Shown here: positions 1-41,894 of the stretch, piece by piece | How the letters are laid out: each line of letters begins with the position of its first letter | Position numbering within the stretch: position 1 is the first letter of the stretch | Origin: Acidobacteriota bacterium | GTDB lineage: Bacteria; Acidobacteriota; B3-B38; Guanabaribacteriales; JAGGZT01 | Direction of reading: 5' to 3' | Assembly: GCA_021161905.1 (NCBI GenBank) | Contig: JAGGZT010000067.1 | Coordinates: 1-41,894, forward strand | DNA length: 41,894 bases | Program-made: the position numbers and the translations under genes | The notes under the pieces: generated by a model | Databases searched by the model: none | The model's input: the letters and a program-made list of their open reading frames with translations, nothing else | Told to the model about the DNA's origin: nothing

Positions 1-191
1 CTTCGGTGGTGGCGGGTATTTCATCGGCGCCGGTCATTGCGGTTCCTACCTCGGTGGGCTATGGGGCGAGTTTCGGTGGGCTTACCGCCCTTTTTGCGAT
101 GCTTACCAGTTGTTCTTCTGGCCTCGCTGTGGTCAATATAGATAACGGGTTCGGTGCTGCTTATTTTGCCAGTTTGATAAATCGTCTTTAG
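1..191 (+). CDS. larB: LarB, nickel-pincer cofactor biosynthesis (3' end only)
   Basis: This is the C-terminal part of an open frame that enters from the left edge and stops with TAG at 189-191. The translation holds the conserved end of the LarB/PurE-like family: [14 protein letters not shown], then a Cys-containing AMLTSCSSG loop and [12 protein letters not shown]. In the family, LarB carboxylates the pyridinium ring of nicotinic acid adenine dinucleotide, the first step of the nickel-pincer nucleotide cofactor of lactate racemase-type enzymes. A PurE (AIR carboxylase) paralogue is the main alternative, but [11 protein letters not shown] favours LarB. No other lar gene is in the window. The gene ends 35 bases before the rpsU promoter, and I see no obvious terminator between them. 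Confidence 0.85.
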
Positions 192-225
192 CCCCTTTTT
201 GAGAGATTTTTTCTTAAACAACCAC

Positions 226-254
226 TTGACAAATCCTAAATCAAATTCTATATT
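226..254 (+). promoter_or_regulatory. Sigma-70 promoter of rpsU operon
   Basis: A perfect -35 TTGACA (226-231), a 17-base spacer and a -10 TATATT (249-254) lie 67 bases before the rpsU start. The expected transcription start is near 261. This is the only strong promoter seen before the rpsU-mutS2-dnaG-rpoD run. Confidence 0.8.
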
Positions 255-257
255 TTA

Positions 258-289
258 AACAAGCCTTTGGGAAAAGGCGAGATTTTGTT
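258..289 (+). promoter_or_regulatory. Stem-loop at 5' end of rpsU mRNA
   Basis: The arms GCCTTT (263-268) and AAAGGC (273-278) close on the tetraloop GGGA, a GNRA type. The flanking AACAA (258-262) can pair with TTGTT (285-289). The predicted transcription start falls at the base of this stem, so the mRNA would begin with a hairpin. Such 5' stems often stabilise transcripts or act in feedback control; that role here is inference. Confidence 0.45.
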
Positions 290-321
290 GTGTAAAAATT
301 AAAGAGAGGGGGAAAAGGTAG

Positions 322-531
322 ATGCCCTACATCAAGGTAGGGGAAAACGAGTCGATAGACGAGGCGATAAAGAGGTTTAAGCGCGTCTGTCAGAAAGCGG
401 GGATAATCTCCGAACTTAAAAGAAGACAACATTACGAAAAACCAAGCGTTAAGCGTAAGAGAAAGGCTTTAGCCGCAAGGAAGAAACTCCTGAAGCGTCT
501 TGCTCAGGAGAGAAAATACGGGCTAATCTAA
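322..531 (+). CDS. rpsU: 30S ribosomal protein S21
   Basis: This 69-residue, very basic protein has the typical S21 sequence: a start resembling [18 protein letters not shown], a central [18 protein letters not shown] and a C-terminal KRK..A..RK tail. S21 sits on the small-subunit platform near the 3' end of 16S rRNA and helps initiation. The ATG at 322 follows a GAGAGGGGG purine stretch (304-312). It is the first gene of a macromolecular-synthesis operon (rpsU, then replication and sigma factor genes). A weak hairpin follows the stop and may lower transcription into mutS2, the usual way such operons make far more S21 than primase. The length matches the family. Confidence 0.95.
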
Positions 532-575
532 TTCCCAATTTAGAAGGCAACGGTCAAAACTTGAGGGAAATAAGG

Positions 576-608
576 AATTGTGCCCGAGAGGGTGCAATTT
601 CTTATTTT
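576..608 (+). terminator. Weak hairpin/attenuator between rpsU and mutS2
   Basis: The arms AATTGTGCCC (576-585) and GGGTGCAATT (590-599) pair over ten positions, including two G-U wobbles, around the loop GAGA. A broken T-rich tail follows (TCTTATTTT). It sits just before the mutS2 start, so partial termination after rpsU is likely, with read-through into the downstream genes. Confidence 0.5.
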
Positions 609-616
609 GATTCCTG

Positions 617-3028
617 ATGGAGGAAGAGGTAACCAGGATATTAGACCTGGATAAGATCAAGAAAATTCTTACCCTATTCTCCACCTCGCCCTTAGGTAAG
701 AGGAGAATTTCTCGTCTTTCCCCTAGTAGGGAGCTTCCAACAGTAGAGCGAGCGCTTGCTCTATCCGCCGAGATGATGAGGTTCCTTGCTGGTGGAGGAG
801 AGATCAACCTCGCCCTTGCCAAGGAGCTGGATAGCATCCTTTCGTTGGCGGAACCTGAGGGGAGTGTTCTCGAGGTCGCCGCTTTCCAGGCGGTAGCGGA
901 TGATGTTGATTTGGGAAGGGGGATAAGACGAACCTTTCTAAAGCTGAAGGATGATTTTCCTCTTCTGTCCTCTCTTGCTGAGAGGGTCCCTGATCTCTCT
1001 CTTGTTCACTCCGAGATAAGAGCGAGGATCAATCCAGAGGGAGAGGTGGTGGATACAGCGAGTCCGGAGCTCGCCCGAATAAGAAAGAGAACGAAGCTCC
1101 TCCAGACAAGGGTGAAGAAGGTTCTCACCACATTGATATCGAAGCCAGAGGTGGGAAAACTGCTTCAGGAGTCGATAATTACCGTAAGGAATGGGCGGTT
1201 TGTGATCCCGGTTCGGGCGGAGCACAAAGGGGCAGTGCCCGGGGTGGTACAGGATCGTTCTGCCTCGGGAGCTACCTTGTTCATAGAGCCCCTTGCCACT
1301 GTGGAGCTCAATAACGAACTGGTTGAGCTCGAGCAGAGGGAAAGGGAGGAGGTAAGGCGGATCTTAGCCGAGCTAACCTCGTTGATCAGGGGGTATATTC
1401 CTGAATTGAGAGAGCTTTCCCGGCTTTTGGCTGAGTTCGACTTCATCCTGGCGAAGGCGAGGTTCGCCCTTACCCTCGATGCCGCTGTTCCCAAGATCGT
1501 TCCCTCAGGAGAGCTTATCCTGAAGGAAGCGAGGCATCCTCTACTCGACAAGAGGCTTTTCCCCTTCATTATCAAGGCTGGGGTGGCGGATAAGGTAGTG
1601 AAAAGCGATGAGGATGTGGTACCGATTTCCCTCACTCTCACCCCGAGCAAGAATACAATGGTCATCACCGGGCCGAACACCGGCGGGAAGACGGTGGTGC
1701 TCAAGACGGTGGGACTTCTGGCATTGATGGCTCAGTCGGGAATACCTATCCCTGCCTCAGGGGATTCCCAGCTTCCTCTTTTCCGCTCCATCTTCGCTGA
1801 TATCGGGGACGAGCAAAGTATCATCCAGAGCTTAAGCACCTTCTCCTCTCACATTAAAAATATCAAGAGGATGATGGCGAAGCTGAGACAACCAGCGCTC
1901 GTTTTGATCGATGAGATAGGCGCTGGTACCGATCCCTCCGAAGGGGCTGCGCTCGGGATCGCTATTCTCGAGTACTTTCATCAACGAGGGGGGTATACCC
2001 TGGTCACTACTCATCATAATGCGCTTAAGATCTACGCCTATGGTAAGGAGGGGATGGAGAACGCTTCAGTCGAGTTCGATCGGGAGACACTTCGCCCCAC
2101 CTATCGCCTGATCCAGGGGGTACCGGGAAGCAGTAATGCCTTCATCATCGCCGAGCGGGAAGGACTTCCCAAGGAGGTCCTTATCCGGGCAGCTGAGTTT
2201 ATAGGCGAGAACGAGCAGAGGGTGGAGGAATTCATAAAGAAGATGGAGGGGGAGCTTGCGGTAATCGGAAGCGAGCGGGAGAAGGTTAAGAGGAAGGAAG
2301 AAGAGGTAGCCAAAGTGAGAGCGGAGTTGGAAGAGAGATTACAGCAACTTACCGAGGAGAAGCTAAAATGGAAGAGGGAGCGGAAGAGGGAGTGGGAGCA
2401 GTTGAAGGGCGAGATAATAAAGAGGGCAGAGGAGGTTTTGGCAGAGCTAAAGGAGAAGGCACTGGCAAAGGAGATGCTTCTGGTGATGAAGTCTCGTCTT
2501 GCCGAACTTGAGCAAAAGGTGGATGAAGTCTTAAAGGTGAAGGAGGTTGCTGAGCTCTCTTCCGGAAAGGGAGGACCAAAATCGCTTAAGAAGGGCGACA
2601 GGGTTATAGTTAAGTCTCTCGGGCGCGAGGGGGAGGTTCTTGAAGACTGGGATGAGGAGAAAGGGAGGGATATCTCCCTTCAGGTTTTGGGAAAGAGGAT
2701 GCTCCTTCCTCCCTCTCAGGTAGAGCTTCTTTCCTCCCCCAAGAAAAAGCCCCGGGTGAGTGTTCAGCTTGCGACAAAGAACCTTCTTCCCGAGCTCAAT
2801 CTTATTGGGCTCACCGTGGAGGAGGCGGTGGCGAAAACGGATAAATTCCTCGATTCTGCCTTTCTCGCTCACCTTAAAGAGGTGAGGATAATTCATGGCC
2901 TTGGTACAGGCAGGCTCAAAAGGGCGATCACCCAGTTTCTTCAGGATCAGCCCTATGTCCTCTCCTTCAGACCGGGAAGGCCAGAGGAAGGGGGGAATGG
3001 GGTTACTGTAGTGACCTTGGATCTTTAG
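617..3028 (+). CDS. mutS2: MutS2 family ATPase/endonuclease
   Basis: This 803-residue protein has the MutS2 layout: an N-terminal core and clamp region, then an ABC-type ATPase with Walker A GPNTGGKT (residues 352-359) and Walker B LVLIDEIGAGTDP (428-440), a long charged coiled coil (about 520-650), and a C-terminal Smr domain (about 725-803). The Smr part has LNLIGLTVEEA in place of the usual LDLxG, followed by IHGLGTGRL. MutS2 proteins suppress homologous recombination by resolving branched DNA. In some bacteria they rescue collided ribosomes instead. The mismatch-recognition domain of MutS1 is absent. The stop lies 3 bases before dnaG, so the two are translated together. Finding mutS2 inside an rpsU-dnaG-rpoD operon is noteworthy. 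Confidence 0.95.
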   Translation: MEEEVTRILDLDKIKKILTLFSTSPLGKRRISRLSPSRELPTVERALALSAEMMRFLAGGGEINLALAKELDSILSLAEPEGSVLEVAAFQAVADDVDLGRGIRRTFLKLKDDFPLLSSLAERVPDLSLVHSEIRARINPEGEVVDTASPELARIRKRTKLLQTRVKKVLTTLISKPEVGKLLQESIITVRNGRFVIPVRAEHKGAVPGVVQDRSASGATLFIEPLATVELNNELVELEQREREEVRRILAELTSLIRGYIPELRELSRLLAEFDFILAKARFALTLDAAVPKIVPSGELILKEARHPLLDKRLFPFIIKAGVADKVVKSDEDVVPISLTLTPSKNTMVITGPNTGGKTVVLKTVGLLALMAQSGIPIPASGDSQLPLFRSIFADIGDEQSIIQSLSTFSSHIKNIKRMMAKLRQPALVLIDEIGAGTDPSEGAALGIAILEYFHQRGGYTLVTTHHNALKIYAYGKEGMENASVEFDRETLRPTYRLIQGVPGSSNAFIIAEREGLPKEVLIRAAEFIGENEQRVEEFIKKMEGELAVIGSEREKVKRKEEEVAKVRAELEERLQQLTEEKLKWKRERKREWEQLKGEIIKRAEEVLAELKEKALAKEMLLVMKSRLAELEQKVDEVLKVKEVAELSSGKGGPKSLKKGDRVIVKSLGREGEVLEDWDEEKGRDISLQVLGKRMLLPPSQVELLSSPKKKPRVSVQLATKNLLPELNLIGLTVEEAVAKTDKFLDSAFLAHLKEVRIIHGLGTGRLKRAITQFLQDQPYVLSFRPGRPEEGGNGVTVVTLDL

Positions 3029-3031
3029 CCG

Positions 3032-4789
3032 ATGGGAAGAATAACACGCGAGTTAATGGATGAGATAAGAGCACGAGCAGACATCGTTGAGGTGGTATCG
3101 GAAACGGTCTCTCTCAAAAAACGGGGGAAAAATTATAAGGGGCTCTGCCCCTTTCACCCCGATAAGGTCCCTTCATTCGTGGTTAGTCCGGAGAAGGGGC
3201 TGTTTCACTGTTTCGGGTGTGGTGCTGGAGGCGATGTGGTCAAATTCCTGATGCTTCGGGATAAACTCTCCTTTGTGGAAGCGGTGGAGTATTTAGCTAA
3301 GCGATATGGCGTGCCCATTCCTGAGGGAAGAAGGGATGAGGGGAAGGAGAGCCTTAGAAAAGAGGTACTCAGGGTTAACGAGCTCGCCCTCGCCCATTTT
3401 CGGAAGAATCTAACCGAAGGTGGAGGTAGTTCCGCCCTCCACTATCTCGAAAAACGGGGTGTTTCTAAGGAGATGATCGAGCTTTTCAAGCTCGGCTATG
3501 CCAAGGACAGCTGGGATGATCTCGTCTCCACCCTTACCAAGAAGGGGGTTTCCCCCGAACTTCTTATTACGAGCGGACTTGCGGTGAGAAGGAGCGAGGG
3601 GGAAGGCTGTTATGATTTCTTCCGGAATCGGTTGATATTCCCTATCATTTCCCCTCGAGGAGGGGTGGTCGGTTTTGGGGGAAGAACCCTTTCCTCCGCC
3701 GAGCCGAAGTACTTGAACTCACCGGAGACCATCGTCTTTAAGAAAAGCGAGCTCCTTTTTGGACTTAACCTAACCCAAAAGGAGATAGCGAAGCGGGGTT
3801 ATGCCCTTCTTGTCGAGGGGTATATGGACCTCATTGCCCTTTATCAGGCGGGTTTTAACTATGTGGTGGCACCGTTGGGGACGAGCTTCACCGAGGGGCA
3901 TGCAAGGTTGTTGAAGCGGTACGGCGACAAGGTAATCATTGCCTTCGATGGTGATGATGCGGGAAGGAAGGCGGCAGCGCGGGCGGTCTCCGTATTTCTC
4001 CCCGCTGGTTTTCGGGTGAAGGTGGCGCTCCTTCCTGAGGGGCTTGATCCCGATTCCTTTGTTAAGGAGCGTTCTCCTCGTGAGTTTCGTGAGCTTCTCG
4101 TTTCTGCTCCTCAGGCGATCGATTTTCTCATCGAAAAGGAGAAAGCCGAGCGGGATATGACCGAACCGAAGGAGAAGGTTTCTGCGATAAATTCCGTTCT
4201 CTCTTATATATCCAGGGTGCCAAATGAGATAGAGCGACTCGCCTATGTATCGAAGATAGCCGAGGGTTTTGCCCTCGAGGAGGAGTTGGTTCTCTCCGAG
4301 CTAAAGCGGGCACTTGCTAAGGGGGCTTCGAAGCTATCTGAGGAGGTTACTTCGACCGAATTCTTACCAAGCAAAGGGGAATTCAAGCTTCTTCGGATAC
4401 TGCTTGATAACCCGGATATATTCCCCCAGGTATCGGAGAAGCTTGTGCCAGCGCATTTTAAAGAACCTCTTTCCTTGGCGGTGTTTCAAGCGATGAAGGA
4501 TTCTTACACCAAGGATGGTTCTTTCGATTATTTTTCTCTCGAGGAAAGACTCTCCTCTGAAGAGGAGAAGAAATTCCTTCAGAAACTGTCTTTGGCTGAT
4601 TTTGATTCCACCGATCCTTCACAGGTGGAGAGCTGTCTTACGGCACTTGAGCGGACGCGTCTTTCCCGGGAGCTTGCCCGGATCCAGCGGGAGCTAACCG
4701 CTGCTCAGGAAAAGGGCGATTTTGAGTTGGCAAGTGAGCTTCAGAGGACTAAATTAAAAATAAGAAAGGAAATGGAGCATTTATTTTGA
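3032..4789 (+). CDS. dnaG: DNA primase
   Basis: This 585-residue primase makes RNA primers at the replication fork. The N-terminal CHC2 zinc finger is complete (C39, H42, C60, C63). The TOPRIM domain follows with the catalytic Glu in LLVEGYMDL (E262) and the acidic cluster FDGDDAGRKA (D306, D308, D309). A helical C-terminal region, the likely DnaB-binding domain, extends from about residue 420. Length and order are normal for bacterial DnaG. The ATG lies 3 bases after the mutS2 stop, and rpoD begins 37 bases after its end, so it is the third gene of the operon. Confidence 0.96.
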   Translation: MGRITRELMDEIRARADIVEVVSETVSLKKRGKNYKGLCPFHPDKVPSFVVSPEKGLFHCFGCGAGGDVVKFLMLRDKLSFVEAVEYLAKRYGVPIPEGRRDEGKESLRKEVLRVNELALAHFRKNLTEGGGSSALHYLEKRGVSKEMIELFKLGYAKDSWDDLVSTLTKKGVSPELLITSGLAVRRSEGEGCYDFFRNRLIFPIISPRGGVVGFGGRTLSSAEPKYLNSPETIVFKKSELLFGLNLTQKEIAKRGYALLVEGYMDLIALYQAGFNYVVAPLGTSFTEGHARLLKRYGDKVIIAFDGDDAGRKAAARAVSVFLPAGFRVKVALLPEGLDPDSFVKERSPREFRELLVSAPQAIDFLIEKEKAERDMTEPKEKVSAINSVLSYISRVPNEIERLAYVSKIAEGFALEEELVLSELKRALAKGASKLSEEVTSTEFLPSKGEFKLLRILLDNPDIFPQVSEKLVPAHFKEPLSLAVFQAMKDSYTKDGSFDYFSLEERLSSEEEKKFLQKLSLADFDSTDPSQVESCLTALERTRLSRELARIQRELTAAQEKGDFELASELQRTKLKIRKEMEHLF

Positions 4790-4826
4790 GGTTATTATTT
4801 TTGACCTATGAAAGGAGAGGGGAGCG

Positions 4827-6506
4827 TTGAGGATCGAGGATAAATATGAAGAGGTAAAGCGCCTTTTGTCTTTGGGAAAGCAGAAGGGTTATCTTCTTTA
4901 TGATGAGATAAATGACCTTCTTCCTCCTGAAATCACCTCCCCTGAGGAGATAGAGGATATATTCGAGGTCTTCGAGGAGGAGGGTATAGAGCTGGTAGAT
5001 TCGGAGGAGAAGTACCAGCGGATCAAGAGGAGGAAGGTTTCTACACCGATCCCGGTAGATGTGGGACCATCCCCTGCCGATGCCTATGAGCGGACGAGTG
5101 ACCCAGTGCGGATGTATCTTAGGGAGATGGGTTCGGTACCCCTTCTCGATCGGGAGGGAGAGATCGAGATAGCCAAGAGGATCGAGCGTGGTGAGCTGAA
5201 GGTGGTGCGCGCTCTTTCGAAGTCGGCGTTGGTGGTACGAGAGGTCATTAAACTGGGCGAAGAACTTTCCCGTGGGGAAATAGATGTTCGGGATATAGTG
5301 AAGGTCTCCGACGAAGATATGGGAGAGGGGGGAGTCGAGGAGAGAAAAGAGCGGCTGCTTCTCTCTATTGAGGAGATAAAGAGACACGATGAGGAGAGAA
5401 GAAGGCTTCTTATCGAACTTCTCTCCTTGCCCGATGATTCCAAGGAGCGAAAGGATATCGAAAGACAAATCGCCCGTCATCAGGTGTGGATATCCCGGCT
5501 GATCCGAATGCTCCATTTCTCAGAAAAGGTGAAGAAGCATTTTATTGATCTCCTCGAGAAGAAAGTAAAGGCGATAAGGCGTTGGGAAGAAGAGCTTTCC
5601 ACCGAGAAAAAACTTCTAACCGCTGCCCGAGATGAGTATGAGCGAGATCTATATCGCCAGGGTATCGCCGAGATCAAGAGTGAAATCGCTGCTATCGAAC
5701 GGGATATTGAAGCCTCTGCCTCTGAACTCAAGCGAACATTAAAGATGATAACCGAAGGGCAGAGGGAAGCGGAACAGGCAAAGAGGGAGCTGGTAGAGGC
5801 GAACCTGCGGTTGGTCGTCTCCATCGCCAAAAAGTATACCAACCGGGGTCTTCAGTTCCTCGATCTCATCCAGGAGGGTAACATCGGGTTGATGAAGGCG
5901 GTGGAGAAGTTTGAATATCGTCGGGGGTATAAATTCTCCACCTACGCTACTTGGTGGATCAGGCAGGCGATCACCCGGGCGATAGCGGACCAGGCGCGGA
6001 CGATAAGGATCCCCGTTCATATGATCGAGACGATAAACAAGCTCATTCGGACCTCCCGCGCCTTGGTTCAGGAGAAGGGGCGTGAGCCGACCTCAGAGGA
6101 GATAGCCAAGAGGATGGATATGCCGGTCTCCAAGGTGCGCAAGGTGCTCAAGATAGCTCAGGAGCCGATATCGCTTGAGACCCCAATAGGGGAGGAGGAG
6201 GATAGCCACTTAGGCGATTTCATCGAGGACCGGAAGGTTGTTTCTCCTGCTGAGGCGGTGATCAATATGAGCCTTAAGGAGCAGACGGAGAAGGTATTGA
6301 AGACCCTCACCCCGCGGGAGGAGATGGTTCTCAAGATGCGTTTTGGGATGGGCGACGGGACGGAGCATACCCTGGAGGAGGTGGGGCAGTGCTTTGCAGT
6401 AACCCGGGAGCGGATAAGGCAGATAGAGGCGAAGGCGTTGCGGAAGCTCAGACATCCTTCCCGGAGCCGTAAGCTTCGCTCCTTTATCGAAAACTGGAGG
6501 AAATGA
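4827..6506 (+). CDS. rpoD: RNA polymerase primary sigma factor (RpoD/SigA)
   Basis: This 559-residue group 1 sigma factor directs RNA polymerase to TTGACA/TATAAT promoters, many of which can be read in this window. It has a region 1.1-like N terminus and region 1.2 ([17 protein letters not shown], about 91-107). A long charged non-conserved insert (about 120-315) precedes region 2 ([13 protein letters not shown] to [16 protein letters not shown], about 325-387). Region 3 follows, then region 4 ending in the helix-turn-helix [17 protein letters not shown]. The start is TTG at 4827, after a strong GGAGAGGGG site (4813-4821). The ATG at 4808 is out of frame and stops after 11 codons. It is the last protein gene of the rpsU-mutS2-dnaG-rpoD operon. 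Confidence 0.97.
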
Positions 6507-6521
6507 TCCTCCCTTTCTCCA

Positions 6522-6550
6522 TTGACAGGAGGGGGAACCCCTCCTATAAT
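6522..6550 (+). promoter_or_regulatory. Perfect-consensus sigma-70 promoter of tRNA gene
   Basis: TTGACA (6522-6527) and TATAAT (6545-6550) are separated by exactly 17 bases. The spacer itself is an inverted repeat, GGAGGGG (6528-6534) against CCCCTCC (6538-6544). The transcription start would be about 5 bases before the tRNA. Confidence 0.9.
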
Positions 6551-6561
6551 AAAGATGTAAG

Positions 6562-6637
6562 GGGCCCATAGCTCAGCTGGCAGAGCCACCGGCTCATAAC
6601 CGGGAGGTCCCTGGTTCGAATCCAGGTGGGCCCACCA
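6562..6637 (+). tRNA. tRNA with CAU anticodon (elongator Met or Ile2)
   Basis: A full cloverleaf can be drawn. The acceptor GGGCCCA (6562-6568) pairs with TGGGCCC (6627-6633), followed by discriminator A and an encoded CCA (6635-6637). The D stem is GCTC/GAGC. The anticodon loop is CTCATAA with CAT at 6595-6597. The T stem CCTGG/CCAGG holds the loop TTCGAAT. The anticodon stem lacks the three G-C pairs of an initiator, and the acceptor begins with a normal G-C pair, so it is not tRNA-fMet. Choosing between elongator tRNA-Met and the lysidine-modified tRNA-Ile2 would need comparison with the other CAU tRNAs of the genome and a check for tilS. Confidence 0.93.
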
Positions 6638-6697
6638 TTTCTTTTATAGAGGGGAGTTTATAGTTGTCACCACGAGAGGTAATGGCGGAAGGGCGAG

Positions 6698-6724
6698 GGG
6701 TGTTCGCTACGAACACCCTTTTTT
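6698..6724 (+). terminator. Strong intrinsic terminator after tRNA
   Basis: The perfect 9-bp arms GGGTGTTCG (6698-6706) and CGAACACCC (6710-6718) close on the loop CTA and are followed by six T (6719-6724). It ends 26 bases before the next coding start. It may therefore end the tRNA transcript, or act as a leader terminator of the zinc-ribbon gene. Confidence 0.85.
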
Positions 6725-6749
6725 AATGTCTTTACGGCAGGTGGGTTTG

Positions 6750-7505
6750 ATGAACGAAAACCTATTGCTTTTAATCGAACTTCAGGAGAAGGATAACACC
6801 ATAACCCTTCTCAAGCGGAGGATCAAGGAAATACCCAAGCTTATGGAGGCGCTTGATGTGGAGAAAAAGAGCTACGAAGAGGAACTTTCGGGCAAGAAGA
6901 ACGAGCTCTCAGAGTGTGAGAAGAGGAGGAGAAGACTGGAACAGGAACTCCTTGAGCTTCAGGATAGGGAGTCGAAGTACAAAAAACAGCTGATGGAGGT
7001 CAAAACGAACAAGGAGTATCAGGCGCTTCTTGCGGAGATAGACGCGGTAGAATCGTTGATATCGGAGACGGAGACGAACATCCTTGAGGAGTTGGAGCTC
7101 GCGGATAAACTCTCTCTTGAGGTGAAAGAAGCGGAGAAGAGGTTGGCTGATAAAGGAAGCGAGATAGCGAAAAGAAGAGAAGAGTTAGCTTTGGAGCTCA
7201 AGAAGGAGGAAGAAAAACTCGTCCAAGTAGAGGGAGAAAGGGAGAAAATCGCCGCTAAGGTCCCTTCAGATCTTCTTTCCACCTACGATCGGCTGAGGAC
7301 AGCACGAGGTGGGGTGGCGGTAGTCGAGGTGAAGGATGGCATCTGCCAGGGTTGTTTCGTGGGCCTTACCCCTCAGGATTATGCCGAGCTCCGCTCGACG
7401 GACAAATTGATCTTCTGTGCCAATTGCAACCGGATCCTTTACTACCGAGGTGAAAGAAAGACCCTTTCCGATGAGGAGATAGAACCGTTCATCGAGGAGG
7501 AGTGA
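6750..7505 (+). CDS. Coiled-coil protein with C4 zinc ribbon (DUF164 type)
   Basis: The 251-residue protein is almost entirely coiled coil (Glu/Lys/Leu heptads over the first roughly 180 residues). It ends in a four-cysteine zinc ribbon, CQGCFVGL followed about 20 residues later by CANCNRILYY. This is the architecture of the widespread bacterial zf-RING_7/DUF164 family, which is linked to envelope or ribosome-associated roles and has no settled function. I prefer the ATG at 6750, after AGGTGGG, to the ATG at 6726, which lies directly on the terminator T-run with no binding site. The gene meets pgeF tail to tail with 2 bases between the stops. Confidence 0.8.
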   Translation: MNENLLLLIELQEKDNTITLLKRRIKEIPKLMEALDVEKKSYEEELSGKKNELSECEKRRRRLEQELLELQDRESKYKKQLMEVKTNKEYQALLAEIDAVESLISETETNILEELELADKLSLEVKEAEKRLADKGSEIAKRREELALELKKEEEKLVQVEGEREKIAAKVPSDLLSTYDRLRTARGGVAVVEVKDGICQGCFVGLTPQDYAELRSTDKLIFCANCNRILYYRGERKTLSDEEIEPFIEEE

Positions 7506-7507
7506 GT

Positions 7508-8251
7508 TCATCCCCTTATCATCGCTAAGGTAAGCATCCTCCCCGCTTTTTCCCCCTCTCGACGATAGGATGGCAGCTTAAGGGAGCTGGTGAAGGTGCA
7601 GAGTTCGGTGAGGATGATATTGTCCTCCCTTATTCCCTCCCTTATAAGCTGGTATTTATTCGCCCTAGAGAGATCGATGAAATATCTTCCTTTATGGCTG
7701 GAGATAATTCCCTCACCTTCGGGGAAACGTTCTCGAAATGCCTTCATCACCTCCTCCCCTACCTCGTAGCACTTAGCGGAGATGGCGGGTCCCATTAGAG
7801 CGACTACTTCTTCTGGTAGGATATCGTATTCCTTTATCATCTCCCTTACCGCTTTCCTTGCGATCCCCCCAATTGTCCCCCGCCAACCGGCGTGTATTAC
7901 TCCTATTGCCCTTCGTTTCTTCGCTACCAAGATTAGAGGAACGCAATCAGCGGTGAAGACCCCTATTGCCACTTTAGGAAGATCGGTGATCAAGCCATCG
8001 CCACTTATCCCTTTAAAGTTCTCAGGGTCTCCTTTTATCGTTATTATCCTTGAACTATGTACCTGTTTCAGGGTGATGAGGGGAACGGTCCTGATCTCGA
8101 GAGCTTCAAGGAAGCTTAAAAGAGCAGGATCGTCCCTCCTTTTAGTTTCGATCTTGAGGCTGGTTCCCTGGATAAGCCAGGGTATCTCTTCGAGGGGAGG
8201 GTAAGATAAGAATGTGATATTCCCCCTCTTCTTAAGGGTGAACTTCTTCAT
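7508..8251 (-). CDS. pgeF: PgeF/YfiH family multicopper-oxidase-fold protein
   Basis: The 247-residue protein carries the signature metal site of the YfiH/LACC1 family: LKQVHSS (H65), TADCVPL (C103) and IHAGWRG (H120). E. coli PgeF removes wrongly incorporated amino acids from UDP-MurNAc precursors, while LACC1 relatives act on purine nucleosides. Polyphenol oxidase is the old annotation. The start overlaps the 3' end of the radical SAM gene by 20 bases, so it is the second gene of a minus-strand pair. The length is normal. Confidence 0.88.
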   Translation of the reverse strand: MKKFTLKKRGNITFLSYPPLEEIPWLIQGTSLKIETKRRDDPALLSFLEALEIRTVPLITLKQVHSSRIITIKGDPENFKGISGDGLITDLPKVAIGVFTADCVPLILVAKKRRAIGVIHAGWRGTIGGIARKAVREMIKEYDILPEEVVALMGPAISAKCYEVGEEVMKAFRERFPEGEGIISSHKGRYFIDLSRANKYQLIREGIREDNIILTELCTFTSSLKLPSYRREGEKAGRMLTLAMIRG

Positions 8252-9818
8252 CTTTCCTTCCTTTACCAGTGATTAATTTGACCAGTCGTTTCTTGTCCAT
8301 TCCTCCTATATGCTCCCAGGGGAGCCTTTCCTCAGTAGCCCGTTCTCGGAGGAAGATCTCTTTTCCCAAGCCCGCAGAGGAAAGAGCGGAGCGGAGACTC
8401 TCCCCCCGGGCAATGCTTGCTACCACTGGGGCGAGCCTTCTATCCCCTCGGGCAAGTATCGCCTGTAGAGTTGCCTCCCTCATCCCCATCCCTGATGTCT
8501 CGATCCCGAGTGATGAAAGTTCCCTCTTCAGGTAGGCGAGGCTCTTCTTGAGGTAAGGCAGTTCTCCCATCTCTACCCACTGAAAGGGGGTGTGCGGTTT
8601 GGGGATGAAGGAGCTAATGCTTGCCGAAAGCCTACCTTTTCCCCTCATCATCTTTTTTATTTCGACGGTGAGCTTTACCGTTTTCTTCAAGTCCTCCTCG
8701 GTCTCTCCCGGTAGTCCTACCAGATAATAGAGCTTTATATTTCTTATCCCTGAGGAGAGGATGAGCTCAACCTTCTTTAGTATATCGCTGTTGGTTATCT
8801 TCTTATTTATTCTGAAGCGGAGCCTCTCATTCCCTGTTTCCGGGGCGATGGTAGCGGTTTTCAAGCCCCGTTCGGCAAGGAAGGAAGCCCAGGCTTCATC
8901 GAGGAACTCAAGCCTCAGCGAGGAAATGGTTATCCCCACCCCTTCCCGACGGAGAAAGTCGAATAAGGTTTCCTTCTGGGAATAATCGGTGATAGAGGAA
9001 GCGATCAAGCCCACCCTTTCGAACCTTCCCTTCGCCTCTTCGATCCGTGAGATGATCCCCTCAACTCGGTATTCCCGACAGGGAAGGTAGTTATAGCCGG
9101 CGAAGCAGAAGAAACAACCGGAGCTACATCCGCGAGAAAGCTCAACGAGAAGTGTAGCTCCGAACTCGGCGTCCGGGGTTATGATGGCGGATGAGGCCTG
9201 AGGGGGGTCAGGTAAGGGGAAAGCGATCGCCCTCCTTACTTTAGGGGTCGCCCCCCTTTCGGTTGCAAAGTCGATAACCTCTCCCTTATCGTCGTATTCG
9301 ATCTTGTAGAAAGAGGGGATATAAAAGCCGAGCATCGGGGCGAGTGCTTCCTTTATCCTTTCTTTATCCCCTCGTTCTCGGAGGTAGGTTTCGATAAGGA
9401 GGGGGATGAGAGTTTCCCCCTCGCCGACGAGGATGATGTCGATGAACGGAGCTATTGGCTCCGGGTTGAGGAATGAGGAGACGCCGCCCAGGATGATGAG
9501 GGGCATCCCTTCATCTCTTGCCTCAGCGTAGATGGGAATGCCAGCGAGATCGAGGATTTTAACGATGTTTGGGTAGTCGAGCTCATAGGACGAGGAGAAG
9601 GCGACGATGTCGAAGGACGAAAGGGGCATTCCCGATTCTATGGTAGTGAGGGGTGTATTTCTCCTTATAAACTCTTTTTCCTCGTCTTTTTCTGGGAGGA
9701 AAGCCCGTTCCGCGACCACTGCCTTTTCTCGATTGAACAGGCGGAAGGCGGCGTGGAAGCCGAGGTTCGCCATCCCGAGGAAGTAGCGGTTGGGGAAGAC
9801 GAGGGCGATCCTTATCAT
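8232..9818 (-). CDS. B12-binding-like radical SAM protein
   Basis: The 528-residue protein begins with a cobalamin-binding-like Rossmann region (MIRIALVFPNRYFLGMANLG, with VGEGE near 131-135). The radical SAM domain follows, with the cluster motif CSSGCFFC (C231, C235, C238). A glycine-rich AdoMet segment is visible (VGLPGETEEDL), as in YgiQ- or MiaB-like enzymes. The C-terminal region contains LPWEHIGG, resembling a motif of radical SAM proteins of the TIGR03960 type, but I cannot assign a substrate. No TRAM domain is seen. It is the first gene of a minus-strand pair with pgeF. Confidence 0.75.
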   Translation of the reverse strand: MIRIALVFPNRYFLGMANLGFHAAFRLFNREKAVVAERAFLPEKDEEKEFIRRNTPLTTIESGMPLSSFDIVAFSSSYELDYPNIVKILDLAGIPIYAEARDEGMPLIILGGVSSFLNPEPIAPFIDIILVGEGETLIPLLIETYLRERGDKERIKEALAPMLGFYIPSFYKIEYDDKGEVIDFATERGATPKVRRAIAFPLPDPPQASSAIITPDAEFGATLLVELSRGCSSGCFFCFAGYNYLPCREYRVEGIISRIEEAKGRFERVGLIASSITDYSQKETLFDFLRREGVGITISSLRLEFLDEAWASFLAERGLKTATIAPETGNERLRFRINKKITNSDILKKVELILSSGIRNIKLYYLVGLPGETEEDLKKTVKLTVEIKKMMRGKGRLSASISSFIPKPHTPFQWVEMGELPYLKKSLAYLKRELSSLGIETSGMGMREATLQAILARGDRRLAPVVASIARGESLRSALSSAGLGKEIFLRERATEERLPWEHIGGMDKKRLVKLITGKGRKDEEVHP

Positions 9819-9941
9819 CCCCTCTTTCTTCTCCGGGATGAGTTTTGTTTCTTTAGCCAGTATCTTCTTTCTTATTTCCCGCAGGTTAATGGAGCTTTCT
9901 CCTCGTTTATCTTGGTTTTTTCTCCCTTATCTCCGTTTCTC

Positions 9942-9975
9942 AAATAAAAAGGGGAGGGAAGTTTCCCTCCCCTTT
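9942..9975 (-). terminator. Terminator of the M49 peptidase gene
   Basis: The 13-bp arms AAAGGGGAGGGAA (9948-9960) and TTCCCTCCCCTTT (9963-9975) are followed on the minus strand by TTTTTATTT. It lies 19 bases after the stop of the minus-strand peptidase gene. The rest of the 175-base gap to the radical SAM start shows nothing else clear. Confidence 0.8.
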
Positions 9976-9993
9976 CACCCCTCCCTCTTTGTC

Positions 9994-12012
9994 TTATTTT
10001 TTGAGCTTTCCCGAGAAGCGGAGCATCTGAGTGGCAAAGTCCTCATCGTAGTGAGCGATGACATCCACGACCTTGCCTTCCTTATTCCGCACCAATGAGA
10101 GCCGTGGCATCACGAAGGCGGTATAGCTCGGGTAATTGATTGCCTTGCACCGGGCGACTACTTCGTCGCGAAGTTTGGTATCTATCTTAATCCCGTAGGT
10201 GTTGACCAGCTTCTTTATCGCTTGGTAGTCCCCTTCTGCCTTTATCCGCATAATCTCAGCCAGGAGTTCTGCTACCCCCTTCCTCATCTTTTTGTAATCG
10301 TTCACCTTGAAGTAGGTCTTTCCGTCCTTTTTGATCACATCGACCGCTTTCGTCTTATCCTTGAGGTAGTTCACGATCAGATGATGGGCGCGCATATGAT
10401 CGTCCTCGATCCTATCTCCGCTCTTTATCCGTCTCAGCATAGTGAGGTCGCCGCGGACATAGGAGTCGTACGCTGCCTTTGCCGCCTCTTTGTTGGGGAT
10501 GATTCCCATCTCGATCAGCTTATCGTCCCAGATATGGTAAAGGCCCACCAGATCTGCCCGCGCCTCTTCCATCGTGGAGTAGTATTCCCGGAGGTATTCC
10601 GAGGGATCTTTGGTCAATTTTGGGCTCACCTTGCCTGAGCCGTGCCCCACCACCTCGTGGAGGGCGACATGAACCGAGCCCGCTATCTCACCATACCGGG
10701 AAGCTCTTTCCTGTTCCTCCTTGGTCAAGGCGAATTCCTTGGTTAGTTTCGCCCCCACTGCCTGGTTTGCTGCGGTCATAATGTTTCCTAAAAGGACGCT
10801 CTTGCTCCCGTACTTCTCCCGGATGTCTTGGGCGTTTGGCAGGTTAATGCCAATGGGCGACATCGGTCCAGCGCCCCCTACCCCGATGAGCACCGCTATA
10901 GAGTTTGCCACCGGGACATTCCCCCATTTCTTCTTGTACTCTGGTTTCCAGGGTGCTCGGTCCTCCAGGTACTGGGCGATCGTGGCGAGGTCCCGCATTA
11001 GTTTTGTCCTCTTCTTATCCACGAAGTAGACCAACGCCTCGTATTCTCCCTTGATCCCCCTTGCGTCTTTATAGACCTCGATGAAGCCGTTTATCGTATC
11101 CACCGGAGGATTATCGCTCACCCAGCTGATGTTATAGCGCCGGAAATCGGCAGGGTCCCCGGTTTTGAAGTAGCGGATGAGGTGTTTAAGCGTTTCCTTC
11201 TGTTTCCCCTCGGCGTAGGGGAGAGCTTTTTCCAGATACTTGATCACATTCTTGAGCTCTCTTGCATATCGGCCTGGAGGGATGCCATCCCCACCTGCCC
11301 GATAGACCTCCTCCACGATCTTCCCATCTATTTTGGCGAGGCGGGAGTTTAAGGGATATTTTTCGGGGAAGGCTTCGACCTCCTTTAAGGTAACATTGTA
11401 GTAATAGTTGTTGGCGGATCCGGTGATGATGTCATCAGGGGGAGCAGGTGATTTGTTGGTGACCAATGGCTCATAATCTGGATCGAATATCGCTCGCTTG
11501 AGGTGATGAAGCTTCGCCACCAAATTCTCCTCGTCCTTTACCCCGAAGTCCGCCCCGTTTGCGAACGCCTTCTTGGCAGCAGAGACAAATTCCTCGAAGC
11601 TCACCTCGGGTATAAATTTCCGCTTTGTCCGTTCGTTGTAATTCGAGTTGTTTGCCCAGAAGAGCTTGGTATAGTCGGTGATCTTTGCGAGGACCTTCTC
11701 ATCGATCCCTTTGCTGTGGGTGATGATCTCCTCAAGGATATTCCTTATTTCGAGAGCATAACGGTGGTTCTGGTCATAGGTGATGTCCCGCCCTGCTATC
11801 GCCGCCTTATAGAGGTAATAGGCGAGGAGTTTCTCCTTTAGGGGAAGTTCCTCGAAGCCATCAGCGTATATCCTTACGAATTGGGTGTTTCCTACCTGCT
11901 CAAGGAAATAGACCCGTCCCTTCTCTTTTTTGGTTCCCATTGCCAAATATGATGGAGCCAAAATAAGGGTGAAGACCAAAATCACGGTAAAGATAAAATA
12001 CCTTTTCCTCAT
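9994..12012 (-). CDS. Exported dipeptidyl-peptidase III-like metallopeptidase (M49)
   Basis: The 672-residue protein starts with a classical signal peptide (MRKRYFIFTVILVFTLILAPSYLA), so it is probably periplasmic or surface-located. The M49 zinc motif HExxxH is present as HEVVGH (H452, E453, H457) within HEVVGHGSGK. The second motif EEARAD (482-487) supplies the third zinc ligand. DPP III enzymes release dipeptides from the N terminus of oligopeptides. An export signal is uncommon for the family, whose eukaryotic members are cytosolic. It has its own promoter (12063-12091) and terminator and is transcribed alone, divergently from recG. With the M28 peptidase nearby it suggests growth on peptides. 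Confidence 0.88.
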   Translation of the reverse strand: MRKRYFIFTVILVFTLILAPSYLAMGTKKEKGRVYFLEQVGNTQFVRIYADGFEELPLKEKLLAYYLYKAAIAGRDITYDQNHRYALEIRNILEEIITHSKGIDEKVLAKITDYTKLFWANNSNYNERTKRKFIPEVSFEEFVSAAKKAFANGADFGVKDEENLVAKLHHLKRAIFDPDYEPLVTNKSPAPPDDIITGSANNYYYNVTLKEVEAFPEKYPLNSRLAKIDGKIVEEVYRAGGDGIPPGRYARELKNVIKYLEKALPYAEGKQKETLKHLIRYFKTGDPADFRRYNISWVSDNPPVDTINGFIEVYKDARGIKGEYEALVYFVDKKRTKLMRDLATIAQYLEDRAPWKPEYKKKWGNVPVANSIAVLIGVGGAGPMSPIGINLPNAQDIREKYGSKSVLLGNIMTAANQAVGAKLTKEFALTKEEQERASRYGEIAGSVHVALHEVVGHGSGKVSPKLTKDPSEYLREYYSTMEEARADLVGLYHIWDDKLIEMGIIPNKEAAKAAYDSYVRGDLTMLRRIKSGDRIEDDHMRAHHLIVNYLKDKTKAVDVIKKDGKTYFKVNDYKKMRKGVAELLAEIMRIKAEGDYQAIKKLVNTYGIKIDTKLRDEVVARCKAINYPSYTAFVMPRLSLVRNKEGKVVDVIAHYDEDFATQMLRFSGKLKK

Positions 12013-12043
12013 ATCCTCTCCTCTATTCTGATTAAGATAAATG

Positions 12044-12063
12044 TTTTTACCTCACGGTAAAAA
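12044..12063. promoter_or_regulatory. Operator-like palindrome at the M49 peptidase start site
   Basis: The perfect 8-bp arms TTTTTACC (12044-12051) and GGTAAAAA (12056-12063) around TCAC overlap the last base of the minus-strand -10 box and cover the expected transcription start. It could be a repressor site or a 5' hairpin of the mRNA. Confidence 0.35.
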
Positions 12064-12091
12064 TTCTACTTTTCCTTCTCCCTCTCGTCAA
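12063..12091 (-). promoter_or_regulatory. Promoter of the M49 peptidase gene
   Basis: Read on the minus strand: -35 TTGACG (12091-12086), a 17-base spacer and -10 TAGAAT (12068-12063). Both boxes match consensus at five of six positions. Confidence 0.65.
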
Positions 12092-12121
12092 GCGATTTCC
12101 CCATCATTAGGGAAGGGGCGT

Positions 12122-12150
12122 TTGTCATTTTGAGGGTTGCGTGGTAGGAT
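12122..12150 (+). promoter_or_regulatory. Promoter of recG
   Basis: TTGTCA (12122-12127), a 17-base spacer and TAGGAT (12145-12150) lie 18 bases before the recG ATG. The -10 is imperfect (four of six). Confidence 0.5.
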
Positions 12151-12168
12151 AAACCCCTGAGGAGTTCT

Positions 12169-14265
12169 ATGTTAAGGCTTGATACCAGCATTCAGTATGT
12201 TAAGGGTGTTGGTCCCAAGCGGGCAGAGGTGTTCGCCAGGGCGGGCATCACCACGGTTGAGGACCTCCTTTATTATTTCCCCTTTCGCTATGAGGATAGG
12301 ACCAACTTCCACCATATCGCCGAGCTCACCCCGGGCGAAGAAGTGGTGATCTCAGGGAGGATCATCTCCGCTGTGGTAGTCCCAACAAGGAGGAAGGGGT
12401 TTGTCCTCTTTCAGGCGCTGGTCGATGACGGCACCGCTTCCGTCAAGGCGATTTGGTTCAATCAACCTTATCTTAGGGACTCGATCAAGAAGGGAAAGAG
12501 GATCATCCTCTTTGGCTCCTTATCTCGGGGAGCGAGGGGAGCACTTGAGCTCGAGAACCCGGAATTCGAGCTCGTTGAGGAAGGGGAGAAACTCCCTTCT
12601 CCCCATATGGGACGGATCGTTCCCATCTACCGGCGGGTAGGGACGATGACAAGCCGTACCCTGCGGAAGATAATCTATCAGCTCATCCAGTCTTTAGACG
12701 AGGTGGAGGAGGTTCTTCCTTCATCGGTGCTCCTTAAACATCGCTTTCTCAAAAGGAAGGAAGCGCTCTCCTTCATCCATTTTCCTCCTGCTGGGTGGTC
12801 AGTTTCTTCGCTCAATTCCTTTCGCTCTCCTGCCCATCACCGGCTTATTTTTGAGGAGTTCTTCCTTCTCGAGGGGGGCCTCGCTTTAAGGAGGAGGGAA
12901 AGGCTGAGCAGGAACGGTATAAAGTTCATAATCGATGAGGCGGTACGGAAACGGGCGAAGGAGGTGCTTCCCTTCTCCCTCACCAACGCTCAGAAGCGGG
13001 TTCTTGCCGAGATCGCCTCGGATATGGCTTCCCCTCGGCCTATGCGTCGCCTCCTCCAGGGAGATGTCGGTTCAGGGAAGACCATCGTCGCCCTTCTTGC
13101 AATGATAATCGCCCTGGAGAACGGTTATCAGGCAGCCCTGATGGCACCAACCGAGATCCTGGCAGAACAGCACTATAGGACGATAGGAAACCTCCTTTTA
13201 AAAACTCCCTATCGAGTGGTTCTCCTTACCAGTGGGGTCAAGGGGGAGGAGAGGGAGCAGGTTCTTTCCCTTATTAAGGATGAGGAGAGGATCATCGTCA
13301 TTGGCACCCACGCCCTTATCGAGGAGAATGTCTCCTTCCGTCGTCTCGGTCTCGTCGTTATCGATGAGCAACACCGCTTCGGTGTCCTCCAGCGGACGAA
13401 CATAATAGGGAAGGGGGCGAACCCCGATGTCCTCGTTATGACCGCCACCCCGATCCCTCGTTCCCTTGCCCTAACCATTTACGGGGACCTCGATCTTTCG
13501 GTGATCGATGAGCTCCCTCCGGGGAGGAAAGAGGTGAAGACGATCATCAAGACCGAGGAAAACGAAAAAGAGGTGCATGAATTTCTCCGAAGGAAGATGG
13601 AAGAGGGAAGACAGGTCTTCGTTATCTGTCCGATGATCGAAGAGAGGGAGAGTTCCGACCTGAAGGCAGCGAAGGAGGAAGCGGAGAGGCTGAAGGGGGT
13701 ATTCCCTGAGTTCGTTGTAGGGCTTCTTCACGGAAGGATGAAAAGCGAAGAGAAGGAAGAGGTGATGCGTCGCTTCGCCAAGGGCGAGATAAACCTGCTT
13801 GTTTCCACCACGGTTATCGAAGTGGGGATCGATTTCCCCAATGTCTCGGTCATCGTCATCGAGCATGCGGAGCGATTTGGCCTCTCTCAGCTCCATCAAC
13901 TACGGGGAAGGGTGGGGCGAGGGGAACATCCTTCCTATTGCATTCTCATCCCCAAGCCACCGGGAAGTGAAGAGGCAAAGGCGTTAGCGAGGAGGAGGCT
14001 TCTCGCCTTCAAGAGGGCGAAGGATGGTTTTGCCGTGGCTGAGGAGGACTTGAAGCTCCGGGGACCGGGGGAGCTTCTCGGCTTGAAGCAAGCGGGTATG
14101 CCCGGTCTCAGGTTGGGGGATATCGTGCGGGATCGAGAGATCCTTGAGCTTGCGAGGAAAGAGGCATTTTTCATAATCGAAACCTCCTCGGTGGAGGGGC
14201 GGATGCTTGAGCATTATCTTCGCCACCGCTGGGAGGGTAGGTTTGGGTTGAGGTTGGCTCAATGA
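12169..14265 (+). CDS. recG: ATP-dependent DNA helicase RecG
   Basis: This is a 698-residue superfamily 2 helicase that regresses stalled replication forks and migrates Holliday junctions. The N-terminal wedge domain has the expected VKGVGPKRAEVFARAGITTVEDLLYYFPFRYEDR start and an OB fold (about 50-140). Helicase motifs follow: Walker A GDVGSGKT (298-305), DEQH (399-402), TATPIPRS, and motif VI QLRGRVGRGEHPSYC. The C-terminal LKLRGPGELLGLKQAG is typical of RecG. The ATG at 12169 is preceded by TGAGGAG. The gene overlaps rsmD by 4 bases (ATGA), so the two are translationally coupled. Confidence 0.97.
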   Translation: MLRLDTSIQYVKGVGPKRAEVFARAGITTVEDLLYYFPFRYEDRTNFHHIAELTPGEEVVISGRIISAVVVPTRRKGFVLFQALVDDGTASVKAIWFNQPYLRDSIKKGKRIILFGSLSRGARGALELENPEFELVEEGEKLPSPHMGRIVPIYRRVGTMTSRTLRKIIYQLIQSLDEVEEVLPSSVLLKHRFLKRKEALSFIHFPPAGWSVSSLNSFRSPAHHRLIFEEFFLLEGGLALRRRERLSRNGIKFIIDEAVRKRAKEVLPFSLTNAQKRVLAEIASDMASPRPMRRLLQGDVGSGKTIVALLAMIIALENGYQAALMAPTEILAEQHYRTIGNLLLKTPYRVVLLTSGVKGEEREQVLSLIKDEERIIVIGTHALIEENVSFRRLGLVVIDEQHRFGVLQRTNIIGKGANPDVLVMTATPIPRSLALTIYGDLDLSVIDELPPGRKEVKTIIKTEENEKEVHEFLRRKMEEGRQVFVICPMIEERESSDLKAAKEEAERLKGVFPEFVVGLLHGRMKSEEKEEVMRRFAKGEINLLVSTTVIEVGIDFPNVSVIVIEHAERFGLSQLHQLRGRVGRGEHPSYCILIPKPPGSEEAKALARRRLLAFKRAKDGFAVAEEDLKLRGPGELLGLKQAGMPGLRLGDIVRDREILELARKEAFFIIETSSVEGRMLEHYLRHRWEGRFGLRLAQ

Positions 14266-14819
14266 GGGTGATCGGTGGAGATAAAAGAGGATTCAGGCTT
14301 TCAACGGGGAGGAGGGGAAGGTTCCGTCCCAGTGCGGAGAGGATCAGGAAAAGTTTCTTCGACTTCCTTGGAGAAAGGGTAGTAGGTGTCCGGTTTCTCG
14401 ACTGTTTTGCCGGAAGCGGGGCGATGGGGATCGAGGCGTTGAGCCGGGGGGCAGAAGTGGCTATCTTCATCGAAGAGAACGAGGAAGCAATAAAGGTGAT
14501 AGAATTGAACCTTAGAAAATGTGGCTTTCGCGACCGATCGCTCATCCTTCCTTTGAACTACGAGCGGGCATTGAACGAGCTCAAATGGAGGGACGAGAGG
14601 TTCGATATCCTCTTTTTCGATCCTCCCTATCATCGGTTCGACTACCTCGAGCTACTTGCCCTTGTCGCTGATGGGAGGTTGATCTCTGAGGGAGGGCTTG
14701 CCGCTTTCGAGCATTTCCATAAGCTCACCCTCCCCGAGGTGGTGGATAAGCTTATTCGGGTAAAGCTACTTCGCGGTGGCGATTCCTTCATCTCCGTCTA
14801 TCAGCTCAAGGAAGATTAA
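14262..14819 (+). CDS. rsmD: 16S rRNA (guanine966-N2)-methyltransferase
   Basis: The 185-residue enzyme methylates a guanine in the small-subunit rRNA using S-adenosylmethionine. Family hallmarks are the N-terminal MRVIGGDKRGFRL, the RPSAERIRKSFFDFL segment, the AdoMet-binding DCFAGSGAMGIEALSRGA (motif I) and the catalytic FDPPY (motif IV). It overlaps the end of recG by 4 bases and ends immediately before the stop of the convergent amidohydrolase gene, with no space for a separate terminator. The recG-rsmD pairing is common in bacteria. Confidence 0.95.
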   Translation: MRVIGGDKRGFRLSTGRRGRFRPSAERIRKSFFDFLGERVVGVRFLDCFAGSGAMGIEALSRGAEVAIFIEENEEAIKVIELNLRKCGFRDRSLILPLNYERALNELKWRDERFDILFFDPPYHRFDYLELLALVADGRLISEGGLAAFEHFHKLTLPEVVDKLIRVKLLRGGDSFISVYQLKED

Positions 14820-16439
14820 TCATCTGTGGGAGTAGATGATCTTCCCCCCTGAGATGGTGTGATCGACCGCGACCTCGGCTATCTTCTCCTCCGGAATCTC
14901 GAAGATATCCTGAGATAGGACCACGATATCGGCAAATTTGCCCAAAGATAACTCTCCCTTTACCCCCTCTTCGCCGGTGGCATAAGCCCCTCCTCTGGTA
15001 TAGGCAGTGAGGGCGGGGATGAGGGGAAGCCGTTCTTTCAGGAACCAGTCTTCTACCTCTTCCTTTCCTTTTCTTACTACCGCGGCGTAGAGGCTTTCGA
15101 GTGGAGAGAGGGGAGCTACTGGAAAGTCTGAGCCGAAGGCGAGGATGGCACCCGCTTCGAGGAGGGAGCGGTAGGGATAGCTTGTTTCCGCCCTTTTTCT
15201 TCCGAGCTTACGCTCGAGGAAGCGAAGGTCGTCCACCGCGTGGTGTGGCTGAACGGAAGCGATTGCCTTCAGTCGCCCCATCCGGGCGATATCCTCCCGC
15301 CTGAGATGTTGGGCATGCTCCACCCGGAGACGGAGAGGGATGCTCTTTTTTTCCTTTATTATCTCCTCGTAGATATCGAGGAGGATGTGGTTCGCCTCAT
15401 CGCCGATTGCATGGATCGCTGGCAGGAGATTCTCCTTAACCGCCTTTTTCACCAACCTTCGTATCTTTTCAGGAAGAGTGGTGAAGATGCCCCTTGTTTC
15501 CCGGTTATCGGTATAGGGTTCGAAGAAGCGGGCAGTACCCGCACCGAGCGATCCGTCGAGAAACCCCTTGACTCCCGCTATTCTGAGCCTTGATGAACCA
15601 AACCCGCTCTCTATACCTAAAGAGGAGATGGTATCAAGCGCCTCTATGGGAAGGAGGAGGTTTACCCGAAGTGTCAACTCCCCTTTCTTTAAAAGGTTTT
15701 GATAGGTATGGAGGATCTCCGGAGCGATCTTGGCGATATCGGTGGTAAAAAAGGCATTTTCAGTGATCGAGGTAATCCCCACCTTCGCTGCTTCGGAAAG
15801 AGCCCTTTTCGCCGCTGAGAGGAGCTTCTCCTCGGATGGCGGTGGCACCATTTGCGAGACCAGTTGCTGGGCGGAGTCAGCAAGTAATCCGGTTGGCGCT
15901 CCTCGCTCATCCCTGAGAATGGTTCCTCCGGGAGGGTCCTCCGTATTCTCGTTGATCCCGGCGAGGGCGAGGGCATATGAGTTGGCGAGCGAGATGTGGC
16001 AATCCACCCGGGCAAGGAGGAGGGGGTTATCCTTGGTGAAGGGATCGATGAGATCTTTAGTGGGAGGGGTTTTATCCTCCCAGGCTTCGTTGTCCCAGCC
16101 TCCTCCGAGGATCCACTCCCCCTTGGTGAGGGATTTTGCATATTCCGCTATCTTAGAAACAAACTCGGCACGGCTTTTCACTTGGGAAAGATCGAGGGCA
16201 ATGAGGTTGAGCCCCCCTTCGATTAGGTGAAGATGGGAATCGTTGAACCCGGGAATGGCGAGCCTTCCCTTTAGGTCTATTATTTCGGTTTTTGCCGTCT
16301 TTAAGGGAAGGAGCTCCTCCTTCTTTCCAATGGCGACAATCCGTTCGTCAGCACAGGCAAGCCCGGGAAGGAAACCTATCTCTTCCCCTCCCCAGATTCT
16401 CCCCCCAAACAGGATAAGATCCATTTCTCTTTTCCTCAT
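14820..16439 (-). CDS. YtcJ-like amidohydrolase (metal-dependent hydrolase)
   Basis: The 539-residue protein belongs to the amidohydrolase family 3 group. An N-terminal beta-sandwich segment (LILFGGRIWGGEEIGFLPGLACADERIVAIG) leads to the metal motif GFNDSHLHLIEGG (H69, H71). Later come GGWDNEAWE, further His segments (IHAIGDEANH, RVEHAQHLRREDI), the Asp in AFGSDFPVAPLSPLESLYAAV, and a C-terminal GKFADIVVLSQDIFEI. There is no signal peptide. YtcJ-type enzymes hydrolyse N-acyl or imide-like bonds, but substrates are mostly unknown. The gene is divergent from the Nudix gene and convergent with rsmD. Confidence 0.85.
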   Translation of the reverse strand: MRKREMDLILFGGRIWGGEEIGFLPGLACADERIVAIGKKEELLPLKTAKTEIIDLKGRLAIPGFNDSHLHLIEGGLNLIALDLSQVKSRAEFVSKIAEYAKSLTKGEWILGGGWDNEAWEDKTPPTKDLIDPFTKDNPLLLARVDCHISLANSYALALAGINENTEDPPGGTILRDERGAPTGLLADSAQQLVSQMVPPPSEEKLLSAAKRALSEAAKVGITSITENAFFTTDIAKIAPEILHTYQNLLKKGELTLRVNLLLPIEALDTISSLGIESGFGSSRLRIAGVKGFLDGSLGAGTARFFEPYTDNRETRGIFTTLPEKIRRLVKKAVKENLLPAIHAIGDEANHILLDIYEEIIKEKKSIPLRLRVEHAQHLRREDIARMGRLKAIASVQPHHAVDDLRFLERKLGRKRAETSYPYRSLLEAGAILAFGSDFPVAPLSPLESLYAAVVRKGKEEVEDWFLKERLPLIPALTAYTRGGAYATGEEGVKGELSLGKFADIVVLSQDIFEIPEEKIAEVAVDHTISGGKIIYSHR

Positions 16440-16493
16440 ACCATCCTTCCTTCTTTTCGATTATAATCTAATCTTAAACCGAAGGAGGAGAAA

Positions 16494-16958
16494 ATGAGCA
16501 CCCCTCTTATCTGCCCTAAGTGTGGCACCGTAGTGAAGAAGTATCGTAATCCCATCCCCACGGTGGATATCATCATAGAGGTGGAGGACCCTTCGGGAAA
16601 GGAGGGGATCGTTCTCATCAAGAGGAAGAATCCTCCATATGGCTGGGCGATACCGGGTGGGTTTCTCGATTATGGAGAGACGGTGGAGCACTGTGCGGTA
16701 AGGGAGGCGAAGGAGGAGACCTCGCTCGATATATCCGATCTTAGGCTTCTCGGTGTTTACTCCGATCCCGCGAGGGACCCGAGGGAGCACACCGTCTCTA
16801 CCGTGTTCGTGGCAAGAGGGCGGGGGGTACCAAAGGCGGCTGATGATGCCAAAGAGCTTGCCATCTTCACGGAAGATAGCCTTCCCTCCCCCTTAGCCTT
16901 CGATCACTCGAAGATATTGGCGGACTATTTTAAATGGAAAAAGGGGGGGAGGGGTTAA
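16494..16958 (+). CDS. Nudix hydrolase
   Basis: The 154-residue protein has a complete Nudix box, G56-x5-E62-x7-R70-E71-x-x-E74-E75, in [14 protein letters not shown] and [13 protein letters not shown]. The family cleaves nucleoside diphosphates linked to other groups, using magnesium held by the box glutamates. It starts with a single CxxC (C7, C10), the remains of a zinc ribbon like that of NudC/YjhB relatives. The ATG follows GAAGGAGGAG. A TATAAT (16462-16467) lies in the short divergent spacer with no good -35. The gene shares a bidirectional terminator with the M28 peptidase. An ADP-ribose or NAD(H) pyrophosphatase role is possible but unproven. Confidence 0.9.
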
Positions 16959-16972
16959 CCTCCCCCCTTTTT
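16938..16972. terminator. Bidirectional terminator between Nudix and M28 genes
   Basis: A long G/C stem (G run 43-49, A, GG against CC, T, C run 62-67, all within 16943-16967) is flanked by A5 on the left and T5 on the right. It can therefore terminate transcription from either side. It overlaps the last codons of the Nudix gene. Confidence 0.8.
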
Positions 16973-16980
16973 AACCGGTT

Positions 16981-18669
16981 TTATTGTTTCACCGCCTTGA
17001 AGCTCTCCTGCCGTACCTGATAGAACTCATCCCCTTTCTTAAAGGAGGGAAGCTCCGGTGCATTGGCGATGTACCAGCCGAAGAGGAGGGCTACCCTGCC
17101 CACCTGAGCAGCACCGGAGAGATCCCAGTCAGGGCTGAATTCGTCAGAGGGATGGTGGTAGTGTTTCTTCCTATACTCCTCTCGCATCCTCTTTGCCCAC
17201 TCCGCCCTTTCTCCGATGAAGGTAGGTCCGTTGTTGAGGTTTATCGCTGGGATGCCAACCTTAGCGAGCGGGAAGTGATCGGAGCGGTAGTAATGGCCTG
17301 CCTCTGGGTGAGGATCAGGGGCGACCTTGAACCCGAGTTCCTTTTCCATCCTTGCTACTATTGGCTCCAAGGTAGTTTTCTCTAACCCCAAGAAGGTGAA
17401 ATCAGCGGTTTTCCCCCATACGGATACGGCGTCGATATTGATATCGGCAGCGGTTTTTGCCGGAGGGACAATGGGATGGGTAGCATAGTAGGAGGAGCCG
17501 AGTAACCCTCCCTCCTCGCAGGCGGTGGAGATGAAAATGAAACTCCGCTTCGGCTTCTCTTTAGCGGAGGCTACTGCCCGGGCGATCTCAAGAATGGTAG
17601 CTACCCCAGAGGCATTATCCACTGCGCCGTTATAGATGTTGTCTCCATTCATCGCGGGACCGATCCCCAGATGGTCGTGGTGGGCGGTGAAGAGGACCGC
17701 TTCTTCCTTCAGCTTGGGATCGCTTCCCTCGACGATGCCGATCACATTGTTCGTCTTTATGTTGCGGATCTTGCTCTTGATGGTGGCGGATACTTTTACC
17801 CCAAGGTCAATCGGCTTGAAATCTCGCTTTGCCGCCTTGGCAAAGAGTTCATCCAAGGTGTAGCCACAGGTTTTCAAAAGCTTTTCCGCTGTACCCTTAT
17901 TTATCCAAGCCTCAAGGGCGAGGAGGTTCGGGTTGTTCGGTCTCGAGACGAATGTCTGTTCCCTGCTCCAGGAGTTTTTAACTACATCCCAACCATAGCT
18001 GGCGGTGGGGGTGGTGTGGATGAGTATAGCACCTATCGCCCCTTTCTTTTCCGCTATCTCGAACTTGTAGGTCCAACGGCCATAGTAGGTGAGCGCCTTG
18101 CCCCCAAAGAACTTCGGGTCCTTCGATGGTGGATCATTGACGAACATAAGGAGAATCTTACCCTTGACATCCACCCCTTTGTAATCGTCCCAGTTGTACT
18201 CCGGTGCCACGATGCCATAGCCCACGAAGACAAGATCTCCCTTCACATTCTGCCTCGGCACCTCCTTCTCGGTCCACATCACATATTCATCAAGCACCTT
18301 GGGACGGATCACTCTGCCCCGTTTCGAGAACCTAAGGGAGCTTCCGGGAAGGGTGGTGATCCCCACCAGAGGAACGGTCTGGAAGTAGGAGCCCCCAACC
18401 GCTGGTTTTACCCCAGCTAAGGCGAACTGAGTGGCTATGTAGAGTGAGGCGATGTCATCCCCTCTGGTTCCTGTGCCCCGCCCTTCAAGAAGATCATCGG
18501 AAAGGAAGCGGATGTGTGCCTTTATCCTCTCGGGAGATATTTCATCCATTGCCAGCTTGGCTGCTTTGGGGATGCCTGAGCCTTTACCACATCCTATGAT
18601 GTTTAGACCAATAATTACCCCCGCAATTAAACCGAGGGCAAGCGCCAGTTTCAAACCGGTTCTTTTCAT
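16981..18669 (-). CDS. M28 family aminopeptidase, lipoprotein
   Basis: The 562-residue protein begins with a lipoprotein signal peptide and a lipobox-like NIIGC (C27), so it is probably anchored outside the inner membrane. A protease-associated (PA) domain (about 120-280) precedes the M28 catalytic domain. Zinc-binding motifs are visible: TAHHDHLG, GAVDNASGVATILEIARA, CEEGGLLGSSYYA and HYYRSDHFPLAKVGIPAINL. M28 enzymes remove N-terminal amino acids from peptides. It is transcribed alone on the minus strand and shares the terminator at 16938-16972. Together with the M49 peptidase it points to extracytoplasmic peptide breakdown. Confidence 0.9.
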   Translation of the reverse strand: MKRTGLKLALALGLIAGVIIGLNIIGCGKGSGIPKAAKLAMDEISPERIKAHIRFLSDDLLEGRGTGTRGDDIASLYIATQFALAGVKPAVGGSYFQTVPLVGITTLPGSSLRFSKRGRVIRPKVLDEYVMWTEKEVPRQNVKGDLVFVGYGIVAPEYNWDDYKGVDVKGKILLMFVNDPPSKDPKFFGGKALTYYGRWTYKFEIAEKKGAIGAILIHTTPTASYGWDVVKNSWSREQTFVSRPNNPNLLALEAWINKGTAEKLLKTCGYTLDELFAKAAKRDFKPIDLGVKVSATIKSKIRNIKTNNVIGIVEGSDPKLKEEAVLFTAHHDHLGIGPAMNGDNIYNGAVDNASGVATILEIARAVASAKEKPKRSFIFISTACEEGGLLGSSYYATHPIVPPAKTAADINIDAVSVWGKTADFTFLGLEKTTLEPIVARMEKELGFKVAPDPHPEAGHYYRSDHFPLAKVGIPAINLNNGPTFIGERAEWAKRMREEYRKKHYHHPSDEFSPDWDLSGAAQVGRVALLFGWYIANAPELPSFKKGDEFYQVRQESFKAVKQ

Positions 18670-18768
18670 CGCATCTCCTCCTTTGATTGTTTATATAATA
18701 CCATTACTTATTTCGATGTGGTTAATTTTTTGGGATGATATTTTCCTCTCGGCCCAATAAATTTTCGC

Positions 18769-18797
18769 TTGCTATTGACAAAAACATTTTCTATACT
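18769..18797 (+). promoter_or_regulatory. Putative promoter of fhs-folD
   Basis: TTGCTA (18769-18774), a 17-base spacer and TATACT (18792-18797). An alternative -35, TTGACA at 18775-18780, has only TATGGG at the right distance. Confidence 0.5.
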
Positions 18798-18852
18798 TAT
18801 GGGTTCGTGTCGAGATGAGGTGAGAACTTCTAACCACTTAAGGGAGGGGAAA

Positions 18853-20559
18853 ATGGCTAAAATACCTTCCGATCTTGAGATCGCTCAATCTGCTGAATTG
18901 AAGCCGATCGTGGAGATCGCCCGGGAGCTCGGGATCCTCGAGGAGGAGCTCGAGCCCTACGGGAAGTATATGGCGAAGATATCGCTCGATATACTGGATC
19001 GGCTAAAGGACCGCCCGAGCGGCAAGTTTATCACGGTGACCGCCATCACCCCTACACCGTTTGGTGAGGGAAAGACGGTTACCAATTTGGGTGTTGGTCT
19101 TGGGATGGCTCGGCTGGGGAAAAAGGTGATAAACACCCTCCGCGAGCCCTCGAAAGGACCCACCTTCGGTATCAAGGGTGGCGCCTGCGGTGGTGGATAT
19201 GCCCAGGTTCTTCCGATGGAGAACATCAATCTTCACTTCACCGGAGATATCCACGCCACCGAATCTGCTCACAACCTCTGTGCCGCTGCTATAGATGCGA
19301 GTATCCTTCACAAGAACCCGCTGAACATAGATCCCCTCTCGATTACCTGGACCCGGGCGGTCGATGTGAACGACAGGGCGCTCAGAAACATAGTGATCGG
19401 CTTGGGTGGTAAGGCGAATGGTTATCCCCGGGAGGCGGGCTATGATATTACCGCTGCTACTGAGACGGCAGCTATCCATGCACTCGCGGTTAACATAAAG
19501 GACCTCAGGGAACGCTTAGGCCGGGTGGTGGTAGGCTTTACCTACGATGGAAAACCGGTAACCGCTGAGGATCTTAAGGTGGCAGGGGCGATGACCGTAC
19601 TGATGAAGGATTCGCTCAAGCCGAACCTCGTCCAGTCCACTGAGAATACCCCGGTGATCGTTCACGGCTTCCCCTTCGCCAATGTGGCTCACGGTAATAA
19701 CTCGGTGTTGGCGGATATGATTGCCTTGAAGCTTGCTGACTATGTGGTAACCGAGTCCGGTTTCGGCTCCGACTGTGGGTTTGAGAAGTTGGTCAATGTC
19801 AAGTGTCGCCAGAGCGGGCTTAAGGTCGATTGTGCGGTTATCGTGGCTACCATCCGGGCGCTCAAGATGCATGGTGGTGCCTTCACCATAAAGCCGGGGC
19901 AGAAGCTCGATCCCGAGGTGGCGGGCAAGGTCGATATGGAGGCGCTTGAGCGGGGTTGCGAAAACCTGAGACGCCATATTGAGATAGTCAAGATGCACGG
20001 GGTGCCGGCGGTGGTTGCCATAAATCGATTCACCACCGATACTGATGAGGAGATAGAGTTCGTGCGGAAAAAGGCGATAGAGTTCGGTGCCGAGGATGCG
20101 GTTCCTCACGAGGCGTGGGCGAAGGGAGGAGCTGGCGCTACCGACCTCGCTAAGGCAGTGATCGCTGCCTGCGAGAAAGGAAGCGATTTCCACTTCCTCT
20201 ATCCCGATGATCTCTCCATCAAGGAGAAGATCGAGACCCTCGCCACCAAGATCTACGGCGCCTCTTCGGTGAGCTATGAGCCACTTGCTGAGAAGAAAAT
20301 AAAGCTCTATACCGAGCTTGGTTATGACAAGCTTCCCATCAATATGGCTAAGACCCACCTTTCCCTCTCGCATGATCCAAACTGGAAGGGCGCTCCTTCG
20401 GGATATACCTTCCCCATCCGCGATATCAGGGCATCTGTTGGGGCGGGCTTCCTCTATCCCATAGCGGGGAAGATGCAGACGATGCCCGGTCTTCCCACCA
20501 AGGCAGCCTTCCAGGCAGTGGATATCGACGAGACGGGCAAGACGGTGGGCTTGTTCTAA
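18853..20559 (+). CDS. fhs: Formate--tetrahydrofolate ligase
   Basis: The enzyme joins formate to tetrahydrofolate using ATP, feeding the folate one-carbon pool (and in acetogens the methyl branch of the Wood-Ljungdahl pathway). The ATP-binding TPTPFGEGKTVTNLGVGLG (about 67-85) is perfect. EPSKGPTFGIKGGACGGGYAQVLPMENINLHFTGDIHA and the C-terminal MPGLPTKAAFQAVDIDETGKTVGLF are diagnostic. The frame is open from 18769, but the ATG at 18853, after AGGGAGGGGA, gives 568 residues starting MAKIPSDLEIAQ, which matches the family. folD follows after 14 bases, so the pair is an operon for interconversion of formyl- and methylene-tetrahydrofolate. Confidence 0.97.
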   Translation: MAKIPSDLEIAQSAELKPIVEIARELGILEEELEPYGKYMAKISLDILDRLKDRPSGKFITVTAITPTPFGEGKTVTNLGVGLGMARLGKKVINTLREPSKGPTFGIKGGACGGGYAQVLPMENINLHFTGDIHATESAHNLCAAAIDASILHKNPLNIDPLSITWTRAVDVNDRALRNIVIGLGGKANGYPREAGYDITAATETAAIHALAVNIKDLRERLGRVVVGFTYDGKPVTAEDLKVAGAMTVLMKDSLKPNLVQSTENTPVIVHGFPFANVAHGNNSVLADMIALKLADYVVTESGFGSDCGFEKLVNVKCRQSGLKVDCAVIVATIRALKMHGGAFTIKPGQKLDPEVAGKVDMEALERGCENLRRHIEIVKMHGVPAVVAINRFTTDTDEEIEFVRKKAIEFGAEDAVPHEAWAKGGAGATDLAKAVIAACEKGSDFHFLYPDDLSIKEKIETLATKIYGASSVSYEPLAEKKIKLYTELGYDKLPINMAKTHLSLSHDPNWKGAPSGYTFPIRDIRASVGAGFLYPIAGKMQTMPGLPTKAAFQAVDIDETGKTVGLF

Positions 20560-20573
20560 GTAAGGAGGGAAAG

Positions 20574-21443
20574 ATGCCAGCAGAATTAATAGACGGGAAA
20601 AAGATATCTGCCGAGATAAGAGAGGAGATAGCCAACGAGGTTGCCCTCCTTTCGGAAAAGCACGGCATTACCCCCGGGCTTGCCACTGTGCTCGTTGGTG
20701 AGGATGAGGCATCTAAAGTCTATGTGGGGATGAAGGAGAAGACCTCGAAGAAACTCGGCATCTATTCTGAAGGCTATCATCTCCCAGAGGAGACGAGCGA
20801 GGAAGAGCTGTTGAAGCTCATCGACAAGTTGAACAAGAGCGAGAAAATACACGGGATCCTGGTTCAGCTTCCTCTCCCCAAGCACATAAACGAGGCACGG
20901 GTTCTCTACGCCATCGATCCCAAGAAGGATGTTGATGGTTTTCATCCAGTGAACTTGGGAAAGCTGATGATAGGGGATCCTGATTTCCTCCCCTGCACCC
21001 CGGCGGGAATCCAGGAGCTTCTCGTTCGCTCCGGAGTTACCATCGAGGGGGCGGATGTGGTAATCGTGGGGAGAAGCAACATCGTGGGCAAACCGATGGC
21101 GAACATCCTCTTCCAGAAGAAGAAAAACGCCAACGCCACGGTTACCGTCTGTCATACGAGGACGAAGGACATCGCCTCTCATACACGGAGGGCAGATATC
21201 CTGATCGTGGCTGCGGGGAGGGCGAAGTTCGTTACCGCAGATATGGTAAAGCCCGATGCGGTAGTGATCGATGTGGGAGTGAACCGGCTTCCCGAGGGGC
21301 TCTGTGGCGATGTCGATTTCGAGGCGGTGAAGGAGGTGGCGAGCAAGATCACCCCGGTTCCCGGTGGTGTCGGTCCGATGACGATAACGATGTTGATGAA
21401 GAACACCCTCCGCGCCGCGAAATTAAATGCAGGAATAGAATAA
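20574..21443 (+). CDS. folD: Methylenetetrahydrofolate dehydrogenase/cyclohydrolase
   Basis: The 289-residue bifunctional enzyme oxidises 5,10-methylene-THF with NAD(P) and hydrolyses the methenyl product to 10-formyl-THF. The catalytic region YVGMKEKTSKKLGI contains the conserved Tyr and Lys. GILVQLPLPKHI and DVDGFHPVNLGKL follow, then the nucleotide-binding GRSNIVGKPMANIL and the C-terminal TPVPGGVGPMTITMLMKNTL. Length and motifs are normal. It is the second gene of the fhs-folD operon and is closed by the terminator at 21467-21495. Confidence 0.97.
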   Translation: MPAELIDGKKISAEIREEIANEVALLSEKHGITPGLATVLVGEDEASKVYVGMKEKTSKKLGIYSEGYHLPEETSEEELLKLIDKLNKSEKIHGILVQLPLPKHINEARVLYAIDPKKDVDGFHPVNLGKLMIGDPDFLPCTPAGIQELLVRSGVTIEGADVVIVGRSNIVGKPMANILFQKKKNANATVTVCHTRTKDIASHTRRADILIVAAGRAKFVTADMVKPDAVVIDVGVNRLPEGLCGDVDFEAVKEVASKITPVPGGVGPMTITMLMKNTLRAAKLNAGIE

Positions 21444-21466
21444 AGTTCTAAGATATCTCTTATGTC

Positions 21467-21495
21467 AAAGCACCCTTATGGGTGCTTTATTTTTT
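21467..21495 (+). terminator. Terminator of fhs-folD
   Basis: The perfect 9-bp arms AAAGCACCC (21467-21475) and GGGTGCTTT (21480-21488) around TTAT are followed by ATTTTTTC. Confidence 0.9.
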
Positions 21496-21501
21496 CTTGG
21501 T

Positions 21502-22353
21502 TCAAAGTTTTGGGTTGGCGTAGCAGTAGAGGCAGTTGTGGAGACAGGGCATCCGCTCGTAATCTCCGATGTCGATACTTTCGGTGCAACCGCATTCGCG
21601 CCTTTGTCCTTTGTCTTTCTTCAAGGAGCAGGGCTCAGGGGAAAGGGTGGAAAGGAATTTTCCATCTATGCAGTGTGCCTTGTTGACCCCGGGGATGGCA
21701 AGGAGATCATCGGAACAGCAGGCATATAGTGCTATCCTATATCTTCCCGCCACCTCGATCATCCATTCCACCACCTCTCGTCGTTCCGAGGGGGAGGGGG
21801 CGTAGAAATTGATGCCCAACCGATCGCCTCGAGCCTTCACCTTCTTGTAGAGGGTGAAGATGGAAAAGATCACCCGTCTTATGCCGAGTTCTGCCATTCG
21901 CTCGCAGAGATGAGGAAATCCTTTGAGGTTATTCTTTCGCCCTTCGTCCCAGAAGACGACCGGGTCGAACCGCCAAGCTACTCGCTTGCTGCCGTAGGTT
22001 CGGACGAGCTCAGCAACCTGCCTTAACCTCTCAGGAAGCGGGGGGATATTCGGCTCAAGCTCAGGACAGTCGTTCACCGTAAAGTTGAAGAAGAGGGAAA
22101 ACTGGGAGAACGCATCCCGCTTTTTTAAGAAGCGCCCGAAGTCCTTGGACCAGAGCACGATGGTATGGACATCTTCCGGAAGGAGGGAAACCTTCCTCTC
22201 CTCGCCAGAGTAAGGGTTTCTAACTGCCACATAGCCCTTTTTTATCCCATCAATTAGCCAATCAAGGTAAAAGGCGGGGATATCAGTCCTCCTCGATGCT
22301 GAGATCACCTGCTTTAGCTTCTCCTTTTCGGGAAAGAGGGATTCCTCCCTCAT
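21502..22353 (-). CDS. DUF1848 family protein
   Basis: The 283-residue protein has the start of DUF1848, VISASRRTDIPAFYLDWLIDGIKKGYVAVRNPYS, and LPEDVHTIVLWSKDF, FFNFTVND and RVAWRFDPVVFWDEG further on. Its last residues hold CLHNCLYCYAN, a C-x3-C-x2-C triad like a radical SAM cluster motif but at the C-terminal end, plus nearby Cys in RRECGCTES and YACCSDD. The function is unknown; an iron-sulfur protein is a fair inference. Its start overlaps the end of tsaC by 4 bases, so the two are coupled on the minus strand. Confidence 0.82.
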   Translation of the reverse strand: MREESLFPEKEKLKQVISASRRTDIPAFYLDWLIDGIKKGYVAVRNPYSGEERKVSLLPEDVHTIVLWSKDFGRFLKKRDAFSQFSLFFNFTVNDCPELEPNIPPLPERLRQVAELVRTYGSKRVAWRFDPVVFWDEGRKNNLKGFPHLCERMAELGIRRVIFSIFTLYKKVKARGDRLGINFYAPSPSERREVVEWMIEVAGRYRIALYACCSDDLLAIPGVNKAHCIDGKFLSTLSPEPCSLKKDKGQRRECGCTESIDIGDYERMPCLHNCLYCYANPKL

Positions 22354-22991
22354 TTGAGCCTCACCCCCAATACTTCTTCTATTTCCCCTCTTCCTATCGC
22401 CCCTTCACGAATGATCTTTGGCGGATCCATTGTCAAGCCTATCACCGTAGATGGGGCTCCCCCTTCTGTCTTTCCTCCGTCGATGATGATGTCGATCTTG
22501 CCCTCGAGTTCGCGAACTACTTCTGAGGCAGTGGTATGTGGGGGAGCACCTGAGCGATTGGCACTTGTTCCCGTTATCGGGCGTCCGAAAAGGCGGGAGA
22601 GCTCTCGCGCGATCCTATTGCTCGATAAGCGGAAGGCAACCCCGCCTCCTTCTCCGATAAGGTATTCAGGGATCCCTGCCGGTGCCGGAAGGGCGATGGT
22701 GAGCGGTCCGGGCCAGAAATGGTGGGAGAGTTTCTGGAACGATGGGGGAGGTTTAATTCCGAACCTTATTATATCCCCCACCTCGGAGATGATGAGGAGT
22801 AGCGGTTGTCGGAAATCCCGTCCCTTTATCCGATAGATCCTTTCCGCTGCCTTTTTATTGAAGGGATCAACGGCAAGGCCATAGAAGGTTTCGGTAGGGT
22901 AGGAGACGATTCCCCCTTCTTTTAGTACCTTAACCGCTAATTTGAGTTTTTCTTCCTCTATCTGTTCGGCGTTCAATCTTAGTATCTTCAT
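22350..22991 (-). CDS. tsaC: L-threonylcarbamoyladenylate synthase (TsaC/YrdC)
   Basis: The 213-residue YrdC-fold enzyme makes threonylcarbamoyl-AMP from Thr, bicarbonate and ATP for t6A37 modification of ANN-reading tRNAs. Family motifs are GGIVSYPTETFYGLAVDPFN, the KxR motif RIKGRDFRQPLLLII, PGPLTIAL, and GRPITGTSANRSGAPP. It is longer than E. coli TsaC but lacks the extra C-terminal domain of Sua5. It is the first gene of a minus-strand pair with the DUF1848 gene. Confidence 0.93.
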   Translation of the reverse strand: MKILRLNAEQIEEEKLKLAVKVLKEGGIVSYPTETFYGLAVDPFNKKAAERIYRIKGRDFRQPLLLIISEVGDIIRFGIKPPPSFQKLSHHFWPGPLTIALPAPAGIPEYLIGEGGGVAFRLSSNRIARELSRLFGRPITGTSANRSGAPPHTTASEVVRELEGKIDIIIDGGKTEGGAPSTVIGLTMDPPKIIREGAIGRGEIEEVLGVRLK

Positions 22992-23117
22992 AGAAATGAT
23001 TATATCATTACTTCTGTTGTGTTGGTTAAGCTCTAGACGACTCGGTGTATCTTGATAATGAGTGTTTTATTTCTCTCTACCGATTTTTTCTATATTCCTC
23101 TAAAAGTAGAGTTTGGA

Positions 23118-23146
23118 TTGACTTAATTTTATATGTATGAGATAAT
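23118..23146 (+). promoter_or_regulatory. Promoter of ABC_sub_bind gene
   Basis: TTGACT (23118-23123), a 17-base spacer and GATAAT (23141-23146), each five of six to consensus, lie 39 bases before the ATG. The surrounding divergent gap (22992-23185) is AT-rich. Confidence 0.7.
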
Positions 23147-23185
23147 AAAACCGCTATTTGAAAACTATAGAAGGAGAAAGAGAGG

Positions 23186-24106
23186 ATGAGAAGAAGAAAG
23201 TTCTCCTCGCTGATGATATTACCTTTTCTCCTCTTTGTGCCTGTTTTGTGTTATTCGCAAGGGGTGGCTGTTCTCGTTAGTAGTAAATCAAAGATATATA
23301 TGGATGCTTTAGCTGGTTTAAAGGAGGCTTCAAAGCAAACGCCTAATGTTTACTTCCTGGTAGGGAATAAAGAAGGGAATAATACGGTGGTTCAAAGTCT
23401 CATAAGCTCCTCTCCCAAGGTGGTATGTGTAATCGGCGATGATGCAGCCTCTTCGGTTCTACCCTATAGGAATAGTTTTCCCATCATTTATTGTGCGGTC
23501 CTCAATCCTTTAAGGTTGGGTCTCTCGGGGAATAATGTAACTGGTGTTTATATCGATGTTCCTATTCAAGGAGTTCTATATATGATAAGCAATATGGCGA
23601 AGCCAGATTCGAAGGTGGGAATTCTCTATAATCCCCGTAGAAACAAGGGAATTGTCGAGCAGGCGAAGAGGGAAGGTGCCCGTTTAGGACTCAGGGTGAT
23701 GTCACTGCCCATAAGGTCGTCTAAGGAGGTAGTTACTGTCCTTAAAGCGGCAAAGGGGAGAATCGATATCCTTTACGATTCCCTGGGACATCCATCTGAA
23801 TTAGGTGATTCTTTCAATGTTTTTCCTTATTTGAGACAGTTTTGTATCGAGAACAAAATAGCCCTCGTCGTTCCCTCAGAGAATTTGGTAAAAACAGGGG
23901 CTGCGGTAGGGGTAGTGGCTGATTTTAAAGGAATAGGGCGTCAGGCAGGGGAGATGGTGAATCAGATAATGGCAGGAAGGACTGTCAAGCAGTTGCCACC
24001 GGAATATCCTGGGTTTGTGAAGTTGGTGGTCAATAAGAGGGTGGTTGATTTGATCGGCTTCAGGATACCCAACGAGATAATGAGGCAAGCGGTGGTGATT
24101 AAGTAG
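23186..24106 (+). CDS. ABC transporter substrate-binding protein (ABC_sub_bind/TrpX type), orphan
   Basis: The 306-residue protein has a signal peptide (MRRRKFSSLMILPFLLFVPVLCYSQ) and the two-lobed ABC_sub_bind (PF04392-like) fold. Visible parts are VVCVIGDDAASSVL, FPIIYCAVLNPLRLGLSGNNVTGVYIDVP, KVGILYNPRRNKGIVEQAKREGARLGL and the hinge region GVVADFKGIGRQAGEMVNQIMAG. Related proteins bind aromatic amino acids or other small ligands. No permease or ATPase gene is nearby, so the partner transporter must be elsewhere or absent. The gene and its upstream region look richer in A/T than the neighbours. It has its own promoter and terminator and is therefore a one-gene unit. Confidence 0.85.
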   Translation: MRRRKFSSLMILPFLLFVPVLCYSQGVAVLVSSKSKIYMDALAGLKEASKQTPNVYFLVGNKEGNNTVVQSLISSSPKVVCVIGDDAASSVLPYRNSFPIIYCAVLNPLRLGLSGNNVTGVYIDVPIQGVLYMISNMAKPDSKVGILYNPRRNKGIVEQAKREGARLGLRVMSLPIRSSKEVVTVLKAAKGRIDILYDSLGHPSELGDSFNVFPYLRQFCIENKIALVVPSENLVKTGAAVGVVADFKGIGRQAGEMVNQIMAGRTVKQLPPEYPGFVKLVVNKRVVDLIGFRIPNEIMRQAVVIK

Positions 24107-24130
24107 TAGGTTAGCAAAATAAAAGTTTGG

Positions 24131-24162
24131 GGGACAACCATAAAGGTTGTCCCTTATTTTTT
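24131..24162 (+). terminator. Terminator resembling a REP hairpin
   Basis: The 9-bp arms GGGACAACC (24131-24139) and GGTTGTCCC (24145-24153) around ATAAA are followed by TTATTTTTT. The stem and loop are nearly the same as the REP palindrome at 41864-41894, which has the same ATAAA loop with one G-C to A-U pair change. The GGACAACC arm matches the REP at 39542-39566. It appears to be a REP-like hairpin serving as a terminator. Confidence 0.85.
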
Positions 24163-24168
24163 AAAAAT

Positions 24169-24197
24169 TTGCGGAATATTAAGCCTTTTAGTATGAT
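24169..24197 (+). promoter_or_regulatory. Putative promoter of rarA
   Basis: TTGCGG (24169-24174), a 17-base spacer and TATGAT (24192-24197). The -35 is weak and the -10 is good. Confidence 0.4.
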
Positions 24198-24215
24198 ATC
24201 GGTGAGGGTAGGGTT

Positions 24216-25577
24216 ATGCCTGATCTGTTTGATAGAAAAGAGGGAGATCAACCCGATTCGAAAACACCACTTGCCGATAGGATGCGTCCCCGCGATCTTT
24301 CAGAGTTTGTGGGGCAGAGCCATCTTCTTTCCCCGGGGAAGCTTCTCCGGGAGCTAATCGAACGGGATGAGATTCCCTCGATGATATTTTTCGGACCGCC
24401 GGGAACGGGGAAAACGACCTTAGCCCGGATAATCGCCAAAAGGACGGGTTCCCTTTTCCTTTCCCTTTCCGCGGTTCTTTCCGGGGTCAAGGAGGTCAAG
24501 GGGATAATGGCAGAGGCAGAGCGGGAGCGGAAGTTCTATGGGCGGAGTACCATCCTCTTCATCGATGAGATCCATCGGTTCAACAAGGCTCAGCAGGATG
24601 CCTTCCTCCCCTATGTGGAGCGGGGGGATATCATTTTGATTGGAGCGACCACCGAGAACCCGTCTTTCGAGGTGATCGGTCCGCTACTTTCCCGGTGCCG
24701 GGTATTTCTTTTTGAACCTCTTTCTGTCGATGAGGTAGTGCTTATTCTCGAGCGTGCGCTCGCCGACGCTGAGCGGGGGCTGGCAAAGCTACGCCCCGAG
24801 GTATCTCCGGATATGCTCCGTCAGATCGCCGTTTTCTCCGGCGGTGATGCTCGGCGGGCGCTTTCCACCCTTGAGCTCGCGGTTATAAAGACCGAGCCGG
24901 CTGCTGATGGCATCCGGCGTGTCGGCGAGCGCACGCTCGAGGAGGTGATCGAGCGGAAGATCCTCCTTTATGATAAGGGGGGAGAGGAACACTACAATCT
25001 TATCTCTGCCCTTCATAAGAGCATAAGGAACTCCGATCCTGATGCTGCCCTTTACTGGCTTGCCCGGATGCTCGAGGCAGGCGAGGATCCGCTCTATATC
25101 GCGAGGAGGCTTATCCGAGTGGCTTCTGAGGATGTCGGTCTTGCCGACCCCGACGCTTTACCGTTAGCGGTGTCTGCCTATCAGGCGGTTCATTTTATCG
25201 GGATGCCCGAGTGCGACCTTGCCCTCGCCGAGGCGGTGGTTTATCTCTCCCAGGCGCCGAAGAGCAACGCCCTCTACACTGCGATGAAGAAGGTTAAGAA
25301 GGATGTGAAGGAGAAGATGGCGGAGCCGGTTCCTATGCATTTAAGGAACGACCCTACGGAGCTGATGAAGAAACTCGACTATAGTAAGGGTTACCTCTAT
25401 GCTCATAATTTCCCCGAGGGGGTGGCGCCAATGGACTGCCTTCCACCGAGCCTTTTGGGGAAGAGGTACTACCATCCAACCGATCGCGGCTTCGAAGAGC
25501 GAGTGAAGGAGAGGCTCACCCGTTATAAGCAGCTTAAGGATGAGATGAAAAAGCGACGGATCTCAAAGGAGAAATAA
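24216..25577 (+). CDS. rarA: Replication-associated recombination protein A (RarA/MgsA)
   Basis: The 453-residue AAA+ ATPase acts at stalled replication forks and gaps. The N terminus has PLADRMRPRDLSEFVGQSHLL. Walker A is FFGPPGTGKTTLA, Walker B is ILFIDEIHRFNKAQQDAFLPYVE, sensor 1 is IGATTENPSFEV, and GGDARRALSTLE is sensor 2. The C-terminal tetramerisation domain follows, with SALHKSIRNSDPDAALYWLARMLEAGEDPLYIARRL and a late YLPPSLLGKRYYHP-like segment. Length and order match the bacterial family. The ATG follows a GGTGAGGG site. It stands alone between the REP-like terminator and the convergent TPR gene. Confidence 0.95.
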   Translation: MPDLFDRKEGDQPDSKTPLADRMRPRDLSEFVGQSHLLSPGKLLRELIERDEIPSMIFFGPPGTGKTTLARIIAKRTGSLFLSLSAVLSGVKEVKGIMAEAERERKFYGRSTILFIDEIHRFNKAQQDAFLPYVERGDIILIGATTENPSFEVIGPLLSRCRVFLFEPLSVDEVVLILERALADAERGLAKLRPEVSPDMLRQIAVFSGGDARRALSTLELAVIKTEPAADGIRRVGERTLEEVIERKILLYDKGGEEHYNLISALHKSIRNSDPDAALYWLARMLEAGEDPLYIARRLIRVASEDVGLADPDALPLAVSAYQAVHFIGMPECDLALAEAVVYLSQAPKSNALYTAMKKVKKDVKEKMAEPVPMHLRNDPTELMKKLDYSKGYLYAHNFPEGVAPMDCLPPSLLGKRYYHPTDRGFEERVKERLTRYKQLKDEMKKRRISKEK

Positions 25578-25622
25578 CTTCTTGCTCGCTCCCCTTTGTT
25601 ATTGGGTTGTTTAGTGCTTTCT

Positions 25623-26870
25623 TTATATATTAAAGCTTAAGAGATTTAGCCGGTTGAGTACTTCCTCTTTAAGTTTCTTTCCTATCTCTTCGCCTTCTTC
25701 CTCATCCATCAAAGCGAGGAACGGATGATCGCCGTTTTCGAGCGAGGTGAGGATCTCATCCGAGTCGGCGTATCCCCGGGCGAGGAGCATCTCGTCTTCT
25801 GCCTCCTTCACCCGCCCCATCCTTTCATAGACCCGCGAGAGAAGGAACCGAGCGGGAACGAGAGAAGGGTCGAGATCGGTCGCTCTCCTCAAATACTCCT
25901 CTGCCTTGGTCAACTTGTTCTCCCTTAAAGCCAGATAACCAAGAGAAAGGAGGAAAGAGGACTCCTTTGGATAGAGTTCACTCACCCTCTCGATGAAGAA
26001 CGAAGCCTCGGTGTATTTCCCTAAGTAGGCGAGGGAGGCGCCGATGTTGAACAGGGAAGAGGTGGTGGGATGAGCGGTGAAGCTATCGATGAATGAGGAG
26101 AGGGCTTTTTCATATCTTCCTCCTGCAAAATAGGCGCTACCCGCTTTGAAGTGAGCGGTAGCGAAGGAAGGATAACCAGGGGGTACTTTAGCGAGGGTAT
26201 CCCCTGCTTTTAGGTAATAACCAGAGGAGAAATAAAGCTCCCCCAACTCGAGGCGGGCGGGAAGAAAATCCGGAGGGAAGGAAAGCGCCTTTTCAAGGAG
26301 GGCTATCCTCTTTTCTTTCTCACCGGTTAGCTTGGCAAGGGCGTAGAGGTGAAGGGTTTTTTCGCTTATTCCACTCAGGCGATTTTTCCCTAAGATGCTT
26401 TTCCCGGGAAAAGAGGCGGTGATGAGTTTTGAGGCGAGGTTATCTATTATCCTCCCTAAATCCTCCTTTCTTCCGGAGGAGCCGAGTTCGTGGCTTATTC
26501 CCCCCTTTTTGATGTCTATCACCTTCGCCCGTATGATCAGCTTCCCGCTTTCTTCACTGTATCTTCCGATGATGAGTTTCTCTGCCCCGAGGTCCCGCCC
26601 GATCTTGATTATGCTTCCCAAGGTGAGCGAGGCATCGAGCGGGATACCCTCATCGTCCAGGTAGCGAGTGAATTCATCCCAGCTGATGGGGTCGATCCCC
26701 TCTATCCCGGAGAGGATGTAGGTGAGATAGATGCTCGTCCCGTATCTCAGCCAGGATAGGTCTTGCTTCCCATTTGCTCCATTAAAGGGGATGACCACCA
26801 CTTTTCCCAGAAGGAAGACGGTAGGGATGAATAGGAGGAGAAGAGAGATGACGATCGATTTCTTTCCCAT
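25623..26870 (-). CDS. Exported protein with TolB/FlgO-like N-terminal and TPR domain
   Basis: The 415-residue protein has a signal peptide (MGKKSIVISLLLLFIPTVFLLG). A domain of about 130 residues resembles the TolB/FlgO-type N-terminal fold (VVVIPFNGANGKQDLSWLRYGTSIYLTYIL and AEKLIIGRYSEESGKLIIRAKVIDI). At least four tetratricopeptide repeats follow (about 170-390), including FLPARLELGELYFSSGYYLKAGDTLA, FKAGSAYFAGGRYEKALSSFIDSF and LPLSLGYLALRENKLTKAEEYLRRA-type units. This suggests an extracytoplasmic adaptor. The start is 4 bases after the DUF2905 stop, so the two are one minus-strand operon. Confidence 0.75.
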   Translation of the reverse strand: MGKKSIVISLLLLFIPTVFLLGKVVVIPFNGANGKQDLSWLRYGTSIYLTYILSGIEGIDPISWDEFTRYLDDEGIPLDASLTLGSIIKIGRDLGAEKLIIGRYSEESGKLIIRAKVIDIKKGGISHELGSSGRKEDLGRIIDNLASKLITASFPGKSILGKNRLSGISEKTLHLYALAKLTGEKEKRIALLEKALSFPPDFLPARLELGELYFSSGYYLKAGDTLAKVPPGYPSFATAHFKAGSAYFAGGRYEKALSSFIDSFTAHPTTSSLFNIGASLAYLGKYTEASFFIERVSELYPKESSFLLSLGYLALRENKLTKAEEYLRRATDLDPSLVPARFLLSRVYERMGRVKEAEDEMLLARGYADSDEILTSLENGDHPFLALMDEEEGEEIGKKLKEEVLNRLNLLSFNI

Positions 26871-26874
26871 AGTT

Positions 26875-27093
26875 TTATCTCCTAAGGAGGGCTAAGATAA
26901 GGGTAATGATGAGGCTTAAGAGGAGGGAGGTGGCTAAGGGGAAGTAGAAGGTGAAATTCCCCTTCCTCATTACGATGTCGCCGGGTAGTTTTCCTAAGAG
27001 TGGTATCTTCCCTGCAAATATCAAGATGAGCCCAATAATGATGAGAAATAAGCCTGCTAACAGGAGCATCTTGCCTATTGGCGCTAAATACAT
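26875..27093 (-). CDS. DUF2905 small membrane protein
   Basis: The 72-residue protein has two predicted membrane helices (MLLLAGLFLIIIGLILIFAG, and PLATSLLLSLIITLILALL). They flank a short loop with KLPGDIVMRKGNFTFYFP, the DUF2905 signature. The frame is open to 27144, but the ATG at 27093 follows GGAGG and matches the family start. The function is unknown. It is cotranscribed with the downstream TPR gene. Confidence 0.85.
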   Translation of the reverse strand: MYLAPIGKMLLLAGLFLIIIGLILIFAGKIPLLGKLPGDIVMRKGNFTFYFPLATSLLLSLIITLILALLRR

Positions 27094-27157
27094 CTTCCTG
27101 CCTCCTTCGAGGATAAATTTAGCATTACTGGTGGCTAAATTCAACGCAGTTTACCCC

Positions 27158-27185
27158 TTGCTCTTTTTTTATATTGAGGTAAAAT
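27158..27185 (+). promoter_or_regulatory. Putative promoter of phosphodiesterase-family gene
   Basis: TTGCTC (27158-27163), a 16-base spacer and TAAAAT (27180-27185), 30 bases before the ATG. TTGACT at 27193 is too close to the start to serve as a -35. Confidence 0.4.
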
Positions 27186-27215
27186 AAATAGCTTGACTAT
27201 CGATGGAGAGGAAGA

Positions 27216-29366
27216 ATGAATAGACGGGAGTTTTTAAAGTGGGTTGCCTTGACCGGAATGGTGGGGGGGAATTTTGCTACGGTTTCCTCCCTTCTTTCCG
27301 GTTGTGGTCCTAATATGAGGAAGGTTCGGGAGAGGGTCATCATTCTTGGTTTTGATGGTGTTGATCCCGGGCTTCTTGAGGGTTGGGTAAAGGCGGGGGA
27401 GCTTCCCAACTTTGCCCGATTTATGTCTGAGCTGACCTATTGCCATCTCCGAACGACCAATCCTCCGGAATCGCCTGTTGCCTGGTCTTCGTTCGCTACG
27501 GGGGTGAATCCGGGAAACCATAATATATTCGACTTCCTCATCCGCGATCCCAAGACCTATATGCCCGATATCGCCCAGGTGAGCAAGACCGACCCGGAGT
27601 TTCTCTTCGGACTCATCCCGATAAAGATGCCCAAGGCGAAATGCAATAGAGGGGGTGTTTCCTTTTGGAAGCGGGTGGTGGATAATCGCATCCCGGTGAT
27701 GGTGATCCAAGCACCGGTTACCTTCCCCCCGGAGGAACTTCCCGGGGGATATATGCTCTCCGGGCTTGGCGTTCCCGACATAAGGGGCACCCAGGGAACC
27801 TACCACTATTTTGCCACCGATCTCACCGAGGAGGAGCTGGTGAACACCGAGATGGGGGGGAAGGTGGTAAAGATTGAGGTGGTAAATGGAGTGGTGGAGA
27901 CCGAGATCTATGGTCCCTGGGATCCACTTCTCAAGCAGTATAAGAGGGAGAAGGGGAAGGAGATCGCTGAGGTCTCGGCAAAGCTCGATAGGGCAGAGGA
28001 CCCGGACGAGATAGAGAAACTGAACGAGGAATTGGATAGGTTACAGACAGAGCTCGATGATTTAAATGAACAGCCGGGCATCCTCACCTACCCGGTGCGG
28101 TTCATCGTGGAGGAGGCTAAGAATGCGATCACCATCGAGCTTGGGGGAGAACGGGATACGATAAAGGTGGGTGAGTGGAGTCGTTGGTTCGAGATAAGGT
28201 TCCGGGTGACTCCCCTCGTTTCGGTTAAGGGTATTTGCCATTTCTATCTGAAGCAGGTGAGCCCTGCCCTTCAGGTATATATGGGTCCCATCGAGTTCGA
28301 CCCCCGGAACCCGGTTCTTCCCATCTCCTATCCTGATGATTTCTCTAAAGAGTTGGTTAAGGCGGTTGGTATCTACAAGACCCGGGGCTGGGCGATCGAC
28401 ACCGCTGCTCTCCAGGATGAGAAGATAGATGAAAAGACCCTCCTCGAAGATATCTTCTATGTGATGGGGAAGAGGAGGGAGATAACCCATTATGCCTTGG
28501 ATAATTATCCCTGGAATCTGTTTGTCTCCGTCTTCTCCGCTACCGATCGGGTACAGCACCTCTATTATCGATTGATAGATAAGGAGCATCCCAGATATGA
28601 TCCTGAGCTTGCTGCTAAATATGGTGATGCTATTCTCAAGGTCTATAAGGAGGTAGATAAAATAATAGGCGAGATTTACGATAAATATGTGGCAGGACGG
28701 GATGATACGGTGTTCATCGTCCTTTCCGATCATGGGTTCCATCCCTTCCGTAAGGGGGTCAATCTCAATACCTGGCTGGTGAGGAATGGGTTTATGTTCC
28801 TTCGAGGTATGGAGAACCCCCAATATAACCTCGAGGACCTGTTCGGTCACGGAGGAGATTTTTGGCCCAATGTAGTTTGGGAGAGAACCAAAGCATACGC
28901 TATGGGGCTGGGGCAGATATACATCAATCTCCGGGGAAGGGAAGGGAAGGGTTATGTCGATCCTGCCGATTACGAGAAGGTCCAAGATGAGATCATCGCC
29001 GGGTTGAGAGAGCTTCGCGATCCTGAAACCGGTGAGCGGGTGGTTTACGATGTATATAAGAAGCAGGATATCTTCCGGGGGAAGTACTATGATAGAGCAC
29101 CGGACCTTCAGGTGGGGTTCAATCGGGGCTATCGGGTTTCTTGGCAGACCTGTCTTGGTGGCATCCCTAAGGAGATAGTGGAGCCAAACACCCGGAAGTG
29201 GAGTGGGGATCATTGTTCCTTTGACACCCATATATCTGATGGTATCTTCTTTATAAATAAGAAGATAAATACAAATCATCCTCACATCACGGATATCGCT
29301 CCTACAGTGCTTCGCTATTTTGGGATTCCGATCCCAGAAGATATAGAAGGAAAACCCCTTCTGTGA
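27216..29366 (+). CDS. Alkaline phosphatase superfamily (type I phosphodiesterase) Tat lipoprotein
   Basis: The 716-residue protein begins with a twin-arginine signal (NRREFLKWVALTG) and a lipobox LLSGC (C30), so it is probably exported folded and lipid-anchored. The catalytic domain has the metal Asp in ILGFDGVDP (D47) and a likely Ser nucleophile in NPPESPVAWSSFATG (S86). Later metal motifs are FSATDRVQHLYYR and VLSDHGFHPF, with SGDHCSFDTHISDGIFF near the end. A Glu/Lys-rich predicted coiled coil (about 245-285) interrupts the fold. The enzyme probably hydrolyses a phosphate mono- or diester; the substrate is unknown. The ATG follows GGAGAGGAAG. Confidence 0.85.
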   Translation: MNRREFLKWVALTGMVGGNFATVSSLLSGCGPNMRKVRERVIILGFDGVDPGLLEGWVKAGELPNFARFMSELTYCHLRTTNPPESPVAWSSFATGVNPGNHNIFDFLIRDPKTYMPDIAQVSKTDPEFLFGLIPIKMPKAKCNRGGVSFWKRVVDNRIPVMVIQAPVTFPPEELPGGYMLSGLGVPDIRGTQGTYHYFATDLTEEELVNTEMGGKVVKIEVVNGVVETEIYGPWDPLLKQYKREKGKEIAEVSAKLDRAEDPDEIEKLNEELDRLQTELDDLNEQPGILTYPVRFIVEEAKNAITIELGGERDTIKVGEWSRWFEIRFRVTPLVSVKGICHFYLKQVSPALQVYMGPIEFDPRNPVLPISYPDDFSKELVKAVGIYKTRGWAIDTAALQDEKIDEKTLLEDIFYVMGKRREITHYALDNYPWNLFVSVFSATDRVQHLYYRLIDKEHPRYDPELAAKYGDAILKVYKEVDKIIGEIYDKYVAGRDDTVFIVLSDHGFHPFRKGVNLNTWLVRNGFMFLRGMENPQYNLEDLFGHGGDFWPNVVWERTKAYAMGLGQIYINLRGREGKGYVDPADYEKVQDEIIAGLRELRDPETGERVVYDVYKKQDIFRGKYYDRAPDLQVGFNRGYRVSWQTCLGGIPKEIVEPNTRKWSGDHCSFDTHISDGIFFINKKINTNHPHITDIAPTVLRYFGIPIPEDIEGKPLL

Positions 29367-29388
29367 ATAGCTTTATATAAGAAAATAC

Positions 29389-29417
29389 TTGCATCCTGGG
29401 TATAGTTCCTTTACACT
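29389..29417 (+). promoter_or_regulatory. Putative promoter of GGDEF-STAS operon
   Basis: TTGCAT (29389-29394), a 17-base spacer and TACACT (29412-29417), 30 bases before the ATG. Both boxes match consensus at four of six positions. Confidence 0.4.
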
Positions 29418-29446
29418 AAAAAAGGCAGCAGAAATTTCCGAGGATA

Positions 29447-30679
29447 ATGGCTATCCCAACTAATCTCTTTATTGTGTTAATAGGAGCAGGTGTGTTCATC
29501 TTCATCCTCGGGCTGCTTTTAGGTAAAGCTGGGGGAAGAGGGAAGCTTATTAAAGAGTTCAGGAAGGTAGAGGAGGGATATCGCAAGGATCTATCGCGAG
29601 CCAATTACCTCATTTCTGAATTGAGGAAGACGGTTGAGGAACTTGAAAGGGAGAATCAAGAGCTTGCCGATTCCTTCGTCCTTCTTCCGAGCTTGATCAA
29701 AGAGCTTCAGAAAAACCTTCAGAGCAGGAAACTGGCTCCGGTTATTGCCCAGGTGGTGGTTCATGTTTTCGATCCGGAACAGGTACTTATATTTTTCACC
29801 ACCAGGGACAGAAAAGCGCTGAAGTTGGTTTATGCTGTCGGGGTCCCGCCGGATGTTATGCTTGGCTATACGATGTCCCTCTACGAGGGGAGGATCGGGC
29901 TGGTAGCCCGACGGAAGATAGTTCTTTCGGATGAAGATTTCATCACTGAAACCAGGACGGTTAGAGACGAGGTGGAGGCGACCCAACCCAGGTTTATGAG
30001 GACGGAGATTGCTGCGCCCATCCTTAATGAAAACGATCTCCTTGGAGTGATAAGCGTTGGTGGGGCGAAACTCCATCAGAAGAGGGGTAAGATGCTTCTC
30101 AAGATAATTGCCGAGGTTGCCTCGACCGCATTAGCGAACACCCTGCTCTTCAAACAGAAGGAGGATTTAGCTAATCTCGATGGCTTGACCAAACTCTACA
30201 ATAAGAGATATGCTTCTTTCATTTTGGGAGATGCTCTCATTGAAGCCGATCGACGAGCCTCTTCACTTTCGATCTTTCTTCTCGATATCGATTATTTCAA
30301 GTATTACAATGATACCAATGGGCATCTGGCAGGTGATGAGTTGCTTCGGACATTGGGAAAGATCATAAAGGAGGTAATAAGGGAGGATGATATACCCGCT
30401 CGCTTCGGTGGAGAGGAGTTCTTGATAATCCTCCCTGATACCGATGAAGAAGGTGCCTACGCCTTAGCGGAAAAGATCAGGAAGAAGATAGAGAGTCATC
30501 CCTTCCTCAATGCTGACCGTCAACCATTGGGTAAAGTGACGGTGAGCGGTGGTATTGCAGTTTTTCCTATAGATGGGAAGAGCAGTGCCGAGCTCCTGCA
30601 GGTAGCGGATGAACGGCTCTATCAAGCGAAGCGGAAGGGGAAAAATCGAGTTTTTTCCATAAGTTATGGTGGCTCATAA
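29447..30679 (+). CDS. Membrane-anchored GAF-GGDEF diguanylate cyclase
   Basis: The 410-residue protein has one N-terminal membrane helix (about 5-27), a short coiled coil (40-75) and a GAF-like sensor domain (about 95-235). The GGDEF domain follows (about 245-405), with the active site written GGEEF (321-325), a functional variant. The metal/substrate residues LLDIDYFKYYNDTNGHLAGDELL are intact. The inhibitory I-site RxxD is present as REDD (312-315), exactly five residues before GGEEF, so activity is probably limited by its product c-di-GMP. The STAS gene follows after 23 bases. Confidence 0.92.
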   Translation: MAIPTNLFIVLIGAGVFIFILGLLLGKAGGRGKLIKEFRKVEEGYRKDLSRANYLISELRKTVEELERENQELADSFVLLPSLIKELQKNLQSRKLAPVIAQVVVHVFDPEQVLIFFTTRDRKALKLVYAVGVPPDVMLGYTMSLYEGRIGLVARRKIVLSDEDFITETRTVRDEVEATQPRFMRTEIAAPILNENDLLGVISVGGAKLHQKRGKMLLKIIAEVASTALANTLLFKQKEDLANLDGLTKLYNKRYASFILGDALIEADRRASSLSIFLLDIDYFKYYNDTNGHLAGDELLRTLGKIIKEVIREDDIPARFGGEEFLIILPDTDEEGAYALAEKIRKKIESHPFLNADRQPLGKVTVSGGIAVFPIDGKSSAELLQVADERLYQAKRKGKNRVFSISYGGS

Positions 30680-30702
30680 TTCTTTAAGATAGGAGGAGAG
30701 GA

Positions 30703-31050
30703 GTGGATATTTCCTTCGATGTCTCCCTCGTCAAAGGGGTAAAGGTGATCACTATTTTAGGGAAGAAGGTCAATTATGAAAACCTGAATGAGATGGAGGA
30801 AGAGATATTCCGCGAGGTGGAGGGGGAAGAGAGAAACTTTATCCTCGACCTCTCCCAGGTGGTTCAGATAGATAGTTTCGCCCTTGGTTTCATTATGAAC
30901 CTTTATCGGCGGGTAATGGAGAAGGAGGGCATTCTCGTTCTTGTCTCTGCCCATCCTCGGGTGCGCGCCGTGCTTGGAATGGCGCGGGTGGACGAGGTGA
31001 TCAAGGTTTACGAGACGAAGAAAGAGGCATTGGACGGTCTTTCAAAATGA
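30703..31050 (+). CDS. STAS domain anti-sigma-factor antagonist
   Basis: The 115-residue single STAS domain protein resembles SpoIIAA/RsbV. The conserved phospho-acceptor serine lies in VVQIDSFALGF (S58), after FILDLSQ. In the family, a partner kinase phosphorylates this Ser and the unphosphorylated protein binds an anti-sigma factor or other target. The start is GTG at 30703 after AGGAGGAGAGGA. It follows the diguanylate cyclase and overlaps the next gene by 4 bases, which links c-di-GMP synthesis and partner switching in one operon. No kinase or sigma factor gene is next to it. Confidence 0.88.
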   Translation: MDISFDVSLVKGVKVITILGKKVNYENLNEMEEEIFREVEGEERNFILDLSQVVQIDSFALGFIMNLYRRVMEKEGILVLVSAHPRVRAVLGMARVDEVIKVYETKKEALDGLSK

Positions 31051-31328
31051 AGAAGGTCAAACTTTCAACCGGATATGAGGTAGTCCTCGATGGGGATCTG
31101 ATGGCGATAGTGGAAGCCCTTTATCGAGAGGTAGCGGTGCGAAGTGGGTTTTCCCATAGTTATCACGATATGAAACGTGAGATAGAGCTCATCGTCTCCC
31201 AGATGTCCGAAGAAGAGCGAAAAACCTATCTCACCGAGAGCCTCTTTTTGAATACGGTAACCTACGAGAATCAGATGATCGAGATGTTCCTCAAAAGACT
31301 CAAGAAGAAAGCAGAGAGGAATAGTTAA
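31047..31328 (+). CDS. Small protein of unknown function downstream of STAS gene
   Basis: I do not recognise this 93-residue protein. It is mostly helical by composition and charged, with no signal peptide or Cys. It begins MKKVKLSTGYEVVLDGDLMAIVEALY and has a Tyr/Glu-rich helix YHDMKREIELIVSQMSEEERKTYL. Its ATG overlaps the STAS stop (ATGA), so the two are translationally coupled, and a partner or effector of the STAS protein is a reasonable guess. It ends 4 bases into the convergent aminotransferase gene. Confidence 0.7.
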   Translation: MKKVKLSTGYEVVLDGDLMAIVEALYREVAVRSGFSHSYHDMKREIELIVSQMSEEERKTYLTESLFLNTVTYENQMIEMFLKRLKKKAERNS

Positions 31329-32737
31329 CCCCTTTTCCTGAAATATCCCTCCTTTAATCTCTTAGCAAATTTCCTTAGCGCTTCGAAGAAGTAGTCTATA
31401 TCCTCATCGCTATGGGCGGTGCTCACTGCCCCTAAACCATCGGCGATATTCACCCCGTAGAGTAACATCCCTATCTTCATTATCCTGACCCTGAGGGCTA
31501 CATCGAAGAGCTCGGGGTTCCACAGGTCGTCGGGATAATCGAGGTTTCCTCCCTCCTTTTTCGGGAAGTGAAGCATAGAGAGAGAGCTTCCCTTGACAGC
31601 TTTGTTGGGATCACCGGTAGTTTCTGCCTCGATCCCCTCTTCTTGAAATATCTTCTTCGCCCCTTGGCGGATCCTTTCTCCTAACCTCGCCAGTTTTGGA
31701 TAGACCTTGTCCTCGTTCTCTATGAGATAGGTCACCATAGTGATACCGGCGAGGAGGCTTGCTGGATGGGCGGAAAAGGTTCCTCCCTCGAATTTCACCT
31801 TTGGTTCTGCCTGAGAATCGGGATCACAAAGCTCCATTATATCTCCCCGCCCAGCAACAGCGGCTAGCGGCATTCCTCCCCCAATTATTTTGGCTAACAC
31901 GGTCAAATCCGGCTTTATCCCATAAAGGGACTGGACCCCGGCTGCGGTGAAGCGAAAGCCACTTATTATCTCGTCAAAGATGAGGAGAGCACCATATTCC
32001 TCGGTGAGCTTCCGTGCCTTGGCTAAATATTCGGGTTGAGCGGGAATAAACCCCCCTCCACCGAGGACTGGTTCCACAATGAAGCAAGCAAGCCTCTCCC
32101 CGTACTTCCGGAATTTATCCTCCAGATCCTCACCGTTATTATAGGAGGTTATTATGATGTCATCGGAAGCTCCTTTATGGAGCCCCGCTGACTCCAGCCG
32201 GGAGAACCCCTCCCCTTCGTAGTAGTTTATCCCTTTTAGAAGGTAAGGGTTGGCTCCGTGCCAACCGGCACTTGCCTTGAGGACCATTGTCCTACCTGTC
32301 TTTGCTCGGGCGAGCATTACCGCATACATCGTGGCGAGGGTTCCCGAGGTGGTAAACCTGATTTTATCGGTCTTAAGCCGTGATAGAAGGATCTCAGCGA
32401 GCTCTACCTGAAGGCTGCTGGGAAAACCAGTCTGAAGACCGGCGCCGTTTTTGAAGTGGCGAGTTAGGGCGTCGAGGATAAGTGGTGGATTGTGCCCCAG
32501 GATATTAGCCATATGGCCCTGCCAGAAATCGAGATAGGTATTGCCATCCCGGTCCGTTATCTTAGAGCCAGAACATTTCACATCGTAGAGGGGAAGAGGG
32601 GGGAAAAGCCTTAAGGTGTGGCTTCCTCCTCTTATTAAGGATCTTTTTGCCCGTTCGAAGTAATTTCTTGATTGGGGATGCTTATCAAGATATTCCGCTA
32701 TTAGTTCTTCTTCGAAAGGATGTAGTTTCATTTTCAT
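31325..32737 (-). CDS. Class III PLP-dependent aminotransferase (GSAM-like)
   Basis: The 470-residue fold-type I PLP enzyme resembles glutamate-1-semialdehyde aminomutases. Visible parts are GSKITDRDGNTYLDFWQGHMANILGHN, the phosphate-binding TTSGTLATMYAVMLARAKTGR, LLIFDEIISGFRF (D255) and the PLP lysine in LTVLAKIIGGGMPLAA (K283). It is longer than HemL, no other heme gene is near, and the sequence around the substrate site differs. It is thus better called a GSAM-like aminotransferase of unknown substrate than hemL. It is a one-gene minus-strand unit. Confidence 0.85.
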   Translation of the reverse strand: MKMKLHPFEEELIAEYLDKHPQSRNYFERAKRSLIRGGSHTLRLFPPLPLYDVKCSGSKITDRDGNTYLDFWQGHMANILGHNPPLILDALTRHFKNGAGLQTGFPSSLQVELAEILLSRLKTDKIRFTTSGTLATMYAVMLARAKTGRTMVLKASAGWHGANPYLLKGINYYEGEGFSRLESAGLHKGASDDIIITSYNNGEDLEDKFRKYGERLACFIVEPVLGGGGFIPAQPEYLAKARKLTEEYGALLIFDEIISGFRFTAAGVQSLYGIKPDLTVLAKIIGGGMPLAAVAGRGDIMELCDPDSQAEPKVKFEGGTFSAHPASLLAGITMVTYLIENEDKVYPKLARLGERIRQGAKKIFQEEGIEAETTGDPNKAVKGSSLSMLHFPKKEGGNLDYPDDLWNPELFDVALRVRIMKIGMLLYGVNIADGLGAVSTAHSDEDIDYFFEALRKFAKRLKEGYFRKRG

Positions 32738-32745
32738 TTCTCCAA

Positions 32746-32774
32746 GTTTTAACTCAATTACTATGGTATTTCAA
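32746..32774 (-). promoter_or_regulatory. Putative promoter of the aminotransferase gene
   Basis: On the minus strand: TTGAAA (32774-32769), a 17-base spacer and TAAAAC (32751-32746). The -10 lies only 9 bases from the start codon, which would give a nearly leaderless mRNA. Confidence 0.3.
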
Positions 32775-32920
32775 GGGAGGTAAGAAAATCAAGCCTTCCT
32801 TAAAAATTTTGGGCTATATCCTCATAGAGGAGGAAAACCAATATTTAGCTTTCCCTCATCGAGATGGTATTTTCTCCTTTATAAGTTAAGAACAAATAAA
32901 TCATTAACTTATGCTTAATG

Positions 32921-32950
32921 TTGATATTTACCCTATTTTTGGATTATAAT
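32921..32950 (+). promoter_or_regulatory. Promoter of first family-5 SBP gene
   Basis: TTGATA (32921-32926), an 18-base spacer and a perfect TATAAT (32945-32950). Confidence 0.7.
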
Positions 32951-32988
32951 AAAAGAGGGGAAGCGATATTTTGAAAATGGAGGAGGGG

Positions 32989-34533
32989 ATGAAGAGAAGA
33001 GTTATCTTATGGTTATTAGTATGTGTTATTGCGGGCTTTTTTATCGCTGGTGCTGAGGGACCGAGGCGGGGAGGGACATTAAGGATTGGCATACCAGGGA
33101 GTATAGGCACGCTTACCCCCTGGGATTCCATTCATACTTCCCGGAACAAGGTATTGGCTAACATCTTTGAACCTCTGATTTTCAACGATCGTAGGACGAC
33201 GAAGATCGTTCCCGGTTTAGCGGTGAGCTGGAAGGTGAGTGGGGGAAACCGAATTTTTATAATAAAGCTGAGAAGGGGGGTTAAGTTTCACGATGGTAGT
33301 TTAATGACTGCGGATGATGTGGTGGCATCCTCTGGTGTATTTCCCGACCCCGTCAGCAAGGTGGAGAAGATTGACGCCAATACAGTTAAGTTTACCTTAG
33401 AACATCCAGCGAGCAATTTCCTTTATACCCTTGCCCAGGTGAAATTTGCCATTGCACCTTTATCATCGGTTGGTGAATATGAGCGTTTGCGTATGGGTAA
33501 GGTTCTGGGAGCATTTCAGCCTGTAGGAAGTGGTCCATTCAAGTTAACCCGTTGGGTCAAGGGGAAGAGGATAGTTTTGAGTGCCTTTGATAATTACTGG
33601 GGAGGCCGTCCTTACCTCGATCGGATAATGTATCAGGTTATTCCAGATGATAGAGAGAGGATATCTGCTTTGGAACGGGGGGATCTTGACCTGATAGATA
33701 TTGTGTTTCCTCGTGATCTTGATCGATTGAGGAAGAATCCCAATTTGGTGGTGAAGAGCGTGTATGGTTTAAACATCTGTTATTTAGCGATGAATGTAAG
33801 TAGGAAGCCGTTTGATGATGTTCGAGTGAGGCGAGCGGTGGAGCTGGCGTTGGACAAGTCTACCTTAGCGAGGAAGTTCGTGTATGGTGGTTATGGGATA
33901 CCCACCAACCGTCCTCTTTCGCCTGCCTTTTTTGGCTTTCCGTCACCACCTGGGGTAGGGAGATATGATCCTCAAGGGGCGAGGAGGCTACTTTCTGAGG
34001 CGGGTTATCCCAATGGTTTTTCTGCCAAGTTGGTGGTTATTCCGTTTGCTCGTCCATATCTTCCTGATCCTCGGGGTTGTGCTGAGGAGATAAAGAGGGA
34101 ACTTGCCCTTGCTGGGATAAAGGTGGAGGTGGTTGTCCCTAAGGATTTTGCAGAATACGAGAAGATCACCTCTGAGCAGGGGAATTTTGACCTCTGCCTT
34201 ACCGGTTGGATTTCTGAAATAGGAGATCCAGATTATCTTTTGAGTTCTGTTCTTGGGGGTTCCAAGCTTGGTGGAAGGACGGCGGGTAATATAAGTGGTT
34301 GGCATGATGCTCGTTTCGATGAGAAGATACTTGCGGCGCGGAGGCTTCCCCTCGCCGATATGATGGGTAGAGTGCGGCTCTACAACGAGGCGCTCAAGAT
34401 AGCAAAGGAAGAGATGCCCATAATCCCCTTATTCCATACCAAGGTCTTCGTGGTTTATAGAAAGAGGGTGAAGGGTGTAGTACCGCATCCTGCCTCTATC
34501 ATTCGCTTGGATAAGGTATGGATCGCTCAGTGA
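32989..34533 (+). CDS. Family 5 extracellular solute-binding protein (copy 1)
   Basis: This is a periplasmic-binding protein of the SBP_bac_5 (peptide/nickel/oligosaccharide) family. A signal peptide (MKRRVILWLLVCVIAGFFIAGA) is followed by RRGGTLRIGIPGSIGTLTPWDS, GVKFHDGSLMTADDVVAS, and the conserved ALDKSTLARKFVYGGYGIPTNRPLSPAFFG. The frame is open from TTG at 32971, but the ATG at 32989 sits 5 bases after GGAGG and starts a typical signal peptide, giving 514 residues. A close paralogue follows immediately. No permease or ATPase gene is adjacent, which is unusual because these genes normally head dpp/opp-type operons. Confidence 0.9.
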   Translation: MKRRVILWLLVCVIAGFFIAGAEGPRRGGTLRIGIPGSIGTLTPWDSIHTSRNKVLANIFEPLIFNDRRTTKIVPGLAVSWKVSGGNRIFIIKLRRGVKFHDGSLMTADDVVASSGVFPDPVSKVEKIDANTVKFTLEHPASNFLYTLAQVKFAIAPLSSVGEYERLRMGKVLGAFQPVGSGPFKLTRWVKGKRIVLSAFDNYWGGRPYLDRIMYQVIPDDRERISALERGDLDLIDIVFPRDLDRLRKNPNLVVKSVYGLNICYLAMNVSRKPFDDVRVRRAVELALDKSTLARKFVYGGYGIPTNRPLSPAFFGFPSPPGVGRYDPQGARRLLSEAGYPNGFSAKLVVIPFARPYLPDPRGCAEEIKRELALAGIKVEVVVPKDFAEYEKITSEQGNFDLCLTGWISEIGDPDYLLSSVLGGSKLGGRTAGNISGWHDARFDEKILAARRLPLADMMGRVRLYNEALKIAKEEMPIIPLFHTKVFVVYRKRVKGVVPHPASIIRLDKVWIAQ

Positions 34534-34553
34534 GGTTTCGGAGAGGCGATAAT

Positions 34554-34583
34554 AAGGCGGGTTATCCCCGCCTTTATTTTTTG
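34554..34583 (+). terminator. Terminator of SBP copy 1
   Basis: The arms AAGGCGGG (34554-34561) and CCCGCCTT (34567-34574) around TTATC are followed by TATTTTTTG. It is nearly the same hairpin as after copy 2, so the duplication included the terminator. Confidence 0.85.
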
Positions 34584-34678
34584 TTTTTTTGAAGAGGTGG
34601 TTCTTCTTTAGAAGTTTATGATCTCTTCTTTCGACTTTGGTCAAAGAAAAATCATCTTTTTTTTCTGTCAAATTTGTA

Positions 34679-34707
34679 TTGAATTTTATTCGTAATTTAA
34701 TTATAAT
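34679..34707 (+). promoter_or_regulatory. Promoter of second family-5 SBP gene
   Basis: TTGAAT (34679-34684), a 17-base spacer and a perfect TATAAT (34702-34707) within an AT-rich gap. The second copy is therefore independently transcribed. Confidence 0.7.
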
Positions 34708-34749
34708 AATGTAGTAGTAAACTATAACTCATTAAAGAGGAGAATAAAA

Positions 34750-36297
34750 ATGGGAATAAGAAGGATTGGGATTTGGGTTTTCTTGATCTTCCTTCTTGGT
34801 TTCCTTCTCGCCCCTACCCAACCACCGAAGCGAGGAGGGACTCTCACCATTGGTATCCCTGGTGGGATAAAGAGCTTATCTCCCTGGGATTCCAATTATA
34901 CCATCAGAAACAAAATACTATCCAATATCTTTGAACCCCTTATCCAGAGTGAGAGGAGGACTACCAAGATCGTTCCTTGGCTGGCAGTGAGATGGGAGGT
35001 AGAGAAGGGAAACCGGGTTTTCACGATGAAGCTGAGATCTGGGGTTAAGTTTCATAATGGGGCAGTGATGACCGCGGATGATGTGGTTGCCTCGGCTAAA
35101 GTGTTTCCCCTTACGATCCGTCGAGTAGAGAAGGTTGATTCCAACACGGTTAGGTTTGTTCTTAACGAGCCGGCAAGCAATTTCCCTTATTCGATAGCCT
35201 ATGTCTACTTTGCTATTGCTCCCTCTTCCTCGGTTAACGAATATCAGCGGTTGCGGAGGGCGAATAATCTCTCTCTCTTTCAACCGGTGGGAAGCGGTCC
35301 CTTCAAGCTCTCTCGCTGGAGCAAAGGGAAGGAGATCGTCCTTTCCGCGTTTCAAGATTATTGGGGAGGACCTCCCTACCTCGATCGAATAATATATCGG
35401 ATCATTCCAGACGATAAGGAAAGGGTCTCCGCTTTGGAGCGGGGAGATATCGATCTTATCGATATCGTATTTCCCAAGGACCTTGAGCGGTTGAAGAAGA
35501 ACCCCGATCTGGTAATGGAGAGCACCTACGGCCTCAATGTGTGCTATTTAGTTATGAACACCAAGAAGAAGCCGTTTAGCGATGTTCGGGTGAGACGAGC
35601 TATTAATCTTGCCATTGACAAGTCAACTTTAGCGCGGAAATTTGTGTATGGTGGATATGGTATTCCCACCAACAACCTTCTTTCCCCCGCTTTCTTTGGT
35701 TTTCCCTCGACCCCTGGTGTGGGAAGGTATGACCCTCAGGGGGCAAAGAAGCTCCTTGCCGAAGCAGGTTATCCAAACGGCTTTTCCGCTAAGTTTTTGG
35801 TCATTCCAGTTGCTCGCCCTTACCTTCCCGACCCTCAGGGCTGTGCTGAGGAGATAAAGAGAGAGCTTGCCCTTGTGGGTATAAAGGTGAAGATAGTTAT
35901 CCCTAAGGATTATGCTGAGCTTATACGACTTGCCGGTGAGCAGGGAGATTTTGACCTTTGCCTTACCGGCTGGATATCTGAAACAGGGGATCCTGATTAC
36001 CTTTTGAGCTCTCTCCTTGGAGGACCTAAGCTTGGAGGGAACCCGGCGGGCAGCATATCTGGTTGGCGGAGCAGCGTTTTCGAAGAAAAGCTCCTTCTCA
36101 GCCGGAGACTGCCTCTTTCCGATGTAATGGGTAGGATGAAGCTTTACAATGAGGCTCTCAGAATAGCGAAGGAGGAGGTACCTATAATACCCCTCTTCCA
36201 TACCAAAGTTTTTGTGGTTTACCGGAAGAAGGTGAAGGGTGTGATACCGCATCCCACCTCCATTATTCGTTTTGACAGGGTGTGGATTGCTCAGTGA
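34750..36297 (+). CDS. Family 5 extracellular solute-binding protein (copy 2)
   Basis: This 515-residue paralogue of the preceding gene is clearly alike along its whole length, including the ligand-pocket region FVYGGYGIPTN, the C-terminal LCLTGWISETGDPDYLLSSLLGG and the last residues VKGVIPHPTSIIRFDRVWIAQ. It has a signal peptide (MGIRRIGIWVFLIFLLGFLLAP). Many differences between the copies are synonymous, so both appear to be under selection as proteins. It has its own promoter and terminator. The substrate is not predictable from sequence, and a transporter partner is not in the window. Confidence 0.9.
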   Translation: MGIRRIGIWVFLIFLLGFLLAPTQPPKRGGTLTIGIPGGIKSLSPWDSNYTIRNKILSNIFEPLIQSERRTTKIVPWLAVRWEVEKGNRVFTMKLRSGVKFHNGAVMTADDVVASAKVFPLTIRRVEKVDSNTVRFVLNEPASNFPYSIAYVYFAIAPSSSVNEYQRLRRANNLSLFQPVGSGPFKLSRWSKGKEIVLSAFQDYWGGPPYLDRIIYRIIPDDKERVSALERGDIDLIDIVFPKDLERLKKNPDLVMESTYGLNVCYLVMNTKKKPFSDVRVRRAINLAIDKSTLARKFVYGGYGIPTNNLLSPAFFGFPSTPGVGRYDPQGAKKLLAEAGYPNGFSAKFLVIPVARPYLPDPQGCAEEIKRELALVGIKVKIVIPKDYAELIRLAGEQGDFDLCLTGWISETGDPDYLLSSLLGGPKLGGNPAGSISGWRSSVFEEKLLLSRRLPLSDVMGRMKLYNEALRIAKEEVPIIPLFHTKVFVVYRKKVKGVIPHPTSIIRFDRVWIAQ

Positions 36298-36322
36298 GAC
36301 TTTGGTGATAGAGGGTATAAGA

Positions 36323-36346
36323 GGCGGGTTATCCCGCCTTTATCTT
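36323..36346. terminator. Terminator of SBP copy 2, overlapping pdxA end
   Basis: The arms GGCGGG (36323-36328) and CCCGCC (36333-36338) around TTAT are followed by TTTATCTTT on the plus strand. The right half is also the last codons and stop of convergent pdxA. Confidence 0.7.
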
Positions 36347-37321
36347 TGAGAGATGATAGGCGATTTTTATCGCCTCCATCATACTGTTTGGATTGGCTAT
36401 CCCTTTCCCTGCGATATCGAAGGCGGTGCCGTGGTCAGGTGAGGTACGGATGATGGGAAGACCCAAGGTGATGTTCACCGCCCGATCGAAAAAAAGGGTC
36501 TTTATCGGGATCATTCCCTGATCGTGGTATAGAGCGATTACCGCATCGAACCTCTTCCAGTTTTCCGGATGGAATAGGGTATCAGCGGGAAATGGTCCTG
36601 ATGCTTCTATTCCCCTCTTCTTGAGCTTTTCTATTGCAGGGCGAATTTCCTCTATCTCTTCGTCGCCGAAGGCTCCGCCCTCTCCTGCGTGGGGGTTCAA
36701 AGCAGAGATAGCTATTTTGGGCTTCCTGATCCCGAATCGGTTTTTTAACTCCTTATCCACCAATTTCGCCAACCGTATGATCTCATCCTTTTTGATATGA
36801 GCGAGGGCTTCGGCGAGGGATAGATGGGTGGTGAGGAGCACCACCCGATAATTGCCCGAGGAGAGCATCATCGCATAATCAGATACACCAAAAGAAGAGG
36901 CGAAGAACTCCGTCTGTCCCGGGAAGGGAAAGGAGATGGCGTGAAGCGAGGCTTTATTCACCGGGGCAGTAACTATAGCCTTGATTTTTCCTTCTTTGGC
37001 GAGCGCCACCGCTTTTTTAAGGTACTCCCAGGCGCATCTTCCGTATTCCCCCACCACCTTTCCTCGTTCTATTCTCTTGGGGAGGTTTTTTAAATCGAGC
37101 ACTACCGGTACTTCGGCATCGGGGAGAGGAGCCCCTTCATCTATCCTGATTAGAGAGAGGTTAAGGGAAAGCCTTTCTGCCTCCTCGGAGAGGAAGGCAT
37201 AATCCCCGATTATCAAAGGAGGGGGAGAAAAAATCTCCCCCTCTATTGCCTTCAGGGTTACTTCGGGACCAACCCCAGCTACATCCCCTATGGTTATTGC
37301 TACCTGCGGTTTTCCGCCCAA
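36329..37321 (-). CDS. pdxA: 4-hydroxythreonine-4-phosphate dehydrogenase
   Basis: The 330-residue metal-dependent dehydrogenase of the DXP-dependent pyridoxal phosphate pathway oxidises and decarboxylates 4-phosphohydroxy-L-threonine. Motifs are the N-terminal VAITIGDVAGVGPEVTLKA, APVNKASL, and the metal histidines in LLTTHLSLAEA, ALNPHAGEGGAFGDEE and ALYHDQGMIPIKTL. The C-terminal GLPIIRTSPDHGTAFDIAGKGIANP is diagnostic. A PdxA2-type role on related phosphates is possible, since pdxJ is not in the window. It lies 24 bases after the Hfq-like gene on the same strand. Confidence 0.94.
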   Translation of the reverse strand: MGGKPQVAITIGDVAGVGPEVTLKAIEGEIFSPPPLIIGDYAFLSEEAERLSLNLSLIRIDEGAPLPDAEVPVVLDLKNLPKRIERGKVVGEYGRCAWEYLKKAVALAKEGKIKAIVTAPVNKASLHAISFPFPGQTEFFASSFGVSDYAMMLSSGNYRVVLLTTHLSLAEALAHIKKDEIIRLAKLVDKELKNRFGIRKPKIAISALNPHAGEGGAFGDEEIEEIRPAIEKLKKRGIEASGPFPADTLFHPENWKRFDAVIALYHDQGMIPIKTLFFDRAVNITLGLPIIRTSPDHGTAFDIAGKGIANPNSMMEAIKIAYHLSKIKAG

Positions 37322-37345
37322 CTTACTGGATTTCCGTCAGTTTTC

Positions 37346-37672
37346 CTAACCCTTCCCCTCCTCTTCTGCCCTCTTTTCCTCTTCCTGTTGTTTGTAAATG
37401 TATTTTATGTGGCTCTTGAAGAGGACGAGGTTCGGTTTCCCTTCGCGGATTATCTTCAGGCAGTTCTTATCGTACCACTCGATCATCCCTTCGATCACTT
37501 CGCCATCGGTGAGGATGAAGACGAGAGGGGTCTTGTTGGTGATCTGCTTCACATAGTAGAAGTTCTCCGCATGGGTTTGTTCTGGAGGCGGGGTCTTTTT
37601 CCTCGCCAACTTGGCGGAAGTGAGCTGGCTCTTGATCTCAGCCAGATTGGGACGGATAAGCTTTCTGTTCAT
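37346..37672 (-). CDS. Hfq-like Sm-fold RNA-binding protein
   Basis: The 108-residue protein has an Hfq-like core at about 38-94. FYYVKQITNKTPLVFILTDGEVIEGMIEWYDKNCLKI matches the Sm1 pattern (hydrophobic strands, a DG turn, a G, then a D/N pair before a strand). NLVLFKSHIKYIYK matches Sm2, which in Hfq reads YKHAIS. It is flanked by a basic N-terminal tail of about 37 residues and a Glu/Lys-rich C-terminal tail. The basic N-terminal extension and the IKYIYK end set it apart from canonical Hfq. A role in sRNA-mRNA regulation is inferred from the fold only. It precedes pdxA in a two-gene unit. Confidence 0.65.
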   Translation of the reverse strand: MNRKLIRPNLAEIKSQLTSAKLARKKTPPPEQTHAENFYYVKQITNKTPLVFILTDGEVIEGMIEWYDKNCLKIIREGKPNLVLFKSHIKYIYKQQEEEKRAEEEGKG

Positions 37673-37802
37673 TGAATCACCTCGTTATTAAGATTAGTGC
37701 CTACTGTAAGTAGCGAAATTACTGAATTTTTAATGAGCCCTTATTACCCTATTTGCTGAAAGGAGATCCTTAAATGATCTCTTGTAGTTTAATATTAATA
37801 TT

Positions 37803-37829
37803 AATTTTTCCCTTCGGCAAGGGAAAATT
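37803..37829. other. Hairpin in the gap before the fusion gene
   Basis: The arms AATTTTTCCCTT (37803-37814) and AAGGGAAAATT (37819-37829) pair with one bulged T around CGGC. The repeated TTAATA tract just before it (about 37790-37803) adds to the AT-rich character of this 247-base divergent gap. Function unclear; a TATAAT (37849-37854) downstream may be the -10 for the fusion gene, but its -35 is poor. Confidence 0.4.
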
Positions 37830-37919
37830 CTTAAAAAGAAGAAGCATATATAATATAACTTGAGATGGATTTGTGATTATGTAATAGAGCCTACAATTGA
37901 TCCTTTAAGGAGGTTCTCA

Positions 37920-39473
37920 ATGGAGTTAAATATTAAAAAGAAAGCATTGATCACTTCCGTATTCCTTGTTTTCCTTTCCCTTTCCCTTTTTGCCCTTGAT
38001 CGCGTCCCTCTCGTGGTCGATACCGATATGGGGCTCGATGATATGAGGACGATCCTTGTTCTCCTCAATTCTCCTCGTTTCTCCGTTCGAGCGATTATTA
38101 CCGTTTCCGGCTCCTCTCGGGCAGAGGTGGGGGCGAAGAATATGGCGCGCCTCCTTTCCCATCTCGGTATCATCTCGGTCCCGGTAGCTCCTTTTCCGGA
38201 AAGAGCGGTTGCTATGGCGAAGACCCCTCCTCCCTGGCGGGAAGTGGCGGAGAATATGGGAGGGATTGAGCTTTCCCCTGTAATTGAGGTAAGGGCGAAG
38301 CAGAACGGGGAGAAGCTTCTGCTCAGGGTTTTGAAAGAGGAGACGGAGCCGATAACCATCATCGCGTTGGGACCGCTTACGAACATCGCCCGTTTCCTCT
38401 CAGAACATCCGGAACTTAGAGGGAAGATAAGGGAGATAATCTTTTCCGGAGGAAACCTCGGGAGGCTTTCGCGATCGTTCAATATCTCCTTCGATCAAAC
38501 CGCTTTCCTCAAGGTGAAGGGAAGTGGTATCCCCTTCAGGGTGATCGGTTTTCCGGAGAGGGAGAAGAGAGGGTTTCCCGAGCTTCTCCGCGCCATTTGC
38601 GAAGGTAGGGAGTACGCTTCCCCCGTTATCGCTGGTATCTTTTCAAACGAGGAAATGAGGCGACACTTCCATCTTTCGGATGAGCTGGTAGCCCTCTTCC
38701 TCCTTAAGCCGGATATGTTTCGGACCTTCAAGCCCAATGGGGCGAAGGCTGATACCACTTGCTACCTCGCCCTGAAGAAGGGGACGGAGGATGAACTGAT
38801 GAGCGTTATCGTCTCCCGACTTACTCACCTGAGGAATACCATAGGACATCGGCATTATGTAGGAGTAGAGAGGCTTTTCCCCGGGGATACCCTCCTTCCG
38901 GATATTAGGAAGGTGGCGCCGGTCGTCATCTCCCGCTACGGGCTTTATGAGTGGGAGTCGGTGATGTTGATGAACGAGCTCCATCAGCACCTTGGCGCTT
39001 ATTCCATCGTTGGGGTGAAGATGGGACTTTACGCCCTCGAATTGCTCAAGGCAGGTCCAGAGGAGGTAAAGGTGGTCTCCGAAGCGGGAAGTAAGCCCCC
39101 GGTCAGCTGTCTTTCCGATGGGGTGATGGTAGCAACCGGAGCCACCCCGGGGCGGGGTTTGATCCGGGTGGAGGAGAGAGGAATCCCTTCCTGCCGTTTT
39201 TACTATCAGAATAAGGTGTTGAGGTTGGAGCTACTTCCTTCGTATAGGAAAAAGATAAAAGACGAGATAAAAAGCCTCATCGCTCGATATGGGAACCTTA
39301 CCCCGGGCTATTTTCGCGGGGTGAGGAGATTTTCCCTTAAGCTATTTCGCGAGTTCGACCGAAGGAAAATATTTAAGGTAGAGTGGCTATCGGAGCGGGT
39401 TATCACCCGGCAGGCACCGCCTGCAGCGGTGGATACCATCCACAGGGATTCATTCATATCAGAGGGAAAGTAG
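37920..39473 (+). CDS. Exported nucleoside hydrolase-like protein fused to an FmdE-like domain
   Basis: The 517-residue protein has a signal peptide (to about residue 25). An inosine/uridine-preferring nucleoside hydrolase domain follows (about 28-305), with the calcium-binding VVDTDMGLDDM (34-41), ALGPLTNIARFL and a late Asp in GAKADTTCYLAL. A second domain (about 340-450) resembles the formylmethanofuran dehydrogenase subunit E family: HQHLGAYSIVGVKMGLYAL, PPVSCLSDGVMVATGATPGRG. The family's usual second Cys (GCT) is Ala here. The ATG at 37920 follows AAGGAGG; an upstream in-frame start (37860) has no signal peptide. The last 22 codons or so (39405-39473) are repeat DNA, and the TAG stop is inside a REP head. 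Confidence 0.75.
   Translation: MELNIKKKALITSVFLVFLSLSLFALDRVPLVVDTDMGLDDMRTILVLLNSPRFSVRAIITVSGSSRAEVGAKNMARLLSHLGIISVPVAPFPERAVAMAKTPPPWREVAENMGGIELSPVIEVRAKQNGEKLLLRVLKEETEPITIIALGPLTNIARFLSEHPELRGKIREIIFSGGNLGRLSRSFNISFDQTAFLKVKGSGIPFRVIGFPEREKRGFPELLRAICEGREYASPVIAGIFSNEEMRRHFHLSDELVALFLLKPDMFRTFKPNGAKADTTCYLALKKGTEDELMSVIVSRLTHLRNTIGHRHYVGVERLFPGDTLLPDIRKVAPVVISRYGLYEWESVMLMNELHQHLGAYSIVGVKMGLYALELLKAGPEEVKVVSEAGSKPPVSCLSDGVMVATGATPGRGLIRVEERGIPSCRFYYQNKVLRLELLPSYRKKIKDEIKSLIARYGNLTPGYFRGVRRFSLKLFREFDRRKIFKVEWLSERVITRQAPPAAVDTIHRDSFISEGK
39406..39452 (-). repeat. Palindromic repeats inside the 3' end of the fusion gene
   Basis: Two hairpins lie within the coding region. GCAGGC/GCCTGC around ACC (39410-39424) sits in a 20-base stretch (39406-39425) identical to 39691-39710. 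GTGGAT/ATCCAC around ACC (39429-39443), read on the minus strand, follows the TGAATCC head at 39452-39446 and a CT, exactly as in the repeat at 39631-39655. Confidence 0.8.
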
Positions 39474-39527
39474 GGACAGCCCTTGCGGCTGTCCTTATTA
39501 GCGGACAGGGACAAGCCCTGTCCCTAC
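39470..39527 (+). repeat. REPIN 1: inverted REP pair
   Basis: Left REP: head GTAG (39470-39473), arms GGACAGCC (39474-39481) and GGCTGTCC (39487-39494), loop CTTGC. Right REP on the other strand: arms GGACAGGG (39503-39510) and CCCTGTCC (39516-39523), loop ACAAG, ending CTAC (39524-39527). The linker is 8 bases. The TAG in the left head is the stop codon of the preceding gene. Confidence 0.92.
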
Positions 39528-39541
39528 ATTAAAAAGATGTA

Positions 39542-39566
39542 GTAGGGACAACCCTTGCGGTTGTCC
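39542..39566 (+). repeat. Single REP, variant stem
   Basis: GTAG head, arms GGACAACC (39546-39553) and GGTTGTCC (39559-39566), loop CTTGC. One stem pair is changed on both sides (G-C to A-T), so pairing is kept. Confidence 0.88.
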
Positions 39567-39630
39567 AGAGGAAGATTGCCACCTGGGGAGGGTTATTTAT
39601 GGATCCCTGATAGCGGTTGCCATCTCCCTA

Positions 39631-39655
39631 TGAATCCCTGGCGGTGGACACCGCC
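39631..39655 (+). repeat. TGAATCC-headed hairpin
   Basis: Head TGAATCC (39631-39637), CT, arms GGCGGT (39640-39645) and ACCGCC (39650-39655), loop GGAC. Confidence 0.8.
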
Positions 39656-39656
39656 C

Positions 39657-39681
39657 GGACAGGGGCAAGCCCTGTCCCTAC
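39657..39681 (-). repeat. Single REP, inverted
   Basis: Arms GGACAGGG (39657-39664) and CCCTGTCC (39670-39677) around GCAAG, ending CTAC (39678-39681). It begins one base after the hairpin before it. Confidence 0.9.
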
Positions 39682-39709
39682 GGGCAACCGCCCGGCAGGC
39701 ACCGCCTGC
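39681..39709. repeat. Two adjacent GC-rich hairpins
   Basis: CGGGC/GCCCG around AACC (39681-39694) and GCAGGC/GCCTGC around ACC (39695-39709). The second is part of the 20-base copy found in the fusion gene. Confidence 0.7.
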
Positions 39710-39732
39710 ACTGATTCATAAATTGAATGCCC

Positions 39733-39774
39733 GGCGGTGCTACCGCCTATATGAATCCGCGAGGTGGCAACCTC
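39733..39774 (+). repeat. GGCGGT hairpin plus TGAATCC-headed hairpin
   Basis: GGCGGT/ACCGCC around GCT (39733-39747), then TGAATCC (39752-39758), GC and GAGGT/ACCTC around GGCA (39761-39774). The same order recurs at 41142-41183. Bases 39732-39800 and 41141-41209 differ at only about four positions. Confidence 0.85.
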
Positions 39775-39775
39775 T

Positions 39776-39835
39776 GTAGGGACAGCCTTTATGGCTGTCC
39801 TTGTATTTTAGGACAGGGATAAACCCTGTCCCTAC
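39776..39835 (+). repeat. REPIN 2: inverted REP pair
   Basis: Left REP with GTAG (39776-39779), arms GGACAGCC/GGCTGTCC, loop TTTAT (to 39800). Linker of 10 bases. Right REP with arms GGACAGGG/CCCTGTCC, loop ATAAA (39811-39831) and CTAC (39832-39835). Confidence 0.92.
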
Positions 39836-39848
39836 GGGCGCCCGCCCG
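39835..39848. repeat. GC-rich hairpin after REPIN 2
   Basis: CGGGCG/CGCCCG around CC. The same element follows the inverted REP at 41015-41028. Confidence 0.7.
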
Positions 39849-39869
39849 CTGGGGATAATATGAAAAAAT

Positions 39870-39894
39870 GTAGGGACAGCCCTTGCGGCTGTCC
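39870..39894 (+). repeat. Single REP
   Basis: GTAG (39870-39873), arms GGACAGCC (39874-39881) and GGCTGTCC (39887-39894), loop CTTGC. Confidence 0.9.
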
Positions 39895-39927
39895 TCAGGT
39901 GACTACCGGATGCCGTGTCTCCCAATA

Positions 39928-39987
39928 TGAATCCGTGGGGGTGGACACCCCCCTGGGGGTGGTTACCCCCCTTGCGATTGTTCGCAA
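39928..39987 (+). repeat. TGAATCC-headed hairpin and two trailing hairpins
   Basis: TGAATCC (39928-39934), GT, arms GGGGGT/ACCCCC around GGAC (39937-39952). Next is a headless copy GGGGGT/ACCCCC around GGTT (39955-39970), then TTGCGA/TCGCAA around TTGT (39972-39987). The following 39988-40111 shows nothing clear. Confidence 0.75.
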
Positions 39988-40111
39988 AATATTGGTAAAA
40001 TAATAAAAGACAGGTTTTGTCACCACGGGCTTTTAAAATATAAAGAGGGGTTTTGTAGGTATTTGTAAAAGAGAAAGGGAGAGATGGGCTCTATCTTTAC
40101 CTGAAATTAAG

Positions 40112-40132
40112 ATCGGCGTGATTTTCGCCGAT
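40112..40132. other. Hairpin in the leader of the TPR gene
   Basis: The 7-bp arms ATCGGCG (40112-40118) and CGCCGAT (40126-40132) surround TGATTTT. It ends 32 bases before the start codon and overlaps the first bases of a 25-base segment that recurs inside the gene. Confidence 0.35.
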
Positions 40133-40155
40133 AATGGATATCAGGGGAACCCGGA
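40131..40155 (+). repeat. 25-base leader segment repeated inside the TPR gene
   Basis: Bases 40131-40155 and 40720-40744 match at 23 of 25 positions. The second copy is in frame and codes for part of a non-TPR insert (IMGIRRTR region). Confidence 0.7.
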
Positions 40156-40164
40156 AAGGAGGGG

Positions 40165-40965
40165 ATGATGTTTAGGATGAAAAAGGCGGTGTTTCCCGTG
40201 GCTGTTTTTCTTATTTTTCTTTTTGCTTTTGGGGTATGGGGAACACCGCTACAGAAGAAGAAACCCGCCAGCGCAAAGAAGAAGGAAGGTGAAGCATTTT
40301 TATTATATTTAAAGGGAATGAACCTTTCTGTTCAAGGGAAATACAAGGAAGCCATTGCCTGTTTCAGGAAGGCGATCAAGCTGAAGCCCGATTATGTAAA
40401 GGCATACTTCGGGCTGGGCTATGCATACGGTGAGCTTGGTCGCTATCAGGAGGCTATCGAAGCTTATAAGCAGGCGATCCGGCTGAAGCCCGATGATGCG
40501 GAGGCACACTTCCAGCTGGGCGTGGCATACGGTGAGCTTGGTCGGTGGTCCGAGGCGGTTACCGCCTTTAAGGAGGCGATCCGGCTGAAGCCCGATGATG
40601 CGGAGGCACACTACAATCTGGGCGTGGCATACGGTAAGCTTGGTCGGTGGTCCGAGGCGGTTACCCCTTTTAAGCAGGTGATCAGAGAGGAGATCAGAGA
40701 TTCGAAGGTTTTTTCTCCTATAATGGGTATCAGGAGAACCCGGACCGAGCTAGAGAGAAAGGCGTGGCACAATCTGGGTGTGGTTTATAGTAAGCTTGGT
40801 CACCCTTACGAAGCGCATAAAGCTTTTGGAAAGGCGGCCCATGGCTTCTTTGACTTGGTGGGAACCCGTCTGGTTTATCTGGACCCCCAGGATATTTATT
40901 TTCATTCTGTTCATGTAGATTACGAGACAGTAGACAATGAGTTGATCAACTTAATCTACAAGTAG
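40165..40965 (+). CDS. Exported TPR protein embedded in the REP cluster
   Basis: The 266-residue protein has a signal peptide (MMFRMKKAVFPVAVFLIFLFAFGVWG), a basic linker and four TPR units of 34 residues. GRYQEAIEAYKQAIRLKPDD and GRWSEAVTAFKEAIRLKPDD are typical. The DNA of the units starting near 40479 and 40581 differs at only about eight of 102 bases, so they duplicated recently. An insert (about 173-195) partly made of a copied leader segment interrupts the array before a final TPR-like unit. The ATG at 40165 or 40168 follows AAGGAGGGG. The stop TAG (40963-40965) lies in a REP head. A scaffold or adaptor role is the usual inference. Confidence 0.8.
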   Translation: MMFRMKKAVFPVAVFLIFLFAFGVWGTPLQKKKPASAKKKEGEAFLLYLKGMNLSVQGKYKEAIACFRKAIKLKPDYVKAYFGLGYAYGELGRYQEAIEAYKQAIRLKPDDAEAHFQLGVAYGELGRWSEAVTAFKEAIRLKPDDAEAHYNLGVAYGKLGRWSEAVTPFKQVIREEIRDSKVFSPIMGIRRTRTELERKAWHNLGVVYSKLGHPYEAHKAFGKAAHGFFDLVGTRLVYLDPQDIYFHSVHVDYETVDNELINLIYK

Positions 40966-41015
40966 GGACAGCGGGCAACAGTTGCCATCCGGACAGGAGC
41001 AAGCCCTGTCCCTAC
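40962..41015 (+). repeat. Degenerate REPIN 3
   Basis: GTAG (40962-40965) and a broken left arm (GGACAGC), then a different small hairpin GGCAAC/GTTGCC (40974-40986). A right REP follows with arms GGACAGGA/CCCTGTCC (one mismatch, 40991-41011) and CTAC (41012-41015). The TAG is the stop of the TPR gene. Confidence 0.8.
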
Positions 41016-41028
41016 GGGCGCCCGCCCG
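41015..41028. repeat. GC-rich hairpin after REPIN 3
   Basis: CGGGCG/CGCCCG around CC, identical to 39835-39848 and in the same position relative to an inverted REP. Confidence 0.7.
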
Positions 41029-41043
41029 CGCGAATTCAGGGAT

Positions 41044-41101
41044 GTAGGGACAGCCCTTGTGGCTGTCCGTCTTTTAGGACAGGGACAAGCCCTGTCCCTA
41101 C
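41044..41101 (+). repeat. REPIN 4: inverted REP pair
   Basis: Left GTAG (41044-41047) with arms GGACAGCC/GGCTGTCC, loop CTTGT. The linker is GTCTTTTA (41069-41076). Right arms GGACAGGG/CCCTGTCC, loop ACAAG, ending CTAC (41098-41101). Confidence 0.93.
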
Positions 41102-41113
41102 GGGAATCGATAA

Positions 41114-41183
41114 TGAATCCACGGGGTGGTTACCCCCGCTCGGCGGTGCTACCGCCTATATGAATCCGTGAGGTGGCAACCTC
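41114..41183 (+). repeat. TGAATCC-headed hairpins around a GGCGGT hairpin
   Basis: TGAATCC (41114-41120), AC, GGGGT/ACCCC around GGTT. Then GGCGGT/ACCGCC around GCT (41142-41156). Then TGAATCC (41161-41167), GT, GAGGT/ACCTC around GGCA (to 41183). Confidence 0.85.
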
Positions 41184-41184
41184 T

Positions 41185-41242
41185 GTAGGGACAGCCCTTG
41201 CGGCTGTCCGTCTTTTAGGACAGGGGCAAGCCCTGTCCCTAC
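41185..41242 (+). repeat. REPIN 5: inverted REP pair
   Basis: Left GTAG (41185-41188), arms GGACAGCC/GGCTGTCC, loop CTTGC. The linker GTCTTTTA (41210-41217) is identical to REPIN 4. Right arms GGACAGGG/CCCTGTCC, loop GCAAG, ending CTAC (41239-41242). Confidence 0.93.
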
Positions 41243-41253
41243 ACAAGATTTTA

Positions 41254-41276
41254 AGGGATAAAAACCCTGTCCCTAC
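41254..41276 (-). repeat. Truncated inverted REP beside the transposase
   Basis: AGGG/CCCT around an A-rich loop, then GTCC and CTAC (41273-41276). The left arm has lost its outer four bases. It lies 10 bases from the transposase stop. Confidence 0.75.
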
Positions 41277-41286
41277 ATATATATTC

Positions 41287-41763
41287 TCAGATTATTTTAT
41301 CTGGGCATCCCGAATAGGGATAATCGCTCCATTTCTCTACTAAATTTTTCCTAACTGGATTATTTAAAATGTATTTCACAATCTCGGATAAATCTTCGCT
41401 CTTTCGCACAATATGATCGTAAAACCGGGGCTGCCATATCTTCCCTTCGATTCTAAATTTCTTGCATAATCTATACGCTTTGCTTTTAAAGGAGCCCACG
41501 AAGTTAGATACATTCGCCCCTTGCTTCTCAGGTTGGATTAACAAATGCAAATGATCGGGCATCAGACAATAAACATAGAGGTTCACACCCGATCTATCTT
41601 TTTCTTTAATCAGACAATCTATTATCGTCTTATTAAGCTGGTCGTTTACAAAGATTTTCCTTCGGTTAAAGGTGCAAATTGTTATGAAATAAACATAGGG
41701 GAGGGAATAATCGAACCCCCTTAGCCTGGGGTTTTTCCTCTGGGGAAGATGGTTTTCTTCCAT
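41287..41763 (-). CDS. REP-associated tyrosine transposase (RAYT, Y1/HUH family)
   Basis: This 158-residue single-domain HUH nuclease belongs to the IS200/Y1_Tnp superfamily. The metal-binding HUH motif is MPDHLHLLI (H71, H73). The candidate catalytic tyrosine is Y115 in WQPRFYDHIVR. The family ending YILNNPVRKNLVEKWSDYPYSG is present. The N-terminal PYVYFITICTFNRRKIF is the usual beta strand of RAYTs. In the family, the Tyr cuts single-stranded DNA at REP hairpins next to the GTAG/GGAG tetranucleotide. Here GTAG-headed REPs lie on both sides. The frame is intact, so the enzyme may be active. The short length fits a RAYT rather than a two-gene IS200/IS605 element. Confidence 0.92.
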   Translation of the reverse strand: MEENHLPQRKNPRLRGFDYSLPYVYFITICTFNRRKIFVNDQLNKTIIDCLIKEKDRSGVNLYVYCLMPDHLHLLIQPEKQGANVSNFVGSFKSKAYRLCKKFRIEGKIWQPRFYDHIVRKSEDLSEIVKYILNNPVRKNLVEKWSDYPYSGCPDKII

Positions 41764-41824
41764 AATGTTTTTAATTTAGGAAAGACACCATATTGCTGTC
41801 AACTTAAATTGGGGCGGGAATGAC

Positions 41825-41849
41825 GGACAGGGGCAAGCTCTGTCCCTAC
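41825..41849 (-). repeat. Inverted REP upstream of the transposase
   Basis: Arms GGACAGGG (41825-41832) and CTCTGTCC (41838-41845, one mismatch) around GCAAG, ending CTAC (41846-41849). Confidence 0.88.
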
Positions 41850-41863
41850 ATGGATTAAAAAAA

Positions 41864-41894
41864 TGTAGGGACAGCCATAAAGGCTGTCCCTACA
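41864..41894. repeat. Fully symmetric REP palindrome at the window end
   Basis: A perfect 13-bp stem (41864-41876 with 41882-41894) surrounds ATAAA. It carries a GTAG head on the left and CTAC on the right, so it reads as a REP on both strands. The window ends on its last base. Confidence 0.88.

Follow-up and report, generated by a model that had tools for sequence, protein, structure and literature searches.

The window, i.e., the whole analyzed stretch of 41,894 nucleotides, carries two genes that end at arrays of short palindromic repeats, and a transposase gene lies beyond the second array (Table 1). The first gene encodes a fusion of a nucleoside hydrolase and an FmdE domain, and the second encodes a TPR-repeat protein. 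The TTG start of the fusion ORF is probably too early because a signal-peptide-like segment, MELNIKKKALITSVFLVFLSLSLFA, starts inside the ORF. Near-full-length matches to the fusion occur in only three others of 396 sampled genomes of the phylum.

Table 1. Features at the two gene ends and around the RAYT gene in the window
Feature	Position	Strand	Basis or components
Fusion gene, nucleoside hydrolase (IU_nuc_hydro) + FmdE domain	37860..39473	+	Pfam PF01156 E 2e-30, PF02663 E 8e-15; orthologues L032, L070, L071
25 codons of the fusion gene, residues 513-537, RVITRQAPPAAVDTIHRDSFISEGK	39396..39470	+	non-GTAG palindromic repeats CGGGTTATCACCCG, GCAGGCACCGCCTGC, GGATTCAT unit
Complete GTAG REP, TAG 39471-39473 = fusion gene stop	39470..39494	+	covariance model score 43.3 bits; fold z -5.28
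REP array	39503..39894	.	39503-39527(-), 39542-39566(+), 39657-39681(-), 39776-39800(+), 39811-39835(-), 39870-39894(+)
TPR-repeat protein gene, stop TAG 40963-40965 within REP head	40165..40965	+	ORF; Pfam TPR
Isolated REP head GTAGGGACAG without own hairpin, supplying or overlapping TPR stop	40962..40971	+	20 bits only
Second REP array	40991..41276	.	40991-41015(-), 41044-41068(+), 41077-41101(-), 41185-41209(+), 41218-41242(-), 41252-41276(-, degenerate)
RAYT (REP-associated tyrosine transposase)	41287..41763	-	NF047646 121.7 bits, cut-off 80; single PF01797 hit
REPs beyond the RAYT gene, contig end	41825..41893	.	covariance model

Several lines of evidence identify the repeats and the RAYT, judged from their sequences, as an ordinary GTAG REP/RAYT system with putative mobilization by the RAYT. 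First, the 25-nt consensus of 15 aligned window copies, GTAGGGACAGCCCTTGCGGCTGTCC, consists of a 5' GTAG tetranucleotide and a short palindrome, and its length lies within the 20-40 bp of GTAG REPs. Second, the repeats are multicopy and alternate in orientation within the arrays. The exact head GTAGGGACAG occurs 16 times in the window, where shuffled sequences average 2 even with one mismatch permitted, and 37 times in the genome. Third, the RAYT gene is the sole Y1_Tnp gene of the genome and has REPs on either flank, as expected for a cognate RAYT.

The genome census combined pattern and covariance-model searches with fetched stretches. In the 2.09 Mb genome, the covariance model yielded 40 matches at E ≤ 0.01 in 11 clusters, and because clusters sit at contig ends (C7, C47, C59, C62 and C67, five of the eleven), the assembly probably breaks at REPs and this copy number is an undercount. 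One loop-closing pair in the base-pair string of the model was off (12-17, not 12-18), for which little effect on the census is expected because conserved columns dominate the scores. Across three other genomes from its order, the model gave one weaker match in total. A phylum-wide search with a 26-nt pattern, one nucleotide longer than the family unit, returned only scattered GC-rich lookalikes and missed the window's own copies; it is uninformative on the spread of the family. A second palindromic repeat type, with GGCGGTGNNCACCGCC-like stems beside ATGAATCC/GGATTCAT, is intermingled with the GTAG REPs, including those of the array 39503..39894. It is present at 39396-41170 and in REP clusters C7, C47, C52 and C62, and no transposase obviously belongs to it.

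The initial annotation described both genes as terminating on the TAG of a GTAG head after an AAG codon, which is what the sequence and the ORF list contain. Each stop is formed by bases 2-4 of a head, and the ends of the fusion ORF (537 codons; 39468-39479) and the TPR ORF (266 codons; 40960-40971) both read AAG TAG GGACAG. Because both ORFs have Pfam domains, the head TAG is the in-frame stop of real genes. The AAG common to both genes carries less weight than it seems to, since its G is already part of the repeat, as the first base of the head; the bases shared by chance are AA, two only, and most heads have T just before GTAG. We therefore dropped the codon as a meaningful feature.

The two heads differ in structure. 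The REP at 39470 has a full hairpin. By contrast, the element at 40962 is an incomplete REP: its hairpin half is absent (GTAGGGACAGCGGGCAACAG...), the covariance model matches it only with a 25-nt insertion, and the fold of 40957-40990 has a shuffle z-score of −0.73. This head forms a structure only together with the inverted REP at 40991-41015, with which it pairs (z −3.85), and we class it as a head remnant consisting of the 10-nt head only. These differences bear on the idea that evolution retained the heads on the stops because the hairpin stalls ribosomes or protects the mRNA. The hairpin at 39470-39494 begins at the stop itself and is strongly folded, and work cited in PMC12306157 reports lower translation in E. 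coli when a REP lies less than 16 nt from a stop. However, the REP at the TPR stop lacks a hairpin of its own, the locus is common to no relative, and no T-run intrinsic terminator was found at either stop, where the suggestion that the hairpin terminates the mRNA thus gains no support. Thus, while the hairpin at 39470 may possibly act on the fusion mRNA by protection or ribosome stalling, we regard a retained function as a highly improbable explanation of the two overlaps.

It was also argued that two such coincidences would be unlikely. A REP unit has no stop other than the head TAG, whichever way and in whichever frame it is read, and therefore a gene entering a REP head-first ends there with a probability of ∼1/3. 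Given that both genes run into a head, the probability that both are in the TAG register is 1/9 (p = 0.11); the argument is thus weak and the pair alone is not significant. In the three frames from the tail junction of the fusion gene, stops lie at 39471 (TAG), 39499 and 39530, and the alternative registers of the TPR gene have stops at 41045 and 41169. This frame null, together with the lack of any sign of an altered native end in the TPR gene, would be compatible with pure coincidence, i.e., with both genes having ended natively nearby and the heads having fallen in the TAG register by chance. We nevertheless give this explanation hardly any credence, because the last 25 codons of the fusion gene are repeat sequence missing from its orthologues.

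The C termini of the fusion proteins are informative in this respect. The three orthologues (33-38% identity) end in ...DREKIFSESEVTASGR, ...DRAEIFEEVPAQ and ...NRKDIFNIEIID, i.e., 6-10 residues beyond the last common motif, a conserved [KED]IF. The window protein continues for 7 residues beyond this motif (...DRRKIFKVEWLSE) and then carries 25 repeat-encoded residues that the orthologues lack. Within the coding sequence of this tail, 39396-39425 matches the array segment 39681-39710 at 87%, and the GGATTCAT unit at 39446 has counterparts dispersed across several REP clusters. Thus, the alignment called for by the initial annotation reveals an extension up to the head TAG, and the stops of the REP-free orthologues lie at a different codon. 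These observations support its proposal that REPs replaced the 3' end of the fusion gene and donated the stop: the repeats overran the native stop, and the frame ended at the first in-frame stop, lent by the REP TAG. Because the orthologues are so divergent, we can only infer the exact native end of the gene in this lineage.

For the TPR protein, homology ends at the TPR repeats. Among the 396 genomes, there was no homologue of its last ∼40 residues, a C-terminal search giving TPR-repeat matches only. The same kind of stop donation may have taken place here, with the hairpin-less head remnant.

An alternative is that REPs insert preferentially at or next to stops, with a short target motif of the RAYT overlapping TAG or being accessible at gene ends. 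In this genome, no REP head in the remaining clusters supplies the stop of a real gene, and many heads are far from genes or upstream of them, which speaks against such a preference. Of the other ORFs that terminate on a head, the longest has 74 codons and lies inside the window's own array. The genome-wide enrichment of heads at TAG stops sought by the initial annotation is thus absent, although opportunities are few, and the five clusters at contig ends lack the adjoining genes. Tail-first REPs follow two further genes at distances of 2 and 17 nt (G000:C15:17734-17763 and G000:C71:37122-37164), in keeping with a location of REPs near gene 3' ends.

As a control, we analyzed one scan for a Stenotrophomonas REP, comprising 120 loci of up to 8 kb each (945 kb in total), in which genes were called mechanically as ORFs of ≥120 aa with coding-like GC3. 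This set contains 384 unique GTAG palindromes and 212 genes that end on a head or within 400 nt upstream of one. Gene ends fall exactly on the head TAG in 13 of the 212, at offsets 1-4 in none, and at offsets 5-16 in ∼4 per position; 12 genes read through a head. The TAG register accounts for 13/16, 13/20 or 13/25 of the genes if read-through is limited to ∼100 nt, to ∼450 nt or not at all (p = 0.0001, 0.004 and 0.04, respectively, against 1/3). There is, therefore, an excess over the frame expectation that depends on how read-through is counted, and it is moderate evidence only because the cut-offs were picked after the data were seen.

Close orthologues were present among the loci for 5 of the 13 TAG-ending genes, and four of these five have no head and stop at a TGA: one codon later (L195 compared with L241), three codons earlier (L133 with L125), at the same codon (L234 with L186) or at about equal length (L156 with L191). 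The fifth (L203 with L185) likewise has the TAG of a GTAG element as its stop. Because the head-less orthologues end in TGA 0-3 codons away, the TAG was brought by the element, close to the native end, and was not a required target, which again argues against insertion at stops. It is true that REPs generally lie near gene 3' ends: in Stenotrophomonas, they crowd within ∼20 nt after stops in both orientations, and according to a published survey, REPs are found no more than 20 bp from gene 3' ends. Both observations, as well as the 13 head-facing genes that end on a head, favor an insertion preference; however, crowding after stops is also expected if insertions inside genes are lost. Altogether, with 13/212 cases in Stenotrophomonas and no other real-gene stop in the genome studied here, we consider the claim that REPs insert at stop codons very unlikely to explain the two genes.

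Instead, we consider it highly probable that both stops arose incidentally as a GTAG REP/RAYT array expanded around the genes. We suggest that REP clusters arrive at gene 3' ends or grow across them; the TAG would then terminate any reading frame that meets the head first and in the matching register, with read-through in the other registers. In the fusion gene, where the comparison with orthologues shows the replacement, the array erased the native stop, and the frame crossed ∼75 nt of other palindromic repeats, adding 25 residues, before meeting the REP TAG as the first in-frame stop after the tail. REPs would remain at such positions since proteins often tolerate an altered C terminus. The Stenotrophomonas control suggests that register selection, in which the TAG frame is kept and read-through is lost, may also contribute. 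A bolder extension, which we think rather doubtful, is that REP-rich genomes keep the TAG register in more than 1/3 of cases, that heads function as portable stops making insertion at gene ends harmless, and that the TAG is under selection for element survival. Whether GTAG heads are kept for this reason can be tested with existing genomes.

GTAG REP termini have been reported to "often provide" a TAG stop (Di Nocera et al. 2013, PMC3733652); therefore, the phenomenon is already known, and REP-supplied stops are a known side effect of such repeats rather than a special insertion mechanism. The window family shares with that superfamily the GTAG head, the palindrome, the arrangement in opposite-orientation dimers and clusters, a REP-flanked RAYT, the use of the head TAG as the stop of flanking ORFs, and the presence of REPs that encode 20-30 residues within ORFs. 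It differs in having a low copy number (∼40) and its own stem, GGACAGCC/GGCTGTCC, in being mixed with the second palindromic repeat type, and in being missing, bar the one weaker match, from the host's three order relatives. The Stenotrophomonas GTAG REPs (SMAG) similarly have heads at gene 3' ends, including the exact TAG-stop cases; however, they are present in hundreds of copies, and in the tested cases the C-terminal change is -1 to +3 residues, compared with ∼25 here. Rickettsia palindromic elements (RPE), as outlined in PMC3733652, are likewise palindromic repeats translated within proteins, but they are mostly in-frame insertions inside genes, whereas the window repeat forms a C terminus and supplies the stop. 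What the present case adds is another REP family, a gene whose C terminus has clearly been replaced, and a null expectation based on reading frame. The fusion gene provides a worked example of a REP array that overwrites a gene 3' end and adds a repeat-encoded tail, illustrating that gene ends can drift by picking up repeat stops and cautioning annotators that C-terminal tails of this kind are not native.

The window also contains a 34-nt repeat (88%) with one copy upstream of the TPR start (40122-40155) and one inside the TPR coding region (40711-40744), where it encodes a non-TPR stretch of the protein. In a genome search with its 25-nt core, these were the only two copies.
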